This document shows, one piece after another, positions 1-64,000 of a stretch of DNA of 64,000 bases. The position numbers were made by a program, and so were the translations under genes. Numbering within the stretch: position 1 is the first letter of the stretch; the number at the start of each line of letters is the position of its first letter. Under the pieces are notes generated by a model. That model saw only the letters and a list, made by a program, of their open reading frames with translations, made no database searches and was not told the origin of the DNA. Origin of the DNA: Archangium primigenium (GTDB lineage: Bacteria; Myxococcota; Myxococcia; Myxococcales; Myxococcaceae); the NCBI RefSeq assembly GCF_016904885.1, contig NZ_JADWYI010000001.1:8241224-8305223 (forward strand), read 5' to 3'.

Positions 1-600
1 GCGCGCGGGGCGGAAGGTGTCCTTGTAGATCCAGAACTGCGGCTGGCCCTCGGCGGGCCCGCCCAGCACGTACACCACCTCGCCGCCGAAGCGCGCGAGC
101 GACGTGGTGCGCGGCTCGATGCCCAGGGACGACAGGTGCGCCTCCAGCTCGTCCCGGCTGCGCGCGGTGAGCAGGGCGCACAGCTCGCGCACCGCCTCGC
201 TGAGCGCCGGAATCTCCGGGCCCTCCACGCGCTTGCGGCCCGCGGAGAACACCGAGGCCACGGCCCCGCCCGCGCGCGCCTTCGCCTCGAAGCGGCAGCG
301 GCCCGGCGGGCGGATGTACACCGTGCCGTCCACCTCCAGGTCCGGCTTGTCGGTGGGCAGGCCCAGCGCCGCGCCCGCCTCGCGCACCCCCGGTCCATAG
401 AAGCGCAGCGAGCCGTCCGCCTTGAGCGAGGCGAAGGTCTGCGCCTCGCGCGCGGCCACCATGCGGCGCATGATGGAGCCGCCGGGCAGCACGTAGGCCC
501 CGGCGCTCAGGGCCACCAGCGCGCCGAGGAGCAAGGCCGGTCGCCACGGGGCGCGGGCACGTCGGCGGAGGGGCACGGTCGTCGGAGGGGGGGTGGACAT
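1..600 (-). CDS. Secreted or membrane-anchored hypothetical protein, 3' end cut by window edge
   Basis: This is the first 200 codons of a minus-strand gene that continues past the left edge. The ATG at 600 is followed by an arginine-rich stretch and a hydrophobic segment (about residues 21-40, LLLGALVALSAGAYVL), so the product is exported or anchored. The rest alternates short beta-like segments and contains PPGRCRFEAKARAGG and a late VVYVLGGPAEGQPQFWIYKD. That pattern faintly resembles the LolA/LolB lipoprotein-carrier fold, but the match is by eye only. It is divergent from the beta-barrel gene, with about 58 bp between the two starts. Confidence 0.6.
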   Translation of the reverse strand, partial: MSTPPPTTVPLRRRARAPWRPALLLGALVALSAGAYVLPGGSIMRRMVAAREAQTFASLKADGSLRFYGPGVREAGAALGLPTDKPDLEVDGTVYIRPPGRCRFEAKARAGGAVASVFSAGRKRVEGPEIPALSEAVRELCALLTARSRDELEAHLSSLGIEPRTTSLARFGGEVVYVLGGPAEGQPQFWIYKDTFRPAR

Positions 601-658
601 AGGGGCGGGGAATCTAGTGATGGCCTCCCCCTCCATCAAGGCAGTTAGGATGCCCGGC

Positions 659-1525
659 ATGTCGCATCGCGCCACGCTGCTGCTCGCCCTCTGTCTCTCT
701 TCTTCCGCGCTCGCCCAGGAGGCGGACGCACTCCAGGCCCCCGTCGCGGAGGACTTGCGCGATCTGTCGAGCGCGCGGGCCTACGGCATGGGCGGCGCCT
801 GGCGCGCGCTGGGCTCGGACGCGGCCACGGGCACGGGCAACCCCGCGAGCGTCGCCGCCGTGCGCGGCTACCGCGTGGAGGCGACGGGCGGCTGGGACTG
901 GGTGGGCAAGGACGCCGCGGCCACGGTGGCCGTCGCCGACTCCGCCACCAGCCCCCTGGGCGCGGGCATCTCCTACCAGCTCATCACCCTGGGCAAGGGC
1001 GCGGCGCGCACCACCGCGCACCTCAACACGCTGGCGCTCGCGGCCCCCCTGAGCGAGAACCTGATGATCGGCGTCTCCGGCCGCTACCTCGTCATGCGCG
1101 GCGGACGGCAGGCCAACGCCCTCACGATGGACGCGGGCGTGCTCCTGCGCCCCACCCCGCTGCTCGCCCTGGGCGTGTCCGCCCACAACCTCATCGACAC
1201 GAAGCACGCGGAGCTCACCCGCTACTACTCGGCCCATGCCGGGGTGCTCGTGGGGCAGCTCACGATCGCCGCCGACGTGCGCGGGGACTTCGCCACGGAC
1301 GCGCGCCGCACGCTCACCTACAGCGGCGGCCTGGAGTACGTGCTCGGCCAGAACATCCCCGTGCGCGTGGGCTACACCTGGGACGGCTTCACCCGCACGT
1401 CCCAGGCGGGCGTGGGCATTGGCGTGGTGACGTCCGGGGGCGGCATCGACCTGGGCTACCACCACGACTTCGGCGGCGAGGGAGGCCGGCTGCTCTCCCT
1501 CACCTTCAAGGTCCAGGTGCGCTAG
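659..1525 (+). CDS. Outer-membrane beta-barrel protein, PorV/FadL-like
   Basis: The protein is about 288 residues. The ATG at 659 is chosen because AGGA at 647-650 lies 8 bases upstream and because translation then begins with a clean signal peptide (MSHRATLLLALCLSSSALAQ). The mature part opens with RAYGMGGAWRALGSDAATGTGNPA, the glycine-rich N-terminal plug motif of PorV/PorQ- and FadL-type barrels. Alternating amphipathic strands follow, ending in an aromatic/basic C-terminus typical of barrels. It probably sits in the outer membrane; its cargo is unknown. Its stop overlaps the stop of the converging TPR gene in a CTAG. Confidence 0.72.
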   Translation: MSHRATLLLALCLSSSALAQEADALQAPVAEDLRDLSSARAYGMGGAWRALGSDAATGTGNPASVAAVRGYRVEATGGWDWVGKDAAATVAVADSATSPLGAGISYQLITLGKGAARTTAHLNTLALAAPLSENLMIGVSGRYLVMRGGRQANALTMDAGVLLRPTPLLALGVSAHNLIDTKHAELTRYYSAHAGVLVGQLTIAADVRGDFATDARRTLTYSGGLEYVLGQNIPVRVGYTWDGFTRTSQAGVGIGVVTSGGGIDLGYHHDFGGEGGRLLSLTFKVQVR

Positions 1526-4500
1526 GCGCCCAGGGCGCGCAGGGGCAGGTAGCGCTCGGAGGCGGAGAAGCGCACGAGCTCCACGCTCTCCGGCTCACTG
1601 GCCTTGAGGGCCCGCAGCGCCGCCACGGCCGGCCCCGGGCCTCCGCAGGCGACCAGGCCCGCGCGGTTGGCCGAGTGGCGCGCGGCCTCCGAGAGCGCGC
1701 CGGCGTCGAAGCCCTTCTGCGCCGGCTCCAGCAGGGACAGGGCCCGCTCGCGCGCCCGGGGCGACAAGGCGTCGAGCACCACCCGCGCCTCGGGGCCGAA
1801 CTCCGAGCCCCCGCGCAGCACCGAGGTCAAGAGCGCCACCGCGCGCAGGAGCTGATCCTTGCGCAGGCAGCGCAGCGCGAGCAGATCCGGCCCCAGGCAG
1901 AACAGCGAGCGGCCGGCGAAGAAGCGCAGCTCGGACTCGGGCAGCACCTGCCGCACGGCCTGGCGGCCCACGAGGACGCGGGCATGGCCCGGGTAGACGA
2001 GGGAGATGGGCGGGCCGTCGTCCTCCGACAGACAGACCTCGGGCAGTGGCACGTCGAGCAGCCGGGCCACGGCCTGCAAGACGTCCAGGGCCGCGCGCGC
2101 GCCCGGGCCCGCGTCTGGCCAGAGCGGCTCCGAGGTGCCCGCGGCCCGGCCGTAGGTGGGGAACAGACGGCACAGGGGCATGCCCACGAGGGCGAGCAGC
2201 TCGCCCGCGGGGTTGCGCAGGCCCGGGTGGCGCAGGCCCGCGCGCTCCTCCACGGTGAGGGGCCGACGGGGAGGCCGGTTCGACCCCTCGCGCACGCCCG
2301 CGAGCGCCGAGGCCACGTCCGCCATCAACGCGCCGCGCGCCTGGTCTCCCCGGCTCACGAAGAAGGCCGACAGCTCGCGATAGGCCTCGGCATCCAGGGG
2401 ACGCTCCCGCACGCGCTCGACGACGCCGGGACGGAACTCGGCCACGGCGGTGCGGCCCGGACTGCTCGTGACGACGGAGGGCTCGGCGCCGGGCGCGGCG
2501 GGGGCGGACTCGGGAGCGCCCGGCCGGACCCGGCGGCGCACGGCGTCCATCTTCCCCGGAGGCGCGTTCCAGGAGAGCACCTTGGTGCTCTCCACGGCAT
2601 CCATCGCGCCCTCGAACACCCCGGGCGGCTTGGGCGCGGGCGGCGGCGGCTTCACGGCCACGCTCTCGCCCACCAGGGGCGCCGCGGGCCGGGGCGCGGG
2701 AGGCGGCACGGGCGCGGGGGGCGGCGCGGGCGCGGGTGGGGGCGGCGGCAGCTCGATCGCGGGCATCTCGAGCACCGTGGGCATGGACTCGAGCGCGACG
2801 GGCGGCAGCGGCGGCGGCATCGCCGAGGGCGCGATGAGCGAGGAGGGCGGCGGGATGAGGACCACGGTGCGCGAGCCGCTCGGCTCGCGCTTGGGCGTGG
2901 CGCTGCGCGGCGGCTCGGGCGGACGGCTCTGCTCGGCCAGGGCCTCGCGCAGGTTGTCCGCGCGGGTGGCGTACACCTGGGCCTTGGTCGCGTCCCCGAG
3001 CACCTCGCGGCAGAAGCGCGCCAGGCGCTCCCACGTGCCCATGCGCTCCGCGTCGTCCTCGGTGGCGGTGGCGGCGTGCTCCAGGGCCCACGCGGCCTCG
3101 CCCTTCTGGCCGAGCGCGATGAGCCGCTCCACGAGCAAGAGCCACGCGTCCTTGTGGCCAGGCTCGAAGCGCACCGCCTGGCGCAGCTCCGTGAGCGAGG
3201 CCGTGTGCTCGCCCCCGGCCTCCAGCAGGGCCACCAACTCCAGGCGGGCCTTGCGCGCGGCGGGGCCCCGGGGCTCGCGCGCGAGGCTGGCGCGCAAGAG
3301 GCGGCCCAGCGCGGCCGGATCTCCGATTTCGCGCGCCAGCGCCAGCAGCCGCTCCTGGGCGTGCGTGTCCTCCGGGTGCTCGACGAGCACCTCGCTCCAG
3401 GCCCACGAGGCGAGCCGCGCGTCCTTGCCCTCCTCGCCCGAGGCGAGCTCGGCGAGCAGACGCAGGCCCTCGGTGCGCGAGGGGGCCCGGCGGGGCATGG
3501 CGGCGAGCTCGGCGCGCAGGCGCTCGGCGGCTCCGGGTCGCGCGGGCGCGTCGACACACCGCGCCCAGCCCATCAGGGCCGGCAGGGAGTGGGGATCGAG
3601 CGCCACCGTGGCCTCGAAGTCCGCGAGCGCCGCGGCCTTGTCCCCGGTGGCCAGCAGCCGCGCACCCCGCGCGAGGAAGGCGGCGGCCCGGGCCGCGGGC
3701 GTCGTGGCGCGCTGTACGGCCTCGTCGAGCACGCGCCGCACCGCCCAGTCATCGCCCTCGCTGCGCTGGGACAAGAGCCGCACCTGCTCGGCGAGCGCGG
3801 CCTTGTCGCCGGTGAGCGCCACGATCTGCCCGTAGACGCGCGCGGCCTCCGCCTCGTCGTTCAGCTCGTCCTCCAGCAGCTCGGCGAGCCGGGTGAGCAC
3901 CTCGGCGCGCTCGGCGGGCTCTCCGGCGCGCTCGGCCCAGGCCAGGTAGAAGCTGGCGAGCTCGCGCCAGGCCTGGCGCGCGATGAGCTGCGCCTCCACG
4001 CGCGTGTCGTCCGGGCTGTCGCGCCGGGGCGTGCGCGCGGGCGCGGGGCCCGGCTCGTCGTCGGCGCCCCAGGGCACGGGGGCGGCGGTGCGCGCGGGCG
4101 GCGCTGGAGCGGGCGGCTCGTCCGAGGGGAAGTCCGTCACCTCGATGCTCTCGCGCCGGTGGCTGAAGGCCGCGCCGCCCGAGTCATCCCGGGGCGAGGA
4201 CGCGGACGGCCCGGAGAGCCCGAAGGGCAGCCCGGACGACTCCGAGGTGACGTCGTCGTCCTGGGACCAGGGCGAGGGCATGTCGAGCAGGGTGCCGTGG
4301 CGGTCCACGGACGCGGCGGGTGCCTCCGGCTCGGGCGGCGGCGCGACGAACTCGGAGGTGTACGACTCCTCGGGCGGAGCGAACCGGGCGAGCAGGGGCG
4401 CCGGGGCCTCCATGGTGCGCTCCTCCTCGGGCAGGGGCGGAGGCGGCCGCGGCGCGGGAGGCGCGCTGGCCTCCACGGTGTACGCCTCCGCGTCGCGCGG

Positions 4501-5145
4501 CTCGGTGGCCGCGCGGGGCGCGAAGCGCGCGTCGGGGGGCGTGGCGGAGCCCGCGGTGCTCTCCTCCCAGACCTGGGGCGGCGCGGACGAGGCCCCCTGG
4601 GGACGGGGCGCGGCGGACGGGTCCGCACGCGCGGGCAGGGGCACGAGGCCCTTGGGGCGCGTGACGCGGGAGGGGGGCGGCTCGCGGCCGGACAGCAGGG
4701 CCTGCAGCCGCAGGGCATGCCGGTCCCCGGGAGACTCCTCGACCAGGGCCTGGAGCATCTCGAGGGCGCGGGGCACCTGCTCCACGCGGCGCAGCACGCG
4801 CACCAGTTGCAGGCGCACGGCGCGGCGGGTGTCGCCCCGGGTATGGCCGAGCGCGGACGTGAGCAGCGCGATGGCGGCCGCCTCGGTGCCCGCGCGCAGC
4901 GAGAAGGCGACGAGCACCGCGGCCAGCCGGGCCGTCATGGGCACCGAGCGGCTGGCGCGCACCAGCTCGCCAAAGGCCCGCGCGGCGTGGCCCTCGCGCA
5001 GCAGCCGGGCCGCCTGCTTGCGGTGGCCTTCCACGAAGTCCGGCGTCTCCGTCGTGCGCAACCGGGGCGGGGCCGTGGCCATGCGCTGTCGGGCCTCGCC
5101 CTTCTCCGGAGGCTTGGAATCCTTGCCGTCTCTCACGCCACCCAT
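1522..5145 (-). CDS. Large tetratricopeptide-repeat protein with proline-rich linkers
   Basis: This is a 1207-residue cytoplasmic protein with no signal peptide. Residues about 40-150 and 370-720 are alanine/leucine-rich helical repeats of TPR type. They are separated by long Pro/Ala/Glu-rich disordered linkers (about 160-370 and 730-900) containing poly-proline runs. The last 250 residues form a more compact globular region (LFPTYGRAAGTSEPLW onward) that I do not recognise. It is probably a scaffold. A second start at 5082 (MATAPPRLRTTETP) is also plausible, because neither start has a strong ribosome-binding site. It converges on the barrel gene and follows the RluA gene by 12 bp, so the two may be co-transcribed. 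Confidence 0.75.
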   Translation of the reverse strand: MGGVRDGKDSKPPEKGEARQRMATAPPRLRTTETPDFVEGHRKQAARLLREGHAARAFGELVRASRSVPMTARLAAVLVAFSLRAGTEAAAIALLTSALGHTRGDTRRAVRLQLVRVLRRVEQVPRALEMLQALVEESPGDRHALRLQALLSGREPPPSRVTRPKGLVPLPARADPSAAPRPQGASSAPPQVWEESTAGSATPPDARFAPRAATEPRDAEAYTVEASAPPAPRPPPPLPEEERTMEAPAPLLARFAPPEESYTSEFVAPPPEPEAPAASVDRHGTLLDMPSPWSQDDDVTSESSGLPFGLSGPSASSPRDDSGGAAFSHRRESIEVTDFPSDEPPAPAPPARTAAPVPWGADDEPGPAPARTPRRDSPDDTRVEAQLIARQAWRELASFYLAWAERAGEPAERAEVLTRLAELLEDELNDEAEAARVYGQIVALTGDKAALAEQVRLLSQRSEGDDWAVRRVLDEAVQRATTPAARAAAFLARGARLLATGDKAAALADFEATVALDPHSLPALMGWARCVDAPARPGAAERLRAELAAMPRRAPSRTEGLRLLAELASGEEGKDARLASWAWSEVLVEHPEDTHAQERLLALAREIGDPAALGRLLRASLAREPRGPAARKARLELVALLEAGGEHTASLTELRQAVRFEPGHKDAWLLLVERLIALGQKGEAAWALEHAATATEDDAERMGTWERLARFCREVLGDATKAQVYATRADNLREALAEQSRPPEPPRSATPKREPSGSRTVVLIPPPSSLIAPSAMPPPLPPVALESMPTVLEMPAIELPPPPPAPAPPPAPVPPPAPRPAAPLVGESVAVKPPPPAPKPPGVFEGAMDAVESTKVLSWNAPPGKMDAVRRRVRPGAPESAPAAPGAEPSVVTSSPGRTAVAEFRPGVVERVRERPLDAEAYRELSAFFVSRGDQARGALMADVASALAGVREGSNRPPRRPLTVEERAGLRHPGLRNPAGELLALVGMPLCRLFPTYGRAAGTSEPLWPDAGPGARAALDVLQAVARLLDVPLPEVCLSEDDGPPISLVYPGHARVLVGRQAVRQVLPESELRFFAGRSLFCLGPDLLALRCLRKDQLLRAVALLTSVLRGGSEFGPEARVVLDALSPRARERALSLLEPAQKGFDAGALSEAARHSANRAGLVACGGPGPAVAALRALKASEPESVELVRFSASERYLPLRALGA

Positions 5146-5157
5146 GGGGCGCCCAGT

Positions 5158-6075
5158 CTACACGGGCGCGACGAGCCCCGCCGCCGTGAAGTAGAGCGCC
5201 AGGTCCTCGGGCAGCGGCGCCTCGAAGCGCAGGGGGCTCCCCGAGCGGGGGTGGGCGATCTCCAGCGCCTGGGCGTGCAGCAGGCAGCGGGGCGCGGCGA
5301 GGCTCCCCGCCCGGGGGGCGCCGCCATAGCGGGTGTCCCCCAGGATGGGCGCGCCCAGGGCCGTCAGGTGTGCGCGCAACTGATGGGTGCGTCCGGTCTG
5401 GGGCAACAATTCCACCAGGTGGAAATCCGGGCCGGCGTACACCACGCGGAAGAGGGTGAGCGCGGGAATGCCATTGGCCGCGCGGGTGGCGCGCCAGCGG
5501 CCCGGACGCGACGGGTCGCGCGACAGGGGCAGGTCGATGGTGCCCGAGGGGGGCAGCGCGACGGGCCCCACGGCCGCCAGGTAGCGCTTGTGGGCCCGGC
5601 CCTCGCGGAACTCCCCGGCCAGGGCGGCCGTCGCCTCGGGGCTCTTGCCGAACACGGTCACCCCGGACGTCTCGCGATCCAGGCGGTGCACGAGCCCCGC
5701 GGGCCGTCCGAGGTGCGTCCCCACCCGGTCCACCAGGCTGTCGCCCACCCGACCCTCGGTGGGCTGGGCCGTCATGCCCGCGGGCTTGTCCACCGCGATC
5801 ACCGCCGCGTCCTCGAACAGCACGCGAAGCGCCGCCACCGGCGCGGCGGCGGGTGCGAGCGGACTCACGCCCCCCTCCTCCAACACCACCGTCACCACCT
5901 GTTGGGCGTCCAACCGCGCCCGGGCGTCCCGGCTCCGGCGGCCGCCCACGTACACCGCGCCCACGTCCACCAGCCGCGCCACCTCCTCGCCCGGCAGCGC
6001 CAGCACCTCCGCCAACACCTCGCCCAGGGGGCGGCCCACCTGGGCGGTCTCGACACGGAAGGTGCGACGCTTCAT
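5158..6075 (-). CDS. RluA-family 23S rRNA/tRNA pseudouridine synthase
   Basis: The 305-residue enzyme isomerises specific uridines in RNA to pseudouridine. An N-terminal S4-like RNA-binding region (about 14-65) precedes the catalytic domain. The hallmark HRLDRETSGV is present, with the catalytic Asp at residue 133. VDKPAGM (about 95-101) and LLPQTGRTHQLRAHL further on are also typical of RluA/RluC/RluD. The ATG at 6075 is favoured over longer in-frame starts because GAGG lies about 8 bases upstream and this gives the normal family length. The subfamily (RluC, RluD or RluA) cannot be settled by eye. Confidence 0.9.
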   Translation of the reverse strand: MKRRTFRVETAQVGRPLGEVLAEVLALPGEEVARLVDVGAVYVGGRRSRDARARLDAQQVVTVVLEEGGVSPLAPAAAPVAALRVLFEDAAVIAVDKPAGMTAQPTEGRVGDSLVDRVGTHLGRPAGLVHRLDRETSGVTVFGKSPEATAALAGEFREGRAHKRYLAAVGPVALPPSGTIDLPLSRDPSRPGRWRATRAANGIPALTLFRVVYAGPDFHLVELLPQTGRTHQLRAHLTALGAPILGDTRYGGAPRAGSLAAPRCLLHAQALEIAHPRSGSPLRFEAPLPEDLALYFTAAGLVAPV

Positions 6076-6252
6076 GGGACGACCTCGGGGCTCGGCACGC
6101 CCCGTCGCGTATACCGCGCCGTCCCACCGAGGCGGGAGCCCTTCCACCAGCCAACATCTCGCCCCGTGCGTGTCTCCGGGTGAACAGAGCCTCCAGGACG
6201 TGCGCGGGGGGACACTCCCGATCCTGGACGCCGGTCCCAATCGTGTCCGCCC

Positions 6253-6906
6253 ATGAACGCACTCAGACTGCTCAAGCACGATCACCGGATCGTCGAGGCC
6301 CTGTTCAAACAATTCGAGAAGGCGGGCGACAAGGCCCTCAAGGAGAAGCAGGAAATCGTCCGGTGGATCGTGAAGGAGCTGTCCATCCACGCGGCCATCG
6401 AGGAGCAGCTGCTCTACCCCCTGGCGCGCGCCCGGGACGAGCGGCTCAAGTCGGACGTGCTCGAGGCGCTCGAGGAGCACCACGTGGTGAAGTGGACGCT
6501 CAAGGAGCTCGAGGGCATGTCGCCCGAGGACGAGCGCTTCGACGCCAAGGTGACCGTGCTCATGGAGAGCGTGCGGCACCACGTGAAGGAGGAGGAGACC
6601 GAACTCTTCCCCAAGCTCGAGAAGCTCATGGGCAAGGCGGAGCTCGAGGCGCTGGGCGAGGCCCTGGCGCAGGCGAAGAAGACGGTGCCCAGCCGTCCGC
6701 ACCCCAAGTCGCCGGACACGCCCCCGGGCAACCTCATCGCGGGCGTGCTCGCCAAGCTCATGGACGCGGGCCGGGACGCGGCGCGCGAGGGCAGCCGCCG
6801 GGCGGTCAAGGCCGTGAGCCGGGCCACGGGCCGCACCACGGAGCGCACCAAGCGCCGCGCGCCCGCCGCCAAGAAGAGCGCCCGGCGCGCCGTGACGAGC
6901 CGGTGA
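6253..6906 (+). CDS. Hemerythrin HHE domain protein with basic tail
   Basis: The protein is 217 residues. The first 130 or so form a four-helix hemerythrin-like bundle with the expected histidine/acidic pattern: LKHDHRIVEALF, HAAIEEQLLYPLA, EEHHVVKWTLKEL and RHHVKEEETELFPKL. These residues usually bind a di-iron centre that senses or stores O2, NO or iron. The last 70 residues are a Lys/Arg/Ala-rich tail (SRRAVKAVSRATGR, KRRAPAAKKSARRAV) resembling histone H1-like tails, which suggests nucleic-acid contact. It is monocistronic between the divergent RluA gene and the M3 peptidase gene. Confidence 0.85.
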   Translation: MNALRLLKHDHRIVEALFKQFEKAGDKALKEKQEIVRWIVKELSIHAAIEEQLLYPLARARDERLKSDVLEALEEHHVVKWTLKELEGMSPEDERFDAKVTVLMESVRHHVKEEETELFPKLEKLMGKAELEALGEALAQAKKTVPSRPHPKSPDTPPGNLIAGVLAKLMDAGRDAAREGSRRAVKAVSRATGRTTERTKRRAPAAKKSARRAVTSR

Positions 6907-6941
6907 GCCAGCGGCGCGGCGCTGGAGTATGACACGGGGCC

Positions 6942-8462
6942 ATGAACCGCCCCCTTCCCCTGCTGCGCGCGGAGTTGGATGACTTCCTCGCGGCGCTGGC
7001 CACCCGGGCCTGGCGCGCCGCGGCGGGCCTGCCCGTGGACATGTCCCCGCGCCAGTTGCTCGAGGACTCGCCCGACATCACCGCCCCCGAGGCCTTCGCC
7101 GCCGCCACCGAGGCCGTGCCCAAGGCCCAGGCCAAGGGGGACACGCTGGGCCTGCGGCGGCTGCGGCTCTTGCGCGACTTCATCGCCACCCAGGTGGAGG
7201 AGTCCCTCGCCGCGCCCGACGCCGAGGCCGTGGGCCAGCTGGAGGCCCGCTCCAGCCTGCCGGTGGACGACGGCGCGCTGCCGCTCGGCGAGGTGCTGGC
7301 CCAATTGCCCCACGAGCCCAACCGGAGCCGGCGCACCGTGCTGGAGAACGCCGCGGGCGGCTTTCTCTGGGACAACCGGGGCCGCTACGGCGCGCGCCGC
7401 GACGCCTCGTTCCAGGTGGCGGAAGCCTTGCGCGCCCCGAGCTACGCCGCCCTGCGCGAGGACGTGTCCGGCATCGCGCTCGGGCCCCTGGCCGAGGCCG
7501 CCGCCCAGACGCTGCGCCGCACCGAGGACGCCTACCGGGACGTGCTCGCCTACGTGCTGCGCAAGGTGGAGCCCACGCTCAAGCCCCTGCCCTCGGGCCA
7601 CGCGCGGCGACACGACGTGCAGGCCGCGCTCCAGGCGCCGTGGATGCACGCCTTCTTCCGGCGCGAGGACGGCCTGCCCGGGGTCATCCGCTGGCTGCAG
7701 GAGTGGGGCTTCCACCCCTCGGCCGAGGGCCGCATCCGCCTGGACGACGAGGAGCGGCCCGGCAAGGCCACCCGCCCCCTCACCGCGGCCGTGCGCGTGC
7801 CCGGCGAGGTGCGCCTGGTGCTGCGGCGGCGCGCGGGGCTGGATGCCCTGGGCGGCCTGCTTCACGAGTACGGCCATGCCCTGCACCATGCCCACGTCTC
7901 GGACACCCTGCCCCTGGAGCTGCGGCGGCTGGAGGACGCGTCGGTGACGGAGGCCTACGCCACGCTGTTCGAGCGGCTGCTCCTGGACGAGGAGTGGCTC
8001 AAGCGCTACGCGCGCCTGCCGTCCGAGCCCGCGCGGGACGCGGCGCGCATGGCGGCCTTCCAGGGGCTCACCGTGCTGCGCCGCCACTGCGCCCGGCTCG
8101 CCCACGAGCTGTCGCTCTACGCCCACGGCGCCTCGGAGGAGCGCGCCGAGGAGTACGTGGAGCGGCAGCGCGCCGCGCTCTTCGTCGAGCCCCACCCGGG
8201 CTTCTTCCTCTTCGACGTGGACCCGCAGCTGTACGTGACGCGCTACCTGCGCGCCTGGGCGCTGGAGACACGACTCACCCCGCGGCTCACCGCGCGCTTC
8301 AACGAGGACTGGTGGCGCAACCCCGCCGCGCGCCAGTGGCTCCAGGGGCTGTTCGCCCGGGGTGGCACCGACGACGCCGAGGCCCTGTCCCAGGAGCTCT
8401 CGGGCAATAGCCTGGCGCTCCCCGAGGCGGGTGACCGCCTCGTGGCCCTGCTCAATCGCTGA
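6942..8462 (+). CDS. M3-family zinc oligoendopeptidase-like protein
   Basis: The 506-residue protein has no signal peptide. The zinc motif HEYGH is at residues 308-312 (LGGLLHEYGHALHHA), matching the HExGH form of peptidase family M3 (oligoendopeptidase F, thimet oligopeptidase). A downstream Glu in SVTEAYATLFE fits the third zinc ligand. The long helical N-terminal half is typical of the family. It probably hydrolyses cytosolic peptides. Overall identity to classical PepF looks low, so substrate range is open. It lies 35 bp after the hemerythrin gene and may share its transcript. Confidence 0.85.
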   Translation: MNRPLPLLRAELDDFLAALATRAWRAAAGLPVDMSPRQLLEDSPDITAPEAFAAATEAVPKAQAKGDTLGLRRLRLLRDFIATQVEESLAAPDAEAVGQLEARSSLPVDDGALPLGEVLAQLPHEPNRSRRTVLENAAGGFLWDNRGRYGARRDASFQVAEALRAPSYAALREDVSGIALGPLAEAAAQTLRRTEDAYRDVLAYVLRKVEPTLKPLPSGHARRHDVQAALQAPWMHAFFRREDGLPGVIRWLQEWGFHPSAEGRIRLDDEERPGKATRPLTAAVRVPGEVRLVLRRRAGLDALGGLLHEYGHALHHAHVSDTLPLELRRLEDASVTEAYATLFERLLLDEEWLKRYARLPSEPARDAARMAAFQGLTVLRRHCARLAHELSLYAHGASEERAEEYVERQRAALFVEPHPGFFLFDVDPQLYVTRYLRAWALETRLTPRLTARFNEDWWRNPAARQWLQGLFARGGTDDAEALSQELSGNSLALPEAGDRLVALLNR

Positions 8463-8489
8463 GCGTGCGCGCCGGGGTGTCCCGGAGGA

Positions 8490-8813
8490 CTACTTCTTCT
8501 TGAGCGCGCGGACGATCTTCTGCTTCGTCGCGCTCGCGGTGGCCGCGGCCTTGGGCTTGTTCGTGGCCGTCTTGGCCTGGCCCGTGCGCTCGCGCATCGC
8601 CTTCATCAGCTGCATCTCGATGAGCAGCAGCTCGTCGCCCAGCTCCGCGTTGTCCCCAGCGGCGCGGGGCAGCGGCGCGGTCTTGGAAGTGCCCGCGCCA
8701 TGCCGCATGCGCAGCACCTTCTCCTCCTCGGGGGCCAGGGTGCGCGCCTTCTCCAGCGCCACCTTGAGCTCCTTGGACGTCACCGTCGTGCTACCGCTGA
8801 CCTTGCGCTCCAT
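8490..8813 (-). CDS. Small hypothetical protein with sigma-70 region-4-like motif
   Basis: The protein is 107 residues, with ATG at 8813 preceded by AGGGGAG at good spacing. Residues 26-41 read LAPEEEKVLRMRHGAG, nearly the same as the first segment of RpoD region 4.1 (typically LTPREEKVLRMRFGIG). No region 4.2 helix-turn-helix follows. The middle is an acidic/leucine helix (AELGDELLLIEMQLMKAMRERTG), and the tail is Lys/Ala-rich (KAAATASATKQKIVRALKKK). It could contact RNA polymerase, but that is inference from the motif alone. It has its own well-formed promoter and a palindromic leader. Confidence 0.75.
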   Translation of the reverse strand: MERKVSGSTTVTSKELKVALEKARTLAPEEEKVLRMRHGAGTSKTAPLPRAAGDNAELGDELLLIEMQLMKAMRERTGQAKTATNKPKAAATASATKQKIVRALKKK

Positions 8814-8842
8814 CTTCCGCTCCCCTTGCGATGGCCCCTGAA

Positions 8843-8861
8843 CGTCCGATCATGTCGGACG
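8843..8861. promoter_or_regulatory. Inverted repeat in the 5' leader of the sigma-like small gene
   Basis: Perfect 7-bp arms CGTCCGA and TCGGACG surround a 5-base spacer. It lies between the predicted promoter (-10 at 8885-8890) and the start codon at 8813, so it could be a repressor operator or an RNA hairpin in the leader. Confidence 0.45.
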
Positions 8862-8884
8862 CGTACGAGCCGCAACCGTCGAGG

Positions 8885-8912
8885 ATTCTAGAGATCGCAA
8901 GAGGATGGTCAA
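8885..8912 (-). promoter_or_regulatory. Predicted sigma-70 promoter for the small sigma-like gene
   Basis: Read on the minus strand this is TTGACC (8912-8907), a 16-base spacer, then TAGAAT (8890-8885), close to the housekeeping consensus and inside a locally AT-rich patch. Transcription would start near 8878, leaving a leader of about 65 nt. Confidence 0.5.
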
Positions 8913-8978
8913 ATTTTCTTCCAACAGGACGCTGCCAACCTGTAGCGACCTGCCGGTCCGACGCGACGTCCCCGGGCC

Positions 8979-10025
8979 TCAATTCGCCTCTTCGTCCGAG
9001 GGCTCCTCCGAGGGAGAAGCGGCCCCCGGAGCGGGGGTGGCGCCCTCGGGTTTGACGCGCGGGATGCCGAAGCGATCCATCGCGTCCGCGATGCCCTGGG
9101 GCTTGTCCGCGTCCGGCAGGAAATTCTCCGGCGCCTGCAGCCGGGGGTCCTTCCCGATTTCAGTCAGGCTGGATTCCAACACCATGCGCAGCTCGGCGGC
9201 GCCGGCGGCGTCGTTGGCGGGCACGGCGATGCGGCCATCCAGGCGGACCTTGAGCACCACGGCGGTGTCGGCGTCCACGAGCACCTCGCCGCTGAGCGAC
9301 TGGGGCACGCGCCGGTCGAAGAAGGCCAGGCGCCGGCGGGTGGTCTCGTCCCGGCCGCCCTTGGGCTCGGCGAGCGCGGGCAGCACCCGGGGCGTGGTGC
9401 CGGTGTCGCCCTCCGGCCCCAGGTCCACCGCGTAGCGCCACGCGGTGCGGCCCTCGTAGGTGACGGTGTTCTGGGCCGTCAGGTGCAGCCGGCCCCGGAA
9501 CAGGGCGTCCACGTCGCGGATGGCGCCGGTGAGCTCCGCGCGGGTGCGCTCGGCCATGCCCCGGTCGCGCAGGCGCTGGCGGAAGGTGCCGTAGCGGTTG
9601 CGCGCGTACACCTTGCCGTCCACCCGCATGACCTCCAGGCCCTGGTCCCGGCTGTTCTCCAGGACGCCGTGGAAGTCGCCGCCCACGCCGCCCGGGCCCG
9701 CGCGGAAGGTGCGCGTCTCGGACAGCTTGTTCGTGCCGCTGCCCTGGGCGCCCGACCACTCGTAGGTGACGGTGGCGGTATAGGCGTGGGGGCCGAGCCG
9801 CTCGGTCACCTCGGCGGCGTCCATGGACAGGATGCGGCGCGCCACGCGGGGGTTGTCCGCCACGTCCTGGGGGTTGAGCTTCTCGGCGGCCGAGGCCACC
9901 ACCTGGGGCGGATCCTCCGGGGAGAAGATGCGCCTCTTGGCGTCCTGGTCGACCTTGTCGCTCTGACAGGCCGTGGCGGCGCACGCCAGGGTGGCGGCGA
10001 GAAGGAACTTGGGCAAACGGGTCAC
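8979..10025 (-). CDS. Exported lipoprotein, unknown function
   Basis: The product is 348 residues from a GTG start at 10025, with GAGGA about 5 bases upstream. The signal peptide MTRLPKFLLAATLACAATAC ends in a lipobox-like ATAC, so the Cys at about residue 20 is likely lipidated. The body is a beta-rich domain with VTYEWSGAQ, VMRVDGKVYARNRYGTF and SLSGEVLVDADTAVVLKVRLDGR. That layout recalls LppX/LolA-like periplasmic carriers, though this is weak. A charged, disordered C-terminus ends it. The gene is divergent from the DUF2058 gene, with 107 bp between starts. Confidence 0.72.
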   Translation of the reverse strand: MTRLPKFLLAATLACAATACQSDKVDQDAKRRIFSPEDPPQVVASAAEKLNPQDVADNPRVARRILSMDAAEVTERLGPHAYTATVTYEWSGAQGSGTNKLSETRTFRAGPGGVGGDFHGVLENSRDQGLEVMRVDGKVYARNRYGTFRQRLRDRGMAERTRAELTGAIRDVDALFRGRLHLTAQNTVTYEGRTAWRYAVDLGPEGDTGTTPRVLPALAEPKGGRDETTRRRLAFFDRRVPQSLSGEVLVDADTAVVLKVRLDGRIAVPANDAAGAAELRMVLESSLTEIGKDPRLQAPENFLPDADKPQGIADAMDRFGIPRVKPEGATPAPGAASPSEEPSDEEAN

Positions 10026-10132
10026 GGGTCCTCGGACTTCCAGACGGGTGGGCCGTCCAAATTAGGGGGCGGGCGACAACAGGAGCAAGGGACGGCTTTG
10101 CGCGCGCCAATGTACGGGATAGAAGGCATGCC

Positions 10133-11038
10133 ATGCAGAACCTGCGTGACAAGCTCTTGAAGGCTGGCCTGGTCTCCGAGGACCAGGCGAAGAAGGTGGA
10201 AACGGCGAAGACCGCCCGCCCCTCCCCGTCTCCCGCGCCCCAGCGCTCGGGGGAAGAGCGGAGCGAGCGTCCGCCCCGCGAGTCGCGCGGCGAGTCGCGC
10301 GGACGTGACGACCGCCCGCCCCGCCGCGATGGCCCCGGCGGCGGTCGTCCCCAGGGCATGGGCGGCGGTCGTCCCCAGGGCATGGGCGGCGGCCGGCCTC
10401 AGGGCCCCGGCGGCAACCGTCCCCCGGGGGGCGGTGCCCGCTTCCAGGGCGGCCGTCCGGCCCCGAGCGGTGGCGGCGCGGACGCGGCCCGTCCCGTGCC
10501 CAAGCTGCCGCCCCTGCCCGGCTCCAAGGCCGCCCAGCGCATGGAGTCCAAGAAGCAGGTGGAGCAGGACCGGCGTCTGCGCGAGCTCGTCTACACGAAC
10601 CAGGTGCCCGTGGACGTGGGCGCCACCGTGTTCTACTTCATGACCCGCAAGGGCAAGCTGCGGCGGCTGGAGCTGACCGAGCCCCAGGCCAAGCAGCTCG
10701 AGGAGGGGGGACTCGGCGTGGTGGAGCGGCCCGAGCCCGCGCAGATCGAGCACTCGCTGGTGCCCGCCGCCGTGGCCGAGCAGATGTACGCGCTCTCCAA
10801 GAAGTCGGTGCGCTTCCTCAACCGCAAGGAGTCGCCCATCGGCTTCATGAGCGACGACCAGGTCAAGGAGCAGCAGGCCGCCGAGGCCCGGGGCGATGCC
10901 CCCGTGGACGAGGGCGACGACGAGCCCACCGGTGAGGAGTCCGCCGAAAGCACGGAGGCCACGGAGGCCGCCGCGCCCGAGAGCGCCCCGGAGGCCGGCA
11001 CCGAGCCCAAGCCCGAGTCCGAGCCCACCGCCTCCTGA
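10133..11038 (+). CDS. DUF2058-family protein (YaiL-like) with glycine-rich repeats
   Basis: The product is 301 residues. The N-terminus MQNLRDKLLKAGLVSEDQAKKVE matches the start of the DUF2058 (PF09831) family, annotated in places as a nucleoprotein/polynucleotide-associated protein. In the usual 180-residue protein a basic coiled region follows. Here that is replaced by a long Arg/Gly/Pro-rich segment (about 28-125) with tandem GGGRPQGM repeats. The conserved core resumes at KKQVEQDRRLRELVYTNQVPVD to about 235, then an acidic tail. RNA association is likely from the RG-rich segment, as inference only. Confidence 0.8.
   Translation: MQNLRDKLLKAGLVSEDQAKKVETAKTARPSPSPAPQRSGEERSERPPRESRGESRGRDDRPPRRDGPGGGRPQGMGGGRPQGMGGGRPQGPGGNRPPGGGARFQGGRPAPSGGGADAARPVPKLPPLPGSKAAQRMESKKQVEQDRRLRELVYTNQVPVDVGATVFYFMTRKGKLRRLELTEPQAKQLEEGGLGVVERPEPAQIEHSLVPAAVAEQMYALSKKSVRFLNRKESPIGFMSDDQVKEQQAAEARGDAPVDEGDDEPTGEESAESTEATEAAAPESAPEAGTEPKPESEPTAS
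10337..10408 (+). repeat. Three tandem 24-bp coding repeats (GGGRPQGM/P)
   Basis: Units start at 10337, 10361 and 10385. The first two are identical, and the third differs at synonymous sites and in the last codon. They encode an RGG-like low-complexity stretch in the DUF2058 protein and could vary in copy number between strains. Confidence 0.85.
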
Positions 11039-11067
11039 GCCGTCCCCCGGCATCCCGAACCGCCCCG

Positions 11068-11101
11068 CGCCCCGCGCCGCCCGAACAGCGGCCGCGGGGC
11101 G
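11068..11101 (+). terminator. Possible intrinsic terminator after the DUF2058 gene
   Basis: Arms CGCCCCGCG (11068-11076) and CGCGGGGCG (11093-11101) can form a 9-bp GC-rich stem. It lies between two converging genes and is followed by a short T-containing stretch (TGGTCGTTT). There is no real U-run, so confidence is limited. Confidence 0.35.
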
Positions 11102-11121
11102 TGGTCGTTTCAGCGCGTGTG

Positions 11122-12567
<1,446 letters not shown>

Positions 12568-12895
12568 GGGGAAGGGCTCCGGTTCCGGATGGAAAGGTCG
12601 CGAAACGTCCTCTCCTCTACACCACCCGGCCCTCGGATGGGCGTCCCCTCGCGCCCGCCGGGCCCCTCCCCCACCGGCCAGGGCGCCCCCGGGGGCATGC
12701 CGGGCGTCGCCCCGTACCCACTTCGCCCCCCGCCCCCACCCACGGTGTGGCCTCCCCTCGCCAGAACCCCACCCCTCGGGGAGGGGTCGCCGTCCACCGG
12801 CGGACCCTTGGACCCCCTCCGACAGCCCTCGCCAGGGGCACACCCGGTGCAGGGGCTCGGGTCGCTTCGGACACTCAGCGCGGAGAGACAGGGCG
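12568..12895. other. 328-bp intergenic region between divergent genes
   Basis: Extremely C-rich on the plus strand. It holds the divergent promoters of the M20 peptidase and the propeller lipoprotein, but no convincing -10/-35 pair can be picked out. The only clear structure is an inverted repeat ACCCCTC-GGG-GAGGGGT at 12771-12787. I see no RNA gene or coding frame with supporting features. Confidence 0.5.
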
Positions 12896-15424
12896 ATGGA
12901 TGGACAGCGGTGGGCAAGGCGGGCGGTGGGCGGCGTCGTGGCGGTGGCGGTGCTGACGCATTGTGGCGGAGGCCTCGAAGGGGGCGCGGGCCCCGAGGGA
13001 CCGGAGGACCCGGCCCTGGCCACGCGGTGGCAGGAGGCCAGCTCGGGGGTGGCCAGCTCGGGGGTGGCCCTCGAGGCCACGTCCGATGCCCGCGTGGAGG
13101 CCTCGCGCCCCGCGGGACGCTTCGGCGCCGAGCCCACGCTGGGCGTGGACGCCTCGCCCCAGGAGGAGAGCCTCCTGCGCTTCGACCTGGGGGACGTGTC
13201 CCCGGCCACCGTGACGCGCGCCGTGCTGCGGCTCTACGCCATCGACGGCACGAACAACGGGCCGCGCGTGTTCGCCACCAACCCCTACTTCGCGGAGCTG
13301 GCGGTGGATTGGTACAACCGCGGGCAGCCCTTGAGCGCCGTGCTCGCGGACGCGGGCGCCATCGCCGCTGGCGGCTATGTGGACTTCGACGTGACGGCCG
13401 CCGTCCGCACCGTCGGCACCGATGGCACCGTCGGCTTCATGCTCCGCGCGGACTCGAGCGACGGCGTGGACTTCGCCTCCCGCGAGGCGAGCCGCCCCGA
13501 GCGCCGCCCCCGCTTGCTGCTCACGGTGGACCCCCTCGCGAGCTGCCTGCCCCGCACGGACACCCGGACGCTGCGCTCCCCGGTGATGCAGGACGGCTAC
13601 GCCTACGAGCTCGAGCCCACGCGCCGCCACGGCAGCGCGCCCTCGCTCGTCGTGAGCGGCTCGGGTCGGCGCGAGAGCTACCTGCGCATGCGCCTCGACC
13701 TCCCCGCGCACTGGCAGCCGCGCCGGGTGGGCCTGAACCTGTTCGTCGAGACAGGCGCGAACACCGGTCCCTATCTCTACGGCGCGGACCCCCATTGGCC
13801 CGCGGACCCCGTTCTCGGCCAGGACTTCGACTGGAACACCCGGCCCGGCATCTTCAGCCCCTTCCTCAGGGGTGGAGCGCCCATCGAGCCCGGCACGTGG
13901 GCGCACTACGATTTGACGAGCCTGATGACCACACCGGGCCAAGTCTATTCCGTCGGTCTGGTGCCGGGCTCCTCCGAGTTCGTGCAGTACGCCTCGTCGG
14001 ACTCCATCACCCCGGCGAACCGGCCCTGGCTGGAGCTCGCGCTCGAGTCCGACCCCTACTGCACCGCGCGGGGCGCGGGCGGCACGGTGGGCTGGACGAA
14101 GCGCTATGGCGGCCAGGGCGAGGAGGTGCTGAGCGCGCTGGCCACCGACGCCCAGGGAGGCTTCGTGGCGCTGGGCCTGTTCGGGAGCGCCCCCTTCCCC
14201 AACCGCGAGGGCTTCGCGCTCGCGCGCTATGACGCCCAGGGCACGCCCCTGTGGTCGCGCGAGGTGACGCACGGCAACGTCCGCGCCGCGGCGCTCACCG
14301 TGACGCCCGAGGGCAACATCCTGGTGGTGGGCCACTACCTGGGCGCGGTCGACCTGGGCGCGGGCCCCCTGCCCTCCACGGGCGGCCTGTTCCTCGCCAA
14401 GTTCTCCCCGAGCGGCCAGACGGTGTGGACGCGCGGCTTCACCGCCAACAACGGCCTGCCGGACGACAACTCCCGCACCACGCACATCGCCCCGGTGGCG
14501 GTGGCCACGGACGCGCAGGGCAGCCTCGTCGTCACTGGCCAGCTCTTCGGCCGGGTGGACCTGGGCGGCGGCTACATCCACGCGGGCCCGGCCAGCACCG
14601 GCATGACGGACGCCTACGCGGGCGGCTTCGTGGCGAAGTTCACCTGGCAGGGCCAGCACGTCTTCTCGCGCGCCTTCGAGGCCAGCGTCTCCGAGCAGTC
14701 CCACCTGCCGCGCGCCGTGGCCACGGACGCGCAGGGCAACGTGCTGCTCGCGGGCCGGGCGAGCCCCCTGGCCAACCTGGGCGATGGCGCCCTGGGCCAG
14801 GCCCAGCCCTTCGTCGCGAAGTACGGGCCCACGGGCACGCTCCTCTGGAAGCGCGGGTTCCCGGGCACCTTCGGCGAGGTGGAGGCCGTCCAGGCGCTGC
14901 CCTCGGGCGGCGTGGCCTTCAACGCCAACCTCGGCGGCGCCTTCAGCTTCGGCGGCGTGCCCTACACCGGCGGCGAGCCGTCCGACGAGGTGCTGCCCAC
15001 CAACCTCTCGGGCTTCACCGGTCGGCTGAGCGCCACGGGCACGGATGGCTGGCTGCGCGCGGTGGACACGTCCTGGGGCCGGCTGGGCGGGCTCGTCGTC
15101 GGGAGCGACGGCGCCGTCACCCTCACCGGCCACGCGGGCGGCACGTACGACCTGGGCGGCGGTCCGCTCGGCCCGTACCACGACGCCACTCCGGACACGG
15201 CCTTCGTGGCCCGCTACAGCGCGACGGGGGCGCACCTCGGGTCCCGCCTGTTCGACTCGAATTTCCACGAGTCCGGACAAATCACGCCCCGCCTCCTGCT
15301 GGCGCCCCAGCCGGGCGGCGCGCTGCTCGTCGGGGCCACGCTCACCGGCACCGCCCGGGTGGACGGGACGGCCTACACGGCCCAGGGTCCCTCGGACTTG
15401 TTCTACTTCCGGCTCCAGCCTTGA
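12896..15424 (+). CDS. Large lipoprotein: two DNRLRE-like domains plus repeat propeller
   Basis: The product is 842 residues. A signal peptide ending LTHC (Cys about residue 23) predicts a lipoprotein. Residues about 55-215 and 220-385 are two jelly-roll-like domains of DNRLRE type: ESLLRFDLGDVSPATVTRAVLRLY and YLRMRLDLPAHW segments, each ending in RPRLLLTVD or RPWLELALE. The last 450 residues are repeats of the form ATDAQG-(N/S)-V-hydrophobic-G alternating with FVAKF/Y, typical of SBBP-like beta-propellers. It is probably displayed on the cell surface. The next gene is a paralog of its C-terminal half. Confidence 0.78.
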   Translation: MDGQRWARRAVGGVVAVAVLTHCGGGLEGGAGPEGPEDPALATRWQEASSGVASSGVALEATSDARVEASRPAGRFGAEPTLGVDASPQEESLLRFDLGDVSPATVTRAVLRLYAIDGTNNGPRVFATNPYFAELAVDWYNRGQPLSAVLADAGAIAAGGYVDFDVTAAVRTVGTDGTVGFMLRADSSDGVDFASREASRPERRPRLLLTVDPLASCLPRTDTRTLRSPVMQDGYAYELEPTRRHGSAPSLVVSGSGRRESYLRMRLDLPAHWQPRRVGLNLFVETGANTGPYLYGADPHWPADPVLGQDFDWNTRPGIFSPFLRGGAPIEPGTWAHYDLTSLMTTPGQVYSVGLVPGSSEFVQYASSDSITPANRPWLELALESDPYCTARGAGGTVGWTKRYGGQGEEVLSALATDAQGGFVALGLFGSAPFPNREGFALARYDAQGTPLWSREVTHGNVRAAALTVTPEGNILVVGHYLGAVDLGAGPLPSTGGLFLAKFSPSGQTVWTRGFTANNGLPDDNSRTTHIAPVAVATDAQGSLVVTGQLFGRVDLGGGYIHAGPASTGMTDAYAGGFVAKFTWQGQHVFSRAFEASVSEQSHLPRAVATDAQGNVLLAGRASPLANLGDGALGQAQPFVAKYGPTGTLLWKRGFPGTFGEVEAVQALPSGGVAFNANLGGAFSFGGVPYTGGEPSDEVLPTNLSGFTGRLSATGTDGWLRAVDTSWGRLGGLVVGSDGAVTLTGHAGGTYDLGGGPLGPYHDATPDTAFVARYSATGAHLGSRLFDSNFHESGQITPRLLLAPQPGGALLVGATLTGTARVDGTAYTAQGPSDLFYFRLQP

Positions 15425-15496
15425 GCCCTTGAGCGGGGCACACGGGATGCACCCGCCCTCCGCGCGCCGGACGATCGGCGCGAGGGGGAGCTTCGG

Positions 15497-16924
15497 ATGC
15501 ACGCGGGACCGTGGGGGAAGCAGTGGAGGAGCGGGTTGGCGGTGATGGTGTGGCTCGCGGGGTGTGCGGGGAGAGACGCGGTGCCGGAGACGCCCGTCTC
15601 CCCCGCCCCCCAGGAGCAGGCGGCGCTCGCCCCCGGGTGGATCCGCCAGGACGGAGGCCCCGGCGCCGAGCAGGTGCACGCGCTCGCGCCGGACGGCCAG
15701 GGCGGCTTCGTGGTGGCGGGCCTCTTCGGACCGGCGCCCTTTCCCCAGGGCACGGGCCTGGCCCTCGCGCGGCACCGCCCGGATGGCACGCGCATGTGGA
15801 GCCGGCAGGTGACGACCACCGCGGACCTCCGGGCGCTCGGGGCCGCGGTCCTCGCGTCGGGGGACGTGCTGGTGGTGGGCGCCTACGCCGACAGCCCGGA
15901 CCTGGGCGCGGGGCCGCTGCCGCCCGTGCCCAACTCCGGCTCCGGCCTGTTCCTCGCGCGCTTCTCGCCGGAGGGCCGCACGCTCTGGACTCGCGGATTC
16001 ATCGGCACCCTGGAACTCCCCGGAGGACGGCGCGGGTATGCCTCGGTGATTCCCACCGCGATGACCGCCAGTGCCCAGGGAGACCTCCGGGTGGTGGGCC
16101 ACTTCCACGGCACGGTGGACTTCGGGGGCGGGCCGCGCTTCGCGGGCGAGCCGAGCCTGTCGGATGACGCGTCCTGCCCCGGCGGCTTCGTGGTGAGCTT
16201 CTCCGCCGAGGGACAGCACCAGTGGTCGCGTGCCTTCCCGGCCCTCCCCACGGGGACGTGGGCCCAGGTGCGCACGGCGGCCACCGACGTGACGGGCCAC
16301 CTGCTCGTGGGCGGCCGGGTGAGCCGGGGCACGGACCTGGGGGACGGCGCGGTGGAGGACGCGGGGGCGTTCATCGCCCGCTACCATGGAAGCTCTGGGG
16401 CCCTGATGTGGAAGCGCCTGTTCCCGGGCACGGACGGCGAGGTCGTCGCCCTGGAGGGCCTGCGCACCCGCGACGTGGCCTTCAACGCCAACCTGGGCGG
16501 CGCCTTCACCTTCGGCGGCCAGGCGCACGAGGCCGAGGAGCCCGGCCTGCTCCGGGGCTACACGGGCTCCTTGCGCCTGGTGGGCACGGACCGGTGGCTG
16601 CGCGACCTGGGGCACGTCACGCTGCGCGGGCTCGTGGAGGGCACCCATGGCACGCGCACCCTCACCGGCCGGGGCACGGATGACACGAGCGCCTGGGGCG
16701 ACACACGCTTCGTGGCGCGCTACTCGGAGACCGGCACGGCGCTGGGCGCGCACGTCTTCGAGCACCCGCCCCAGAACATCTTCCCCGCGGAGTTCCTGCT
16801 CGCGGCCCAGCCGTCGGACCGCGTGGTGGTGGGCGCGACGCTCGGCGCGCCCTTCACGCACGGAGACGGGCTCTACCTGCCCCAGGGCGCCTCGGATCTC
16901 CTCTTCTTCCAGCTCGGCCCCTGA
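15497..16924 (+). CDS. Lipoprotein paralogous to the propeller half of the preceding gene
   Basis: The product is 475 residues. MHAGPWGKQWRSGLAVMVWLAGC is a lipoprotein signal with lipobox LAGC. The rest aligns along its whole length with the last 450 residues of the upstream lipoprotein: DGQGGFVVAGLFGPAPFP, LFLARFSPEGRTLWTRGF, DVAFNANLGGAFTFGG and a shared end SDLLFFQL. The two DNRLRE-like domains are absent. It is a tandem duplication, 72 bp downstream on the same strand. A short hairpin (CGCGCCG/CGGCGCG at 15463-15482) lies between the genes. Confidence 0.78.
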   Translation: MHAGPWGKQWRSGLAVMVWLAGCAGRDAVPETPVSPAPQEQAALAPGWIRQDGGPGAEQVHALAPDGQGGFVVAGLFGPAPFPQGTGLALARHRPDGTRMWSRQVTTTADLRALGAAVLASGDVLVVGAYADSPDLGAGPLPPVPNSGSGLFLARFSPEGRTLWTRGFIGTLELPGGRRGYASVIPTAMTASAQGDLRVVGHFHGTVDFGGGPRFAGEPSLSDDASCPGGFVVSFSAEGQHQWSRAFPALPTGTWAQVRTAATDVTGHLLVGGRVSRGTDLGDGAVEDAGAFIARYHGSSGALMWKRLFPGTDGEVVALEGLRTRDVAFNANLGGAFTFGGQAHEAEEPGLLRGYTGSLRLVGTDRWLRDLGHVTLRGLVEGTHGTRTLTGRGTDDTSAWGDTRFVARYSETGTALGAHVFEHPPQNIFPAEFLLAAQPSDRVVVGATLGAPFTHGDGLYLPQGASDLLFFQLGP

Positions 16925-16944
16925 CGTGTTAGGTTCGCCCGCTC

Positions 16945-17862
16945 ATGCGACCTTTGAGGTACACCCTGCCCGCCGTGCTCCTGGCCACGGCGGCGCTGGC
17001 GGGCGAGACACGTGACCGGCCGTCGGTGCGCTCCGTGCGCCTCGTCGCGCCTCCGAATGACACCACCCACCGCGTTCATGTGAGGGGCCGGATCGTCACC
17101 ACGCTCCGCTTCGAGCGGCCGGTCGACGCGGGCAAGACGAAGCTGCTCGGGGGGGAAGGCCGCCTGGAGCCGCTGGCGGTGGTCCGCGACAAGGTGGTGC
17201 TGGAGCCGCTCCATGACCTGGACGCCCAGGAAGCCATTCCCCTGGTGGTGACCCTGGTGGATGGGACCGAGGTGTCCTTCCTGCTCAGGCCGCCGGACCC
17301 GCGCGAGGGCGCGCCCACGGACCAGCAGGTCGACGTGTTCCAGGATCACGAGAGCACCACCGCCCTGCATGCGGCCTTGATGGACGCGCTCCGGCACAAC
17401 AGGTCGCTCCTCGAGGAGAGCGAGCGGTGCCGCGCGGAGGAGGCCTCGGAGGACCACGCGCTCGCGGCCCTGCTGGCCTCTGGTGCGCTCGCGCAGACGC
17501 CCTTCAAGGTCGTGGACCGCATCTATGGCGAGGACGAGAGCACGAAGATCACCGCGAGGGTCTTCCAAGGGAAGAACAAGGCAGCGGTCGTTTTCGACAT
17601 CAAGAACCTCGCGACCGACCAGTCCTGGAGCATGCGGTCGGCACGACTGACGACCCTCGCGGAGGGCCATGAGCGCGCCTTCGCCTTTCGTGCGACAGCG
17701 CGCGAGATCTCATCCGGCCAATCGGGTGTCATCGCACTCGTCGTGGATGGCAGCGCCTTCGTCGAGCAGGGGGCACTGACGAGTCTGTGGCTCGAGATCT
17801 ACCGAGACGATGGAACGCGACAGGCCGTCGTCCAGCTAGATCCCTCACTGCTCGCGAGATAG
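16945..17862 (+). CDS. DUF2381 family protein (TIGR02268, Myxococcus paralogous family)
   Basis: The product is 305 residues with a signal peptide (LPAVLLATAALA). The sequence RSVRLVAPPNDTTHRVHVRGRIVTTLRFERPVD, followed later by FQDHESTTALHAALMDALRHNRSLLEESERCRAEEASEDHALAALLASG, is the hallmark layout of the secreted myxobacterial family TIGR02268. These genes typically occur in many copies, often near Ser/Thr kinases. Function is unknown. It is followed by a small lipoprotein gene 11 bp later and is certainly co-transcribed with it. Confidence 0.85.
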   Translation: MRPLRYTLPAVLLATAALAGETRDRPSVRSVRLVAPPNDTTHRVHVRGRIVTTLRFERPVDAGKTKLLGGEGRLEPLAVVRDKVVLEPLHDLDAQEAIPLVVTLVDGTEVSFLLRPPDPREGAPTDQQVDVFQDHESTTALHAALMDALRHNRSLLEESERCRAEEASEDHALAALLASGALAQTPFKVVDRIYGEDESTKITARVFQGKNKAAVVFDIKNLATDQSWSMRSARLTTLAEGHERAFAFRATAREISSGQSGVIALVVDGSAFVEQGALTSLWLEIYRDDGTRQAVVQLDPSLLAR

Positions 17863-17873
17863 GAGGAAACGTC

Positions 17874-18374
17874 ATGAACATCCATTGGACCGCGCTCTCG
17901 ACCTGCCTCCTCCTGCTCGCGACGGCCCCCGGCTGCTCCGGTTCCGTGGCGGGAAAGGTGTCCCTCCGTGCCGATGGCACGCCTGAACAGGAGGACTGCC
18001 CTCAAGAAGCCAAGAAGGCGATGAAGTACTTGCAGATGTTCGTGGGGGAGTCCGCCTGGGTGCAGCTCGACGCGAACCAGACCCGGGTCCGCCCCGTCAC
18101 CTTGTACGACGGCAGCATCGAGAGCGTGCTCGAGGAGAACCTTGGACTGCTCGAAGCACCCGCCCGGCTGTATGGCAGGGTTTGGACGGGGGGGGCCCAG
18201 GCCGTCATTCGCTACTACTCCGCCCAGCCCATGAATGGCAGCGACCCGATCCCCATCTGCGCCGTGGCACGACTTGGAATGGGACAACTGCGCAAGCGCC
18301 CCGAGTCCAAGCCCGGCACGGCCCTCCTCGATGTCCCTCAAGCGGGCGTCTACGTCGTGGACGAGTTCCGCTGA
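17874..18374 (+). CDS. Small lipoprotein partner of the DUF2381 protein
   Basis: The product is 166 residues. The start at 17874 is supported by AGGAGG at 17861-17866, which overlaps the stop of the DUF2381 gene. The signal peptide has lipobox APGC at about residues 18-21. The compact remainder contains QMFVGESAWVQLDANQTRVRPVTLYDGS, two further cysteines and a C-terminal AGVYVVDEF. Small lipoproteins of this size commonly follow DUF2381 genes in myxobacteria, so a joint envelope role is likely but undefined. Confidence 0.78.
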   Translation: MNIHWTALSTCLLLLATAPGCSGSVAGKVSLRADGTPEQEDCPQEAKKAMKYLQMFVGESAWVQLDANQTRVRPVTLYDGSIESVLEENLGLLEAPARLYGRVWTGGAQAVIRYYSAQPMNGSDPIPICAVARLGMGQLRKRPESKPGTALLDVPQAGVYVVDEFR

Positions 18375-18402
18375 AACGAAGTGCCGGTCGTTTCTCCTCC
18401 CA

Positions 18403-18494
18403 TTGACACCCTTACAAAAGCGCCTTTGACACGGTGACAAGCCGTGTCTTGACACCCCGACACGGGCGCCTTTGACACGACGCGCGGGAGACGG
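18403..18494. repeat. Four TTGACAC boxes at an exact 23-bp period
   Basis: TTGACAC occurs at 18403, 18426, 18449 and 18472, always 23 bp apart. Units 1 and 3 also share CCC after the box and a terminal GCGCCT, so a 46-bp higher-order unit is visible. The array sits in the 240-bp gap between the small lipoprotein gene and the next gene (start 18615). It looks like a set of phased protein-binding sites or tandem -35-like boxes. Confidence 0.8.
18428..18448. promoter_or_regulatory. Inverted repeat nested in the TTGACAC array
   Basis: Perfect arms GACACGG and CCGTGTC are separated by 7 bases, inside unit 2 of the 23-bp array. It could be an operator, or the stem of a transcript hairpin downstream of the preceding operon. 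Confidence 0.45.
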
Positions 18495-18614
18495 CGCGAG
18501 GAATTAACCAGCGCAGGGCCTTCCTCCGCTCGGATTCCAGGCGAAATGGGTGCCCCTTGTCGTTCGGGGTCGGGTCCATAGGTTTGCCGCGCGTTGAACA
18601 CGAAAGGCGAACCC

Positions 18615-19025
18615 ATGTCGAAGCGAGAAGACCCAGCGAAGGTTGCTCCCGGTGCCATCCACGTGGAGACCGTGCGGACGGTGCGCGGACCCGCCGCGAC
18701 GACCATCTCCGTGGAGGTGGAGGAAGCCAAACTCGGGCAGACCGGAGATGGCGCCAACGACGCGCGGCGCGCGGTCGCCATGCTGCCGGGCTCGCGCGAG
18801 GAGGAGGACACGGAGCAGGTGCTCATGGAGTCCGGCCGGCATATGACCGAGGACGAGCGCGTCGTGAAGACGTTCAACGCGACGGTGCCCGGCTCGGTCG
18901 ATGTCCGTGCGTCCCCTCGCGTGAAGGTGGAGACCCCCGCGGGCACCGTGTGGGCCGCGGACGCGGACAACCCGCGCGCCGCACGCGAAGCGGACAAGGG
19001 GCTCCCCGGGAAGCCGAAGCGTTGA
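18615..19025 (+). CDS. Hypothetical hydrophilic protein
   Basis: The product is 136 residues, starting MSKREDPAKV. ATG 18615 is preferred over the in-frame TTG at 18594 because AAGGCGA lies just upstream. There is no signal peptide, membrane segment or cysteine. The composition is charged, rich in Val, Glu, Thr and Arg, with VETVRTVRGPAATTISVEVEEAK and MTEDERVVKTFNATVPGSVDV suggesting a small beta domain. I do not recognise the family. It lies directly behind the 23-bp TTGACAC array, which makes it the likely target of whatever binds there. Confidence 0.65.
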   Translation: MSKREDPAKVAPGAIHVETVRTVRGPAATTISVEVEEAKLGQTGDGANDARRAVAMLPGSREEEDTEQVLMESGRHMTEDERVVKTFNATVPGSVDVRASPRVKVETPAGTVWAADADNPRAAREADKGLPGKPKR

Positions 19026-19171
19026 GGCCGTACGGCCCCTGGCGCGTGACGCCGAGTGCGCGCGCGGACCCCTGGAGGTCGGACTTCCCTGTGAAAAGGA
19101 AGCAGGCAAGGGCTCGATTCCCCCACCGAAGCGCTTTCCTCCTGGAACCGACCGGCTAGAACCAGGAGGTC

Positions 19172-21538
19172 ATGAGTCAGTTGGCGAAGGTGCTTGAGGA
19201 GCGCGAGGAGGACGTCCTTCGCGCGTGGATGGGCCAGGTGCGCCAACATCTGGCGCCTGGGGGCGAGACCCACGCGGAGCTTGAGGATCACATCCCCCTC
19301 TTCCTGAGGCAGCTCCGGACGGTCCTGCGTGGGGAGACCTCCCGGGACCACGTCTCGCCCGAGGCGGGCACGAGCGCCGTGGGCCGCGAGCATGGCGCCC
19401 AGCGCTTCCGGCTGGGCTTCGCGCTGGGCGCGCTGGTGCGCGAGTACGGCCTGCTGCGCGACGTGCTGTTGGATCTGATCGCCGAGCAGGGACTGCGCGT
19501 CTCGCTGGAGGAGGTGCGGCTGCTCACCAACTTCGTGGCCACGGCCATCGCCGAGGCGGTGGAGGAGCACACCCGGCAGCAGGAGCGGGAGCTGCGGACC
19601 TTCAAGTCCCTGGTCGAGGCCAGCGACAATTACATCGCGCTCGTCGACCTCGAGGGGCAGGTCACCTACTTGAACCCCGCGGGCCAGCGGCTGCTGGGCT
19701 TCTCCAGTCTGGAGCAGGCGCGCGCCACCTCGATGATGGCGTTCGTGAGCGAGGACTCCCAGGAACTCGTGGCGCGCGACGTGGTGCCCCAGCTGCTCCA
19801 GGGGCACACCTGGCAGGGCGAGGTCCTCCACCGCCACCTCGGCACGGGCGAGGCCATCCCCCTGGCCGCGCACACCTTCCCGGTCAAGAACGAGCACGGA
19901 CAGGTGGAGCTGCTCGGCTCCATCGGCCGGGACTTGCGTGAGCGCAAGCGCCAGGAGACCGAGCGCGAGCGGCTGCTGCGGGAGACCGAGCAACTGCGAC
20001 ACCAGGCGGAAGGCGAGCGCGCCCGGCTCAACGCCCTCTTCCAGCAGGCCCCCGTGGCCATCGGCGTCCTGCGCGGCCCCGAGGTCGTCATCGAGGTGGC
20101 CAATCCCCTGCTGTGCCGCCTCTGGGGACGCGAGCCCGAGCAGGTGCTGGGCAGGCCCGCGATGGACGCCCTGCCGGAGATGCGCGGCATGGGACTCGAC
20201 GACGAGGTGCGCCGGGTGATGGCCACGGGCGTGCCCTTCGTGGCCACGGAGCTGCCGGTTCAATTCAAGCGAGGCCCGGGCGAAGCCCTGGAGCCCGGGC
20301 ACTTCTCCTTCGTCTACGACGCCCTGCGCGACGAAGCGGGCCACATCGAGGGCGTCCTGCTCATCGCCACGGAGGTGAGCGAAGCGGTGCTCGCGCGCCA
20401 GCGGGTGGAGGCCCTGCTGCGGCGGTCCCAGGAAGCCGAGCAGGCCCGGGCCGCGGTGATGGATGCGCTCGCCGAGCAGTCGCTCATCGCCATGAGCTAC
20501 CTGCACGGCCCCGACTACGTCGCCCAGACCGAGAACGCGCTCAACCGCCGGCTGGCGGGCCGGGACTCGCTGGGCCAGCCCTTCCGGCAAGCCTTTCCGG
20601 AGCTGCACCAGCAGGGATTCACCGCGATGCTCGACCGGGTGCGTGAGACCGGGGCGCCCCTGGTGAACTACGAGACCCTGCTGCGGATGGAGTCCACCCC
20701 CGAGAAGCCCGCGCACGAGATGATCCTGGACTTCGTCTACCAACCGGTGCGCGCTCCGGGCAGCGGTGTCGCCGGCATCCTCACGCTGGGGCTCGAGGTG
20801 ACCAAACAGGTGCACGCGCGGCGCGACGCCCAACGCATGGCGGAGGAGGAGCGCCGGCTGCGCGACTTCGAGCAGCACCTCATCGGCATCGTGAGCCACG
20901 ACCTGCGCAATCCCCTGAGCGCCATCCTGCTCGGGCTCCAGCTCCTGCTGCGCCGCGAGTCCCTGGACGCGCGCACCCTCCAGTCCCTGCTCCGGCTCCA
21001 ATCGAGCACCGAGCGCGCCGTGCGCATGGTGCGCGACCTGCTCGACTTCACCCAGGCGCGGCTGGGCGGTGGCTTGAAGATGGAGCGCGCGCCCATGGAC
21101 ATGCACCCGGTGGTGCTCGGCGTCGTGGAGGAACTGCGGATGACGCACCCCGAGCGGGAGCTGCGGCTGGAGCAGCACGGAGACGGACACGGCGCGTGGG
21201 ATGGAGACCGGGTGGCGCAACTGCTCGGCAACCTGGTGAGCAATGCCCTCAAGTACAGCCCGGCGGACAGCCCGGTCACCGTGCGCGGGGTGGGAGATCC
21301 CGAGGCCCTGTGGCTGGAGGTGCACAACGGCGGCGCGCCCATCGCGCCCGAGGCCTTGCCGCGGCTCTTCCAGCCCCTGCAGCGCGCGGTGGCGGGCAAC
21401 GACAAGGCAACGCGCAGCGTGGGCCTGGGCCTGTACATCGTGGAGCAGATCGCGCGCGCGCATGGCGGCGGCGTCCAGGTGACGTCGAGCGCGAGCGAGG
21501 GCACGCGCTTCACCGTGCGCCTGCCCCGCTCGGGTTGA
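19172..21538 (+). CDS. PAS-domain sensor histidine kinase with RsbRD-like N-terminus
   Basis: The product is 788 residues, with AGGAGGT at 19164-19170 before the ATG. Residues 1-140 are an all-helical RsbRD-type sensor domain (EEDVLRAWMGQVRQHL onward). Two clear PAS regions follow (about 145-265 and 290-410, with a helix RERKRQETERERLLRETEQLR between) and a probable third (about 430-550). The HisKA box IVSHDLRNPLSAI places the phospho-acceptor at His576. The HATPase domain has GNLVSNALKYSPADSP and a GLGLYIVEQIARAHGG lid. There is no receiver domain, no membrane segment and no adjacent regulator, so it is an orphan soluble kinase. Confidence 0.9.
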   Translation: MSQLAKVLEEREEDVLRAWMGQVRQHLAPGGETHAELEDHIPLFLRQLRTVLRGETSRDHVSPEAGTSAVGREHGAQRFRLGFALGALVREYGLLRDVLLDLIAEQGLRVSLEEVRLLTNFVATAIAEAVEEHTRQQERELRTFKSLVEASDNYIALVDLEGQVTYLNPAGQRLLGFSSLEQARATSMMAFVSEDSQELVARDVVPQLLQGHTWQGEVLHRHLGTGEAIPLAAHTFPVKNEHGQVELLGSIGRDLRERKRQETERERLLRETEQLRHQAEGERARLNALFQQAPVAIGVLRGPEVVIEVANPLLCRLWGREPEQVLGRPAMDALPEMRGMGLDDEVRRVMATGVPFVATELPVQFKRGPGEALEPGHFSFVYDALRDEAGHIEGVLLIATEVSEAVLARQRVEALLRRSQEAEQARAAVMDALAEQSLIAMSYLHGPDYVAQTENALNRRLAGRDSLGQPFRQAFPELHQQGFTAMLDRVRETGAPLVNYETLLRMESTPEKPAHEMILDFVYQPVRAPGSGVAGILTLGLEVTKQVHARRDAQRMAEEERRLRDFEQHLIGIVSHDLRNPLSAILLGLQLLLRRESLDARTLQSLLRLQSSTERAVRMVRDLLDFTQARLGGGLKMERAPMDMHPVVLGVVEELRMTHPERELRLEQHGDGHGAWDGDRVAQLLGNLVSNALKYSPADSPVTVRGVGDPEALWLEVHNGGAPIAPEALPRLFQPLQRAVAGNDKATRSVGLGLYIVEQIARAHGGGVQVTSSASEGTRFTVRLPRSG

Positions 21539-21554
21539 ACAGCCGACGCGGCGG

Positions 21555-22907
21555 TCACTCCCGCTTGAGGAGGCGAGGCGTGGCCTCGCCCTTCCACCAC
21601 AGCTCCAGGGCGTCTGGCTTGAGGCCGATTCGCAGCATGTCCACCCCGTCCACCGCCAACAGGCCGCCGGTCGTCAACGGCGTCAGGTGGCGGGGCGCCG
21701 GCCAGAGCGGATGGCCGGGGCGCGCGATCCACAGACCGTCCTTCCCGGCCGTCACCACGTACGTGCCGTAGGTCCCGGGGGCGGCCTGGACCGTGGCCGC
21801 GGGAAGCGTGACGGGCTGGAGGCGCGCCTCGACCGCCGGCAGCGCCCAGGCATAGTCGGCACCCGCGCCGGGGGCGGGCTTCGCCGCGAGGAGCGCCTTC
21901 AAGGCCCGCGCATGCGCCGCGTCCAGCGCCTGCTCCGACGCGGTGGCCACGTCCGGGGCCACGCCCGTGCCCTCCCAGTTCGTCTGGCTGACTGGATGGA
22001 CCGGACGCCCCGCCGAGACGCTCAGCATGAAGCCCGGCGCGATGGGCACGAAGTCGTTGTTGTTGGCCGCGCCGGCGGTGCCCGCGCCCACCAGCGTGCC
22101 CAGCTTGAACTGCCGCACGTCGTACGCGAAGGACTCGGCCGCCGACGCCGAGCCCTGGTCGATGAGGACATGGAGCGGCGTGCCGGGCATCCGACCCGCC
22201 GGGAGGTGATCGAGCGCCCGCGTCTGCACGGGCTCGCGCCCGGCACGCAGGAAGGTGATCTCGAGCGTGCCCGGCTTCAGGAAGTGGCTGACCAGGTACT
22301 GCACCGCCTCGGAGGCCCCGCCGCCATTCCCGCGCAGGTCGATGAGCACGGCGTCGCCGCCTTTGAGAAAGCGCATCGCGGCGTCATAGGCCTGTCCCGT
22401 CTCGTCACTGACCCAGTGGAACGCGGTGATTCGCAGGTAGCGGACATTGCCCTCCAGGATGCGCATGTCGCTCAGGCCATGGTTCTCGCGGCGCGCGGCC
22501 GTGGCGTCGAAGCCCGCCAGGTCCTGCCCGGGCGGGCCCGCGGCGGGCGCCGTCGCGGCGGCATAGCGCTGCGGGTTGAACTCGAGGAACGCATGGCCGT
22601 CGCCACTCGCCTCCCGCAGGTCACGGGAGACCAGGCTCGCGAGTTCGTTGGGAGCCTCGACGTTGTACCGTCCGGCCGCCCTGGCCTGGTCCAGTCTCGC
22701 GAGGATGGCGGGCGTCTTCTCGGGGAACACGTAGGCCTTCTGGTAGGCGGCCTTGACGGCGCTCAGCACCGCGTCCCGTTGGGCCGACGACAGGGATTGC
22801 ACTCCCTTGGCTTCGGTCATGGGGGTGCGCACCTGGGCCTCGGCGGGGGTGCGGCAGCCCATCAGGACGAGCGCCATCGCGGCGGCTGAAATCGAGTTCA
22901 AGCGCAT
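21555..22907 (-). CDS. S41-family (tricorn/IRBP-type) peptidase, secreted
   Basis: The product is 450 residues from ATG 22907, with TTGGAG upstream. The N-terminus MRLNSISAAAMALVLMGC looks like a lipoprotein signal. The S41 core is clear: VRYLRITAF, AVLIDLRGNGGG (about 186-197) and QGSASAAESFAYD with nucleophile Ser255. The lysine that CtpA/Prc proteases carry about 25 residues later is missing (GAGTAGAANN), placing this with the Ser/His/Glu-type S41B/IRBP-like enzymes. No PDZ domain is evident. It sits 29 bp downstream of a MarR-type gene and probably shares its promoter. Confidence 0.85.
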   Translation of the reverse strand: MRLNSISAAAMALVLMGCRTPAEAQVRTPMTEAKGVQSLSSAQRDAVLSAVKAAYQKAYVFPEKTPAILARLDQARAAGRYNVEAPNELASLVSRDLREASGDGHAFLEFNPQRYAAATAPAAGPPGQDLAGFDATAARRENHGLSDMRILEGNVRYLRITAFHWVSDETGQAYDAAMRFLKGGDAVLIDLRGNGGGASEAVQYLVSHFLKPGTLEITFLRAGREPVQTRALDHLPAGRMPGTPLHVLIDQGSASAAESFAYDVRQFKLGTLVGAGTAGAANNNDFVPIAPGFMLSVSAGRPVHPVSQTNWEGTGVAPDVATASEQALDAAHARALKALLAAKPAPGAGADYAWALPAVEARLQPVTLPAATVQAAPGTYGTYVVTAGKDGLWIARPGHPLWPAPRHLTPLTTGGLLAVDGVDMLRIGLKPDALELWWKGEATPRLLKRE

Positions 22908-22936
22908 GAGCAACTCCAAGAATGTCGTGAGAGGGA

Positions 22937-23422
22937 TTACGACTGGGATTTCGCGGCCAGGGCCTGGGCCTGTTGCTGAATCCGTTCCCCGAAGGGACGT
23001 TGCGTGAGCGCGTCGATCGCCTCGCCGACGATCCGGGACAGCGGCGCGGAGAGCTCCGCGTCGAGCTGGGCCGCGGCGGCGTTGGTGGCGGCCCACTGCC
23101 GCTGAAGGTCCGGGATCATCTTCTCGGTCCGCCCGGTCAACACGACGATCCGCTCTCGCGCGTCATCGCCCGGTCGGAGCTCCACCAGCCCGTCCTTGAC
23201 CATCTGCGACACGGTCTGGCTCACGGCCGAATGGCTGATGCCGATGTGGCGGGACAACAACCGGATCGACGAGGGCCCGGTCGCCATGAGCGCACGGAGC
23301 ACGGGGGTGTAGCGGGGGCGCCACGTCAGCCCGGCGGCCGCATAGGCCGCTTCGACGTCCTGGTCGAGCAGGTCGATCAAGTGCCGCACGAGCGTGCCCA
23401 ACGTCGGAGAAGCAGGAGCCAT
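22937..23422 (-). CDS. MarR-family transcriptional regulator
   Basis: The product is 161 residues. The winged-helix core is visible: YTPVLRALMATGPSSIRLLSRHIGISHSAVSQTVSQMVKDGLVELRPGDDARERIVVLT. The recognition helix is SHSAVSQTVSQMVKDG, and the wing contains the DDARERIV motif typical of MarR proteins. It precedes the S41 peptidase and likely regulates this two-gene operon. The -10 element ends only about 6 bases from the ATG, so the mRNA is probably leaderless. Confidence 0.88.
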   Translation of the reverse strand: MAPASPTLGTLVRHLIDLLDQDVEAAYAAAGLTWRPRYTPVLRALMATGPSSIRLLSRHIGISHSAVSQTVSQMVKDGLVELRPGDDARERIVVLTGRTEKMIPDLQRQWAATNAAAAQLDAELSAPLSRIVGEAIDALTQRPFGERIQQQAQALAAKSQS

Positions 23423-23428
23423 GACCCC

Positions 23429-23457
23429 GATATATAAGCACTGTTACATCTCGTCAA
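23429..23457 (-). promoter_or_regulatory. Strong sigma-70-like promoter for the MarR-S41 operon
   Basis: On the minus strand: TTGACG (23457-23452), a 17-base spacer, TATATC (23434-23429). The initiation point would fall at or next to the ATG at 23422, predicting a leaderless transcript. Confidence 0.6.
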
Positions 23458-23495
23458 CCGGACGGAGCCCGGGTCCAACCAGTCCCCCGCAAAGC

Positions 23496-23531
23496 GAATC
23501 GCCGAGCCCCGGACGGGAGGCTCGGCGATTC
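23496..23531 (-). terminator. Long hairpin terminator after the fascin-like gene
   Basis: Perfect 13-bp arms GAATCGCCGAGCC (23496-23508) and its complement (23519-23531) with a 10-base loop, 23 bp past the stop of the minus-strand fascin-like gene. There is no long U-tract, but the stem is among the most stable in the window. Confidence 0.6.
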
Positions 23532-23554
23532 ACGACGTCAACGTGGGGAGGCGC

Positions 23555-24577
23555 TCAGTTGCAGCCGGTGCCCTTGGTCGGGCCGAGGTCGGCCCACTGG
23601 ATCTGCCCGTCGGGGACGCCCCAGCGCGCGTTGGTGTAGCTCTCCAGGTCGATGAGCGCGTCGGCGCTGCCCTTGTTCCGGGTGCAGCAGCCGCTGCAGT
23701 CCGAGTCGGCGCACGTGTCGTACACGGTGACCACGATCGTCTTCGAGCCGGACTTCAGGCAGAGGTCATGGAGCTTGTAGGCGTTCATGTTGGGGAACAC
23801 GGCGGCGATGTTGCGCGCCGACACCCACGCCTCGGACTTCGTGCCCGAGCACGCCGCGAACTGCCCGGCCCAGGTACAGCCGTTGTACTTGACGCACTCC
23901 TCGCTGCCCGGGTCCGGGTACGAGGTGTAGTTGGTCTTGTTGGCGGTCTTCCAGACGAGGCCCGCCGCGTCACAGCCCGACCCGGACGGAGGCGGCGTCG
24001 TGCCACCGGACAGGCCGGAGATGGTCAGCTTCTCCCAATCCCCGAGCGCGCCGCCATACGCGAACACCGTGCCGCCGCCGCCGTTGGCCGCGGACACCCA
24101 GTGGCCCGTCGTCACCGTCTGCAAGCCCACGACGTCCCCGTTGACGATCGTCCCGCTGCCGCTCTGCTTGACGATGCGGAACGTCTCCCAGCCCTGGCGG
24201 TTATAGCTGGCGGCGTTGAGCGAGGAGCCGCCGCCGTTGGCCGCCTGGAAGTACTGGCCCGAGCCGGCGCGGATGAAGACCTGATCGCCGCTCTGCAGCG
24301 AGCCGCCGTTGATGTCGTCGATGGCGAACTGCTCCCACGCCTGCACCGCCGTCGCCGTGGCGTTGACCGCCCCGCCGCCGTTGTTCTGCGCGCTCAGGAA
24401 CCGGCCGCCGAGCACCGTCTTGAAGCTCACCCCGGAGAAGACCAGGGGGCTCGCGGCGGCCTCGGTCACGTCCTCCAGCCCGTCGGGAGAACCCTCCACC
24501 GGAGCGCACGCGCTCGTGAGGGACAACACCGCGCACGTGGCGCCCAGGAACAGCTTGGAGCGATTGAACTGGAACAT
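23555..24577 (-). CDS. Lipoprotein: fascin-like beta-trefoil plus expansin/barwin-like domain
   Basis: The product is 340 residues. The signal LFLGATCAVLSLTSAC has lipobox TSAC. Residues about 45-195 form a fascin-like trefoil with three similar units, each with an aromatic plus ANGGGG or QNNGGG turn (FLSAQNNGGGAVNA, YFQAANGGGSSLNA, HWVSAANGGGGTVFA). After a TTPPPSGSG linker, residues about 205-340 are cysteine-rich and contain KTIVVTVYDTCADSDCSGCC and ALIDLESYTNARWG. This resembles the double-psi barrel of expansins, barwin and GH45-like proteins, including the VxDTC motif. A carbohydrate- or wall-binding surface protein is likely. Confidence 0.8.
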   Translation of the reverse strand: MFQFNRSKLFLGATCAVLSLTSACAPVEGSPDGLEDVTEAAASPLVFSGVSFKTVLGGRFLSAQNNGGGAVNATATAVQAWEQFAIDDINGGSLQSGDQVFIRAGSGQYFQAANGGGSSLNAASYNRQGWETFRIVKQSGSGTIVNGDVVGLQTVTTGHWVSAANGGGGTVFAYGGALGDWEKLTISGLSGGTTPPPSGSGCDAAGLVWKTANKTNYTSYPDPGSEECVKYNGCTWAGQFAACSGTKSEAWVSARNIAAVFPNMNAYKLHDLCLKSGSKTIVVTVYDTCADSDCSGCCTRNKGSADALIDLESYTNARWGVPDGQIQWADLGPTKGTGCN

Positions 24578-24661
24578 GGACTCGTCCTTGTCTGACGAAG
24601 GAGGTGGAGGGTGCCCTGGAGGTTAGAGAGCCCCTGGGGGCGGGATTCGGGTCATGGGAAT

Positions 24662-24680
24662 CAACAGGGTGTTCCTGTTG
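24662..24680. promoter_or_regulatory. Inverted repeat upstream of the fascin-like gene
   Basis: Perfect 7-bp arms CAACAGG and CCTGTTG with a 5-base centre, about 85 bp upstream of the start codon at 24577. It lies close to a minus-strand TATTAA that could be a -10 box. Operator-like, regulator unknown. Confidence 0.4.
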
Positions 24681-24848
24681 GTCGCTTAATACCGGATTTC
24701 GCGCCTCGGCTCGATCTCATTGCGCGAACACTTCCACCGACATGTGGGACGCCAACCCCCTCCGCCCCATCGGCATGGCGGGCCGCGAGAACACGATGGC
24801 GCTTGAGCTCAAACACAACACGACTGGATGGAGGGACTGACAAGACAT

Positions 24849-24926
24849 TGACATGTCATTGCTCACGCCGTGGCCAAGGTCGGAGAGACCCGCGGCATGG
24901 ACAAGTCGGACGGTGTCGTCTATCCA
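24849..24926 (+). promoter_or_regulatory. Palindrome and promoter of pilin-like gene 1
   Basis: The perfect palindrome TGACATGTCA is at 24849-24858. Further down are -35 TGGACA (24898-24903), a 17-base spacer and -10 TATCCA (24921-24926). The same elements, nearly identical in sequence, precede pilin-like gene 2, which makes the assignment stronger than a single-site prediction. Confidence 0.65.
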
Positions 24927-24951
24927 GCGCCTCGGCCTGGCCTTGCCAGCA

Positions 24952-25605
24952 ATGTCTCACATTCAATCACGGACATCGGACGGCGCCCGCGTGACTCATC
25001 TTCCTCCACAGTCCCCCCCGAAGCGAAGCGGCCTCACCCTCATCGAGGTCGCGATGGTGCTCGCCCTCGCCGCCGTGGTGATCGGGGGCGTGCTGACGCT
25101 CTATCTCAGCACCAGCAACCAGCGAAAAAACACGGAATCAATCGCCGCCGCGCTCTCGGGCGTCCAACGCTTGCTCGCGCTGCTCGCGGGGACGAAGGCG
25201 GACCCCCACGCCTTCACCGCCGACAACATCGTCATCCACAGGGCCAGGATCCTGCCCGAAGAATACTGGCGCCCTGACGACGCGAGCGTCCCCAACGGCG
25301 CCGGAAAGTATGTCCTCCCCAACGGCGCCGGCGTGACGGTCTATCCCGCGACGGAGAGTGGCCCTCCTGGCGGGCTCATCTGGAGCATGACGTTCAAGGA
25401 CGCCAAGAGCTGCATGGCGGTGGGGAAGGAAAACCTCTTCGCGGACAGTCTGCTCGTTCAGGACGCGCAGACCGGAGGGCGGACCCAGACCATTCGCTCC
25501 AGGGATGCCTCCGGGAAGATCGCTTTCGACATGCGCGCGCTGGTCCAGGCATGCGCGGACCCGGCAACTGGTGTCCGGAACATCCGCTGGATTTTTGTCC
25601 CCTAG
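24952..25605 (+). CDS. Type IV pilin-like / pseudopilin protein 1
   Basis: The product is 217 residues from ATG 24952. A conserved in-frame GTG at 24991 would give the more usual 14-residue leader (VTHLPPQSPPKRSG). Prepilin peptidase would cut after KRSG, giving a mature N-terminus LTLIEVAMVLALAAVVIGGV with Glu at +5. A 25-residue hydrophobic helix and the STSNQRK turn follow. The globular part has Cys in DAKSCMAVGK and VQACADP, likely a disulfide pair. It is a paralog of the gene at 28862. No pilus assembly genes lie nearby, so it may serve as a minor pilin or secretion pseudopilin. Confidence 0.78.
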   Translation: MSHIQSRTSDGARVTHLPPQSPPKRSGLTLIEVAMVLALAAVVIGGVLTLYLSTSNQRKNTESIAAALSGVQRLLALLAGTKADPHAFTADNIVIHRARILPEEYWRPDDASVPNGAGKYVLPNGAGVTVYPATESGPPGGLIWSMTFKDAKSCMAVGKENLFADSLLVQDAQTGGRTQTIRSRDASGKIAFDMRALVQACADPATGVRNIRWIFVP

Positions 25606-25665
25606 CGGCCATCTCGGAGAAGCGCCCTTCCAGACGAACCGCTGGCATGCGTGATTGTCCCCCGC

Positions 25666-28209
25666 ATGCGCACGCCGACCGACCGCCATCTGCCGCCCGA
25701 CCGCGAGGCGTTCCGCTCCGCCGAGCCCCCCACCGGGCGCGTCCTCGTCATCGCCCCCACGCGCGCGGCGTGCGAGACCATCGAGCTCGCGCTCGGGCTG
25801 CACCTGGAGACCTACCTCGAGACGCACCACGGCCCGCGGGTGCGCGCGTTGGCCCGGGCCGGCGCGGGCTTTGGCATCGTGGCCGGAACGGGGACGGGGA
25901 AGACGCTGGCCATCCGGCTCATCGCCGAGGAAGTGGTCGGCCAGGCGGGCACGGTTCCGCTCCGGGTGGGCGTGGTGAACCGCGAGCGCGAGGCCACGCC
26001 CGAGCTGCCCACCTGGAACGTCATCATCGTGACGACCGGCATCGCGCGGCGCTGGTTCCAGAACGGCGACATCCTCCCGCACGACACGCTCGTCATCGAC
26101 GAGATCCACCAGACATCGGCGGAGCTGGAGCTGTGCCTCGCGCTCGGCAAGCGCGCGGGCTGCCGCTTCATCTGGCTGTCCGCCACCGTGGACCCGGCGC
26201 TCTACGCGCGCTACCTGGACAGCGCCGACGTGCTCGAGGTCCAGGCGTTCGATCCAAGGAAGGTGGCCACCGTCACGCTCGTGCGCCGCGAGCCACTCGC
26301 CTTCCTCGATGCGACCTTCCTGCTCGCCGTGGAGAAGGAGCGGCGGGGGGTGGGCGTCTTCCTTCCCACGCGGGCGGCGGTCGAGCAGGCGGCCCTGCAC
26401 ACGCGCACCCTCGAGCCGCGCATCCACGCGGCGCACTACCACGGCGGGGAGCCCCTGCGCGCCCTCCGGCCGTTCCTCGAGGGCCCGCCCCCCCTGCCCT
26501 ACCTGCTCGCCATGACGGCCGCGGGCCAGAGCGCGCTCAACGTACAGGGGCTCGACACCGTCGTCATCGAGGACTCGCGCTTCGCCAACGTCATCGAGCG
26601 CGGGCGCAACGTCCTCACGCGCGTGCCCCTGGGCAACAACGAGCTGCTGCAGATGGCCGGGCGCGTCCATGGCCGCGTGGAGGGGGGCCGCGTCTTCATC
26701 CTGAGCCAGCGCGAGCTGGACTTCTTCGCGCTCCGTCCCACCGGGCCCGAGTTCCAGCTCGCCGGGGACCCGGAGCGCGTGGCGCTCACCGCCGCCGCCC
26801 TGGGCGTCCGGGCCGATACGCTGGACCTGCCCGTCCCGCTCGATGTGCCCACCTACCGCCGCGTGTTCCAGCGGCTCCAGGCGCGCGGCATCGTCGATGA
26901 GCAGGGACGGCTCACCTCCTACGGGCGTGCCGTCGAGACCCTCCCAGTGGAGCGGGCCTGGGCGGAGCTGCTCGTCCAGGCGGAGGACTCCCTGCTGCCC
27001 TTCCTCGCCGTGTGCAGCGCCATCGACTCGCTGCACCGCATGACCCGCGAGGCGCGGGACCTGGCGGGGGTGGAGGTCGCGGGGAGCGACCACCTCACCG
27101 CCTACGCCCTCTACGCCGAGGCGTACCAGGAAGCGGGCTTCATCGGGGAGGTGTACGGGCTCGCGCGCCACCTGTTCCACGCGGAGAAGCTGGAGCGCTG
27201 GGCCGAGCGGCGCGGCGTGCTCGTGAAGGCCCTCGAGGAAGCGGCCCTGGTGACGGCGGGGGTCTACCGGAGCGTGGGGGTCGCCCTGCCCGAGCACCTG
27301 CCCCCCGTGGACGGGGACGTGTACCGCCGCTTCGCGGACCTGCTCGCGCGGGTGATGCCCTTCGACCTCGTCATCGACGAGCGGACGGCCGCGGGCGAGC
27401 AGGCGCGCGTCGCGAAGACGAGCGTGTGTGGCAACTGGGGCGCGGTGACGGGGGTGCTCCGCTACTTCGCCGACCGCTCGGGGACTCCGCATGCGTCCAT
27501 CGACGGCACCCACCTCCCGGCGGACCTGTTGAGGACGTACGCGCACCGCGCCGAGGCGGGGATCCTCTACGATCCGTGGCACCTGTCCCTGGTGGTCGAG
27601 TGGCGCGTGACGTCCGCGGGCTTCGAGCTGGAGCGCGAGCGCGAGGTGCTGTCCACCTGGGGGCCCGAGCGGGTGGACCGCGCACGGCATGCGCTCGCGG
27701 AGGCGATGGCGCGCGGCGAGGCGGAGCATCCAGCGGTGCGTCGCAACCAGCCGGGAATCGACGAGGTGCGCGAGGTGTGGCGCCGCTCGGGCGGACGCAC
27801 GGCGAAGCTCGGTGTACCCGAGCTGACCGCCCTCTACGCGGCCCAGCTCGGAGACGTCACGTCGATGGACGCATTCCATGCCCACCCGTTGGCGCTCGAC
27901 CTGGAGGCGGTACTGCCGCGCGAGGTCCGCGAGCGCTTCCTCGCGCTGCCGGACACGGTGGACCTTCACGGTGAAAGGGTGGAACTCGACTACGAGGTGG
28001 AGCGGGACGAGCACGGGACCCCCTTCGGGGTGGTCTGGCTCCACCTGTCCGAGGAGCTCGCTCGCACGCTCGTGGAGGAGGACCTCCCGCTGGTCGACCG
28101 GCCCGTGCGCCTCCTCGTGGGCCACGGGCGCGACGCCGTGCGCGCCGACACCCTGTTCGAGCTCCAGGAGCTGCTCGACCTGATGGACCCGTCCGACGGG
28201 TTCGATTGA
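25666..28209 (+). CDS. DEAH-type superfamily 2 helicase (HrpA/HrpB-like)
   Basis: The product is about 847 residues. The start is ATG 25666; a GTG at 25651 is an alternative. Motifs: Walker A GTGTGKT (74-80), Walker B as DEIH (145-148, the DEAH-box variant), motif III SAT (172-174), and motif VI QMAGRVHGR (about 325). A ratchet/winged-helix-like segment (LQARGIVDEQGRLTSYGRAVETLPV) follows. The C-terminal 350 residues are unlike the HrpB C-terminus I know. Expected role: NTP-dependent RNA unwinding. It lies between the two pilin-like paralogs, 60 bp after the first. Confidence 0.85.
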   Translation: MRTPTDRHLPPDREAFRSAEPPTGRVLVIAPTRAACETIELALGLHLETYLETHHGPRVRALARAGAGFGIVAGTGTGKTLAIRLIAEEVVGQAGTVPLRVGVVNREREATPELPTWNVIIVTTGIARRWFQNGDILPHDTLVIDEIHQTSAELELCLALGKRAGCRFIWLSATVDPALYARYLDSADVLEVQAFDPRKVATVTLVRREPLAFLDATFLLAVEKERRGVGVFLPTRAAVEQAALHTRTLEPRIHAAHYHGGEPLRALRPFLEGPPPLPYLLAMTAAGQSALNVQGLDTVVIEDSRFANVIERGRNVLTRVPLGNNELLQMAGRVHGRVEGGRVFILSQRELDFFALRPTGPEFQLAGDPERVALTAAALGVRADTLDLPVPLDVPTYRRVFQRLQARGIVDEQGRLTSYGRAVETLPVERAWAELLVQAEDSLLPFLAVCSAIDSLHRMTREARDLAGVEVAGSDHLTAYALYAEAYQEAGFIGEVYGLARHLFHAEKLERWAERRGVLVKALEEAALVTAGVYRSVGVALPEHLPPVDGDVYRRFADLLARVMPFDLVIDERTAAGEQARVAKTSVCGNWGAVTGVLRYFADRSGTPHASIDGTHLPADLLRTYAHRAEAGILYDPWHLSLVVEWRVTSAGFELEREREVLSTWGPERVDRARHALAEAMARGEAEHPAVRRNQPGIDEVREVWRRSGGRTAKLGVPELTALYAAQLGDVTSMDAFHAHPLALDLEAVLPREVRERFLALPDTVDLHGERVELDYEVERDEHGTPFGVVWLHLSEELARTLVEEDLPLVDRPVRLLVGHGRDAVRADTLFELQELLDLMDPSDGFD

Positions 28210-28247
28210 GCACCGCGAGGAAGTCCGTGTACACCGCGTCGCGCCTC

Positions 28248-28276
28248 GAATCGAGGACCGAATCTGTCCGCGATTC
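28248..28276. promoter_or_regulatory. Operator copy shared with the WYL/GFA intergenic region
   Basis: 11-bp arms (left ending GAGGAC, right starting GTCCGCG) are symmetric at 10 of 11 positions around a 7-base centre. It ends 69 bp before ATG 28345. The arms, centre and the following 30 bases are nearly identical to 33815-33870 between the WYL regulator and the GFA gene. Confidence 0.7.
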
Positions 28277-28344
28277 CTCCTACCTTCTTCTGGTCACCGG
28301 GTGAGCCCAAGGGCCCGTCCCCCAGATTCCAGGAAATGGCACAC

Positions 28345-28761
28345 ATGCTCGACGCACTGACTCGCATCAACTGGCTCGCCGTCCTCGCGGCGACCGTCGC
28401 GGCCACCGGACTCGGTGGCGTGTGGTTCACGGCCCTGTTCGGCAAGACGTATGCGACCGTCCTCGGCCGGGCCTACGATCCGAAGGCGAAGCCCGCCCCC
28501 CTCTTCATCGTGGGGCCCATGGTCTGCTCGCTGGCCGCCATCATCACCAGCGCGCTCCTGATGAAGGCCCTGAACCTCTCCTCGGCCGGGGAGGCCCTCG
28601 CCTTCGGAGCAGTCGTGGGCCTGGGCTACTTCGTCGCGACCATGGCGAACACGGCCATCAACCCCAACATGCCCCGCCCGTTGATGTACAGCCTGGTCAG
28701 CGGACCTTACTTCTTCCTCATGAGCATCAGCACCAGCCTCATCCTCGTGGCGATGCCTTAG
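28345..28761 (+). CDS. DUF1761-family membrane protein
   Basis: The product is 138 residues with four membrane helices (INWLAVLAATVAATGLGGVWF, LFIVGPMVCSLAAIITSALL, ALAFGAVVGLGYFVATMANTA, LVSGPYFFLMSISTSLILVA). The INW...GxxWF..LFGK pattern is characteristic of DUF1761. The ATG at 28345 is chosen over 28336 because AGGAA (28331-28335) abuts the earlier ATG. It also matches the spacing from operator to ATG seen for the GFA gene (76 versus 75 bases from the GTCC arm). Function is unknown. It is probably controlled by the WYL regulator encoded at 32798-33799. Confidence 0.82.
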   Translation: MLDALTRINWLAVLAATVAATGLGGVWFTALFGKTYATVLGRAYDPKAKPAPLFIVGPMVCSLAAIITSALLMKALNLSSAGEALAFGAVVGLGYFVATMANTAINPNMPRPLMYSLVSGPYFFLMSISTSLILVAMP

Positions 28762-28763
28762 AT

Positions 28764-28834
28764 TGACATGTCACTGACGCATCAGGGGTGAGCGGACCCG
28801 CGGAGTAGACAAGTCGGGCCGTGTCGTCTATCCA
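28764..28834 (+). promoter_or_regulatory. Palindrome and promoter of pilin-like gene 2
   Basis: TGACATGTCA at 28764-28773 begins right after the DUF1761 stop. The -35 TAGACA (28806-28811), a 17-base spacer, and -10 TATCCA (28829-28834) follow. It is the counterpart of the control region of pilin-like gene 1. Confidence 0.65.
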
Positions 28835-28861
28835 GACGCTCCAACTCGGCGTTGCGAAGCA

Positions 28862-29485
28862 ATGCCTCGCTTCCCCTCACGTGCATTGGACGGCGCCCTC
28901 GTGACCCACCTGCATCCCCCCCGCTCTCCCAGACAACGCGGTCTCGCCCTCATCCAAGTCGCCATCGTTCTGGCCATCGCCGGGGTGGTGATCGGAGGAG
29001 TAGTGGTCCTTTATCTGTCGACCTCCAACCAGCGCAAGATCACAGACACCTCGCAGCTCATCGTCTCCGCCGTCCAGAAAATCTCCGACCTGTTCCAGGG
29101 AAAGAACATGAAGGAGCTGACCGGTCAGGTCGCCGTGGACTTTGGCGCCCTCCCCAAGACCTACGCAGACGGCAATGCCAGATACGACCTGCCCATCGCT
29201 CCCGCCAAGATGACGTTTGGTGCGACAGACTTCAGCCCTGGTCGCAACCTTGGCGTCATCAGCGTCGGACCGCTCGCGTCGGATCAATGCATCGCCCTGG
29301 GCAAGCTGGACCTGGGGGATGTCGTGAAGTATGTCACCGTCAGCACGCAGGCGGTTTTCACGGAAAAATCAGAGGCGGACCTGGCCGCGCGGTCCGTCAA
29401 GAATGCCCAAGGCGACGTGCCCATCGCCGCCCTCGGGAAGGCATGCACGGAAGACTCCTACGTTAGCTACTACTTGCAGAACTGA
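28862..29485 (+). CDS. Type IV pilin-like / pseudopilin protein 2, Glu5 replaced by Gln
   Basis: The product is 207 residues from ATG 28862. A GTG at 28901 gives a 14-residue leader and aligns with the alternative start of paralog 1. The cleavage region is RQRG followed by LALIQVAIVLAIAGVVIGGV: Gln stands where nearly all type IV pilins have Glu at +5. The helix and STSNQRK turn match paralog 1, as do the cysteine contexts (DQCIALGK, GKACTED). The middle domain has diverged. It has its own promoter, so it is not in an operon with the helicase. Confidence 0.78.
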   Translation: MPRFPSRALDGALVTHLHPPRSPRQRGLALIQVAIVLAIAGVVIGGVVVLYLSTSNQRKITDTSQLIVSAVQKISDLFQGKNMKELTGQVAVDFGALPKTYADGNARYDLPIAPAKMTFGATDFSPGRNLGVISVGPLASDQCIALGKLDLGDVVKYVTVSTQAVFTEKSEADLAARSVKNAQGDVPIAALGKACTEDSYVSYYLQN

Positions 29486-29511
29486 ACCTTGAGCCAGGGC
29501 CGCGCGGGACG

Positions 29512-30252
29512 TCACGGGCCGAGCAGCACGTCCCGCAGGAGCGTGAACGTCGCCGCCGGATCCTGGAGCTGCATGTCGTGGTGCAGGTGGGAGAGCCTGC
29601 GCACGTCCCACCCGAACCCCGTCAGGGCCGTGGCCAGCCCCTCGGGCAGCACGGCCTTGCTGTCCGCGGAGAGCACGACGGTGGAGGGAACCGGGGGCCG
29701 GGCGGCGGCCACCGGGTGGAAGGCGATGTCCCGGAAGATGCCAATCGCCATCCGTTTGTCGAAGCGCTTCGTCGCGTCCGCCATGAGGCGCCGCGTGCGC
29801 TCCGGGTAGCCCTTGCGCGCCGCCGCGCTCGCCCGCGCGGTGAGGAGCGCGGCCACGCCCAGGGTCAGCGCGGGCACCGCCCAGAACAGCCGGCCCCGGA
29901 GCCCGGTGGTCGGCAGGCCCAGTTGGAAGCCCGGGTCCAGGTACACCGCGTGGCCGGGCCGCAGGCGCTCCACCGCCGCCGCGAGCACCGCGCCCCCGAG
30001 CGAGTGACCCACGACGACGTCGAGGTCGTGCGGCAGGGTCTCGACGAGATCATCGGCGAACTCGGCGAGCGACCACGACTCCGCCCGCGCGCTGCGGCCA
30101 TGGCCCCTCAAGTCGGGCGCGAACACCGTCACCTGGCCCGAGGCACGGAGTTGCTCGATGAAGGGCTCCCAGGTGGACGCATCCGCACCGAGTCCATGCA
30201 CCAGGCCGATGCGGCGGGGGCCGCTCCCCACGATCGTCGTTTCGAGACGCAT
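29512..30252 (-). CDS. Alpha/beta hydrolase
   Basis: The product is 246 residues from ATG 30252. It shows the fold signature VHGLGADASTWEPFIEQL, APDLRGHGRSARAE and the nucleophile elbow VGHSLGGAVL (Ser in GHSLG), with a C-terminal LSHLHHDMQLQDP supplying the His. No signal peptide; probably cytosolic. Between the core strands lies a mildly hydrophobic cap (LFWAVPALTLGVAALLTARA). The substrate cannot be predicted. It diverges from the threonine-aldolase-like gene, with 52 bp between starts. Confidence 0.85.
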   Translation of the reverse strand: MRLETTIVGSGPRRIGLVHGLGADASTWEPFIEQLRASGQVTVFAPDLRGHGRSARAESWSLAEFADDLVETLPHDLDVVVGHSLGGAVLAAAVERLRPGHAVYLDPGFQLGLPTTGLRGRLFWAVPALTLGVAALLTARASAAARKGYPERTRRLMADATKRFDKRMAIGIFRDIAFHPVAAARPPVPSTVVLSADSKAVLPEGLATALTGFGWDVRRLSHLHHDMQLQDPAATFTLLRDVLLGP

Positions 30253-30304
30253 GCGGCCGAGCCTATCCCTCCGGAGCGGCCGAGCCCATGCCAAGCTCGT
30301 CTCC

Positions 30305-31519
30305 ATGAACCCTCGACACCTCAGCCGGGGAGAGTTCCTCTCCCTCACGAGCCTGTTGGCCGGCTCCTCGCTGCTCCCCCGCCGGGCGGACGCGGCCCCC
30401 AAACCCACCGCGAAGCCCGCGCCCCCGCCGCCGGAGCCCCCGCAAGGTGACAGCCTGCGGCGAAGCTGCCGCGCCACGTTCACCGGCAGCACCCCCGAGG
30501 ACGCGGGCACCGAGCTCATCCGCCTGGGCGAGTGGATTCGCGACCAGGGCCTGCCCTCGGATGCGTATGGGCAGAGCGCGTTCATCCAGGGCTTCGAGCA
30601 GAAGATCGCGGAACGGCTCGGCTTCGAGGCGGGGTGTTTCATGCCCACCGGCACCATGGGCCAGCTCATCGCGCTGCGCATCTACGCGGACGAGGGCGGC
30701 ACCCGCACCGTGGGCCTCCATCCCTCCTCCCACCACGTGTTGCACGAGAGTGACAGCCACACCGTGCTCCATGGGCTCCAGCCGGTGGTGCTCTGCCCCT
30801 GGACCCGGCCCGTGCTCGCGGACGACGTGCGCAACGCGCGCGAGCGCCTGGGCACGCTCAGTGTCGAGTTGCCCGTGCGCTGGCTCGGAGGACAGCTCCA
30901 GACCTGGGAACAGCTCGAGGAGCTCAAGCGCACGTGCCGCGAGCGGGGGGTGAAGCTGCACATGGATGGCGCCCGGTTGTGGGAGAGCCAGCCCTTCTAT
31001 GGCCGCTCGTACGCGGACATCTGCCGGGGCTTCGACTCGGTGTACGTCTCCTTCTACAAGCGGGTGGGTGCCCTGGGCGGGGCCATGGTCGTCGGGAGCA
31101 AGGACTTCATCCGGACCGCGCGGATGTGGCGGCACCGGCACGGCGGCAACCTCTTCCAACTGCTGCCCTACGTCGCCTCGGCGGCGATGAAGCTGGACAC
31201 GGCCCTCGAGCGCCTGCCCCAGCAGGTGCGGCGCGCGAAGGCCCTGTCCGAGGCACTGGCCGCCGACTCCCGGCTCGTGGTGCTGCCCCGGCCCGCCCAG
31301 ACCAACATGTTCCGCGTCTTCCTGCGCGGCGACGCCGCCGAGTTCTCCCGCCGCCGGGATCGCATCGCGCGCGAGGACTCCCTCTGGCTGACGCACGGTT
31401 TCGGCCAGACCCGGGTCCCGGGGGTCGTCGATACGGAACTCCAGGTCGGCGAGGGCCTCGCGGGCCTCGAGGACGCCCAGGTCGTCCGGGCCTTCCTCCG
31501 GCTGCTCGACCCCGCCTGA
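30305..31519 (+). CDS. Threonine-aldolase-family PLP enzyme with export signal
   Basis: The product is 404 residues. Residues about 55-404 match the beta-eliminating lyase/threonine aldolase fold: MPTGTMGQLIALRIY, HMDGARLWE (Asp221), and VYVSFYKRVGALGGAMV with the PLP-binding Lys252. The first 31 residues (SRGEFLSLTSLLAGSSLL then RRADAAP) look like an export signal and resemble a Tat signal with one arginine changed (SRGEFL). A Pro-rich linker (33-46) follows. Export of a PLP enzyme is unusual, so the location needs testing. It would cleave a beta-hydroxy amino acid or a related substrate. Confidence 0.8.
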   Translation: MNPRHLSRGEFLSLTSLLAGSSLLPRRADAAPKPTAKPAPPPPEPPQGDSLRRSCRATFTGSTPEDAGTELIRLGEWIRDQGLPSDAYGQSAFIQGFEQKIAERLGFEAGCFMPTGTMGQLIALRIYADEGGTRTVGLHPSSHHVLHESDSHTVLHGLQPVVLCPWTRPVLADDVRNARERLGTLSVELPVRWLGGQLQTWEQLEELKRTCRERGVKLHMDGARLWESQPFYGRSYADICRGFDSVYVSFYKRVGALGGAMVVGSKDFIRTARMWRHRHGGNLFQLLPYVASAAMKLDTALERLPQQVRRAKALSEALAADSRLVVLPRPAQTNMFRVFLRGDAAEFSRRRDRIAREDSLWLTHGFGQTRVPGVVDTELQVGEGLAGLEDAQVVRAFLRLLDPA

Positions 31520-31526
31520 ACCCGGC

Positions 31527-32735
31527 TCACGGCTCGGGGGGACGCAGCCGGGCGGTGACGCGCTCCAGGTGCCGCTGGAAGGCGGGACGCGCGGGCTCGA
31601 GCGCGAGGGCGCGCGTGTAGCTGTCACGCGCCTCGGCCCATTGGCCCGCGGCCTCCAGGGCTTCGCCCAGGCTGTCCCAGGCATTGCCGGAGTGGGCATA
31701 CCACTCGGCATTGCGGCGCAAGGCGGCGAGCGCGGCGCGCGTGTGGCCCTGCTCCAGCAACTGGTAGCCCACGCCGTTGAGCATGTCCTCGGCGGGGTGC
31801 AGCTCCAGGCCGAGCCGTTGGGACAGGCGCGCGTAGTTCGCCTCGACCTTCGCCAGTGTCCCGGGCGTCGCCGGGTACTCGGGCACGATCCATCCCTCGA
31901 AGAGCGACTCCAGGCCCTCGGCGAGGGTGCGGTGGGGCGTGCTGACGTGGTGCTCCTTCTTCAGGAAGGCGTAGTGCCACCGCAGCCCCGGGGGGCGCGT
32001 GCGCGAGAGGGTGCGCGCGAGCCCCTGGATGGGCGCGAGCATGGCGGGCCCTTCGTTGCCCATGCTCATGTAGAGGAAGCGCTCGGGTGGAGGCAGTCGT
32101 CCGAGAGCCTGGGCCGCGTCTCGCGCCCACTGGCCATGGTTCCACCACAGGCTCGGGCTGCTGAGGATGAGGGCCTGGAAGGCCTGGGGCCGAGTCACCC
32201 AGGTCGACAGGCCGAACAGCCCGCCGTACGAGTGGCCCACGAGGATCCGATACGGCAGCGTGCGGTAGCGCGCTTCGATGCGGGGTCGCAGTTCCTCGTC
32301 CAGGAAGCGCAGGAACCGCTCCGCGCCGCCCGCCGAGGGCAGGGCCTGGGCGACCCGGATCGTGGGGGCGTTGGGCAGCCGGGCATCTCCCACCACGGGC
32401 GGGGTGAGATCCCTCGCCCGCTCCGTGTTCGAGATGCCCACGACGATCAACGGGGGGATGAACCCGCCCCGCGCCAGGAAGTCCACGAGCCCCGTGACGT
32501 GGTGGAAGTGCTCATCGCCATCCAACAGGTACAGGACGACATGACGCTCCGACGAGGCCTCGTAACCGGGCGGCAGATGGACGAGGAAGGACCGGTCCTC
32601 GCCGAGCGTGTCCGAGTGCAGGGTGAAGCGGGTCCCGAGGAAGAGGGGCTGTCCCTGCTCGACGGGCTCCGCGGACAAGGCCTCCCACGGCGGCAGCAGG
32701 GCGAGCAGAAGGATCGAGAGCGGAGCGAAGCGCAT
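31527..32735 (-). CDS. Secreted esterase (IroE/Fes-like) with C-terminal TPR
   Basis: The product is 402 residues. MRFAPLSILLLALLPPWEALS is a cleavable signal. The esterase domain (about 30-290) has FLVHLPPGYEASSERHVVLYLLDGDEHFHH, the elbow LVGHSYGGLFG, and LKKEHHVSTPHRTL with the catalytic His. This is the putative-esterase family that includes siderophore esterases. Residues about 300-395 contain two TPR units (GVGYQLLEQGHTRAALAALRRNAEWYAHSGNAWDSLGEALEAAGQWAEA). It is convergent with the aldolase-like gene, 7 bp apart. A role in releasing iron from siderophores is possible but not shown. Confidence 0.83.
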   Translation of the reverse strand: MRFAPLSILLLALLPPWEALSAEPVEQGQPLFLGTRFTLHSDTLGEDRSFLVHLPPGYEASSERHVVLYLLDGDEHFHHVTGLVDFLARGGFIPPLIVVGISNTERARDLTPPVVGDARLPNAPTIRVAQALPSAGGAERFLRFLDEELRPRIEARYRTLPYRILVGHSYGGLFGLSTWVTRPQAFQALILSSPSLWWNHGQWARDAAQALGRLPPPERFLYMSMGNEGPAMLAPIQGLARTLSRTRPPGLRWHYAFLKKEHHVSTPHRTLAEGLESLFEGWIVPEYPATPGTLAKVEANYARLSQRLGLELHPAEDMLNGVGYQLLEQGHTRAALAALRRNAEWYAHSGNAWDSLGEALEAAGQWAEARDSYTRALALEPARPAFQRHLERVTARLRPPEP

Positions 32736-32797
32736 GGCGGCGTCAGCGCACCCAGCCGATGACGCCCCACGGGATTGGGCGGGTCTGGGACGGAGGC

Positions 32798-33799
32798 TCA
32801 TCGATGCGGATTGTCGCATGACCGGGAGCTGCTCGAAGCGGGGGCGGCACCCGCGGCCCGGGCCAGGCGCTCGGACAGCCGTCGCAGGTGCTCGCGGAGC
32901 TCGGGCGGCTCGTGGACCTCGAAGTCGAAACCCGTGGCGCTCAGGAAGTACGTGAGCATCTCGAGGCTGTCCCCGCCCGTGCTCACGCGGCACCACCCCT
33001 CCCCTTCCTCCTCGATGCGCACGGCGACGGCGGACAACTGCTCGGAGACCACACGCGCCGGGGCCAGGAACGTCACCCGCGCGTGGATGCGGTAGACCTC
33101 CGTCGAGACGGCCTGAGAGACGTAGGCCGCCACGTCCTCGGAGGGCAGGGGCCGGGGCCGGAAGGCGCGTCCCGGCCGGGGCGCCGGACCGATGCGGTCG
33201 ACGCGGAAGGTGCGCCAGGCGTCCCGCTCCAGGTCATACGCCAACAGGTACCAGCGCGAGCGCGTGTGCACGAGGCGGTAGGGCTCCACCGACCGCTGGC
33301 TCGCCACGCCGTCCCGGTTGCCGTAGTCGAAGCGCAGCTGGACCTCGTCGCGGCAGCAGCCCGCGATCACCGCCAGCGCCTCGGCGTTCACGACGGGCCC
33401 CGAGTCCCCGAGCCGCACGCTCACCTTCTGTAGCGCGTTCACCTGCCGGCGCAGCCGCTTGGGCAGCACCTGTTCGAGCTTGCCGAGGGCCCGCACCGCC
33501 GCCTCCTCCACGCCCTGCACTGGACCGGTCGCCGCGGCGCGCAGGCCCACCGCGATGGCCACGGCCTCGTCGTCCTCGAGCGGCAGCGGGGGCAGCTCCT
33601 TGCCCGCGCCGAGCTGATAGCCGCCGCCCACGCCCCCCGCCGCGTGCACCGGGTAGCCCAGCGTCCGCAACCGCTCCACGTCCCGGCGGACGCTGCGCTC
33701 GGTGACCCCGAGCTGGTCCGCCAATTCCCCCCCGCCCCAGAAGCGCCGGGATTGCAGCAGGGACAGCACCTTGAGCAGCCGGGCGGAAGTCTGGACCAT
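32798..33799 (-). CDS. WYL-domain (YafY/DeoR-type) transcriptional regulator
   Basis: The product is 333 residues. The N-terminal HTH_11 reads ARLLKVLSLLQSRRFWGGGELADQLGVTERSVRRDVERLRTLGYPV. The wing is AAGGVGGGYQLGAGKELPPLPL. The WYL domain (about 140-220) includes VEPYRLVHTRSRWYLLAYDLERDAWRTFRVDRI. A WCX-like C-terminal extension ends it. WYL domains bind nucleotide-like or other small ligands. It is divergent from the GFA gene; a perfect 8-bp-arm palindrome 18 bp upstream of its start suggests it controls both, plus the DUF1761 gene, which has a copy of the site. Confidence 0.88.
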   Translation of the reverse strand: MVQTSARLLKVLSLLQSRRFWGGGELADQLGVTERSVRRDVERLRTLGYPVHAAGGVGGGYQLGAGKELPPLPLEDDEAVAIAVGLRAAATGPVQGVEEAAVRALGKLEQVLPKRLRRQVNALQKVSVRLGDSGPVVNAEALAVIAGCCRDEVQLRFDYGNRDGVASQRSVEPYRLVHTRSRWYLLAYDLERDAWRTFRVDRIGPAPRPGRAFRPRPLPSEDVAAYVSQAVSTEVYRIHARVTFLAPARVVSEQLSAVAVRIEEEGEGWCRVSTGGDSLEMLTYFLSATGFDFEVHEPPELREHLRRLSERLARAAGAAPASSSSRSCDNPHR

Positions 33800-33816
33800 G
33801 GCGAGCGCTCCTCACA

Positions 33817-33839
33817 TCGCGGACCGTATCTGTCCGCGA
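33817..33839. promoter_or_regulatory. Operator between the WYL regulator and the GFA gene
   Basis: Perfect arms TCGCGGAC (33817-33824) and GTCCGCGA (33832-33839) with a 7-base centre. It lies 18 bp before the regulator ATG and 71 bp before the GFA ATG, well placed for autoregulation and divergent control. The site plus about 30 downstream bases recurs at 28248-28300. Confidence 0.75.
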
Positions 33840-33909
33840 TTCTTCCTACCTTCTCCTTGTCACCGGGGCGAGCCCGAAAGCGCCGCCCCTCCGCCCAGGA
33901 GTTCCGACC

Positions 33910-34368
33910 ATGACGACCACTTCCGCCACTTCTTCCCGCGCCCCGGGTGTCCAGACGTATGCCGGCAGCTGCCAGTGTGGCGCCGTGCGCTTCGAGGTCG
34001 GCCTCGACCTGAGCACCGGCACCATCCGGTGCAATTGCATCAGCTGCACCAAGACGGGCTGGTGGAGCATGGTCGTCAAGCCCGAGGCCTTCCGCCTCGT
34101 GTCCGGCCAGGAGTCCCTGCGCGACTTCTCGCGCTCGGAGGCCTCCCATGCCCGCTTCTGTGGGGTGTGCGGCATCCGCGTCTTCAGCCACGGGAACGTC
34201 CCCGAGCTGGGCGGCGCCTACTCCTCGGTGAACCTCAACTGCCTGGACGGGGTGGACTTCGCGGGCGTGCCGGTGAACTACCTCGATGGGCGCCACGACA
34301 CCTGGGCCCCCCTGGCCCACGCGCCGTACACGAGCCCCTTCGCTCCCGCGGCCCACGCCCGCGCCTAG
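33910..34368 (+). CDS. GFA/CENP-V-family zinc protein
   Basis: The product is 152 residues, with AGGAG before the ATG. The GFA fold is recognised from YAGSCQCGAVRFEV, IRCNCISCTKTG and FCGVCGIRVFSHGN: paired cysteines that bind two zinc ions, as in glutathione-dependent formaldehyde-activating enzyme relatives. Enzymatic activity has often not been confirmed in this family. It is under the palindrome shared with the WYL regulator, so a stress or small-molecule response is plausible. Confidence 0.85.
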   Translation: MTTTSATSSRAPGVQTYAGSCQCGAVRFEVGLDLSTGTIRCNCISCTKTGWWSMVVKPEAFRLVSGQESLRDFSRSEASHARFCGVCGIRVFSHGNVPELGGAYSSVNLNCLDGVDFAGVPVNYLDGRHDTWAPLAHAPYTSPFAPAAHARA

Positions 34369-34419
34369 CGGGTATGCTCGCGCTCCCCGCGCCGCGCGAA
34401 CACGGGGAGAGAGCGCCCC

Positions 34420-34818
34420 ATGCTCGTTGAGTCAGGACACAGCATTTCCTGGACGTTCATTGGAGAGGTCGTGTCGACGGCCTTCGCCATGCCCCAGCAC
34501 GAGACGATGACCCGGGAGCTGAAGGTCACGTACGAGGCCGAGCGGGAGCCCTTCTTCCGGTCCGCGCTCGCGGCGCTGGGGGATCCCGTCCTCCAGCGGC
34601 ATGACCACGTCGAGTACGTGAACATCGGCCTGGAGATTCACAAGCACTACGTCCTGGGCGGGCTCGGCAAGGGCCAGTGGGTGCTCATCGAGCTCAAGCT
34701 CTGGGCGCGCTCGAACGAGCCCCAGGGCTACCTGCTGGAGATGGTGGACGTGCGGGACGCGCGCACCCACCCGGACTGGCTGGCCGCCTACCGCAAGCAG
34801 AAGAAGGCCCGGCGCTGA
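34420..34818 (+). CDS. Hypothetical cytosolic protein
   Basis: The product is 132 residues from ATG 34420, with GGAGA a little upstream. No signal or membrane helix. It appears to be a single alpha+beta domain: MTRELKVTYEAEREPFFRSALAALGD, then HDHVEYVNIGLEIHKHYVLGGLGKGQWVLIELKLW, and a basic tail (RKQKKARR). I do not recognise the family. It follows the GFA gene by 51 bp on the same strand and may be co-transcribed. Confidence 0.65.
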   Translation: MLVESGHSISWTFIGEVVSTAFAMPQHETMTRELKVTYEAEREPFFRSALAALGDPVLQRHDHVEYVNIGLEIHKHYVLGGLGKGQWVLIELKLWARSNEPQGYLLEMVDVRDARTHPDWLAAYRKQKKARR

Positions 34819-34834
34819 CGCGGGGCCCCTGGCG

Positions 34835-36013
34835 CTACCCGAAGGCGTCGTGGCCGGTGATGGCCTTGCCGAGCACCAGGGTGTGCACCTCGTGGGTGCC
34901 CTCGTAGGTGAAGACGCTCTCCAGGTTGAGCATGTGGCGGATGGGTGGGTAGGCGTCGGTGACGCCATTGGCGCCGTAGATGCTCCGGGCCGAGCGGGCG
35001 ATGTCCAACGCCGCCTTCACGTTGTTGCGCTTGGCCAGGCTCACCATGACGGGGGTCAGCTTGCCCTCGTCCTTGAGCCGCGCCAGGCGCAGGGACAACA
35101 GCTGCGCCTTGACGATCTCCTGGAGCATGTCCGCCAGCTTCTCCTGGGTGAGCTGGTAGGCGGCGATGGGCTTGTCGAACTGGCCCCGGCTGAGCGCGTA
35201 CTCCCGCGCGCCCTCGAAGCAGGCGATGGCGGCGCCCGTCACGGCGAAGGCGATGGTCATGCGCGCGTTGTTCAGACAGGACAGCGGGCCGCGCAGCCCC
35301 TTCACCCCGGGCAACATGTTCGCGTCGGGCACCCGCACGTCCTCGAAGAACAACTCACCCGTGGTGGAGGCGCGCAGGGAGAACTTCCCCGGAATCTCGC
35401 GGGTGGTGAAGCCCGGCATGCCCCGCTCCACGAGGAAGCCACGCACGGACTCCGGGCCGCCGTCGTCCGTCTTGGCCCACACCACGGCCACGTCGGCGAT
35501 GGACGCGTTGGTGATCCACGTCTTGGAGCCGTTGAGCACCCACGTGTCCCCGTCCCGACGCGCCCGGGTGCGCATGCCGGCGGGGTTGGAGCCGAAGTCC
35601 GCCTCGGTGAGACCAAAGCAGGCGATGCGCTCGCCCCGGGCCATGGCGGGCAGGAAGCGCTGCTTCTGCTCCTCGCTGCCGTAGGCGTGGATGGGGAACA
35701 TGCACAGCGAGCCCTGCACGGAGGCGAAGGAGCGCAGCCCCGAGTCCCCCCGCTCCAGTTCCTGGAGCACGAGGCCATAACTCACGGTGTTCATGCCCGC
35801 GCAGCCATACCCCTGGAGGTTGGCGCCGAGCACCCCGAGTTCGGCGATGCGGGGCACGAGGTGCGCGGGGAAGGTGCCGTCGCGGAAGTGCTGCCCGATG
35901 ATGGGCAGGATCTCGGCGTCGACGAAGCGGGCCACGGAGTCCCGGGCGGCCTTCTCCTCGTCGGAGAGCAGGTCATCCAGGCGAAGCAGATCGGTGATGT
36001 CCGCGCGGGGCAT
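34835..36013 (-). CDS. Acyl-CoA dehydrogenase, glutaryl-CoA dehydrogenase-like
   Basis: The product is 392 residues from ATG 36013. Acyl-CoA dehydrogenase signatures: ACFGLTEADFGSNPAGM, WITNASIADVAVVWAK and a C-terminal LNLESVFTYEGTHEVHTLVLGKAITGHDAF, where the Glu in YEGTHEVH is the catalytic base. That C-terminal pattern and the start LLSDEEKAARDSVARFVDAEILP resemble GcdH, which dehydrogenates and decarboxylates glutaryl-CoA in lysine/tryptophan breakdown. The glutaryl-specific Arg was not verified, so a general acyl-CoA dehydrogenase remains possible. It is divergent from an SDR gene, 59 bp between starts. Confidence 0.87.
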   Translation of the reverse strand: MPRADITDLLRLDDLLSDEEKAARDSVARFVDAEILPIIGQHFRDGTFPAHLVPRIAELGVLGANLQGYGCAGMNTVSYGLVLQELERGDSGLRSFASVQGSLCMFPIHAYGSEEQKQRFLPAMARGERIACFGLTEADFGSNPAGMRTRARRDGDTWVLNGSKTWITNASIADVAVVWAKTDDGGPESVRGFLVERGMPGFTTREIPGKFSLRASTTGELFFEDVRVPDANMLPGVKGLRGPLSCLNNARMTIAFAVTGAAIACFEGAREYALSRGQFDKPIAAYQLTQEKLADMLQEIVKAQLLSLRLARLKDEGKLTPVMVSLAKRNNVKAALDIARSARSIYGANGVTDAYPPIRHMLNLESVFTYEGTHEVHTLVLGKAITGHDAFG

Positions 36014-36072
36014 GGGCGCCTTGTAACACCGGAGCCCCCGGGCGCACGAGGACCCGGCTATCCTCGGTGCCC

Positions 36073-36834
36073 ATGACGACATCCAAGAAAATCGCGGTGG
36101 TGACGGGGGCGAGCCGGGGCATCGGCCTGGCGCTGGTGCGCGGCTTCGTGAAGGAGGGCTACGAGGTGTGGGCCCTGGCGCGGGCGGCGGATGCGCTGGA
36201 GAAGCTCGCGGCCGAGTCGAATGGCGCGGTGCGCCCCCTGCCGCTCGACGTGGCGGACGAGGCGGCGGTGCTCGCGGCGGCGCAGAAGATCCGCGAGGCG
36301 GGGACACCCCGCGTGCTGGTGAACAACGCGGGCATCACCGTGTCGGCGCCCCTGAACAAGACGAGCATGGAGGACTTCCACAAGGTGATGGCGGTGAACG
36401 TGGCGGCGCCCTTCCTGCTGTGCCGCGAGCTGATTCCGGCGATGGCGGCGGCGGGCGGCGGGCGGGTCATCAACATCGGCAGCATGGCCGCGACGCGCGG
36501 GGTGAAGTACACGTCCGTCTACTGCGCGTCCAAACACGCGCTCCTGGGGCTCACGCGCTCGCTGGCCGCGGAGTGGGCGCGCAAGAACGTGACGGTGAAC
36601 ATCGTCAATCCGGGCTGGGTGGAGACGGACATGCTCAGCAACGCCAAGGCGGCCATCAGCAAGAGCACGGGCCGCTCGGAGCAGGAGGCCCACGCGGCGC
36701 TGGCGAACATGAACGCCATGGGCCGGGTCATCCAGCCCGACGAGGTGGCGGCGCTCTGCCTCTTCCTGGCCTCGGACGCGGCGGCCACCATCACCGGCTC
36801 GGCGTACAACATCGACGGCGGCGAGGCGGGCTGA
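36073..36834 (+). CDS. Short-chain dehydrogenase/reductase (FabG-like)
   Basis: The product is 253 residues from ATG 36073 (GTG 36067 is possible). It has a classical SDR layout: VVTGASRGIG near the N-terminus, VNNAGI, the catalytic Ser in NIGSMAA, Tyr and Lys in YCASK, and NPGWVETDM. The cofactor preference is unclear by eye. Being divergent from the GcdH-like gene suggests a shared acyl-CoA or 3-hydroxyacyl context, as inference. Confidence 0.88.
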   Translation: MTTSKKIAVVTGASRGIGLALVRGFVKEGYEVWALARAADALEKLAAESNGAVRPLPLDVADEAAVLAAAQKIREAGTPRVLVNNAGITVSAPLNKTSMEDFHKVMAVNVAAPFLLCRELIPAMAAAGGGRVINIGSMAATRGVKYTSVYCASKHALLGLTRSLAAEWARKNVTVNIVNPGWVETDMLSNAKAAISKSTGRSEQEAHAALANMNAMGRVIQPDEVAALCLFLASDAAATITGSAYNIDGGEAG

Positions 36835-36850
36835 GCCCCCCCGCGATGCG

Positions 36851-37281
36851 TCACGGCGTGGAGGGGTAGCGCTCCAGGATCCGTCCATCAGGTGAAACGG
36901 CGTACAACTCGAACCAATCGAACTCGAGGCTCACGCCGACGGCCCAGCCACACCGATCGGGCCGCCGATCGATCCGAACGAAATAGAGGCCCCCTTCCTG
37001 GCCAACGACCACATCCAGGGCGCGCGCGGAGTATTCGCAAGCGCCCACGTCCCGCCGGGAAAACCGGCGAGGACGTGTTGGAGCACGGCGTTGGCGGCGA
37101 GAACGGCGGGACCCTCCAGCGTGGCCAGGGGTTGGAGCGCTTCGGGCCAGTGGATGCGGCGCTCGGACGAGGAAGACGTGGCGGAGAGACCCATGTCTGG
37201 GAGCGGAACGAGCGGCAGCGAGGTGTCCACTCCACCATTCACGGAAAGCGCACTGAGCACGGCGAGGCAGAAGGGATTCAT
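36851..37281 (-). pseudogene. Frameshifted gene for a small secreted protein
   Basis: A plausible start at 37281 (MNPFCLAVLSALSVNGGVDT, signal-like) reads through IHWPEALQPLATLEGPAVLAANAVLQHVLAGFPGG. It then enters a low-quality frame that runs to a stop near 36931. The other frame, entered near 37055, gives a convincing continuation: DVGACEYSARALDVVVGQEGG, YFVRIDRRPDRCGWAVGV and EFDWFELYAVSPDGRILERYPSTP, ending at 36851. One indel around 37050-37070 would join them into a protein of about 143 residues. It could be a real inactivation or a sequencing error. Confidence 0.6.
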
Positions 37282-37440
37282 CGACAATCGTCTCCGGAAG
37301 GGCTTGTTTTCTCCAGTCCGACCCGTGAAGAACTCAAGGAAACCTCCGCGACGACCGAGTGGCACAGCGGAGCAGCAGTGGGAGTGAATCCGGCCCCCGC
37401 CCTGGTCTAACGTCGCGGCTCCTTCCAGGAGCGAGCCGCC

Positions 37441-40400
37441 ATGAAGATTCCGTCGCGCAAGACACTGCGGTCCGAGCTGGACCCATTGGGGTATGGCGCG
37501 CGCGTGGCGCGAGCCGCCCGGCTGGCCCACGAGGGCCGCGAGCACCCCGACCTCGCCCGACTCTTGAATGACCTCGTCGCGGGCAGTGTCGATGAGGCCC
37601 TGCTCGCGATGGAGATGGCCCGCGCCTCGGGAAACCAGGCCCTCCTCCTCGAGGGCCTCACCCATGCCTCGTGCGCCGTCCAGCTCCGCGCCGCCTCGCT
37701 CGCCGGGGCCCATGTCCGGGACGAGGCCGCGCTCGAACAGCGTCTGCCCGAGCTCGCCCCCGCCGTGCGCCGCCGCCTGCTCAAGAGGATCGTGCTCGCG
37801 CGGAGGGAAGCCCTCGCCGCCCGGCTCTTTCCCCTGGTTCGCTCCCGCCATGGCGACGCGGAAGCCGCGCTCCTGCTGCCCATGCTCGACGCGGACACGG
37901 TGGGCGAGCACCTGCCCGGGCTCGCCCACGTGTGCTCCGCCTGGTCCACGCTCGTGCGCCGCCACCCCGACGTCGTGTGGGACCTCCTCCGCGAGAGCAT
38001 CACCTCCGCCTCCGAGCCCTACCGCCGCGCGCTCTTCCTCGTCTTCCGCACGCCCCTGCAGGAGTTGCTCCTCGTGCGCGCGGACGCGGTGCTCGCGCTC
38101 ACGCACGCGTGCGCTCCCCCGAACGAGCTGCCGTCCTTCCTGGAGAAGTACCTCCCCCACCTCATCCGCCAGCACCCCGCCGCCATCGCCGGGCTGCTGC
38201 TGCGCCCCGCCTACCGGGGGGCGCTGAAAGAGCGGTGGCTGCGCCCGGGCGCCGCGCGCGAGGCCCGGTTCTTCTCCCCCGAGCACCGGCTCGCCCTCGC
38301 GCGCGCCCTGGCGGACGATCCCGTCACCCTCGCCCGGTTCCTCGAGTCCTTCGCGCCCCCCGAGCGCCCCGCCCTCTTCGCCCACGCCTACGAGGGCGCG
38401 CCGCCCCTCGTCCACCCCACCAGCCTGTTGAACACGCTGCCCACCGCGACCCGGGACGCCGAGGCCGCGCGACAGCTCGAGCTGCGTGAGGTCCGCGAGA
38501 ACAAGTCCCAGTGGTTCTCCACGCTGGCCTCGCGCCACATCGAGCACGCCCGCGCCCCCTTGATGGAGGCGGCCCGCGCCAGCAAGGCGGAGGACCGGGC
38601 GTGGGCGCTCGACCTGCTCGTGTCCTGCACCGCCCTGTCGCGGCGGGGGCTGGACGAGACGCTGGGCGCCCTCGCGCGCTTGAAGAACGAGCAGGATCCG
38701 GTGCGCGCCGCCGCCCTGGAGGCGCTCGCCGACGTGCCCCCGGGCCAGTTCTCCGCCGGGCAGGTGCCCGCGCTCCAGTCGCTGGTGACCTACGTCGTCG
38801 AGGCGCGGGACACCTCACTGCAGACCCAGCGGGCCGTGCAACGGCTGGCCTTCCAGCAGATGCGGGCCCATGCCACCGCCCCCGGGCATCCCCTGTTCGC
38901 CTTCGCGCTGGAGACGCTGCGCCGGCTGGCGGCCCACTCGGGCGCGCTCGTCCTGCCGCCCCTGGAGCGTGACCTGCCCCGGGGCACCGAGCACACCCTC
39001 TTCGAGGCCCTGCGGCCCCTGCTGCGCGCCGCCCAGGAGCGCGAGAGCCACGCCTTCATCCTCGCGCTGGCGCGGTCGCTCGGCCGGAGGGCCTGGAACG
39101 TGGAGCCCCTGCAGGACCTGCTCGCCAACATCACCCGGGCCACCCCGGACATGTGGGCCCAGGAGGCCATCCAGCTCTGGCTCGCCCCGCCCCGCACCCG
39201 GGACGCGCGCGTGCGGGCGCTGCTCAATCGCGACGAGAGCACCATCACCCTGCCCGCCGTCTTCACGCACGTCCATCGGCGCCGCCAGGAGTGGTTGGAT
39301 CCCTTCCTCCAGGGCCGGGCGCTCCGGGGGCGCTACAGCACGGGCAAGACGGGCTGGGTGCCCCCGGCCACCGACGGCTTCCTGCGCTGGCTGCCCCGAC
39401 AGCGCGAGCACTTCCTGGACGTGCTGCTGCTCATCGCGGGCGATACCCAGCGCAGTGACTGGGAGCGCATGCGCGTGGTGCGCATCCTCCCGGGCATGCC
39501 CGAGGTGGACACGACCACGCTCGCGCCCTTCCTCGCCTCGCCCAGCGTGCCCGTGGTGGAGGCGGCGCTGGGCGCGCTCGCGGCGCTGGACCGGCCCGAG
39601 CCCGCCCTGCCCCTCTTGATGGAGCACCTGGACGGAGACCGGGCCCGGGTGGCCATGTACGCGGTGCCGCGCGTGGCCCGGCGCGTGCCCTCCCGGGTGT
39701 TGAACGCCGCGCTGGAGGCCGTGCTCTCCCGCGAGCGGCTCAAGGTGACGGTGGCCAAGGAGGCCCTGCGGCTGCTCGGCACCTTCCGCTCCGCGCACGG
39801 CCTGGCCCTGCTGCGCCGACAGTGGGCGCGGCCCGGACTGCATCGGGACGTGCGCATCGCCATGGGCCATGCCGCGCGGCAGTGGCTCGACACCCCCGAG
39901 GCGTGGGAGCTGCTCGAGGAGATGGCGCGCGCCCCGGACGCGGACATGGCCCGGAGCCTGCTGGATGCCTCGCCCATGGCCCTGACGCCCGAGTTCCGCC
40001 AGCGCTACCTCGCGCTCCTGCTCCAGGTGTCGCGCCACCCGGACCTGGACACGCGCCGCCGCGCCTTCACCGCGCTGCCCGCCTGGGCCGAGAACGAAGA
40101 GGAGGCGGTGGCGCGAGAGGCCGCCGCCCGGGTGCTGGACATCGCCCACGGCGCCGAGTGGCCCGAGGCCCTGGGCGCCCTGGTGGGGGTCATGGGCGAG
40201 GCCCGGGCCTTCGAGCAGGTGAAGGCGTGCGTCGCGCGGCTCGTCTCCGCCGTGCCCTCCGCCGACGCCACCCCCGAGCGCGACGTGCCCGAGCGCCAGC
40301 GGCTCCTGCGGCTGTGTGGCGCCCTGGAGCAGCGGCCCCGGTCCGAGCGGCTCGAGCTCCGACCCCACCTGGACGCCGTGGCCCGGGAGCTCGCGCGCGA

Positions 40401-40776
40401 GCCCACCCTGTGGGAGCAGGGCGTGGCGCTGCGCCTGGCGGGCCTGCCCTGGAACGACGCGGCCGACAACGTCCGGACCCTGCTGGAGCTGGCCGCCCAC
40501 GTGGACGCGGAGCCCTACCAGGCCCTGCTGCTCTCCGGACTGATGACGCAGGTGCTGGAGGCCGCGAAGGACGAGTGCGTGCCCGAGGTCCTCCTGGAGA
40601 CGGCCGCCGGGGTCCAGGCCCGCTGGCCCCTGGGCGCGGTGGCGCTCGTCGCGCGGGCGGGTGAGCGGTTGCACTGGCGTGAGGACGCGGCCGAGGCCCT
40701 GCGGGCCCTGCGCCGCCACCCCCATGCCTTCGTGCGCTCCGTCGCCCTGGCGGTCTTCACCGCCCCGGAGGGGTGA
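37441..40776 (+). CDS. Giant HEAT-repeat protein
   Basis: The product is 1111 residues with no signal. AGGAG lies about 12 bases before the ATG. The whole chain consists of helical pairs rich in Ala/Leu/Arg. HEAT-like periodicity is clearest at about 700-850 (PVVEAALGALAALDRPEPALPLLMEHLDGDRARVAMYAVPRVARRVPSRVL) and at the C-terminus (EDAAEALRALRRHPHAFVRSVALAVFTAPEG). It is probably a superhelical scaffold; the partner is unknown. It ends 1 bp from the end of the converging lipoxygenase gene. Confidence 0.78.
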   Translation: MKIPSRKTLRSELDPLGYGARVARAARLAHEGREHPDLARLLNDLVAGSVDEALLAMEMARASGNQALLLEGLTHASCAVQLRAASLAGAHVRDEAALEQRLPELAPAVRRRLLKRIVLARREALAARLFPLVRSRHGDAEAALLLPMLDADTVGEHLPGLAHVCSAWSTLVRRHPDVVWDLLRESITSASEPYRRALFLVFRTPLQELLLVRADAVLALTHACAPPNELPSFLEKYLPHLIRQHPAAIAGLLLRPAYRGALKERWLRPGAAREARFFSPEHRLALARALADDPVTLARFLESFAPPERPALFAHAYEGAPPLVHPTSLLNTLPTATRDAEAARQLELREVRENKSQWFSTLASRHIEHARAPLMEAARASKAEDRAWALDLLVSCTALSRRGLDETLGALARLKNEQDPVRAAALEALADVPPGQFSAGQVPALQSLVTYVVEARDTSLQTQRAVQRLAFQQMRAHATAPGHPLFAFALETLRRLAAHSGALVLPPLERDLPRGTEHTLFEALRPLLRAAQERESHAFILALARSLGRRAWNVEPLQDLLANITRATPDMWAQEAIQLWLAPPRTRDARVRALLNRDESTITLPAVFTHVHRRRQEWLDPFLQGRALRGRYSTGKTGWVPPATDGFLRWLPRQREHFLDVLLLIAGDTQRSDWERMRVVRILPGMPEVDTTTLAPFLASPSVPVVEAALGALAALDRPEPALPLLMEHLDGDRARVAMYAVPRVARRVPSRVLNAALEAVLSRERLKVTVAKEALRLLGTFRSAHGLALLRRQWARPGLHRDVRIAMGHAARQWLDTPEAWELLEEMARAPDADMARSLLDASPMALTPEFRQRYLALLLQVSRHPDLDTRRRAFTALPAWAENEEEAVAREAAARVLDIAHGAEWPEALGALVGVMGEARAFEQVKACVARLVSAVPSADATPERDVPERQRLLRLCGALEQRPRSERLELRPHLDAVARELAREPTLWEQGVALRLAGLPWNDAADNVRTLLELAAHVDAEPYQALLLSGLMTQVLEAAKDECVPEVLLETAAGVQARWPLGAVALVARAGERLHWREDAAEALRALRRHPHAFVRSVALAVFTAPEG

Positions 40777-40777
40777 G

Positions 40778-42805
40778 TCAGACGGTGATGCCGCAGGGAA
40801 TCCTGTCGGGCTGGAGCACGGTGTAGGGCACCTCGCGCGTGGCGTTGAGCAGCTTCACCGCCGCGAGCTGCCCGCGCAGCCGGGTGTGGAAGCGCTCGCG
40901 GATGGCGAGGAACTCGGGCTCGTGGAAGTACGTCTCGCGCCAGCCCCCCTCGCTGAGCAGGAACTCCTCGTCCTCGCCGAAGCTCGCCAGCGCGCGGCCC
41001 ATGGCCACCTGCCAGAGCGTCTGGGCCCGGGTGGGAATCATCTCCGCGAAGTCCGCCGCCTGGAGCACGCCCTTCTTCGTGGGCGGCGGCTGGCGCATGC
41101 ACAAGGGCGCGTTGGGCACGAAGGCATAGTGCTCGTACTGCAGGGAGTTGACCGCCGCGTGGTGCACGCTGCCCGTGAAGAGCACCGTGGTGAGGATGTC
41201 CACCAGGTCCGCCACCCGCGTCAGCTCCGTGCACGGCAGCTTGTCCACGGGCAGGCCGTGCGTGGTGAGGTCCTTCCACCAGGCCTGCATCTCGGTGTCC
41301 TGGAGCAGCTCGGCGCTGGACTTGTAGAAGCGCGCCAGGGTGTCGCTCACGAACGCCTCCAGGGCGTCCCACAGCGGCAGGGCATCGTCGCGGTAGGGGT
41401 AGTCCGGGAGGACGGAGGGCGCCAGCACCCCGCGGCGCGCCAGGTCCACGCGCGGCTTGTTGTCGAGCAGCGTCCAGCGGCCATAGCCCTTCTGGCCCAG
41501 CTTGAGGTGGCCCTTGTCCGGACCTCCCGTGGCGATGAACTCGTCGAACACCCCGCCCGCGTCGAGCAGGCTCTTGCGCGTGCCCTCGTTGATGGCGAGC
41601 GTGTAGCGGAAGTGGCGCCGCATCAGCTTGTAGACGGGGTGTCGGTCGGACAGGTTGCGCAGGGAGGCCACGACGAAGGGCTCCACGACGAAGTGCGTGC
41701 GCAGCGCGTGGGACACCAGTTGGTGGGTATTGCCCTCGCTGCAGCGCAGGTAGAGCTTCGCGGCGAGCCAGTCCTGCGCCGGATCATTCGGCGTGAAGAC
41801 GGGGGCGGTCGCCGGATCGCGTCCGAGCTGGATGGCCAGCGGCCGCAGCTTGCGCGAGTCCTCGAGGTACAGCAGGCAGCGCGCCGGGGGTGCCCATCGC
41901 CGCTCCTCCACGCCCTCCTTGTCGACCCGACGGAACATGGGGATGTCGTCGAGGATCTCGAAGTCGAGCAGGAAGACGCGCCGGGCCGCGAGGGCCTCGG
42001 CCAGGGTGGAGCCCGGAGACAGCAGGCCGCGCACCTCCGTGTCCGAGAGCGGCAGGCCCTCGGGCAGGGCGGTGATGGAGGTGATGTGCAGCGGGCTCAC
42101 CCCCTGCACCGCCTGGCGCGCGAACTCGTGATCGTCCTGCCAGCGGGGGGCGACCCGGGGCTTGTCCTGGCCCTTGAAGAGCCCGAGCGTGTCCACCAAC
42201 CCGTTCCACGCCTTGCCCAGCAGGGGCATGTTCGTGCGCAGACCGGCCATCGTCTTGGCGATGACCGACTCGGAGCCGCCCTGGGACAAGCCCCGGTACA
42301 GCTCGTCCTTGGGCAGGGGCCGCCGCGCGCTGATCTCCATCGCGCCGGGCAGGCCCGCGGTCGCCCCGGCGGGACGCCACGTGTACATCTCCTGGCGCTC
42401 GTGGAGCTGCGCGCGCCGGGCCTCGGCCAGCCGGGGCTCGGTCTCGTGCTGCGGCAGCCGCGCCGTGCCCTCGAGCACCTCGACCGTCGAGTTGCGCAGC
42501 ACCCAGCGGTAGTGCGGAAAGCGCCAGTGTCTGTCTCCCAGGGAGACGACGACAAAGTCGAGGAACCAGTCCCCCGTCACGCCCGCTTCGTTGGAGAACC
42601 GCAGCGCCAGGAGCTCGCCGAGCTCCCGGGATTTGATGTCGTAGACGTCCTCGGCGCCCGCCTCGAAGTCATTGTAGAAGCGCTTGTCGAGCGCGTGCGA
42701 TTCGCTCTCCCCCTTCGCGCCCACCAGGACCACCGAGATGTCGCCGTCCGTGCCCGCGCCCGCGCGAGCGCCCGTGCGGATCTTGATCTTGTAGGTCACG
42801 GTCAT
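40778..42805 (-). CDS. PLAT-domain lipoxygenase
   Basis: The product is 675 residues, from ATG 42805 with AGGAGG 6 bases upstream. Residues 3-105 are a PLAT/C2-like membrane-targeting barrel (TYKIKIRTGARAGAGTDGDI, GDWFLDFVVV). The catalytic domain has the iron-binding THQLVSH (His-x4-His) and SVHHAAVN (His-x3-Asn). The chain ends PCGITV: the final residue, whose carboxylate binds the metal, is Val rather than the usual Ile. Lipoxygenases oxygenate polyunsaturated fatty acids. No signal peptide. Next upstream are two exported proteins on the same strand. Confidence 0.9.
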   Translation of the reverse strand: MTVTYKIKIRTGARAGAGTDGDISVVLVGAKGESESHALDKRFYNDFEAGAEDVYDIKSRELGELLALRFSNEAGVTGDWFLDFVVVSLGDRHWRFPHYRWVLRNSTVEVLEGTARLPQHETEPRLAEARRAQLHERQEMYTWRPAGATAGLPGAMEISARRPLPKDELYRGLSQGGSESVIAKTMAGLRTNMPLLGKAWNGLVDTLGLFKGQDKPRVAPRWQDDHEFARQAVQGVSPLHITSITALPEGLPLSDTEVRGLLSPGSTLAEALAARRVFLLDFEILDDIPMFRRVDKEGVEERRWAPPARCLLYLEDSRKLRPLAIQLGRDPATAPVFTPNDPAQDWLAAKLYLRCSEGNTHQLVSHALRTHFVVEPFVVASLRNLSDRHPVYKLMRRHFRYTLAINEGTRKSLLDAGGVFDEFIATGGPDKGHLKLGQKGYGRWTLLDNKPRVDLARRGVLAPSVLPDYPYRDDALPLWDALEAFVSDTLARFYKSSAELLQDTEMQAWWKDLTTHGLPVDKLPCTELTRVADLVDILTTVLFTGSVHHAAVNSLQYEHYAFVPNAPLCMRQPPPTKKGVLQAADFAEMIPTRAQTLWQVAMGRALASFGEDEEFLLSEGGWRETYFHEPEFLAIRERFHTRLRGQLAAVKLLNATREVPYTVLQPDRIPCGITV

Positions 42806-42924
42806 GAGTTCCTCCTGGAGTGAAGGACCCATACACAACGCACTCGGCGTGCGCATCTCAATCCGCCCAGAGGCCAGGCCTTCCACTCAGGGCGTACCGA
42901 CGGGACGACTGACGAGTCAGCCGG

Positions 42925-44160
42925 TCAGGGAGCGCCCGCGCCCGCCAGCGCGTCCAGGTGCTGCTGGGCCTCGGCCACGTCCTTGCCGAACTCGGCGAGG
43001 TAGCGCTCGCGCTCCTCGCTCGTCCATTCGTCCCGGGAGAAGCGGTCCAGCGTGTACGCGCCCGTGGTGTGGACGAGGCCCGGCAGGGGCTTCACCAGCG
43101 AGCGATCCGGGTCTCCCCGCTCGTGCAGGAGGAAGCCGTCCACGTCGCGCAGCCGCAGGGGGAAGTCCGGGTTCTTGTCGTGCAGTTGCAGGCCGGAGAT
43201 GTACAGCGGCACCTCGCGCGTGCCCGCCTGCAGCTCGTCGTTGAAGTTCAGGTAGGCGAAGGGCACGCCCGCCTCGTCGTCCACGCGCGCCGCGAAGACA
43301 TACCGGCCCGCCTTGCGGACCTGGAGGCCCAGGTAGAGCCGCAGATGTCCCCCTTCCACGGCCTCGCGCACCTTGCCGGTGAAGGTGGCCGGAGGCGCCG
43401 CGGTGAACATGATGTCGAAGAACGCGCCGCCCTCCGCGTTGTTCTGGGCACGCACGCGGAAGTCCACGCGCAAGGTGCCCTCGAACATCGCGAAGCCCTG
43501 GCGCGCGGGCTGGAAGGACGCGGTCCACTGGCCGTCTCCCGCCACGTCGTCCCCCGAGTGGCCCGAGTCGTTGAACGTCAGGGGCATGGGGGCCATCTGT
43601 CCCGCCAGCTCCATGTGTGGCGCCTCGTGCGCGGTGGCCGAGTGCACCTCGCAGGACAGCGGCTGACCGGTGTGTCGGTTCTCGCAGCCCACGAAGAAGC
43701 GCACGACCTCCTCGCCCACCACGAAGACCTTCTCCTGCTTGAGGCGCAGCGCGATGTCCCCCTGCTCCTTGCCCAGGGGCTGCCGGCGCTCGGGCGAGGC
43801 CGGGTACACCTGGTCCGGGTGCTCCTCGATGGGGCGGGACTCGGGCGGATAGCGCGTGGAGCTCCGGTAGGAGTCCAGCGAGAAGCGGGCCCGCTCCAGC
43901 CGCTCGCGCCACAGCGCGCGCTCGGCCTCGGCGGCGGACAACACGGGCGCATCGACCCGGGGCGGCCCCGCTTTGGGGGCGCGGGGCGCACCGGGCGGAG
44001 GGACCTCGGCCCGAGCGGCGGACGAGGACCCCCGGGAGGGCACCTCGTCCGGGCCCGGCGTGGACCGGAAGAGCGTCAGGGAGAGCAGCACCCCGCCGAT
44101 TCCCAGCACGAGCGGAAGCAGCAAGAGGGACCACCGGTTGCGGCGTGGGGTGTGCTTCAT
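42925..44160 (-). CDS. Membrane-anchored exported protein, unknown function
   Basis: The product is 411 residues. An N-terminal anchor (LLLLPLVLGIGGVLLSLTLF) is followed by a disordered Pro/Ser/Arg stretch to about residue 75, then a long extracytoplasmic region. Within it, about 135-270 has beta-sandwich traits: KQEKVFVVGEEVVRFFVGC, SGDDVAGDGQWTASFQPARQGFAMFEGTLRV. The GDGQWT pattern resembles choice-of-anchor type repeats that follow a damage- or trauma-like Ig fold. A second beta region contains GRYVFAARVDDEAGVPFAYLNFNDEL. It overlaps functionally with the next gene by position: 30 bp apart, same strand. Confidence 0.72.
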   Translation of the reverse strand: MKHTPRRNRWSLLLLPLVLGIGGVLLSLTLFRSTPGPDEVPSRGSSSAARAEVPPPGAPRAPKAGPPRVDAPVLSAAEAERALWRERLERARFSLDSYRSSTRYPPESRPIEEHPDQVYPASPERRQPLGKEQGDIALRLKQEKVFVVGEEVVRFFVGCENRHTGQPLSCEVHSATAHEAPHMELAGQMAPMPLTFNDSGHSGDDVAGDGQWTASFQPARQGFAMFEGTLRVDFRVRAQNNAEGGAFFDIMFTAAPPATFTGKVREAVEGGHLRLYLGLQVRKAGRYVFAARVDDEAGVPFAYLNFNDELQAGTREVPLYISGLQLHDKNPDFPLRLRDVDGFLLHERGDPDRSLVKPLPGLVHTTGAYTLDRFSRDEWTSEERERYLAEFGKDVAEAQQHLDALAGAGAP

Positions 44161-44190
44161 GAGAGGTCTTCCGGTGAGGCGCGATGGGGA

Positions 44191-45069
44191 CTACTTCGCG
44201 TTGGTGGCCACGTCGGCGCGCACGGGCGCGATGATACCCGCCCAGTTGCCGGCGGCGTGGTGATCGTAGGCCTCATTGTCATCGCGCAGCTTCACCGAGT
44301 GGTAGGACCACTTGGCCTGGCCGCTGCTGCACGCGGAGGTGCCGGTGTTGAGCGTGCCGCCGCAGAACAGATCGCCCGGGTTGCACAGCGAGGCGCCCGA
44401 GGAGCCCGAGACGCCGCCGGTGGAGTGGTACGACACGGCCTCGTCGTCCTGGCCCGGGAGGATGCCCGAGTAGAGCGTGCCCTTGGACCCGGCGAAGTTG
44501 TAGAACCACACCGAGCGCGTGGTGTTGTGGTTGTACATGGCGCGCGCCGTGGTGGTGACCAGGTCGCTCACGAGCGGGTCCTTCACCGCCCACTCGCCCT
44601 TGTCCGCGAGCTCGCTGCCGCCGGACGCGCCCGAGGCCACGTCCACCCACTTGATGTTCCAGCCCGTCTGGGTGCCGCCCACGTCGCCGCACACGCCGCT
44701 CGAGTTGGGCCGGGCGTCCTTCTTGTTGCGCGCGGAGCCGCCGTACATCGACAGCGCGTAGCCGATCTGCAGGTCACCCGCGCTGTGCACGGCGACGTAG
44801 CACCAGTTGCCATTGGTGCAGTAGCAGTCGAGCGCGTCGCGCACCCGGTAGTTCTCCACGGAGATGCGCTGGGTGCCGTTCCAGTTGACGGCCTTCTTGT
44901 TCACACCCGCCGCGGCGCTGCTCGGGCCCCAGTAGGAGAAGTCGGCGTGGTTGCCGCCCTGGGTCTTGTTGTCGTTCTTGCCGTGGATCCACAGCGTGTA
45001 GTTGGTGGCCGACGCCTCGGCGCCGACCAGGGCGGCCGTCACGGCGACCGCGCGGATGAACGTGTTCAT
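44191..45069 (-). CDS. Secreted protein, putative alpha/beta-hydrolase-like
   Basis: The product is 292 residues. MNTFIRAVAVTAALVGAEASA is a clear signal peptide; AGGAGC precedes the ATG. The mature protein starts TNYTLWIHGKNDN, has CYVAVHSAGDLQIGYALSMYGG (nucleophile-elbow-like HSAGD) and later AVSYHSTGGVSGSSG. This layout suggests a hydrolase fold, but without the full GxSxG signature it is tentative. Several Cys could form disulfides, as fits export. It is the first gene of a likely operon with the anchored protein at 42925. Confidence 0.7.
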   Translation of the reverse strand: MNTFIRAVAVTAALVGAEASATNYTLWIHGKNDNKTQGGNHADFSYWGPSSAAAGVNKKAVNWNGTQRISVENYRVRDALDCYCTNGNWCYVAVHSAGDLQIGYALSMYGGSARNKKDARPNSSGVCGDVGGTQTGWNIKWVDVASGASGGSELADKGEWAVKDPLVSDLVTTTARAMYNHNTTRSVWFYNFAGSKGTLYSGILPGQDDEAVSYHSTGGVSGSSGASLCNPGDLFCGGTLNTGTSACSSGQAKWSYHSVKLRDDNEAYDHHAAGNWAGIIAPVRADVATNAK

Positions 45070-45152
45070 GGGAAGGGCTCCTGCTGCTCGATGGGGGAAT
45101 GAGGGAACCCGGTTGGCGGGCAGCCAGCCGGGGCGTCCACTCTTTCTTAGAA

Positions 45153-45206
45153 TTCAGGAACTCTTCAATCCCCCTGAAGTCGAGACTTGACGACTCAACG
45201 CGTCAA
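45153..45206. promoter_or_regulatory. Two inverted repeats in a divergent intergenic region
   Basis: TTCAGG (45153-45158) and CCTGAA (45173-45178) are symmetric over 14 bases. TTGACG (45187-45192) and CGTCAA (45201-45206) are symmetric over 8. They sit in the relatively AT-rich centre of the 252-bp gap between the secreted protein (start 45069) and the thioredoxin-fold gene (start 45322). Confidence 0.45.
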
Positions 45207-45321
45207 ATCCGCTTTTCCAGGGCCCTCCCGGGGGGAGGACAGGCGGGAGAGCGGGTGTGTCGGTCGCACGACACTGGATGCATAGCTTGAGCGGAGCACC
45301 ACTTCTGCCCGAGGGCCGCCC

Positions 45322-45807
45322 ATGTCCACGCTCGACGTTCCGTTGACCTTGTTGGATCCCGAGGGCGGTTGGATCAACGCCCCGGTGCACGTGCATGACC
45401 TGCATGGCCGACCCGTGCTCCTGCACTTCTGGAACGAGCGGGACGTGGGCAGCCGGGCCCGACTGCCCCAGTTCAAGGCCTTGATCGAGGAATTCCAGCC
45501 CCGGGGCCTGCAGGTCATCAGCGTGCACGTGCCCCTGCCTGGCGAGGCGCTGGAGCGCGCCATGGACACCAACCGCCTGGAGACGCTGACGAAGCGGCTG
45601 GGCTTCCACCACCCGGTGGCGACGGACGACGGCTCCATGGCCCTGGCCTACGGGGTGGATGGCTCCCCGAGCTACCTCGTCTACGACGCGCGACTCGTCA
45701 TGCGGCTGCGCGTGACGGGCGAGGAGTCGGTGGAGGCGGTGCTGCGGCCGCTGCTGGAGCAGCTCACCCACGCGGAGTCTCTTTCCCAGGACGCCCACGC
45801 GCCCTGA
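45322..45807 (+). CDS. Thioredoxin-like (TlpA/AhpC-TSA type) protein lacking cysteines
   Basis: The product is 161 residues. The TlpA-like order is retained: LHDLHGRPVLLHFWNERDVGSRARLPQFKALIEEFQPRGLQVISVHVPL, then FHHPVATDDGSMALAYGVDGSPSYLVYDARLVMRLRVTG. Where redox-active relatives have WCxxC after FW, this protein has NERDVGS, and no cysteine occurs anywhere. It therefore cannot act as a disulfide reductase; a binding or chaperone role is likelier. It is 15 bp upstream of the SDR gene and surely co-transcribed. Confidence 0.8.
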   Translation: MSTLDVPLTLLDPEGGWINAPVHVHDLHGRPVLLHFWNERDVGSRARLPQFKALIEEFQPRGLQVISVHVPLPGEALERAMDTNRLETLTKRLGFHHPVATDDGSMALAYGVDGSPSYLVYDARLVMRLRVTGEESVEAVLRPLLEQLTHAESLSQDAHAP

Positions 45808-45822
45808 TCCCGAGGAGGACAC

Positions 45823-46863
45823 ATGACTGGACGGAACAAGAAGGACGCAACGGGCTCGCGGTTCACCCTGGGCGCGCTCGCCGCGGCGGGGCTGGGCGCG
45901 GTGATGGGCCTCAAGGCCCTGCGCCGGGAGCCCGTGAGCTTCAAGGGGCGCACGGTGCTCATCTCGGGCGGCTCGCGGGGCCTGGGGCTCGTGATGGCGC
46001 GGCGGTTCGTGGCCGAGGGCGCCCGGGTGGTGCTCTGCGCCCGCGAGGAAGTGGAGCTGGCGCGGGCCCGGGACGAGCTGGAGCGCGCGGGCGGCGAGGT
46101 GCTCGCCCTGCCGTGTGACGTGACGGACCGCGTGCAGGTGGAGGCCCTGGTGGCGCGGGTGCACGAGCGCTTCGGCGTGGTGGACGTGCTGGTGAACAAC
46201 GCCGGCATCATCCAGGTGGGGCCTCTCGAGTCCATGACGGAGGAGGACTTCGAGGAGGCGATGAACGTGCACTTCTGGGGTCCGCTGTACATGACGCTGG
46301 CGGTGCTGCCGGAGATGAAGCGGCGGGGCTGGGGCCGCATCGTGAACGTGTCCTCCATCGGCGGACGCGTGAGCGTGCCGCACCTGGTGCCCTACAGCGC
46401 GAGCAAGTTCGCCCTGGTGGGCCTGTCGGACGGGCTGCGCGCGGAGCTGGCCCAGGACGGCATCCGGGTGACCACGGTGTGCCCCACGCTGATGCGCACG
46501 GGCAGCCCGCCCAACGCCTTCTTCAAGGGGGACCACGAGGCGGAGTACGCGTGGTTCGTGACGGGTGACTCGCTGCCGCTGCTGTCGATCAGCGCCGAGC
46601 GCGCGGCGGGGCAGATCGTCGAGGCGTGCCGCCGGGGTGACGCGGAGGCGCTGGTGGGCGCGACGGCGAAGCTGGCGGCGCTCGCGCGCACCCTGGCCCC
46701 CGAGCTGACGGCGGCGGTGCTGGCGGGCATCAACCGGATGATGCCGCAGGACGGCAGCACGGAGCGCCACCGGGGCCGGGACAGCGAGACGCCCCTGACG
46801 CGCTCGTGGGTGACGCAGCTCACGCGCTGGGCGGCCCTGCGCAACAACGAACTGCTGCACTGA
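45823..46863 (+). CDS. Membrane-associated short-chain dehydrogenase
   Basis: The product is 346 residues; GAGGAGG lies before the ATG. The first 30 residues include a hydrophobic stretch (FTLGALAAAGLGAVMGL) that may anchor it. The SDR core: VLISGGSRGLGLVMARRF, VLVNNAGI, NVSSIGG, YSASK (catalytic Tyr/Lys), VCPTLMRTG. The C-terminal 90 residues (TAKLAALARTLAPELTAAVLAGINRMMP) form the helical extension common in long bacterial SDRs of the DltE/YqjQ-like group. It is the second gene of a two-gene operon with the cysteine-free thioredoxin-fold protein. Confidence 0.87.
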   Translation: MTGRNKKDATGSRFTLGALAAAGLGAVMGLKALRREPVSFKGRTVLISGGSRGLGLVMARRFVAEGARVVLCAREEVELARARDELERAGGEVLALPCDVTDRVQVEALVARVHERFGVVDVLVNNAGIIQVGPLESMTEEDFEEAMNVHFWGPLYMTLAVLPEMKRRGWGRIVNVSSIGGRVSVPHLVPYSASKFALVGLSDGLRAELAQDGIRVTTVCPTLMRTGSPPNAFFKGDHEAEYAWFVTGDSLPLLSISAERAAGQIVEACRRGDAEALVGATAKLAALARTLAPELTAAVLAGINRMMPQDGSTERHRGRDSETPLTRSWVTQLTRWAALRNNELLH

Positions 46864-46889
46864 GGCGCCAAGGAGGCCCCAAAGAAGAA

Positions 46890-46920
46890 GGCTCCCCCCG
46901 GGGATGACCCGGGGGGAGCC
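46890..46920 (-). terminator. Strong intrinsic terminator (minus strand, possibly bidirectional)
   Basis: Thirteen-base perfect arms GGCTCCCCCCGGG and CCCGGGGGGAGCC with a 5-base loop. On the minus strand the stem is followed by TTCTTCTTT (46889-46881), a proper U-rich tract, so it terminates the small gene at 46946-47134. The converging SDR gene ends 26 bp before it. Confidence 0.85.
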
Positions 46921-46945
46921 TGGAGTACGACCGGTGGACGGAGAA

Positions 46946-47134
46946 CTACTTCTTGTCCACGTCGATGTTCGGCACGAAGGGCGGAGGAATCGGCTCCTTG
47001 CCCGCGGCCTGCTTCAAGGTGTCACCGGCATCCTGGTTGAGCTCCGTGCCCTTCTTCTTGTTGAAGTCGTGCTTGGTCTGCTCCCAGTCGCGCTTCAGGG
47101 CTTCCTTCACCTTCCCCGGCTTCTTGTATTCCAT
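46946..47134 (-). CDS. Small hydrophilic protein (62 aa)
   Basis: GGGAGG lies 6 bases before ATG 47134, and a strong terminator follows the stop, so this is a genuine short transcription unit. The product is very charged and helical in its first half (KPGKVKEALKRDWEQTKHDF) with a Pro-rich C-terminus (KEPIPPPFVPNIDVDKK). The DWEQTKHDF/AGDTLKQAAG pattern recalls small stress proteins such as CsbD-like peptides, but this is a loose resemblance. Confidence 0.72.
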   Translation of the reverse strand: MEYKKPGKVKEALKRDWEQTKHDFNKKKGTELNQDAGDTLKQAAGKEPIPPPFVPNIDVDKK

Positions 47135-47231
47135 GCTCGCCTCCCTGTGGTGAGGGGAAGATAGGGAGGGCGGACAGAGGGGCCAGTCCCCCGGCCAGGG
47201 TTGACCGGACAGCGGCCAGGCGGGCGAGCGC

Positions 47232-48344
47232 TCAGCCCTTCACGAGGCCATCGCGCTCGGCGGCGTCCCACCAGCGGCCCTTGTCCTCGGCGGCCCGGGC
47301 GAGCTGCTCGCGCAGGGCGGCGATCATCTTCACGTTGCCGTCCTGCTCGTAGCCCTTGAGGGCCTCCTGGCACCGGGGCACGCGCTGGAGGAAGTCGCGC
47401 AGCACGTCCACGGTGAGCTCGGACGCGTGCATGCCGTAGCCGAGTTTCTCCAGGTAGAGCGCGTTGAGCACCTGCTCGAACTGGCCCTTGAGCGGCAGGG
47501 TGAGCATGGGCTTGCGCAGGTAGACGGCCTCGCTCATGAGGGTGTAGCCCCCGCCGGCCACCACCGCGCGCGCGGTGCGCAGGTCGTCGATGAAGCCCTT
47601 CTCGCTGAAGGGCCGGTAGAGCAGGTTGCCGTCCCGCACGTCCTCGGTGAGGTCGCGGCGCAGGCCGTAGATGTGGCACGTCAGGCCGCTCTGCTTGAGG
47701 ATGTCCGGCAGCGCCGTGTTGGTGGTGGTGGTCTGGTAGACGAGCAGGTGCTCACCGGGCTCGGACTTCGCGGCGAGGATCTCCGGCCGCAGGATGGAGG
47801 GCAGCAGCGACGTGCGCTCCTTGCGCACGGGCGGATAGAAGAACGTGGTGGCCAAGTAGTGGAAGCACCCGGGCAGCTTCGCCTTCACGAGCGCGCGCGT
47901 GCCCTCGAAGTCGTCCTCCCACCCGGCGAGCAGCTCCGGCTCGTGCTTGCACCGGTTGATGATCTGCATGTTGTCCACGCTGATGACGGGCAGGCGGTGG
48001 TTGCGGCCGAACAGGTAGCTGAAGCTCTCGAAGTCGCTCACCACCACGTCCGGCTTGAAGCTCTCCGCCAGCTCGAAGTACTGGCGGATGTTGTGCGGCC
48101 AGCCCTTCACCGCGCCGGAGAGGTTCTGCAGCAGCGTCTGCAGCTTCTTCACCGAGTTGCCCTCGTACGCCAGGGTGAGGCCCCAGATGCCGTGGACGTT
48201 CTCGAAGCGCTTGGACAGGTAGTCCTTGGCGCGCCCGGAGACGACGATCTGCACCTCGTGCTCCCGGGTGAGTTCCTCGAGCAGGACCCGGGAGCGGGTG
48301 GCATGACCCATGCCTTCGCCAACGACACCGTAGAGGATTCGCAT
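47232..48344 (-). CDS. MurG/UGT-like glycosyltransferase
   Basis: The product is 370 residues from ATG 48344. It opens MRILYGVVGEGMGHATRSRVLLEEL, the GEGxGH signature of GT-B enzymes of the MJ1255/MurG-like type. The C-terminal nucleotide-sugar region has VVAGGGYTLMSEAVYLRKPMLTLPLKGQFEQVLNALYLEKLGYG. In between, PVISVDNMQIINRCKH and YQTTTTNTALPDILKQ fit the inter-domain region. It probably transfers a sugar to a lipid or protein acceptor at the inner face of the membrane. It diverges from a small membrane protein gene. Confidence 0.84.
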   Translation of the reverse strand: MRILYGVVGEGMGHATRSRVLLEELTREHEVQIVVSGRAKDYLSKRFENVHGIWGLTLAYEGNSVKKLQTLLQNLSGAVKGWPHNIRQYFELAESFKPDVVVSDFESFSYLFGRNHRLPVISVDNMQIINRCKHEPELLAGWEDDFEGTRALVKAKLPGCFHYLATTFFYPPVRKERTSLLPSILRPEILAAKSEPGEHLLVYQTTTTNTALPDILKQSGLTCHIYGLRRDLTEDVRDGNLLYRPFSEKGFIDDLRTARAVVAGGGYTLMSEAVYLRKPMLTLPLKGQFEQVLNALYLEKLGYGMHASELTVDVLRDFLQRVPRCQEALKGYEQDGNVKMIAALREQLARAAEDKGRWWDAAERDGLVKG

Positions 48345-48402
48345 GGCCCGAGCATACGCGGGATGTGGCGCCCGGAGGCCATGGGCGCTAGCGTCCGCCC
48401 CC

Positions 48403-48705
48403 ATGCAATCAGAGGCGAGCGGCCCCCAGGAGGCGGCGACATCGAAGCGGTTGGTGCGCGCGGGATTGATGGGCTTGAGCGGCGGGCTGCTCCTGGGCGG
48501 CCTCGCCCTGCTGGCGCTCGGGTTCTATACGCGCCTGGTCCCCGTGGACTGCCTGGACCTGTCGGACGTGCAGTGCGGCTTCACCCGCGACGCCTCCGTG
48601 AGCATGGGGCGCTTCCAGACCCTGATGGGCGCTGGCCTGCTCGCGCTGGGCATCGCCGGCATCCTCCTCTTGCGGCAGCCCAAGGCCCCCGCGCCCACTG
48701 CATGA
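48403..48705 (+). CDS. Small membrane protein with two transmembrane helices
   Basis: The product is 100 residues from ATG 48403. Two helices are evident (LMGLSGGLLLGGLALLALGFY and LMGAGLLALGIAGILLL). They are joined by a 35-residue loop with two Cys (VDCLDLSDVQC), which could form a disulfide if the loop is outside. No family recognised. It diverges from the glycosyltransferase gene by 58 bp. Confidence 0.68.
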   Translation: MQSEASGPQEAATSKRLVRAGLMGLSGGLLLGGLALLALGFYTRLVPVDCLDLSDVQCGFTRDASVSMGRFQTLMGAGLLALGIAGILLLRQPKAPAPTA

Positions 48706-48745
48706 TGTTTGGGGCTCAAGCGGCCCCGCTCCGGGTGAAGACATC

Positions 48746-48774
48746 TTGGCGGTGGACGTAGAACCACTAATTAT
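48746..48774 (+). promoter_or_regulatory. Possible sigma-70 promoter for the LysR gene
   Basis: TTGGCG (48746-48751), a 17-base spacer and AATTAT (48769-48774), in a short AT-rich island 45 bp before the LysR start. Confidence 0.42.
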
Positions 48775-48818
48775 GGCTGGCCACGTCATAAGGCTTCGGT
48801 TAGGAGGGGCACCGCCCT

Positions 48819-49718
48819 ATGCAGCTTGAATCCTTGAAGATGTTCTGTGACGTGGTGGAGACGGGCTCCTTCTCGCGAGCCGCGCAGCTCAACCACGTGA
48901 CGCAGTCGGCGGTGAGCCAGCAGATCCGCGCCCTGGAGAACCGGTACGAGCAGAAGCTGTTGTCGCGCAGCGCGCGGCAGGTGACGCCGACGCCCGCCGG
49001 CGAGCGGCTGTTCCGCGGGTGCAAGGAGATCCTCGCCCGCTTCGCCGAGGTGGAGCAGGAGATCCGCGAGCAGTCCACGGAGGTGCAGGGCACCACGACG
49101 GTGTCCACCATCTACTCGGTGGGCCTGCACGAGCTGCGCAACGTGCAGAAGCAGCTGCTCAAGACGCACCCCAAGGTGAACATGCGCCTGAACTACCGGC
49201 GCAACGACCAGGTGTACGACGACGTCATCCTGGGCGCGGCGGAGATTGGCATCGTGGCCTACCCGCAGCCGCGCGCGGGCGTGGACATCCACCCCTTTCG
49301 CGACGACAAGCTCGCGGTGGTGTGCGCGCCCAACCACTCCTTCGCCACCAAGAGCAAGGTGAGCCTCACGGCGCTCTCGGGCGTGCCCTTCATCGCCTTC
49401 GACCGCGAGGCACCCACGCGCAAGGCGCTGGACCGGCTGGTGCGCGAGAAGAACCTGGACCTGAACCCGGTGATGGAGATCGACAACGTCGAGACCATCA
49501 AGCGCGCGGTGGAGATGGGCATCGGCGTGGCCATCCTGCCCATGGCCACGGTGTCGGCCGAGGTGGCGCAGGGCACGCTCGTGTCCAAGCCCTTCGCCGA
49601 GGGCGCGGTGTCGCGGCCCATCGGCCTGCTCATCCGCAAGGGCAAGTACCTGGACCGGGCCTCGGCCGCGGTGCTCGAGGCCTTCAAGCTGGCCGAGGCC
49701 GCGGGCGACGAGTCCTGA
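48819..49718 (+). CDS. LysR-type transcriptional regulator (CysB/Cbl-like)
   Basis: The product is 299 residues, with AGGAGG upstream. The HTH at the N-terminus reads MFCDVVETGSFSRAAQLNHVTQSAVSQQIRALENRYEQKLLSR, the classic LysR recognition pattern. The substrate-binding domain starts at about residue 92 (TTTVSTIYSVGLHELRNVQKQLLKTHPKVNMRL). MEIDNVETIKRAVEMGIGVAILP resembles the CysB/CynR group. No divergent target gene is adjacent: it converges on a hydrolase gene and follows a membrane protein, so its targets are elsewhere or autogenous. Confidence 0.9.
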   Translation: MQLESLKMFCDVVETGSFSRAAQLNHVTQSAVSQQIRALENRYEQKLLSRSARQVTPTPAGERLFRGCKEILARFAEVEQEIREQSTEVQGTTTVSTIYSVGLHELRNVQKQLLKTHPKVNMRLNYRRNDQVYDDVILGAAEIGIVAYPQPRAGVDIHPFRDDKLAVVCAPNHSFATKSKVSLTALSGVPFIAFDREAPTRKALDRLVREKNLDLNPVMEIDNVETIKRAVEMGIGVAILPMATVSAEVAQGTLVSKPFAEGAVSRPIGLLIRKGKYLDRASAAVLEAFKLAEAAGDES

Positions 49719-49730
49719 GTCGGCGCGGCC

Positions 49731-50468
49731 TCACTCCGCCGCGGGCAGCGCCGCGAGCCACGGGGTGAGCAGGCGCGCGCAGTCGTCGGGGTGGGTGAAG
49801 TAGGGCACGTGGCCCGCGCCCCGCAGCAGATGCTGGGGCGTGCCGGGCGGCAGCGAGGCCGCCAGCCGCGCCATGGACGCCGCGGGCACCAGCACGTCAT
49901 GGCTGCCCTGGATGCACACGCACGTCACCGGCAGCGCGTTGAGCGGCGCGGGCGGTGGCTCCCGGGGAATGGCGAAGGCCCGGTGCCAGGTGCTCATCCG
50001 CTCGCGCCGCGTGGTGGGCACCACCTCGGGCACGCGCGACCAGGCCACGGGTCGCCACGAGGCCAGGGCCGCCGTGAGCGGGCCCGGCCGGCCCAGCAGC
50101 GCGAGCGGCCCCATGATGGGCAGCAGATGACCCCGGGGGCCCAGGTGCTCGGGCCGGGTGAAGGAGCCGAGGAAGGCCACGCCCCGCACGGCCCCCGCCA
50201 GGGCCAGGTGGGCGGCCACCATGCCCCCGAAGGAGCTCGCCACCACCGCGTCCACGGCCCCCGCGGCCGCGAGCACCTCCCGCGCGAGCGCCCCCGCGCC
50301 CCGCGCCGCGTGCGGCCCTTCCGGGTACTCGACGAGCACGGGACGCGCCACCCGCGACAGCCGCTCGGCGAGCGCCTCGAAGCCCGAGCCGCGCGCGCCC
50401 AGGCCGGGCAACAGGAGCACCCGGGGGCCCCGCCCCGCCACCGCCTTGAGCTCCACCTCGCGCCGCAT
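49731..50468 (-). CDS. Alpha/beta hydrolase
   Basis: The product is 245 residues. ATG 50468 is preferred to the upstream GTG (50480) because GAGGAG lies directly before it. The fold is recognised from VLLLPGLGARGSGFEALAERL and the elbow VVASSFGGMVAAHLAL (Ser in SSFGG, a variant of GxSxG). Further signals are ALPVTCVCIQGSHDVLVP (Asp) and LLRGAGHVPYFTHPDDCARLL (His). BioH- and MenH-like enzymes share this layout. It lies 31 bp downstream of the DUF2378 gene on the same strand. Confidence 0.83.
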   Translation of the reverse strand: MRREVELKAVAGRGPRVLLLPGLGARGSGFEALAERLSRVARPVLVEYPEGPHAARGAGALAREVLAAAGAVDAVVASSFGGMVAAHLALAGAVRGVAFLGSFTRPEHLGPRGHLLPIMGPLALLGRPGPLTAALASWRPVAWSRVPEVVPTTRRERMSTWHRAFAIPREPPPAPLNALPVTCVCIQGSHDVLVPAASMARLAASLPPGTPQHLLRGAGHVPYFTHPDDCARLLTPWLAALPAAE

Positions 50469-50499
50469 CGGGCTCCTCACGCTCGTCCAGGGCGCGTGC

Positions 50500-51087
50500 C
50501 TACCACGAGACGTCCACCTCGATGAGCAGGGGGGAGACCTGCCGCACCACGGTCGCCACCTGGGCGACCTGGGTGAAGGAGAACACGCCCCGCACCGCGC
50601 CCTCGTAGTACTCCGCCGGCAGCGGGCTGCCCTGGATGGAGATCCGGGCCGCGTGGGTGCCCATCCACGTCACCGTGCAGTCCCCATGCCGCACGGCGGT
50701 GCGGTAGGCCGAGGGAAAGCCGTTGAGCAGCCGCCGGGGCTCGCCCGCGGCCAGCAGCACCAGGACCCGCCCCGTGCCCGACTCCAGGTAGTCCGGGGCG
50801 ATCTCCTGGCCCAGGTGCCGCATCACCTGGGCGAAGTCTCCCCGGGGACCCTTGAGGGCCCAGGCGGCCGTGTAGAGCAGCCGGAGCATGGCCGACACCG
50901 GGTAGCTGAAGAAGAACATGAAGCGGTCTCCCCCCGCCGCCTCCTCGCACTGGCGCGTCACCGCCTCGTCCCCGAGCAGCCGCACCTGGGCGAGGATCCC
51001 GGTAAAAAAGAAGCCCCGGAGCGTGGCCTCGGGGGCGACGAGCGCCATCCGCTCTTCCAGGTCCTGAGGTGAGCCTTTCTCCGTCAT
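50500..51087 (-). CDS. DUF2378 family protein (TIGR02265, Myxococcus paralogous family)
   Basis: The product is 195 residues, starting MTEKGSPQDLEERMALVAPEATLRGFFFTGIL. The sequence VSAMLRLLYTAAWALKGPRGDFAQVMRHLGQEIAPDYLESGTGRVLVLLAAGEPRRLLNGFPSAYRTAVRHGD matches the TIGR02265 family, found in large numbers only in myxobacteria. A closing WMGTHAARISIQGSPLPAEYYEGAV segment is also typical. No enzymatic motif is visible. It diverges from a pseudokinase gene (112 bp between starts). Confidence 0.86.
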   Translation of the reverse strand: MTEKGSPQDLEERMALVAPEATLRGFFFTGILAQVRLLGDEAVTRQCEEAAGGDRFMFFFSYPVSAMLRLLYTAAWALKGPRGDFAQVMRHLGQEIAPDYLESGTGRVLVLLAAGEPRRLLNGFPSAYRTAVRHGDCTVTWMGTHAARISIQGSPLPAEYYEGAVRGVFSFTQVAQVATVVRQVSPLLIEVDVSW

Positions 51088-51199
51088 CGCTCGCTCGGTG
51101 GCCGGGGGGGCAGGTGACCCCGTCAGCTGTTGGAGGCTGGACGGCATTCGACCCAAGGTCCTGCCGTCGGGGGGGTCCATCCAGTCTACACTCCCGACC

Positions 51200-52054
51200 A
51201 TGAACCCACTGAGCCCAGGTGACATCCTCGCAGGCACATGGCGGGTCGTCCGCGCCGCCCTTGGCGATGAACCCGACACGGAGTGTCAGGTGGAACCTAC
51301 CCAGGGAGAAGGTCCGGGCCGCCTGACGCTGTGGCGGACGCTGCGCGCCCCCACGCCCGGCGAGCTGGAGCACTTCTCGCGGACGATGCGCGCGGCGGAG
51401 GCCACCGGCAACGCGGCCTTCCCGCCGGTGAAGGACGTCGGGTACGACCCGGCCCGCGAGGCCCTCTGGGTGGTGCGCCCCTGGTGGAACGGCGAGTCGC
51501 TGCCCTCCATGCTGGGGGGCCTGCACGCGGTGGGGCTGGACATCCCCTACCTCCAGGCGCTCGCGGAGCAGCTCGCCCAGGCGCTCGACACGGCGCATGC
51601 CGCGGGGCTGGTGCACGGGCGGCTGCGCGCCTCGCGGGTGCTGGTGGCCTCGGGTGAGGGCGGCGCGCGGGCATGCGTGCTCGACCTGGGGTGGGAGCAG
51701 TTCCGGCGCGCCCAGGGCCAGGACTGGCTCAAGCCGCCGCAGGTGGGCGAGGAGTACCTGGCCCCCGAGTCGGGCGAGTCGGGGCCCGTGCCCGCGACGG
51801 CGGACCTGTTCGCCTACGGCCGCATCGTGCGGGACATGCTGGCCACGCGGAAGGACGGCGCGTGGACGGGCCGATGGGAGGCGTGGGTGGAGAAGGCCAC
51901 GGCGAGCGAGCCCTCGCGCCGCTTCGCGAGCGCCACCGAGGCGTGGAGCGCCCTCAAGCCCATCCTGCGCACCCTGCCCGACCCCGCCCCGCCCCGCCCG
52001 GAGAACTACGAGCCCGAGCCGCCGGATCCGCTCACCCTGCCCTCGCGCGAGTGA
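51200..52054 (+). CDS. Ser/Thr-kinase-like pseudokinase
   Basis: The product is 284 residues from ATG 51200. The protein-kinase fold is clear: the N-lobe start PGDILAGTWRVVRAAL, VVRPWWNGESLPSML, the helix LAQALDTAHAAGLVHGRLRASRVLV, YLAPESGESGPVPATADLFAYGRIVRDML and a final SEPSRRFASATEAWSAL. The catalytic loop normally reading HRDLKPxN is HGRLRASR (His139 to Arg146), so both the catalytic Asp and the Asn are lost. The ATP-anchoring Lys is not evident. The DFG motif is DLG with Asp162 retained. No C-terminal sensor domain is present. It is likely a signalling scaffold. Confidence 0.83.
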   Translation: MNPLSPGDILAGTWRVVRAALGDEPDTECQVEPTQGEGPGRLTLWRTLRAPTPGELEHFSRTMRAAEATGNAAFPPVKDVGYDPAREALWVVRPWWNGESLPSMLGGLHAVGLDIPYLQALAEQLAQALDTAHAAGLVHGRLRASRVLVASGEGGARACVLDLGWEQFRRAQGQDWLKPPQVGEEYLAPESGESGPVPATADLFAYGRIVRDMLATRKDGAWTGRWEAWVEKATASEPSRRFASATEAWSALKPILRTLPDPAPPRPENYEPEPPDPLTLPSRE

Positions 52055-52062
52055 CGCGCGGC

Positions 52063-53382
52063 TCAGTACAGCTTGCGCAGCCGCGCGGCGAAGAAGCCGT
52101 CCCAGCCCTCCGGGCCCGGCAGCGTGCGCAGGTAGGCCTGCGTGAGCGGCAGCTTCACTCCCTCACGCGGGACCGGCGGCTCCGCCGTCCACTCGGGATG
52201 GCTGCGCAGGAACATCTCCACCTGGTCCTGCCCCTCCTGGGGCTCGTGCGTGCACACCGCGTACACGAGCAGCCCCCCGGGCGGCACCGCCTCCTGGCAG
52301 TTCTCCAGGATGCGCCGCTGCAGCACCGCCAGCCGCGCGAAGTCCTCGGGCTTGCGCCGGTAGCGCAGCTCCGGGTGGCGCCGCAGCGTCCCCAGGCCCG
52401 AGCACGGCGCGTCCACCACGAACGCGTGGAACTCGCCCCACGCCTCCGGCCAGGGCTCGGTCGCGTCGTGCACCTCGGCGCGCAGCTTCCCCATCAGGCC
52501 CAGCCGCCGGGCCTCGGAGAGAATCTTCCGCATCTTGTTCGCGTGCACGTCCGTGGCCACCACCTCGTGCGTCTCCGCCTGGTGGCACGCCTTGCCGCCC
52601 GGCGCCGCGCACGCATCCAGCACCCGCGCCGTCTCGGGGATGGCGCCATAGACGCCCACGAGCTGCGCCGCCTCGTCCTGCACCTGCCACAGGCCCTCGG
52701 CGTAGCCGTACACGTCCTCGACCCGGCCCACCGGCGGCAGCACGATGCCCACCGGCGACACCGCCGTGGGCCGCGCCTCCAGGCCCGCCTCGCGCAGCTG
52801 CTCGAGCAGCGCGTCGCGGGTCACCTTCGCGCTGTTGGCGCGGATGACCACCGAGGGCGTCTGGTTGTTGGCCACCAGCATCGCCTCGGCGCGCTCCCGG
52901 CCGAACTGCCGCAGCCAGCGCTCCACGAGCCAGCGCGGATGGCTCTCGCGCACGGAGAGGAACTCCGCCAGGTCGTCCTCGGGCGGCAGCGGCTGGCCGG
53001 GCAGCGTGGACAGCTTGCGCAGGATGGCGTTGGCGAAGCCCGAGGCACGCGAGAGGCCCACGTCCTTGAGCGCCTGCACCGTCTCGGCCACCGCCGCGCG
53101 CGCCGGCACCCGCGTGTAGAAGAGCTGGTAGGCCCCCACGCGCAGCGCCGCCAGGACCTTGTCCTCGAGCGCCTCCAGCTTGCGGTCGGCGAAGCGGGTG
53201 ATGGCGTAGTCCAGGGCGAGCTCGCGGCGCGTGGTGCCGTAGACGAGCTCGGTGATGAAGGCCGTGTCCCGGGGGTCCGCCGGCGGTGACTCCGACAAGG
53301 TCGTGTCGAGCACCACGTTGAGATAGGCGTCCGTCGCCCGGACCCGGCTGAGGACTTGGATGGTGGTGGCGCGTGCGTTCAT
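52063..53382 (-). CDS. rsmB: 16S rRNA m5C967 methyltransferase RsmB
   Basis: The product is 439 residues from ATG 53382. The N-terminal NusB-like RNA-binding domain (about 1-140) has VLDTTLSESPPADPRDTAFITELVYGTTRREL and ALRVGAYQLFYTRVPARAAVAETVQALK. The methyltransferase domain has VLDACAAPGGKACHQAE (SAM-binding motif I), VDAPCSGLGTLRRHPELRYRR and YAVCTHEPQEG with the second cysteine. Together these are the signature of RsmB/Sun, which methylates C967 of 16S rRNA. It is the last gene of an fmt - dehydroquinase-like - rsmB operon, 8 bp after its neighbour. Confidence 0.92.
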   Translation of the reverse strand: MNARATTIQVLSRVRATDAYLNVVLDTTLSESPPADPRDTAFITELVYGTTRRELALDYAITRFADRKLEALEDKVLAALRVGAYQLFYTRVPARAAVAETVQALKDVGLSRASGFANAILRKLSTLPGQPLPPEDDLAEFLSVRESHPRWLVERWLRQFGRERAEAMLVANNQTPSVVIRANSAKVTRDALLEQLREAGLEARPTAVSPVGIVLPPVGRVEDVYGYAEGLWQVQDEAAQLVGVYGAIPETARVLDACAAPGGKACHQAETHEVVATDVHANKMRKILSEARRLGLMGKLRAEVHDATEPWPEAWGEFHAFVVDAPCSGLGTLRRHPELRYRRKPEDFARLAVLQRRILENCQEAVPPGGLLVYAVCTHEPQEGQDQVEMFLRSHPEWTAEPPVPREGVKLPLTQAYLRTLPGPEGWDGFFAARLRKLY

Positions 53383-53390
53383 GGCGGGCG

Positions 53391-54269
53391 TTATCGGTCC
53401 ATCCGGGTCATCAGGTCCACGAGCTCCCGCTCGGACAGACGACTCGCGGGGATGTTGGACAGGGTGAGGCGCTGCAGGGTCTCCTCCAACAGGTCGCGCT
53501 GGCCGCTCTCGGTCGGCCCGCCGCCCTGCACCTCCAGCCACCGGGTGCGCGCCCAGGCGGCGAGCTCCGCCGGGGACAGGCGGCCCGCGAGCCGGTCGGA
53601 GATCTTCTTGTGGACGAGCGCGCGCGAGACGACGTCCTCGGAGAGGGCCTCGGAGGTGCCCTTCGGCTTGCGGCCCAACGTCTTCGAGGACGAGGCGGCC
53701 GGCGCCGGGGCCTCCACGACCTTGCGGCCCAGCGTCTTGCGCGAGCCCGGGCCGGGCGCGGCCGGCGCGGCGGCGGTCTTGGGCTTGCGGCCCAGCGTCT
53801 TGCCCGGCCCCACGACCACGTCGTCGTCCGAGTCGTCGTCCTCTTCGTCCGCGTCCTCGTCCTCTTCGTCGTCCTCGCCGTCCTCCCCGGTGAGGTCATC
53901 GTTCGCGAAGCGCGTCAGGGCCTCCAGGTAGGCGTCGAGCCCCTCGGACTCCAGGGTGTCGGCGCAGGCCTCGGCCACCACGGACACGCGCTCGCCGAGC
54001 GGAGACACGTACACCTCGAGCACGGGCAGGCCCACGGCCTCCAGGCCATCGCGCAGCGGGTAGGAGCCGAAGAGGCCCGCGGGGCTCACCACCACGCCCT
54101 GCACCCGGGAGCGCTCGGCGTGGAGGGTGTCCAGCAGGACGCCCTCGTGGTTGGACTGCACCCCGATCAGCTCCAGGCCCAACTGCGCCGCGCGCGCCTT
54201 CACGGCGGCGTCCAGGCCGGCCACCAGGTTCAGGTTCGGCCCATGCAGCACCAACAGCCTCTTGCCCAT
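53391..54269 (-). CDS. Dehydroquinase (AroQ)-derived protein with acidic linker and KTLGRK motifs
   Basis: The product is 292 residues. Residues 1-115 follow type II dehydroquinase: LLVLHGPNLNLV (GPNLN at 10-14), QSNHEGVLLDTLH (38-50), and LRDGLEAVGLPVLEVYVSP. The catalytic elements are lost. No YG follows GPNLN; the NPGAYTH loop is SPAGLFG (62-68); the catalytic His before the last strand is Tyr87. A highly acidic run (about 124-150) follows, then three KTLGRK motifs (157-162, 178-183, 196-201) and a helical C-terminal domain (about 205-292). It is probably a repurposed, non-catalytic protein, embedded between fmt and rsmB, 12 bp from fmt. Confidence 0.8.
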   Translation of the reverse strand: MGKRLLVLHGPNLNLVAGLDAAVKARAAQLGLELIGVQSNHEGVLLDTLHAERSRVQGVVVSPAGLFGSYPLRDGLEAVGLPVLEVYVSPLGERVSVVAEACADTLESEGLDAYLEALTRFANDDLTGEDGEDDEEDEDADEEDDDSDDDVVVGPGKTLGRKPKTAAAPAAPGPGSRKTLGRKVVEAPAPAASSSKTLGRKPKGTSEALSEDVVSRALVHKKISDRLAGRLSPAELAAWARTRWLEVQGGGPTESGQRDLLEETLQRLTLSNIPASRLSERELVDLMTRMDR

Positions 54270-54281
54270 GTCGCGTGTCTC

Positions 54282-55217
54282 CTAGGTGTCGAAGGGCCGG
54301 CTGCCCGGCGCGAGCTTGCGGCCCGAGAGGAAATCGCCCGCCGGCATCACCCGCTTGCCCTCGGGCTGGACCTCCAGCAGGACGAGGGAGCCCTCGCCGC
54401 ACGCCACCTCCAGGCCCTGCGGACCCGCGCTCAGCACCGTGCCCGGCGCGCCCTGCCCCGTGCCCACCTGGGCCCGGTGCACCTTGAAGAGCTTGCCCTC
54501 CAGCGAGGTGAAGGCCCCCGGCCAGGGGGTGAAGGCGCGCAGCCGCCGCTCCAGCACCACCGCCGGCTGGGAGAAGTCGAGCTTGCCCTCCTCCTTGGCG
54601 ATGATGGGCGCGAGCACCATGCCCTCCTCGGGCTGGGGCCGCGGGGTCAGCTCCCCGCGCAGGTAGGCCGGCAGGTGCTCGCGCAAGAGCGCCCCGCCCA
54701 GGTGCGACAGCTTGTCGTGCAGCGTGGCGCTCGTCTCGTCCGGGGCGATGGGCAGGCGCTTCTCGGCCAGCACCGGCCCGGTGTCCAGGCCCACGTCCAT
54801 CACCATCAGGGCCACGCCCGTCTCGGGGTCCCCGTGGGCGATGGCCCATTGGATGGGCGCGGCGCCCCGGAAGCGCGGCAGGAGCGAGGCGTGCACGTTG
54901 AGGCAGCCGTGCCGGGGCGTGTCGAGCAGATCCTTGGGGAGGATCTTCCCGTAGGCCGTCACCACGGCGACGTCGGGCTGGTACTCGCGCAGCACCTCCG
55001 AGAAGGGCGGCGTGCGCAGCTTCTGGGGCTGGAGCACGGGCACGCCCCGCTCGAGCGCGTAGGCCTTGACCGGGGAGATGGCCAGCGCCTGGCCCCGGCC
55101 CTTGGGCTTGTCCGGTTGGGTGACGACGGCCACCACGTCGCCAAGCTCGAAGAGGGCGGCCAGGGAGGGCACGGCGAACTCAGGCGTGCCCATGAACACG
55201 ATGCGGGGACGGGTCAT
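54282..55217 (-). CDS. fmt: Methionyl-tRNA formyltransferase
   Basis: The product is 311 residues from ATG 55217. The start IVFMGTPEFAVPSLAALFELGDVVAVVTQPDKPKGRG is typical, as are AYGKILPKDLLDTPRHGCLNVHASLLPRFRGAAPIQWAIAHGDPETGVALM (with the Asn-His-Ser catalytic segment) and VMDVGLDTGPVL. The C-terminal OB-like domain includes LRAFTPWPGAFTSLEGKLFKV. It formylates Met-tRNA(fMet) for translation initiation. It heads the run fmt - AroQ-like - rsmB; the preceding membrane protein gene is 56 bp upstream. A neighbouring def gene is not present in this window. Confidence 0.95.
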   Translation of the reverse strand: MTRPRIVFMGTPEFAVPSLAALFELGDVVAVVTQPDKPKGRGQALAISPVKAYALERGVPVLQPQKLRTPPFSEVLREYQPDVAVVTAYGKILPKDLLDTPRHGCLNVHASLLPRFRGAAPIQWAIAHGDPETGVALMVMDVGLDTGPVLAEKRLPIAPDETSATLHDKLSHLGGALLREHLPAYLRGELTPRPQPEEGMVLAPIIAKEEGKLDFSQPAVVLERRLRAFTPWPGAFTSLEGKLFKVHRAQVGTGQGAPGTVLSAGPQGLEVACGEGSLVLLEVQPEGKRVMPAGDFLSGRKLAPGSRPFDT

Positions 55218-55273
55218 GGAATGAGGCGGGGCGGGAGCAGTGTAGTCGACAAGGAAGGCCCGTCGGGGCCGCT

Positions 55274-55873
55274 TCAGGCCACGGACTTGAGCGCCCCGGA
55301 GGTGGGGCCCTCGATGGCCTGACGCTTGCGGGCCTGGAGCGAGCCGAGGATGCGCAGGGCCGCCTGGGCATCCTGGGTGGAGGCCACGGGCGCCAGGGCG
55401 TCGATGACCTCGGACAAGAGCCGCGCCTCCTCCGCCTCGCGCTCGCGCAGGCGGTCCACGGTGCCGCTGAACTGGGAGAAGAACCCGCGCAGCTCGTCCC
55501 GGCGCCGCAGGGGCCGCATCCGGGGAAAGCGCCCCGCGGCGAGCGCCGCCAGGTAGAGGTTCATCACGTACACCGGCCCCGCGACGCGGTGCGTGAGGAC
55601 GAGCCCGAAGAGCGCCAGCACCCCCGCCATGGCGAGCGCGCCCAGGCCGGTGAGCCACAGCATCGTCTCGCCGCTGAGCGCCAGGGCCTCGGGCGTGGCG
55701 CCCTGCTCCAGCACGGACTGGTGCGAGCGCCAGGCCAGCACCCCCACCAGCATCACCCCCCCACCGCCCAGCGCGGCGAGGCGCAGCATGTAGCGCAGCT
55801 GGAATCCGGCATCGAGCAGGTACTGGCGCCGCAGGATATGGGGGCGCGCCGGGGGGGCGGGGTCGAAGGACAT
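55274..55873 (-). CDS. Two-helix membrane protein with HAMP-like region
   Basis: The product is 199 residues. Two membrane helices (about 30-50 GGGGVMLVGVLAW and 72-98 MLWLTGLGALAMAGVLALFGLVLTHRVAGPVYVM) frame a short periplasmic loop. The segment after helix 2 (HRVAGPVYVMNLYLAALAAGRFPRMRPLRRRDELRGFFSQF) is HAMP-like, with the conserved RVAGPVY motif seen in myxobacterial signal proteins. The tail is a probable coiled coil (VDRLREREAEEARLLSEVIDAL). No output domain is present. It may feed the fmt operon, 56 bp downstream, or act as a separate signalling subunit. Confidence 0.76.
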   Translation of the reverse strand: MSFDPAPPARPHILRRQYLLDAGFQLRYMLRLAALGGGGVMLVGVLAWRSHQSVLEQGATPEALALSGETMLWLTGLGALAMAGVLALFGLVLTHRVAGPVYVMNLYLAALAAGRFPRMRPLRRRDELRGFFSQFSGTVDRLREREAEEARLLSEVIDALAPVASTQDAQAALRILGSLQARKRQAIEGPTSGALKSVA

Positions 55874-56070
55874 GGCGGGGGCAGCGTACTGCAATCTCCC
55901 GGGTTGGCTCGCACCTTCCGACATGCCGGGTTTACGGCGGGAGTACCCGGCCTCGGGGGCGGATGCCTCCGCGGGAACCGCGGACCCGCCTCGCTGGGGG
56001 GGGGTCGGACGCGGTTCCCGGAGTGATATCACTGAATCGAGTCTGCCTTGACGTGTCTGTGTTGACGCGC

Positions 56071-56087
56071 GGTCAACTCATTGCATG
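56071..56087. promoter_or_regulatory. Inverted repeat upstream of the HAMP-like gene
   Basis: GTTGAC and GTCAAC with a 5-base GC centre, about 200 bp upstream of the start codon at 55873. Another TTGACG lies 12 bp to the left. Confidence 0.4.
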
Positions 56088-56093
56088 ACCCAT

Positions 56094-56141
56094 CCAATTG
56101 TTTGCAAGCCGCACCCAATTGCTTGCGGAGTGCATCCAAAT
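56094..56141. repeat. Three boxes at a 21-bp period (CCAATTG, CCAATTG, CCAAATA)
   Basis: The boxes start at 56094, 56115 and 56136, that is, exactly two helical turns apart. The first two are followed by TTTGC or CTTGC, so the match extends to about 11 bases. The AT content is higher than in flanking DNA. They could be phased protein-binding sites for the HAMP-like gene on the minus strand. Confidence 0.6.
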
Positions 56142-56161
56142 AGGAAGGCTGCAACGATTCA

Positions 56162-56527
56162 TCACCGGCGCGTGGCGTCCGGGGACGGGCCCTCGTCGCT
56201 CACGTCGGACTGGCTGTCGGGCGAGGACGGCCCGGGCGGATGGGCGACGGTGTTGCCGGGCGCGGACTCGGGCGTCCAGGTCTGGCCCTCGGGCGTCGTC
56301 ACCGAGTGGCCCGAGCCACCCGTGGCCTCGCCGTCATAGACGGTGGGTGCGCCCCGGCGGTCACTCTGGGCGCGCTCCTTCTCGTTCTGATCCGCGGGCT
56401 GGGGACGACGCTCGAGCGGCCGCTGATAGGTCGGCTGGTGCGCATCGGACCGCTGGCCGGCGGTGGACGAGTGCGAGCAGCCCCACACGCCCATGGCGGC
56501 GGTGGCGAGGATGACGAGCTTCTTCAT
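56162..56527 (-). CDS. Small lipoprotein, disordered
   Basis: The product is 121 residues, from ATG 56527 with AGGAGT 5 bases upstream. MKKLVILATAAMGVWGC is a lipoprotein signal (lipobox VWGC). The mature chain is hydrophilic and low-complexity (QPTYQRPLERRPQPADQNEKERAQSDRRG, GNTVAHPPGPSSPDSQSD) with no detectable fold. Small disordered lipoproteins are common in myxobacteria. It is monocistronic. Confidence 0.72.
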   Translation of the reverse strand: MKKLVILATAAMGVWGCSHSSTAGQRSDAHQPTYQRPLERRPQPADQNEKERAQSDRRGAPTVYDGEATGGSGHSVTTPEGQTWTPESAPGNTVAHPPGPSSPDSQSDVSDEGPSPDATRR

Positions 56528-56745
56528 GACGGACTCCTGTCTGGGGTTGGTTGCTCCCCCTAACACCTAGGAATCATCCGCCACGGATGCAAATAAAAGC
56601 GGAACACCAAACGAATGCGGCGTGCAGTCGTCTTCATCTCCTCTAATGAATGAGAGGATTTGAACTCAGCCTCCAGGCGACCAGGCGAGCCAAGTGCCCG
56701 GAGGCGTTGGGCCGGTGCACGGCCCAACCAATACCCCCCCGCGAC

Positions 56746-58023
56746 TCAGGCCGCCTGGGCGCCCGTGTTCAGGCACTCGCGCATCGACTCCGCGGCCATG
56801 TCCACCGTGTAGTCGATCTGCTCCGGGGTATGCGCCGAGCAGATGAAGTTGAGGTCGCGCCGCAGGATGACGCCCCGGCGAGCCATGGCGGCCTGGAAGG
56901 GCTGGGTGAGTTTCGCGTTCTCCATGGGATTCGGGGAGAAGCGGAACAGGGGGATGGCGTCATAGCCCAGCACGCGCAGGGGCGAGCCCAGACGCTCGGC
57001 ATGGGCGTTGATGCCCGTGGCGAGCCGCCGGCCCATGGCCGCCAGGTGCTCGATGAAGCCCGGCTTCGCCGTCTCCTTGAGCACGGCCTCGCACACCGCG
57101 AGCGAGAGCAGTTCACCGCCGAACGTGGTGGACACCTGCGTGTCCGCCAACCGACTCAGGTACTTCTCCGGCCCCACCACCGCCGACAGGGGCATGCCCG
57201 CGGCGAGCGCCTTGGACACGCACACGAAATCGGCCCGCACGTCGAAGAACTCCTGGGCGCCGCCCCGGGCCAGGCGGAAGCCGGTGATGACCTCGTCCTG
57301 GATGAGCAGCACACCGTGCCGGGTGCACGTGGCGCGCAGGGTGTGCATGAAGTCGCGGGTGAGACAGCGGTTGAAGGGCACCGACAGCAGCACCGCGGCG
57401 AGCTGGCTCCCGGTCTGCTCGATGCGCGCGAGCAGGGCCGCCTCGTCGGGCGCCTCGAACAGGGGCATGCGCGTGGTGTACTGCGCCATCACCGCGGGCA
57501 CGCCCGGTGTGTCGTACATGAAGTGGTCGTGCCAGCCGTTGTAGCCGATGGTGATGATGTGCTCGCGGCCGGTGACGATGCGCGCGAGCCGCACCGCCGC
57601 CGAGGTGGCATCCGCGCCCGTCTTGAAGAAGCGCGCCTGCTCACCGCCGGGGATCATCTCCACGAGCGTGCGCGCGCAGCTCACCTCCCACGCCGTGGGC
57701 AGGGAGTGCAGGATGCCATCCGTGAGGTGCGCGCGAATGGTCTCCACCACGGCCGGGTGGTTGTGGCCGAGCGAGCTGGCGCCCAGGCCACAGATGAAGT
57801 CGATGTACTGCTGGCCGTCCACGTCCTCCACCAGCGAGCCCTGGCCGCGGGCGAGGTACACGGGGAAGGCGCCGGGGGCGAACATCTCCGGCTTCTTCAT
57901 CATCGTCTGGGTGAGGCCGGGCACCAGCTTCTTCGCCTCGGCCATCAGGCGGTGGGACTCGGTCAGCTGGATGCCGCCCTCGATGGGCCGGGGCAGCGAG
58001 GGGTGTCGGGTCGGAGAGGTCAT
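56746..58023 (-). CDS. Class III aminotransferase, GSA-aminomutase-like (MxcL-like)
   Basis: The product is 425 residues. Fold-type-I PLP features: GHNHPAVVETIRAHL, FFKTGADATSAAVRLAR, IQDEVITGF (Asp243) and VCVSKALAAGMPL with PLP-binding Lys271. The closest well-known enzyme is glutamate-1-semialdehyde aminomutase, but this protein lies in an iron-regulated context with an exporter, not near heme genes. In myxobacteria a GSA-aminomutase-like enzyme, MxcL, aminates the myxochelin aldehyde to give myxochelin B. That parallel makes a siderophore-modifying role likely. It is 45 bp after the MFS gene on the same strand. Confidence 0.85.
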   Translation of the reverse strand: MTSPTRHPSLPRPIEGGIQLTESHRLMAEAKKLVPGLTQTMMKKPEMFAPGAFPVYLARGQGSLVEDVDGQQYIDFICGLGASSLGHNHPAVVETIRAHLTDGILHSLPTAWEVSCARTLVEMIPGGEQARFFKTGADATSAAVRLARIVTGREHIITIGYNGWHDHFMYDTPGVPAVMAQYTTRMPLFEAPDEAALLARIEQTGSQLAAVLLSVPFNRCLTRDFMHTLRATCTRHGVLLIQDEVITGFRLARGGAQEFFDVRADFVCVSKALAAGMPLSAVVGPEKYLSRLADTQVSTTFGGELLSLAVCEAVLKETAKPGFIEHLAAMGRRLATGINAHAERLGSPLRVLGYDAIPLFRFSPNPMENAKLTQPFQAAMARRGVILRRDLNFICSAHTPEQIDYTVDMAAESMRECLNTGAQAA

Positions 58024-58068
58024 GCGACGTCCTTTGGGGGTGGGAAGCAGGGACTGCGGAAGAGGAGT

Positions 58069-59295
58069 TCAGGCCGGCGCCGCGCGCGCGCCCGTCACCG
58101 GAACGCGGCGGGTGAACAGCCACAGGGTGACGAGCGCCCCGCCGGTGACGCCCACGGCGAGCCAGCCCACCGTGCCCAGGCCCTCGAGCGCGCCGCCTGG
58201 GGCCACGGTGATGAGCAGGCCGCTGGCCCACGCGCCCAGGCCCGAGGCGCCATCACTCGCCGCCATGTTCACCGCGAGGTAGCGGCCGCGCAGCGCGGGC
58301 GGCACCCGCGAGGCCACCAGGGCCATGGTGGGAATGGCCCGGCCCGACGTCAGCCCCATGAAGAGCACGAACACCCCGGCCACCACCGGCGGCGAGGCCG
58401 CGGACAGGTGCGTGAACACGAGGAAGGGCACGGTGGTGGCCACGAGCAGGCCGCCCAGCACCCGCACCGGACCGAGGCGGTCCACGAGCCGGCCGATGCC
58501 CCGCGCGCTCACGAGCGAGGCCGCCCCGCCGCACAGGTACACCCAGGACAGGTCCGACAGCCGCAGGCCCAGGTTGCCCACCATGAAGGGGCTCAAATAG
58601 GGAATGAGCAGGAAGCCGGCGAACACCACGCCGAACGTCAGCACCCATCCGAGCGCCAGGCCCGGCGTCCACTCCGGCCGCGCCGGGGACCCGCGCGCCG
58701 CGGGCTCGCGGGACAGGTGCCCGTCGACCGCGGGCATCAGCACGGCCAGCCCCACCCACACCGCCGCCGCCAGGGCGCCAATGGCCCAGAACGGCGCGCG
58801 CCAGCCCCACTGGCTCGCCAGCCCCAACCCCACCGGCACCCCCGCCACCGCGCTCAAGCCATACGCCGCCATCACCGTGCCGATGGCCCGGCCCCGGCGC
58901 TCCGCGGGAATCAAATCCCCCACGGTGGCCTGGATCACCGCGCTCATCAGCCCCGCGCAGGCCCCCGCCAGGGTGCGCGCCGCGAGCAGGCCCCCGTGCC
59001 CCGCCGCCAGGCCACACAGACACGTGGCCCCGATGAACCCCGCGTACAGCACCAGCAGCGTGCGCTTGCGATCGAACCGGTCCAGCCACAGCCCGCCCAA
59101 CAGCCCCATCCCCGCCGACGCCAGCGTGTACGCCGACACCAACACCCCGAAGCTCGCCGCCGAGATGCCGAAGAGGCGCATGAACTCCGGCCCCAGCGGC
59201 ATGACGATCATGAAGTCCATCAGGTGGGTGAACTGCACGGCGGCCAGCAGCAGGAGCACCCAGGGCTCCCGCCGCGGCGAGGGGGACACGGTCAC
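58069..59295 (-). CDS. MFS exporter, probable siderophore efflux
   Basis: The product is 408 residues with twelve predicted membrane helices. The loop after helix 2 reads GGLWLDRFDRKRTLL, the MFS motif A region (GxxxDRxxRRxxL). The start and end are hydrophilic. It belongs to the drug-exporter-like DHA1 group. It is the first gene behind a Fur-box-like palindrome (29 bp upstream of the ATG) and is followed by a GSA-aminomutase-like aminotransferase, so export of an iron chelator is the best reading. Its substrate is not shown by sequence. Confidence 0.85.
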   Translation of the reverse strand: MTVSPSPRREPWVLLLLAAVQFTHLMDFMIVMPLGPEFMRLFGISAASFGVLVSAYTLASAGMGLLGGLWLDRFDRKRTLLVLYAGFIGATCLCGLAAGHGGLLAARTLAGACAGLMSAVIQATVGDLIPAERRGRAIGTVMAAYGLSAVAGVPVGLGLASQWGWRAPFWAIGALAAAVWVGLAVLMPAVDGHLSREPAARGSPARPEWTPGLALGWVLTFGVVFAGFLLIPYLSPFMVGNLGLRLSDLSWVYLCGGAASLVSARGIGRLVDRLGPVRVLGGLLVATTVPFLVFTHLSAASPPVVAGVFVLFMGLTSGRAIPTMALVASRVPPALRGRYLAVNMAASDGASGLGAWASGLLITVAPGGALEGLGTVGWLAVGVTGGALVTLWLFTRRVPVTGARAAPA

Positions 59296-59323
59296 GACGT
59301 TCTCCAGAAGGCCCGACGCTCAC

Positions 59324-59354
59324 GATGATTTTGATAATGAAAATCAAAATCATC
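59324..59354 (-). promoter_or_regulatory. Fur-box-like palindrome upstream of the MFS/aminotransferase operon
   Basis: Arms GATGATTTTGAT and ATCAAAATCATC are perfect complements over 12 bp with a 7-base centre. Within it, 59333-59351 matches the 19-bp Fur consensus at 16 positions. It is the most AT-rich spot in this part of the window. It lies 29 bp before the ATG, where it would block RNA polymerase when iron is plentiful. Confidence 0.8.
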
Positions 59355-59424
59355 AAGTGCGCGCACCCTATCCGCAATCCGGACCGGATGGCAAGTCCCC
59401 CCGCTCAACGCCGCGCGGGGTGGA

Positions 59425-60753
59425 TCAGGAGGAGGCGTCGAGCGCGCCGAAGCGCGAGGGGCCCGCGCGCAGGAGGAAGGCGGCCACGGCCAGGCCCACG
59501 GCGCCCACGCCCGCCACGTAGTGGGCGGGCGCGCGCGGGGTGAGCTCGGTGAGCAGCGTCACCACCAGGGGCGTCAGGCCGCCGAACACCGCGTAGGCCA
59601 CGTTGTAGGAGAAGGACAGCCCGGAGAAGCGCACCTCGGAGGGGAAGGCGCGCACCATGACCGCGGGCACCACGCCCACCACGCCCACGCCCCCGCCCGC
59701 GAGCATGGAGAGGGCCACCAGGGACTCGGGCCGCGCGCCCACGCCCAGGTAGAGCGCGTAGGTGCCCCCCACCAGCGAGAGGCAGCCCACCGCCAGCACG
59801 CCACCGAGCCCGAAGCGGTCCACCGCCAGGCCGAAGCCGATACACGAGACGGTGAGGCTCAACGTGGCCAGGGTGTTGGCCCTCAGCGTGAGCGCGGGCG
59901 CCAGGCCGTGCAGCTTCTGCATCAGCGCGGGCGTCATCAGGATGACCACCACGATGCCCGCGGTGAGCACCCAGGTGAGCAGCATGGACACCCCCACGCC
60001 GGTGCGCTGGCCGCGCAGCACCACCTTGAGCGGCAGCTCGCGCACGAGCGCCTTGCGCCGCCGCATCTCCTCGAACACCGGCGTCTCGGCGAGCCACCGG
60101 CGCAGGAACACGGCGAAGAAGCCGAACACGCCCCCCACCAGGAAGGGCAGCCGCCAGCCGAAGTCGCGCACCTGCGCGGGCGTGTAGACTTGGTTGACCG
60201 CCGTGGCCACCAGCGAGCCCAGGAGGATGCCGAACGTGAGCCCCGCGGTGAGCGTGCCGCACGCCAGGCCCACCCGCCGCTCGGGCACGTGCTCGGAGAC
60301 GAAGACCCACGCCCCCGGCACCTCCCCGCCCACCGCCGCGCCCTGCAGCATGCGCAGCACCAGCAGCGCCAGGGGCGCCGCGTACCCGGCCGTGGCGTAG
60401 GTGGGCAACAGCCCGATGAGCAGCGTGGGCACCGACATCAGGAACACGCTGAGCGTGAACATGCGCTTGCGGCCCCCCCGGTCCCCGAAGTGCGCCATCA
60501 CGATGCCGCCCAGGGGCCGCGCCAGGTAGCCCGCCGCGAACAGCCCGAAGGCCTGCAACTGCCGCAGCCACTCGGGCGTGTCCGGCGGGAAGAAGAGCTG
60601 GCCGATGACCCCCGTGAAGAACACGAAGATGATGAAGTCGTAGAACTCCAGCGCGCCCCCCAACGACGCCAGCGCGAGGGTCCTCACGTCCTGGCCGGAG
60701 AGCGGTCGCTGCGCGTGCGACGGCGTGGAGTCACCCGGGAGATCGGTCCGCAT
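59425..60753 (-). CDS. MFS transporter, metabolite:H+ symporter (MHS/ProP-like) family
   Basis: The product is 442 residues with about twelve helices. LASLGGALEFYDFIIFVFF near the N-terminus, GGIVMAHFGDRGGRKRMFTLSVFLMSVPTLLIGLLP and GAWVFVSEHVPERR are hallmark segments of the MHS family (ProP, KgtP, ShiA), which import organic acids or osmolytes with protons. The start ATG 60753 gives the family length. It is upstream of, but separated by 129 bp and the Fur box from, the siderophore-type operon, so it is likely an independent unit. Confidence 0.87.
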   Translation of the reverse strand: MRTDLPGDSTPSHAQRPLSGQDVRTLALASLGGALEFYDFIIFVFFTGVIGQLFFPPDTPEWLRQLQAFGLFAAGYLARPLGGIVMAHFGDRGGRKRMFTLSVFLMSVPTLLIGLLPTYATAGYAAPLALLVLRMLQGAAVGGEVPGAWVFVSEHVPERRVGLACGTLTAGLTFGILLGSLVATAVNQVYTPAQVRDFGWRLPFLVGGVFGFFAVFLRRWLAETPVFEEMRRRKALVRELPLKVVLRGQRTGVGVSMLLTWVLTAGIVVVILMTPALMQKLHGLAPALTLRANTLATLSLTVSCIGFGLAVDRFGLGGVLAVGCLSLVGGTYALYLGVGARPESLVALSMLAGGGVGVVGVVPAVMVRAFPSEVRFSGLSFSYNVAYAVFGGLTPLVVTLLTELTPRAPAHYVAGVGAVGLAVAAFLLRAGPSRFGALDASS

Positions 60754-60806
60754 GGCGCGCAGCAGAGCGCGCTTTTCCCCCGCCGGGCAAGAACTCGCGG
60801 CGCGGC

Positions 60807-61160
60807 TCAGCCCACCTCGCGCACCGGCGGCCCGTCCTCGCGCGCGGGCGCCGGCGCGGGCGTCGCCGTCGGCGGCGGCGTCCGGAACGCGCTGGGCAAG
60901 AGGCTGAAGGGCAGCACCTTGCCGAGCACCACCAGCAGCACCAGGCCGCCCGGCGCCGCGAACACCACGAGCGCGGGAATCGCCTTGGCCAGGTCGATGA
61001 GCTGGGCGCGCACCCGCCGCCGCTCCTCGAAGGACAGGGGCGTGCCGCGCCGGGCCCGGCGCCACAGCCGATACACCTCCGCCGTCTCGTGCGCCTCCCA
61101 GCGCAGCCAGTGCAGGTTGTGCTCCAGCAGCGAGGAGAACCACGCCACCTTGCTCTTCAT
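60807..61160 (-). CDS. Short LETM1-like membrane protein
   Basis: The product is 117 residues from ATG 61160, with GGATGG 5 bases upstream (an ATG at 61169 adds three residues). The core LIDLAKAIPALVVFAAPGGLVLLVVLGKVLPFSLLPSAF follows the membrane segment of eukaryotic LETM1: a D-L-x-x-x-x-P-F pattern, a single helix, then the LFPxxLPSxF motif. The N-terminal helix WLRWEAHETAEVYRLWRRARRG is amphipathic; the tail is Pro/Ala-rich. The ribosome-binding domain of LETM1 is absent. It is divergent from the HSP90 gene. Confidence 0.78.
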   Translation of the reverse strand: MKSKVAWFSSLLEHNLHWLRWEAHETAEVYRLWRRARRGTPLSFEERRRVRAQLIDLAKAIPALVVFAAPGGLVLLVVLGKVLPFSLLPSAFRTPPPTATPAPAPAREDGPPVREVG

Positions 61161-61307
61161 TGGAACCATCCACCCCCGGGAGCCGGCCCTCCCGTGACCC
61201 CGCCCATACTCCACCCCTTTGCCCGACGCCACCACCGCGAAACGCGGAAAAGCCGGACAAGTGCCGCTAGCGGACATCCGCCGCCGATGCGCTAGGCTCG
61301 CGGGCGC

Positions 61308-63137
61308 GTGGATCATCGCTTCCAGGTCAACCTGCGGGGAGTCATCGACCTCCTCTCCCATCATCTCTACAGCTCGCCCGGGGTCTTCGTGCGCGAGCTG
61401 CTCCAGAACGCCACCGACGCCACCCGGGCCCGGCGGCACCTGGAGCCCACCCACCCAGGGCGGGTGCGCGTGGAGCTCATCGAGAAACAGGACGGAGGGC
61501 GCCCCACCCTGCTCTTCGAGGACGAGGGGGTGGGCCTCACCGAGGAGGAGCTGCACCGCTTCCTGGCCACCATCGGCGAGAGCTCCAAGCGCGAGGCCCT
61601 GGAGGCCCACCGCAACGACTTCATCGGCCAGTTCGGCATCGGCCTGCTCTCCTGCTTCATGGTGTGTGACGAGCTGCTCGTCGTGACGCGCTCGGTCAAG
61701 GGCGGGGACGAGACGTGGGAGTGGCGCGGCCGACAGGACGGGACGTACTCGGTGCGCCCCTCCGAGCACCGCCTCGCCCAGCCCGGCACCCAGGTGTTCC
61801 TCATCGCCCGGGCGGACGCCGTCGAGTACTTCACGCCCGAGCGCGTGCGTCAGCTCGCCCTCCATTATGGAGGCCTGCTGCCCTTTCCCATCCACCTCAC
61901 CGCCCACGGCCGCACCGAGCACCTCAACCCCGAGCCGCCCCCGTGGCGCCGGGCGTATGGAAGCGCGGGCGAGCGGCGCCAGGCCCTGCTGGCCCATGGG
62001 CGCGCGGTGTTCGGCATGGACTTCGTGGACTGCGTGCCGCTGCGCGCGGAGGCCGGACAGGTGGAGGGCGTGGCGTACGTGCTGCCCTTCTCGCCGAACT
62101 TCCACGCGCGCCAGACGCACCGCGTCTACCTCAAGGACATGCTCCTGTCCGAGCGCGCGGAGAACCTGCTGCCCGACTGGGCCTTCTTCGTGCGCTGCGT
62201 GGTGAACGCCCAGGAGCTGCGGCCCACGGCCAGCCGCGAGGCATTCTACGAGGACGCCACGCTCGCCCGCGCCCGCGCCGCGCTCGGGCAGTGCCTGCGC
62301 CAGTACCTCGTGGATCTCGCCACGCACGAGCCGCGCACGCTCCAGCGGCTCATCGCCCTGCATGGCCTGTCGGTCAAGGCGCTCGCCCTGGACGATGACG
62401 ACTTCTACCGGCTCGTCATCCACTGGCTGCCCTTCGAGACCACGCTGGGGATGATGACGCTGGAGCACTACCGCCAGGCCTCGTCCACCGTGCGCTACGT
62501 CACCACCCTGGACACCTTCCGCCAGGTGTCCCGGGTGGCCGCCGCCCAGGGGCTGTGCATCATCAACGCCGCCTACACCCATGACGCCGCGCTCCTGGAG
62601 AAGCTGCCCCGGGTGCTCGAGGACACGCGCGTGGAGCTCTTCTCCGCCGCCCAGCTGCCCCAGGGCTTCGAGGAGCTCACGGCCGAGGAGCGCGACGGCG
62701 TCTCGCGGCTGAGGCGCGTGGCCGAGGAGGCGCTGGCGTCCTTCGACTGCGAGGTGAGCCTCAAGAAGTTCCTCCCCACCGAGGTGCCCACGCTCTATGG
62801 CGACGTGGAGGAGGGCCCCTTCCGGCGCGACCTGGAGCGCGCGCGCGAGGAGTCCGACTCGCTCTACGCCTCGCTGCTCGAGGGCGCCCAGGAGCCCGAG
62901 GCGCCCGAGGCGCGGCCCCAGCTGTGCTTCAACCTGCGCAACCCCGTGGTGCGCCGGCTCGCCCGGGTGCGCGACACCGCCCAGCTCCGGCTGTCCGTGG
63001 AGATGCTCTACGTGCAGGCCCTGCTGCTGGGCCACCGCCCGCTCAACGCCCGGGAGATGGCGCTGCTCAACCGGGGCCTGCTCGGCCTCATCGAGGCGAA
63101 GCTCGTCGACGACGAGGACTCCGGAGGTCTGCATTGA
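61308..63137 (+). CDS. HSP90-family ATPase (HtpG-like)
   Basis: The product is 609 residues from a GTG start. The GHKL nucleotide fold is intact: VFVRELLQNATDATR (Glu30, Asn34), FEDEGVGL (Asp72, Gly74, Gly76) and GQFGIGLLSC (107 onward). The middle domain includes LPFSPNFHARQTHRVYLKDMLL and ELRPTASREAFYED with the Arg needed for ATP hydrolysis in HtpG. The C-terminal domain is shorter and diverged, with no EF-hand or MEEVD. Its stop overlaps a TTG start of a helical-repeat protein, so the two are translationally coupled. It is probably a specialised HSP90 with that protein as a client or cofactor. Confidence 0.88.
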   Translation: MDHRFQVNLRGVIDLLSHHLYSSPGVFVRELLQNATDATRARRHLEPTHPGRVRVELIEKQDGGRPTLLFEDEGVGLTEEELHRFLATIGESSKREALEAHRNDFIGQFGIGLLSCFMVCDELLVVTRSVKGGDETWEWRGRQDGTYSVRPSEHRLAQPGTQVFLIARADAVEYFTPERVRQLALHYGGLLPFPIHLTAHGRTEHLNPEPPPWRRAYGSAGERRQALLAHGRAVFGMDFVDCVPLRAEAGQVEGVAYVLPFSPNFHARQTHRVYLKDMLLSERAENLLPDWAFFVRCVVNAQELRPTASREAFYEDATLARARAALGQCLRQYLVDLATHEPRTLQRLIALHGLSVKALALDDDDFYRLVIHWLPFETTLGMMTLEHYRQASSTVRYVTTLDTFRQVSRVAAAQGLCIINAAYTHDAALLEKLPRVLEDTRVELFSAAQLPQGFEELTAEERDGVSRLRRVAEEALASFDCEVSLKKFLPTEVPTLYGDVEEGPFRRDLERAREESDSLYASLLEGAQEPEAPEARPQLCFNLRNPVVRRLARVRDTAQLRLSVEMLYVQALLLGHRPLNAREMALLNRGLLGLIEAKLVDDEDSGGLH

Positions 63138-64000
63138 GCGGCGAGGATTGGCGGGCGCGGCTGGAGGAGCTGCTCGATCGCGCCTCGGAGCTGGAGCCCG
63201 GCGAGGCCAAGGTGATGACGCTGGAGGAGGCGGCCCGGCTGGCGGATGCCCACGGGGAGACGGGGCTCGCCTATGACGTGCGCGACGCGCTCATCGACGC
63301 GGCCACCTTCGGCGGCTTTCCGGACCGGGCCCTGGCGGCCTTCGCCTGGTGCCGCGCCCAGCAGCAGCGCGACCCCGAGCGCTTCGAGCCCGAGGGGCTG
63401 CTCTGGAAGCAGAAGTGGATCGTCGGCCGGCTCGACGAGTTCCCCCACATCAGCCGCCAGCGGATCGAGGAGGCGCTGGAGGACGCGGCGCGGGGCTTCG
63501 AGAAGGCGGGCGCGGGCGAGCGCGCGATCCTCAAGCTGCGCTACCAGACGGCCCAGGACATGGGCGACACGGAGCGCGCCACGGCGCTGTGGGCCCAGTG
63601 GCGCAAGGCCCCGAGGGATCACCTCACGGACTGTCTGGCGTGCGAGCTCGACGACGAGCTGGACCATCCGCTCTCGCAAGGCGACTACGCGCAGGTGGTG
63701 CGCAAGGCCCAGCCCCTGCTGGATGGCCGCCATGCCTGCGCCGAGGTGCCCCACCAGACGCTGGGCAGCGTCCTCTACCCGCTCTTCAAGCTGGGCCACC
63801 TGGAGCAGGCGCGCGACTGCCACCTGCGCGGCTATGCCCTGGTGCGCGACAACCGGGAGTTCCTCGCCACCGTGGGCGAGCACCTGGAGTTCCTCGCGCT
63901 CACGGGCAACGTGGCGCGCGGCCTGCGCCTGCTCGAGCGGCACCTGCCCTGGGCCCTCACGCACGCGAGCCAGCGCGACCGCTTCTCCTTCCACGCGGCC
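63134..64000 (+). CDS. Helical-repeat (TPR-like) protein coupled to HSP90, 3' end beyond window
   Basis: At least 289 codons, open at the right edge. TTG at 63134 overlaps the HSP90 stop (TTGA), and no other start fits as well. The sequence is a string of helical pairs: WRARLEELLDRASELEPGEAK, ALAAFAWCRAQQQRDPERF, ALEDAARGFEKAGAGERAILKLRYQTAQDMGDTERATALW, and GSVLYPLFKLGHLEQARDCHLRGYALVRDNREFLATVGEHLEFLALTGN. These repeats fit TPR geometry and could bind the HSP90 partner, as TPR co-chaperones do. HSP90 genes of this type are often followed by such a protein in actinobacteria and myxobacteria, to my recollection. Confidence 0.8.
   Translation, partial: MSGEDWRARLEELLDRASELEPGEAKVMTLEEAARLADAHGETGLAYDVRDALIDAATFGGFPDRALAAFAWCRAQQQRDPERFEPEGLLWKQKWIVGRLDEFPHISRQRIEEALEDAARGFEKAGAGERAILKLRYQTAQDMGDTERATALWAQWRKAPRDHLTDCLACELDDELDHPLSQGDYAQVVRKAQPLLDGRHACAEVPHQTLGSVLYPLFKLGHLEQARDCHLRGYALVRDNREFLATVGEHLEFLALTGNVARGLRLLERHLPWALTHASQRDRFSFHAA

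Follow-up and report, generated by a model that had tools for sequence, protein, structure and literature searches.

We asked why two nearly identical operator-promoter blocks stand 5.6 kb apart in Archangium primigenium, one between the divergent genes of a WYL regulator and a GFA-family protein and the other before a DUF1761 gene, and whether a single WYL protein may serve both. The window, that is, the whole stretch of 64,000 nucleotides that was analysed, contains both blocks (Table 1). A sequence-only reading of it had described the block as duplicated and had proposed that one WYL protein controls itself, the GFA protein and a membrane protein. The two blocks are indeed where that reading had placed them, and an ungapped comparison gave 41 of 46 identical positions versus 26 of 46 for the runner-up on either strand of the window. 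All pairs match in the arms of the GFA-side dyad and 8 of 9 in the arms of the DUF1761-side dyad. The loose palindrome GGAC-N7-GTCCGCGAT is by itself not rare in the window: with up to two mismatches it has 8 matches compared to a shuffle mean of 5.03, and at least 8 were seen in 13 of 100 shuffles. The reading had also given distances of 75 and 76 bases from the GTCC arm to the start codons. These are about right only if DUF1761 starts at its second in-frame ATG, the counterpart of the predicted start of a relative (G034), 75 bases past the end of GTCC, with 74 bases for GFA; from the listed DUF1761 start the distance is 66 bases, and there the claim does not hold.

Table 1. Features of the WYL, GFA and DUF1761 locus, in positions of the window.
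Feature	Position	Strand	Remarks
852-aa ORF	25651..28209	+	Sub-threshold DEAD-helicase match; occupies the place expected for the lost WYL gene
Probable relic of lost WYL gene 5' end (about 10 codons and leader)	28206..28249	-	Anchored alignment; overlaps the end of the helicase-like ORF
Candidate WYL operator before DUF1761	28250..28274	+	ATCGAGGAC-CGAATCT-GTCCGCGAT (arms with 7-base centre); same site in G034 between WYL and DUF1761
Inferred -10 hexamer TACCTT, DUF1761 promoter	28281..28286	+	11 bases past GTCC
DUF1761 protein (PF08570)	28336..28761	+	Membrane protein by eye; alternative start at second in-frame ATG, 28345
WYL regulator, 333 aa	32798..33799	-	Pfam: HTH_11, WYL and WCX
Candidate WYL operator between WYL and GFA	33816..33840	+	ATCGCGGAC-CGTATCT-GTCCGCGAT; perfect 9-bp arms
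Inferred -10 hexamer TACCTT, GFA promoter	33847..33852	+	
GFA-family protein (PF04828), 152 aa	33910..34368	+	Cysteine motifs SCQC, RCNCISC, FCGVC

The 333-residue protein has the architecture of an HTH-WYL-WCX transcription factor, with HTH_11 (residues 7-62), WYL (140-204) and WCX (237-313) in this order and all over the cut-off. RTFRVDR, its arginine motif in the ligand site of the WYL domain, aligns to PafB and PafC, and a conserved motif of this kind is a feature of SiwR/DriD-type activators; in the form RTFRxDR it was found in all 22 WYL sequences compared, with one F to Y and one V to I replacement. A sequence search among solved structures gave PafB and PafC as best matches and a BrxR chain as a weak one (E 0.0066), and the solved structure of DriD was absent from the six matches. 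Pfam scanning of nine neighbourhood proteins gave no clear defence domain; the helicase-like ORF has a wHTH-PRTase-associated match. PADLOC on four proteins (the WYL protein and three ORFs) found no defence system, the three ORFs being without a match and the WYL protein matching two generic WYL models and the profiles of Cas3c (E 1.6e-10) and AbiEii (E 0.0005).

We searched the whole genome for the site. The exact 22-base form of the site (TTC added) occurs with no mismatch only at the two window sites. With up to two mismatches it gave 23 matches versus 17 for the reversed control, which is mostly noise, and it was rejected as a target finder in this genome. A pattern differing at the left end, with three mismatches allowed, again returned only the two window sites. 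The genome has three instances of the layout GGAC-N7-GTCC-N11-TANNNT, two of them at the window sites, and one instance of the reversed layout. The third occurrence (L184) lies where a 216-aa ORF begins, differs in its centre and in the bases past GTCC, and is unproven as a regulon site. The sequence-only reading had made its regulon depend on the block not standing before many unrelated genes, and a search by pattern, which gave the two window sites and one weak third with the bare geometry, did not refute it.

We then compared 96 genomes of the family. The 22-base form with up to two mismatches has 12 matches in 10 of them, and the ten outside the window genome lie between WYL and GFA genes, except at L030, where the WYL gene is truncated, and at L025, which has a fusion relic where GFA would be. 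The 17-base form GGACCGNAYCTGTCCGC with no mismatch occurs at 19 sites in 15 genomes: 16 before GFA, two before DUF1761 (in the window and in G034) and one before a GFA-DUF1761 fusion relic. A WYL match at E 1e-60 or better was seen in 18 of the 96, with at most 22 candidates scored per genome, and these 18 include all 15 genomes; of the other three, G038 has before GFA a site that differs at two bases, G092 one with one difference and G087 a diverged one. Of the 22 WYL sequences, 19 have the recognition-helix stretch TERSVRRD, and copies that adjoin GFA do not differ in it from copies that adjoin DUF1761. With this co-occurrence, the part of the earlier proposal that joins GFA and DUF1761 under one WYL protein finds good support in the comparison, and we consider it likely that one such protein acts in trans on both genes as a two-gene regulon. 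The 17-base form with one mismatch, such as GGACCGAACATGTCCGC, was rejected as an indicator of targets, its rates in many genomes being like those of the reversed control. In G000, GGACCGAACATGTCCGC adjoins genes that look urease-like by eye. We also dropped, as too weak for a main argument, the pairwise conservation of the operator relative to four-fold-degenerate sites: the latter show 62-77% identity when window genes are compared with relatives, and therefore 23 of 25 identical operator bases in one pair are only mildly above background. The weight of the conservation argument is on the whole set of sites, not on one pair.

The geometry of the promoter was examined at 80 of 81 WYL loci (L091 was too short), with the window excluded. 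GGAC-N7-GTCC without mismatch occurs upstream of the WYL gene in 17 of 21 loci of the myxobacterial set and in 31 of 59 others, which are mostly from Actinobacteria, compared to 4.3% and 0.9% of random stretches, respectively. Spacers of 3-6 and 8-11 bases in place of N7 occurred between 0 and 2 times upstream of WYL genes. For spacing we used 63 rows, namely the 61 loci that have a site in the right place with at most one mismatch and the two window sites, and dropped the other loci. TANNNT stands exactly 11 bases past GTCC in 18 of 21 myxobacterial rows, both window sites included, and in 40 of 42 others; elsewhere at offsets from 0 to 29 it was seen only once in each set. On the WYL side, 40 of the 42 other rows have NANNNT at equal distance, as against 0 of 21 myxobacterial rows. 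Placing the hexamer at -12 to -7 puts the arms at -27 to -24 and -38 to -35. The -35 position has no recognisable -35 element and reads CCGAAT, its commonest hexamer, in 13 of 21 myxobacterial rows. A palindrome at a fixed distance from the predicted -10, with one arm at about -26 of the predicted transcription start, is the geometry of SiwR- and DriD-type promoters. The PafBC motif, GTCR-N11-TANNNT, would have the same spacing.

Three described WYL systems are comparable. SiwR of Mycobacterium smegmatis, a homodimer for which activation and ssDNA binding were demonstrated, binds a palindrome that lies between -10 and -35. A GGA in it is conserved at -26, and activation requires the -26 region (PMC10693628). 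As described, SiwR is alike in that an HTH-WYL-WCX gene stands beside its target, the palindrome lies between -10 and -35, and the WYL arginines are conserved. It is unlike in its targets, which are DinB/YfiT-like genes, whereas the cargo in the window is GFA and DUF1761. Such a gene beside the regulator would mark a SiwR ortholog; here the neighbours are GFA or DUF1761, and in the actinobacterial set EHN, ABC, MFS and other genes, and we do not claim SiwR orthology. DriD of Caulobacter crescentus has a site that overlaps -35, keeps a constant distance from -10 and in one case lies within a bidirectional promoter (preprint, PMC12340889). The likeness is that of a WYL homodimer on a pseudo-palindrome over -35, with a bidirectional promoter between regulator and target operon, but DriD has DNA-damage genes as its targets, so that the cargo differs, and it is not among the solved-structure sequence matches. 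PafBC works with the housekeeping sigma factor, by sigma adaptation, from a site at -26 (PMC6789036, PMC11804915). It shares the HTH-WYL-WCX architecture and the site at -26 and gives the top sequence matches among solved structures, but it is a heterodimer with a non-palindromic motif that controls most DNA-damage-induced genes, whereas our site is palindromic and no second WYL gene lies alongside. In Myxococcus xanthus, two wHTH-WYL regulators are listed as raised by mitomycin C (PMC12288472). Among the titles and abstract openings returned by our literature search, no WYL regulator of GFA or DUF1761 is named and no described member of the present subfamily was found. Judged by its geometry, the regulator would belong with the SiwR/DriD-like WYL regulators.

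The relatives indicate what the site belongs to. In G034, the WYL gene (76% identical) is back to back with DUF1761 (84% identical) over the same site. The genome is one contig, and its single WYL match (E 1e-60, at most 22 candidates scored) is at this DUF1761 locus. On its GFA side the site and GFA are kept, about 15 codons of the WYL gene can be matched by eye, and no WYL match was found there. G034 is thus the mirror image of the window, with the WYL gene beside GFA cut and the one beside DUF1761 intact. At G004 C25, a WYL gene stands opposite a 26-codon ORF with a GFA-like start and a DUF1761-like end. In G032, the locus C34, on a short draft contig (genome contamination 4%), keeps the site and GFA, with the WYL gene present only as stretches like residues 1-35 and 241-313, and an intact module lies elsewhere in the genome. 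G042 has the site and GFA (C11) on one contig and the WYL gene on another, where the WYL-side site has decayed. A gene that looks methyltransferase-like by eye separates the WYL gene from the site in G036, as does another ORF in G038, and in both the site remains with GFA. Sites are retained in G000, G032, G034 and G042, where the adjoining WYL gene is gone or cut. Since the site stays with GFA when the WYL gene is cut or separated, it behaves as an element of the cargo promoter that a WYL protein from elsewhere could serve. This also bears on self-control, the part of the earlier proposal for which we see no support. On the WYL side of the myxobacterial set TANNNT at the matching distance is found in 0 of 21 rows (5 of 21 have it at 16 bases), and the site stays with GFA apart from the WYL gene in G036, G038 and G042; control of the WYL gene through this site is not supported in this lineage.

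The same comparison bears on the origin of the DUF1761 block. An alignment anchored at the operator matches the 44 bases on the left flank of the DUF1761 site to the 5' end of the WYL gene, which suggests that a regulator once encoded there was lost and its promoter kept. With eight WYL references, random stretches of the window were as good in 0, 5, 1, 0, 77, 129, 3 and 125 of about 4,940 cases each; the relic is short, and three references (77 to 129 of about 4,940) lend it little support. The anchored test was selected after the result of an unanchored local alignment was known: for five WYL 5' ends that alignment was not significant in the same region, with from 246 of 2,969 to 1,802 of 2,970 random stretches as good. 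The relic is accordingly less certain than the sites, the geometry, the co-occurrence and the mirror-image loss in G034, which can be read from the sequences themselves. The 852-aa helicase-like ORF has no match in three other genomes of the genus, save for a 73-residue stretch in G033. In a tree built from 22 WYL proteins, the copies on the DUF1761 side in G034 and G004 form a group (100/99), and the GFA-side WYL protein of the window joins these (95/91), outside the GFA-side WYL protein of G033. The history is therefore not that of a simple old pair of paralogs, and recent duplication, transfer or gene conversion is involved, in whatever order.

The most likely origin of the DUF1761 block, as judged from these comparisons, is a remnant of a second regulator-cargo module and not a copied promoter. 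That a short local duplication or gene conversion carried the block over from the GFA locus, with no WYL gene ever beside DUF1761 here, seems to us improbable. The sites lie 5.6 kb apart, and in both GTCCGCG is followed by ATTC, a continuation that is not complete in any of the ten other matches to the 22-base form; the form with ATTC at no mismatch is confined to the window pair among 12 matches in 96 genomes, and some conversion between the two sites is possible. But a copied promoter would not account for the WYL gene back to back with DUF1761 over the same site in G034, for the WYL gene opposite a relic with a DUF1761 C terminus in G004, or for the anchored alignment to the left of the site. 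It is slightly more improbable still that the DUF1761 site is a dead leftover on which no regulator acts. The mismatch in one arm and the apparent loss of the adjoining regulator would agree with this, but the core, the -10 and their spacing are intact, and the orphan or separated sites of G032, G034, G036, G038 and G042 keep TANNNT 11 bases on (by eye), in contrast to the decayed WYL-side site of G042.

Whether the regulon is activated or repressed is a separate matter. We favour an activator on sequence grounds, because the arms lie at about -26 and -37, no -35 is recognisable and TANNNT occupies the -10 place. A repressor of the same two genes, which would cover the -35 region and block RNA polymerase until a ligand lifts it, is unlikely. 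In its favour, the overlap with the -35 region would suit occlusion, BrxR- and CapW-type WYL regulators repress, WYL regulators of defence systems are known, and the solved BrxR chain does match our protein, weakly. On the other hand, the promoters lack a -35, and a repressor would find little there to block; that the -10 follows at exactly 11 bases across two phyla fits contact with the polymerase, and PafB and PafC, the best sequence matches among solved structures, are both activators.

The two-gene regulon under an activator may then have arisen as follows. The lineage would formerly have had two modules, in each of which a WYL gene stood back to back with its cargo (GFA or DUF1761) and shared one site with it. 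In the window genome the DUF1761-side WYL gene would have been removed down to about 10 codons, and DUF1761, having lost its own copy of the regulator, probably now answers to the other through the promoter that both genes carry. We infer that the surviving protein recognises both blocks as cargo promoters, probably as a homodimer, and reaches DUF1761 in trans; activation would follow the pattern of SiwR, DriD and PafBC and probably depend on a nucleic-acid ligand that occupies the WYL domain.

In the other, mostly actinobacterial set the operator and geometry are constant and the cargo differs between loci. The Pfam scan covered 38 of 41 divergent genes (L058, L061 and L072 were omitted as their frame looked wrong, and L044 gave no ORF) and found 24 EHN epoxide hydrolase, 8 ABC_tran, 2 MFS, 1 glyoxalase and 1 NmrA genes. 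By eye, two of the ABC_tran genes (L047 and L082) are UvrA-like. This range of cargo hints at detoxification or a damage response under stress. As a tentative generalisation, somewhat short of probable, there may be a large subfamily of WYL activators in Myxococcota and Actinobacteria with GGAC-N7-GTCC as shared -26/-37 element. In Actinobacteria the promoters would be divergent mirror images (-10, 11 bases, operator, 11 bases, -10), on which one dimer could recruit polymerase either way. Cargo (epoxide hydrolase, GFA, DUF1761, ABC, MFS) would be swapped freely, and multi-gene regulons would form when duplicated modules lose one regulator.

The analysis provides a predicted binding site and a promoter rule for this regulator subfamily, and the site is simple enough for target prediction in actinobacterial relatives. 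GFA and DUF1761, neither of which has a clear function, would come under one signal. Several genomes also illustrate how a local regulator may turn into a trans-acting one, in that a module is duplicated, one regulator is lost and both sites are kept.

In the window, two ORFs with a pilin-like N terminus lie to either side of the segment that carries the DUF1761 gene (coordinates in the table). The Pfam N_methyl motif was found in one of them; the other gave no match in Pfam, and its N terminus was judged by eye. In the other genomes of the genus, the 852-aa ORF of this segment gave no match beyond a 73-residue stretch in the related genome G033.

ORFs of the DUF1761 segment and further loci
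Feature	Location	Description
Pilin-like N terminus	24853-25605	One side of helicase-DUF1761 segment
852-aa ORF	25651-28209	DEAD helicase and wHTH-PRTase-associated matches, both sub-threshold
Pilin-like N terminus	28862-29485	Other side of helicase-DUF1761 segment
Fusion relic	L122:10458-10538 (G004 C25)	26 codons, in-frame; GFA N terminus and DUF1761 C terminus
L184	G000 C1:8034368-8034399	Third genome-wide match to complete operator/-10 geometry

The L184 match in the window's own genome sits where a 216-aa ORF begins, and the bases flanking the match are not conserved. The operator ahead of the fusion relic in the related genome G004 is still intact. Genomes G033 and G034 each hold an additional DUF1761 copy (L099 and L115; 79%) without the WYL site, with a TetR-like gene, named by eye, directly 5' of the DUF1761 copy.

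At two Streptomyces loci (L047 and L082), the WYL relative has a divergently oriented neighbour that resembles, by eye, a UvrA-type ABC ATPase, and a perfect GGAC-N7-GTCC site lies ahead of this neighbour.

In 13 of the 19 family DUF1761 loci (L100-L112), a short WYL regulator of a different kind is located immediately 3' of DUF1761, and 12 of these 13 regulators have 60-75% identity to the L104 copy. The palindrome TGCCAHCACGGTGGC can be seen at 10 of the 13 loci, 35-77 bases ahead of the DUF1761 match. These loci represent a second WYL-DUF1761 pairing, with a different putative operator.
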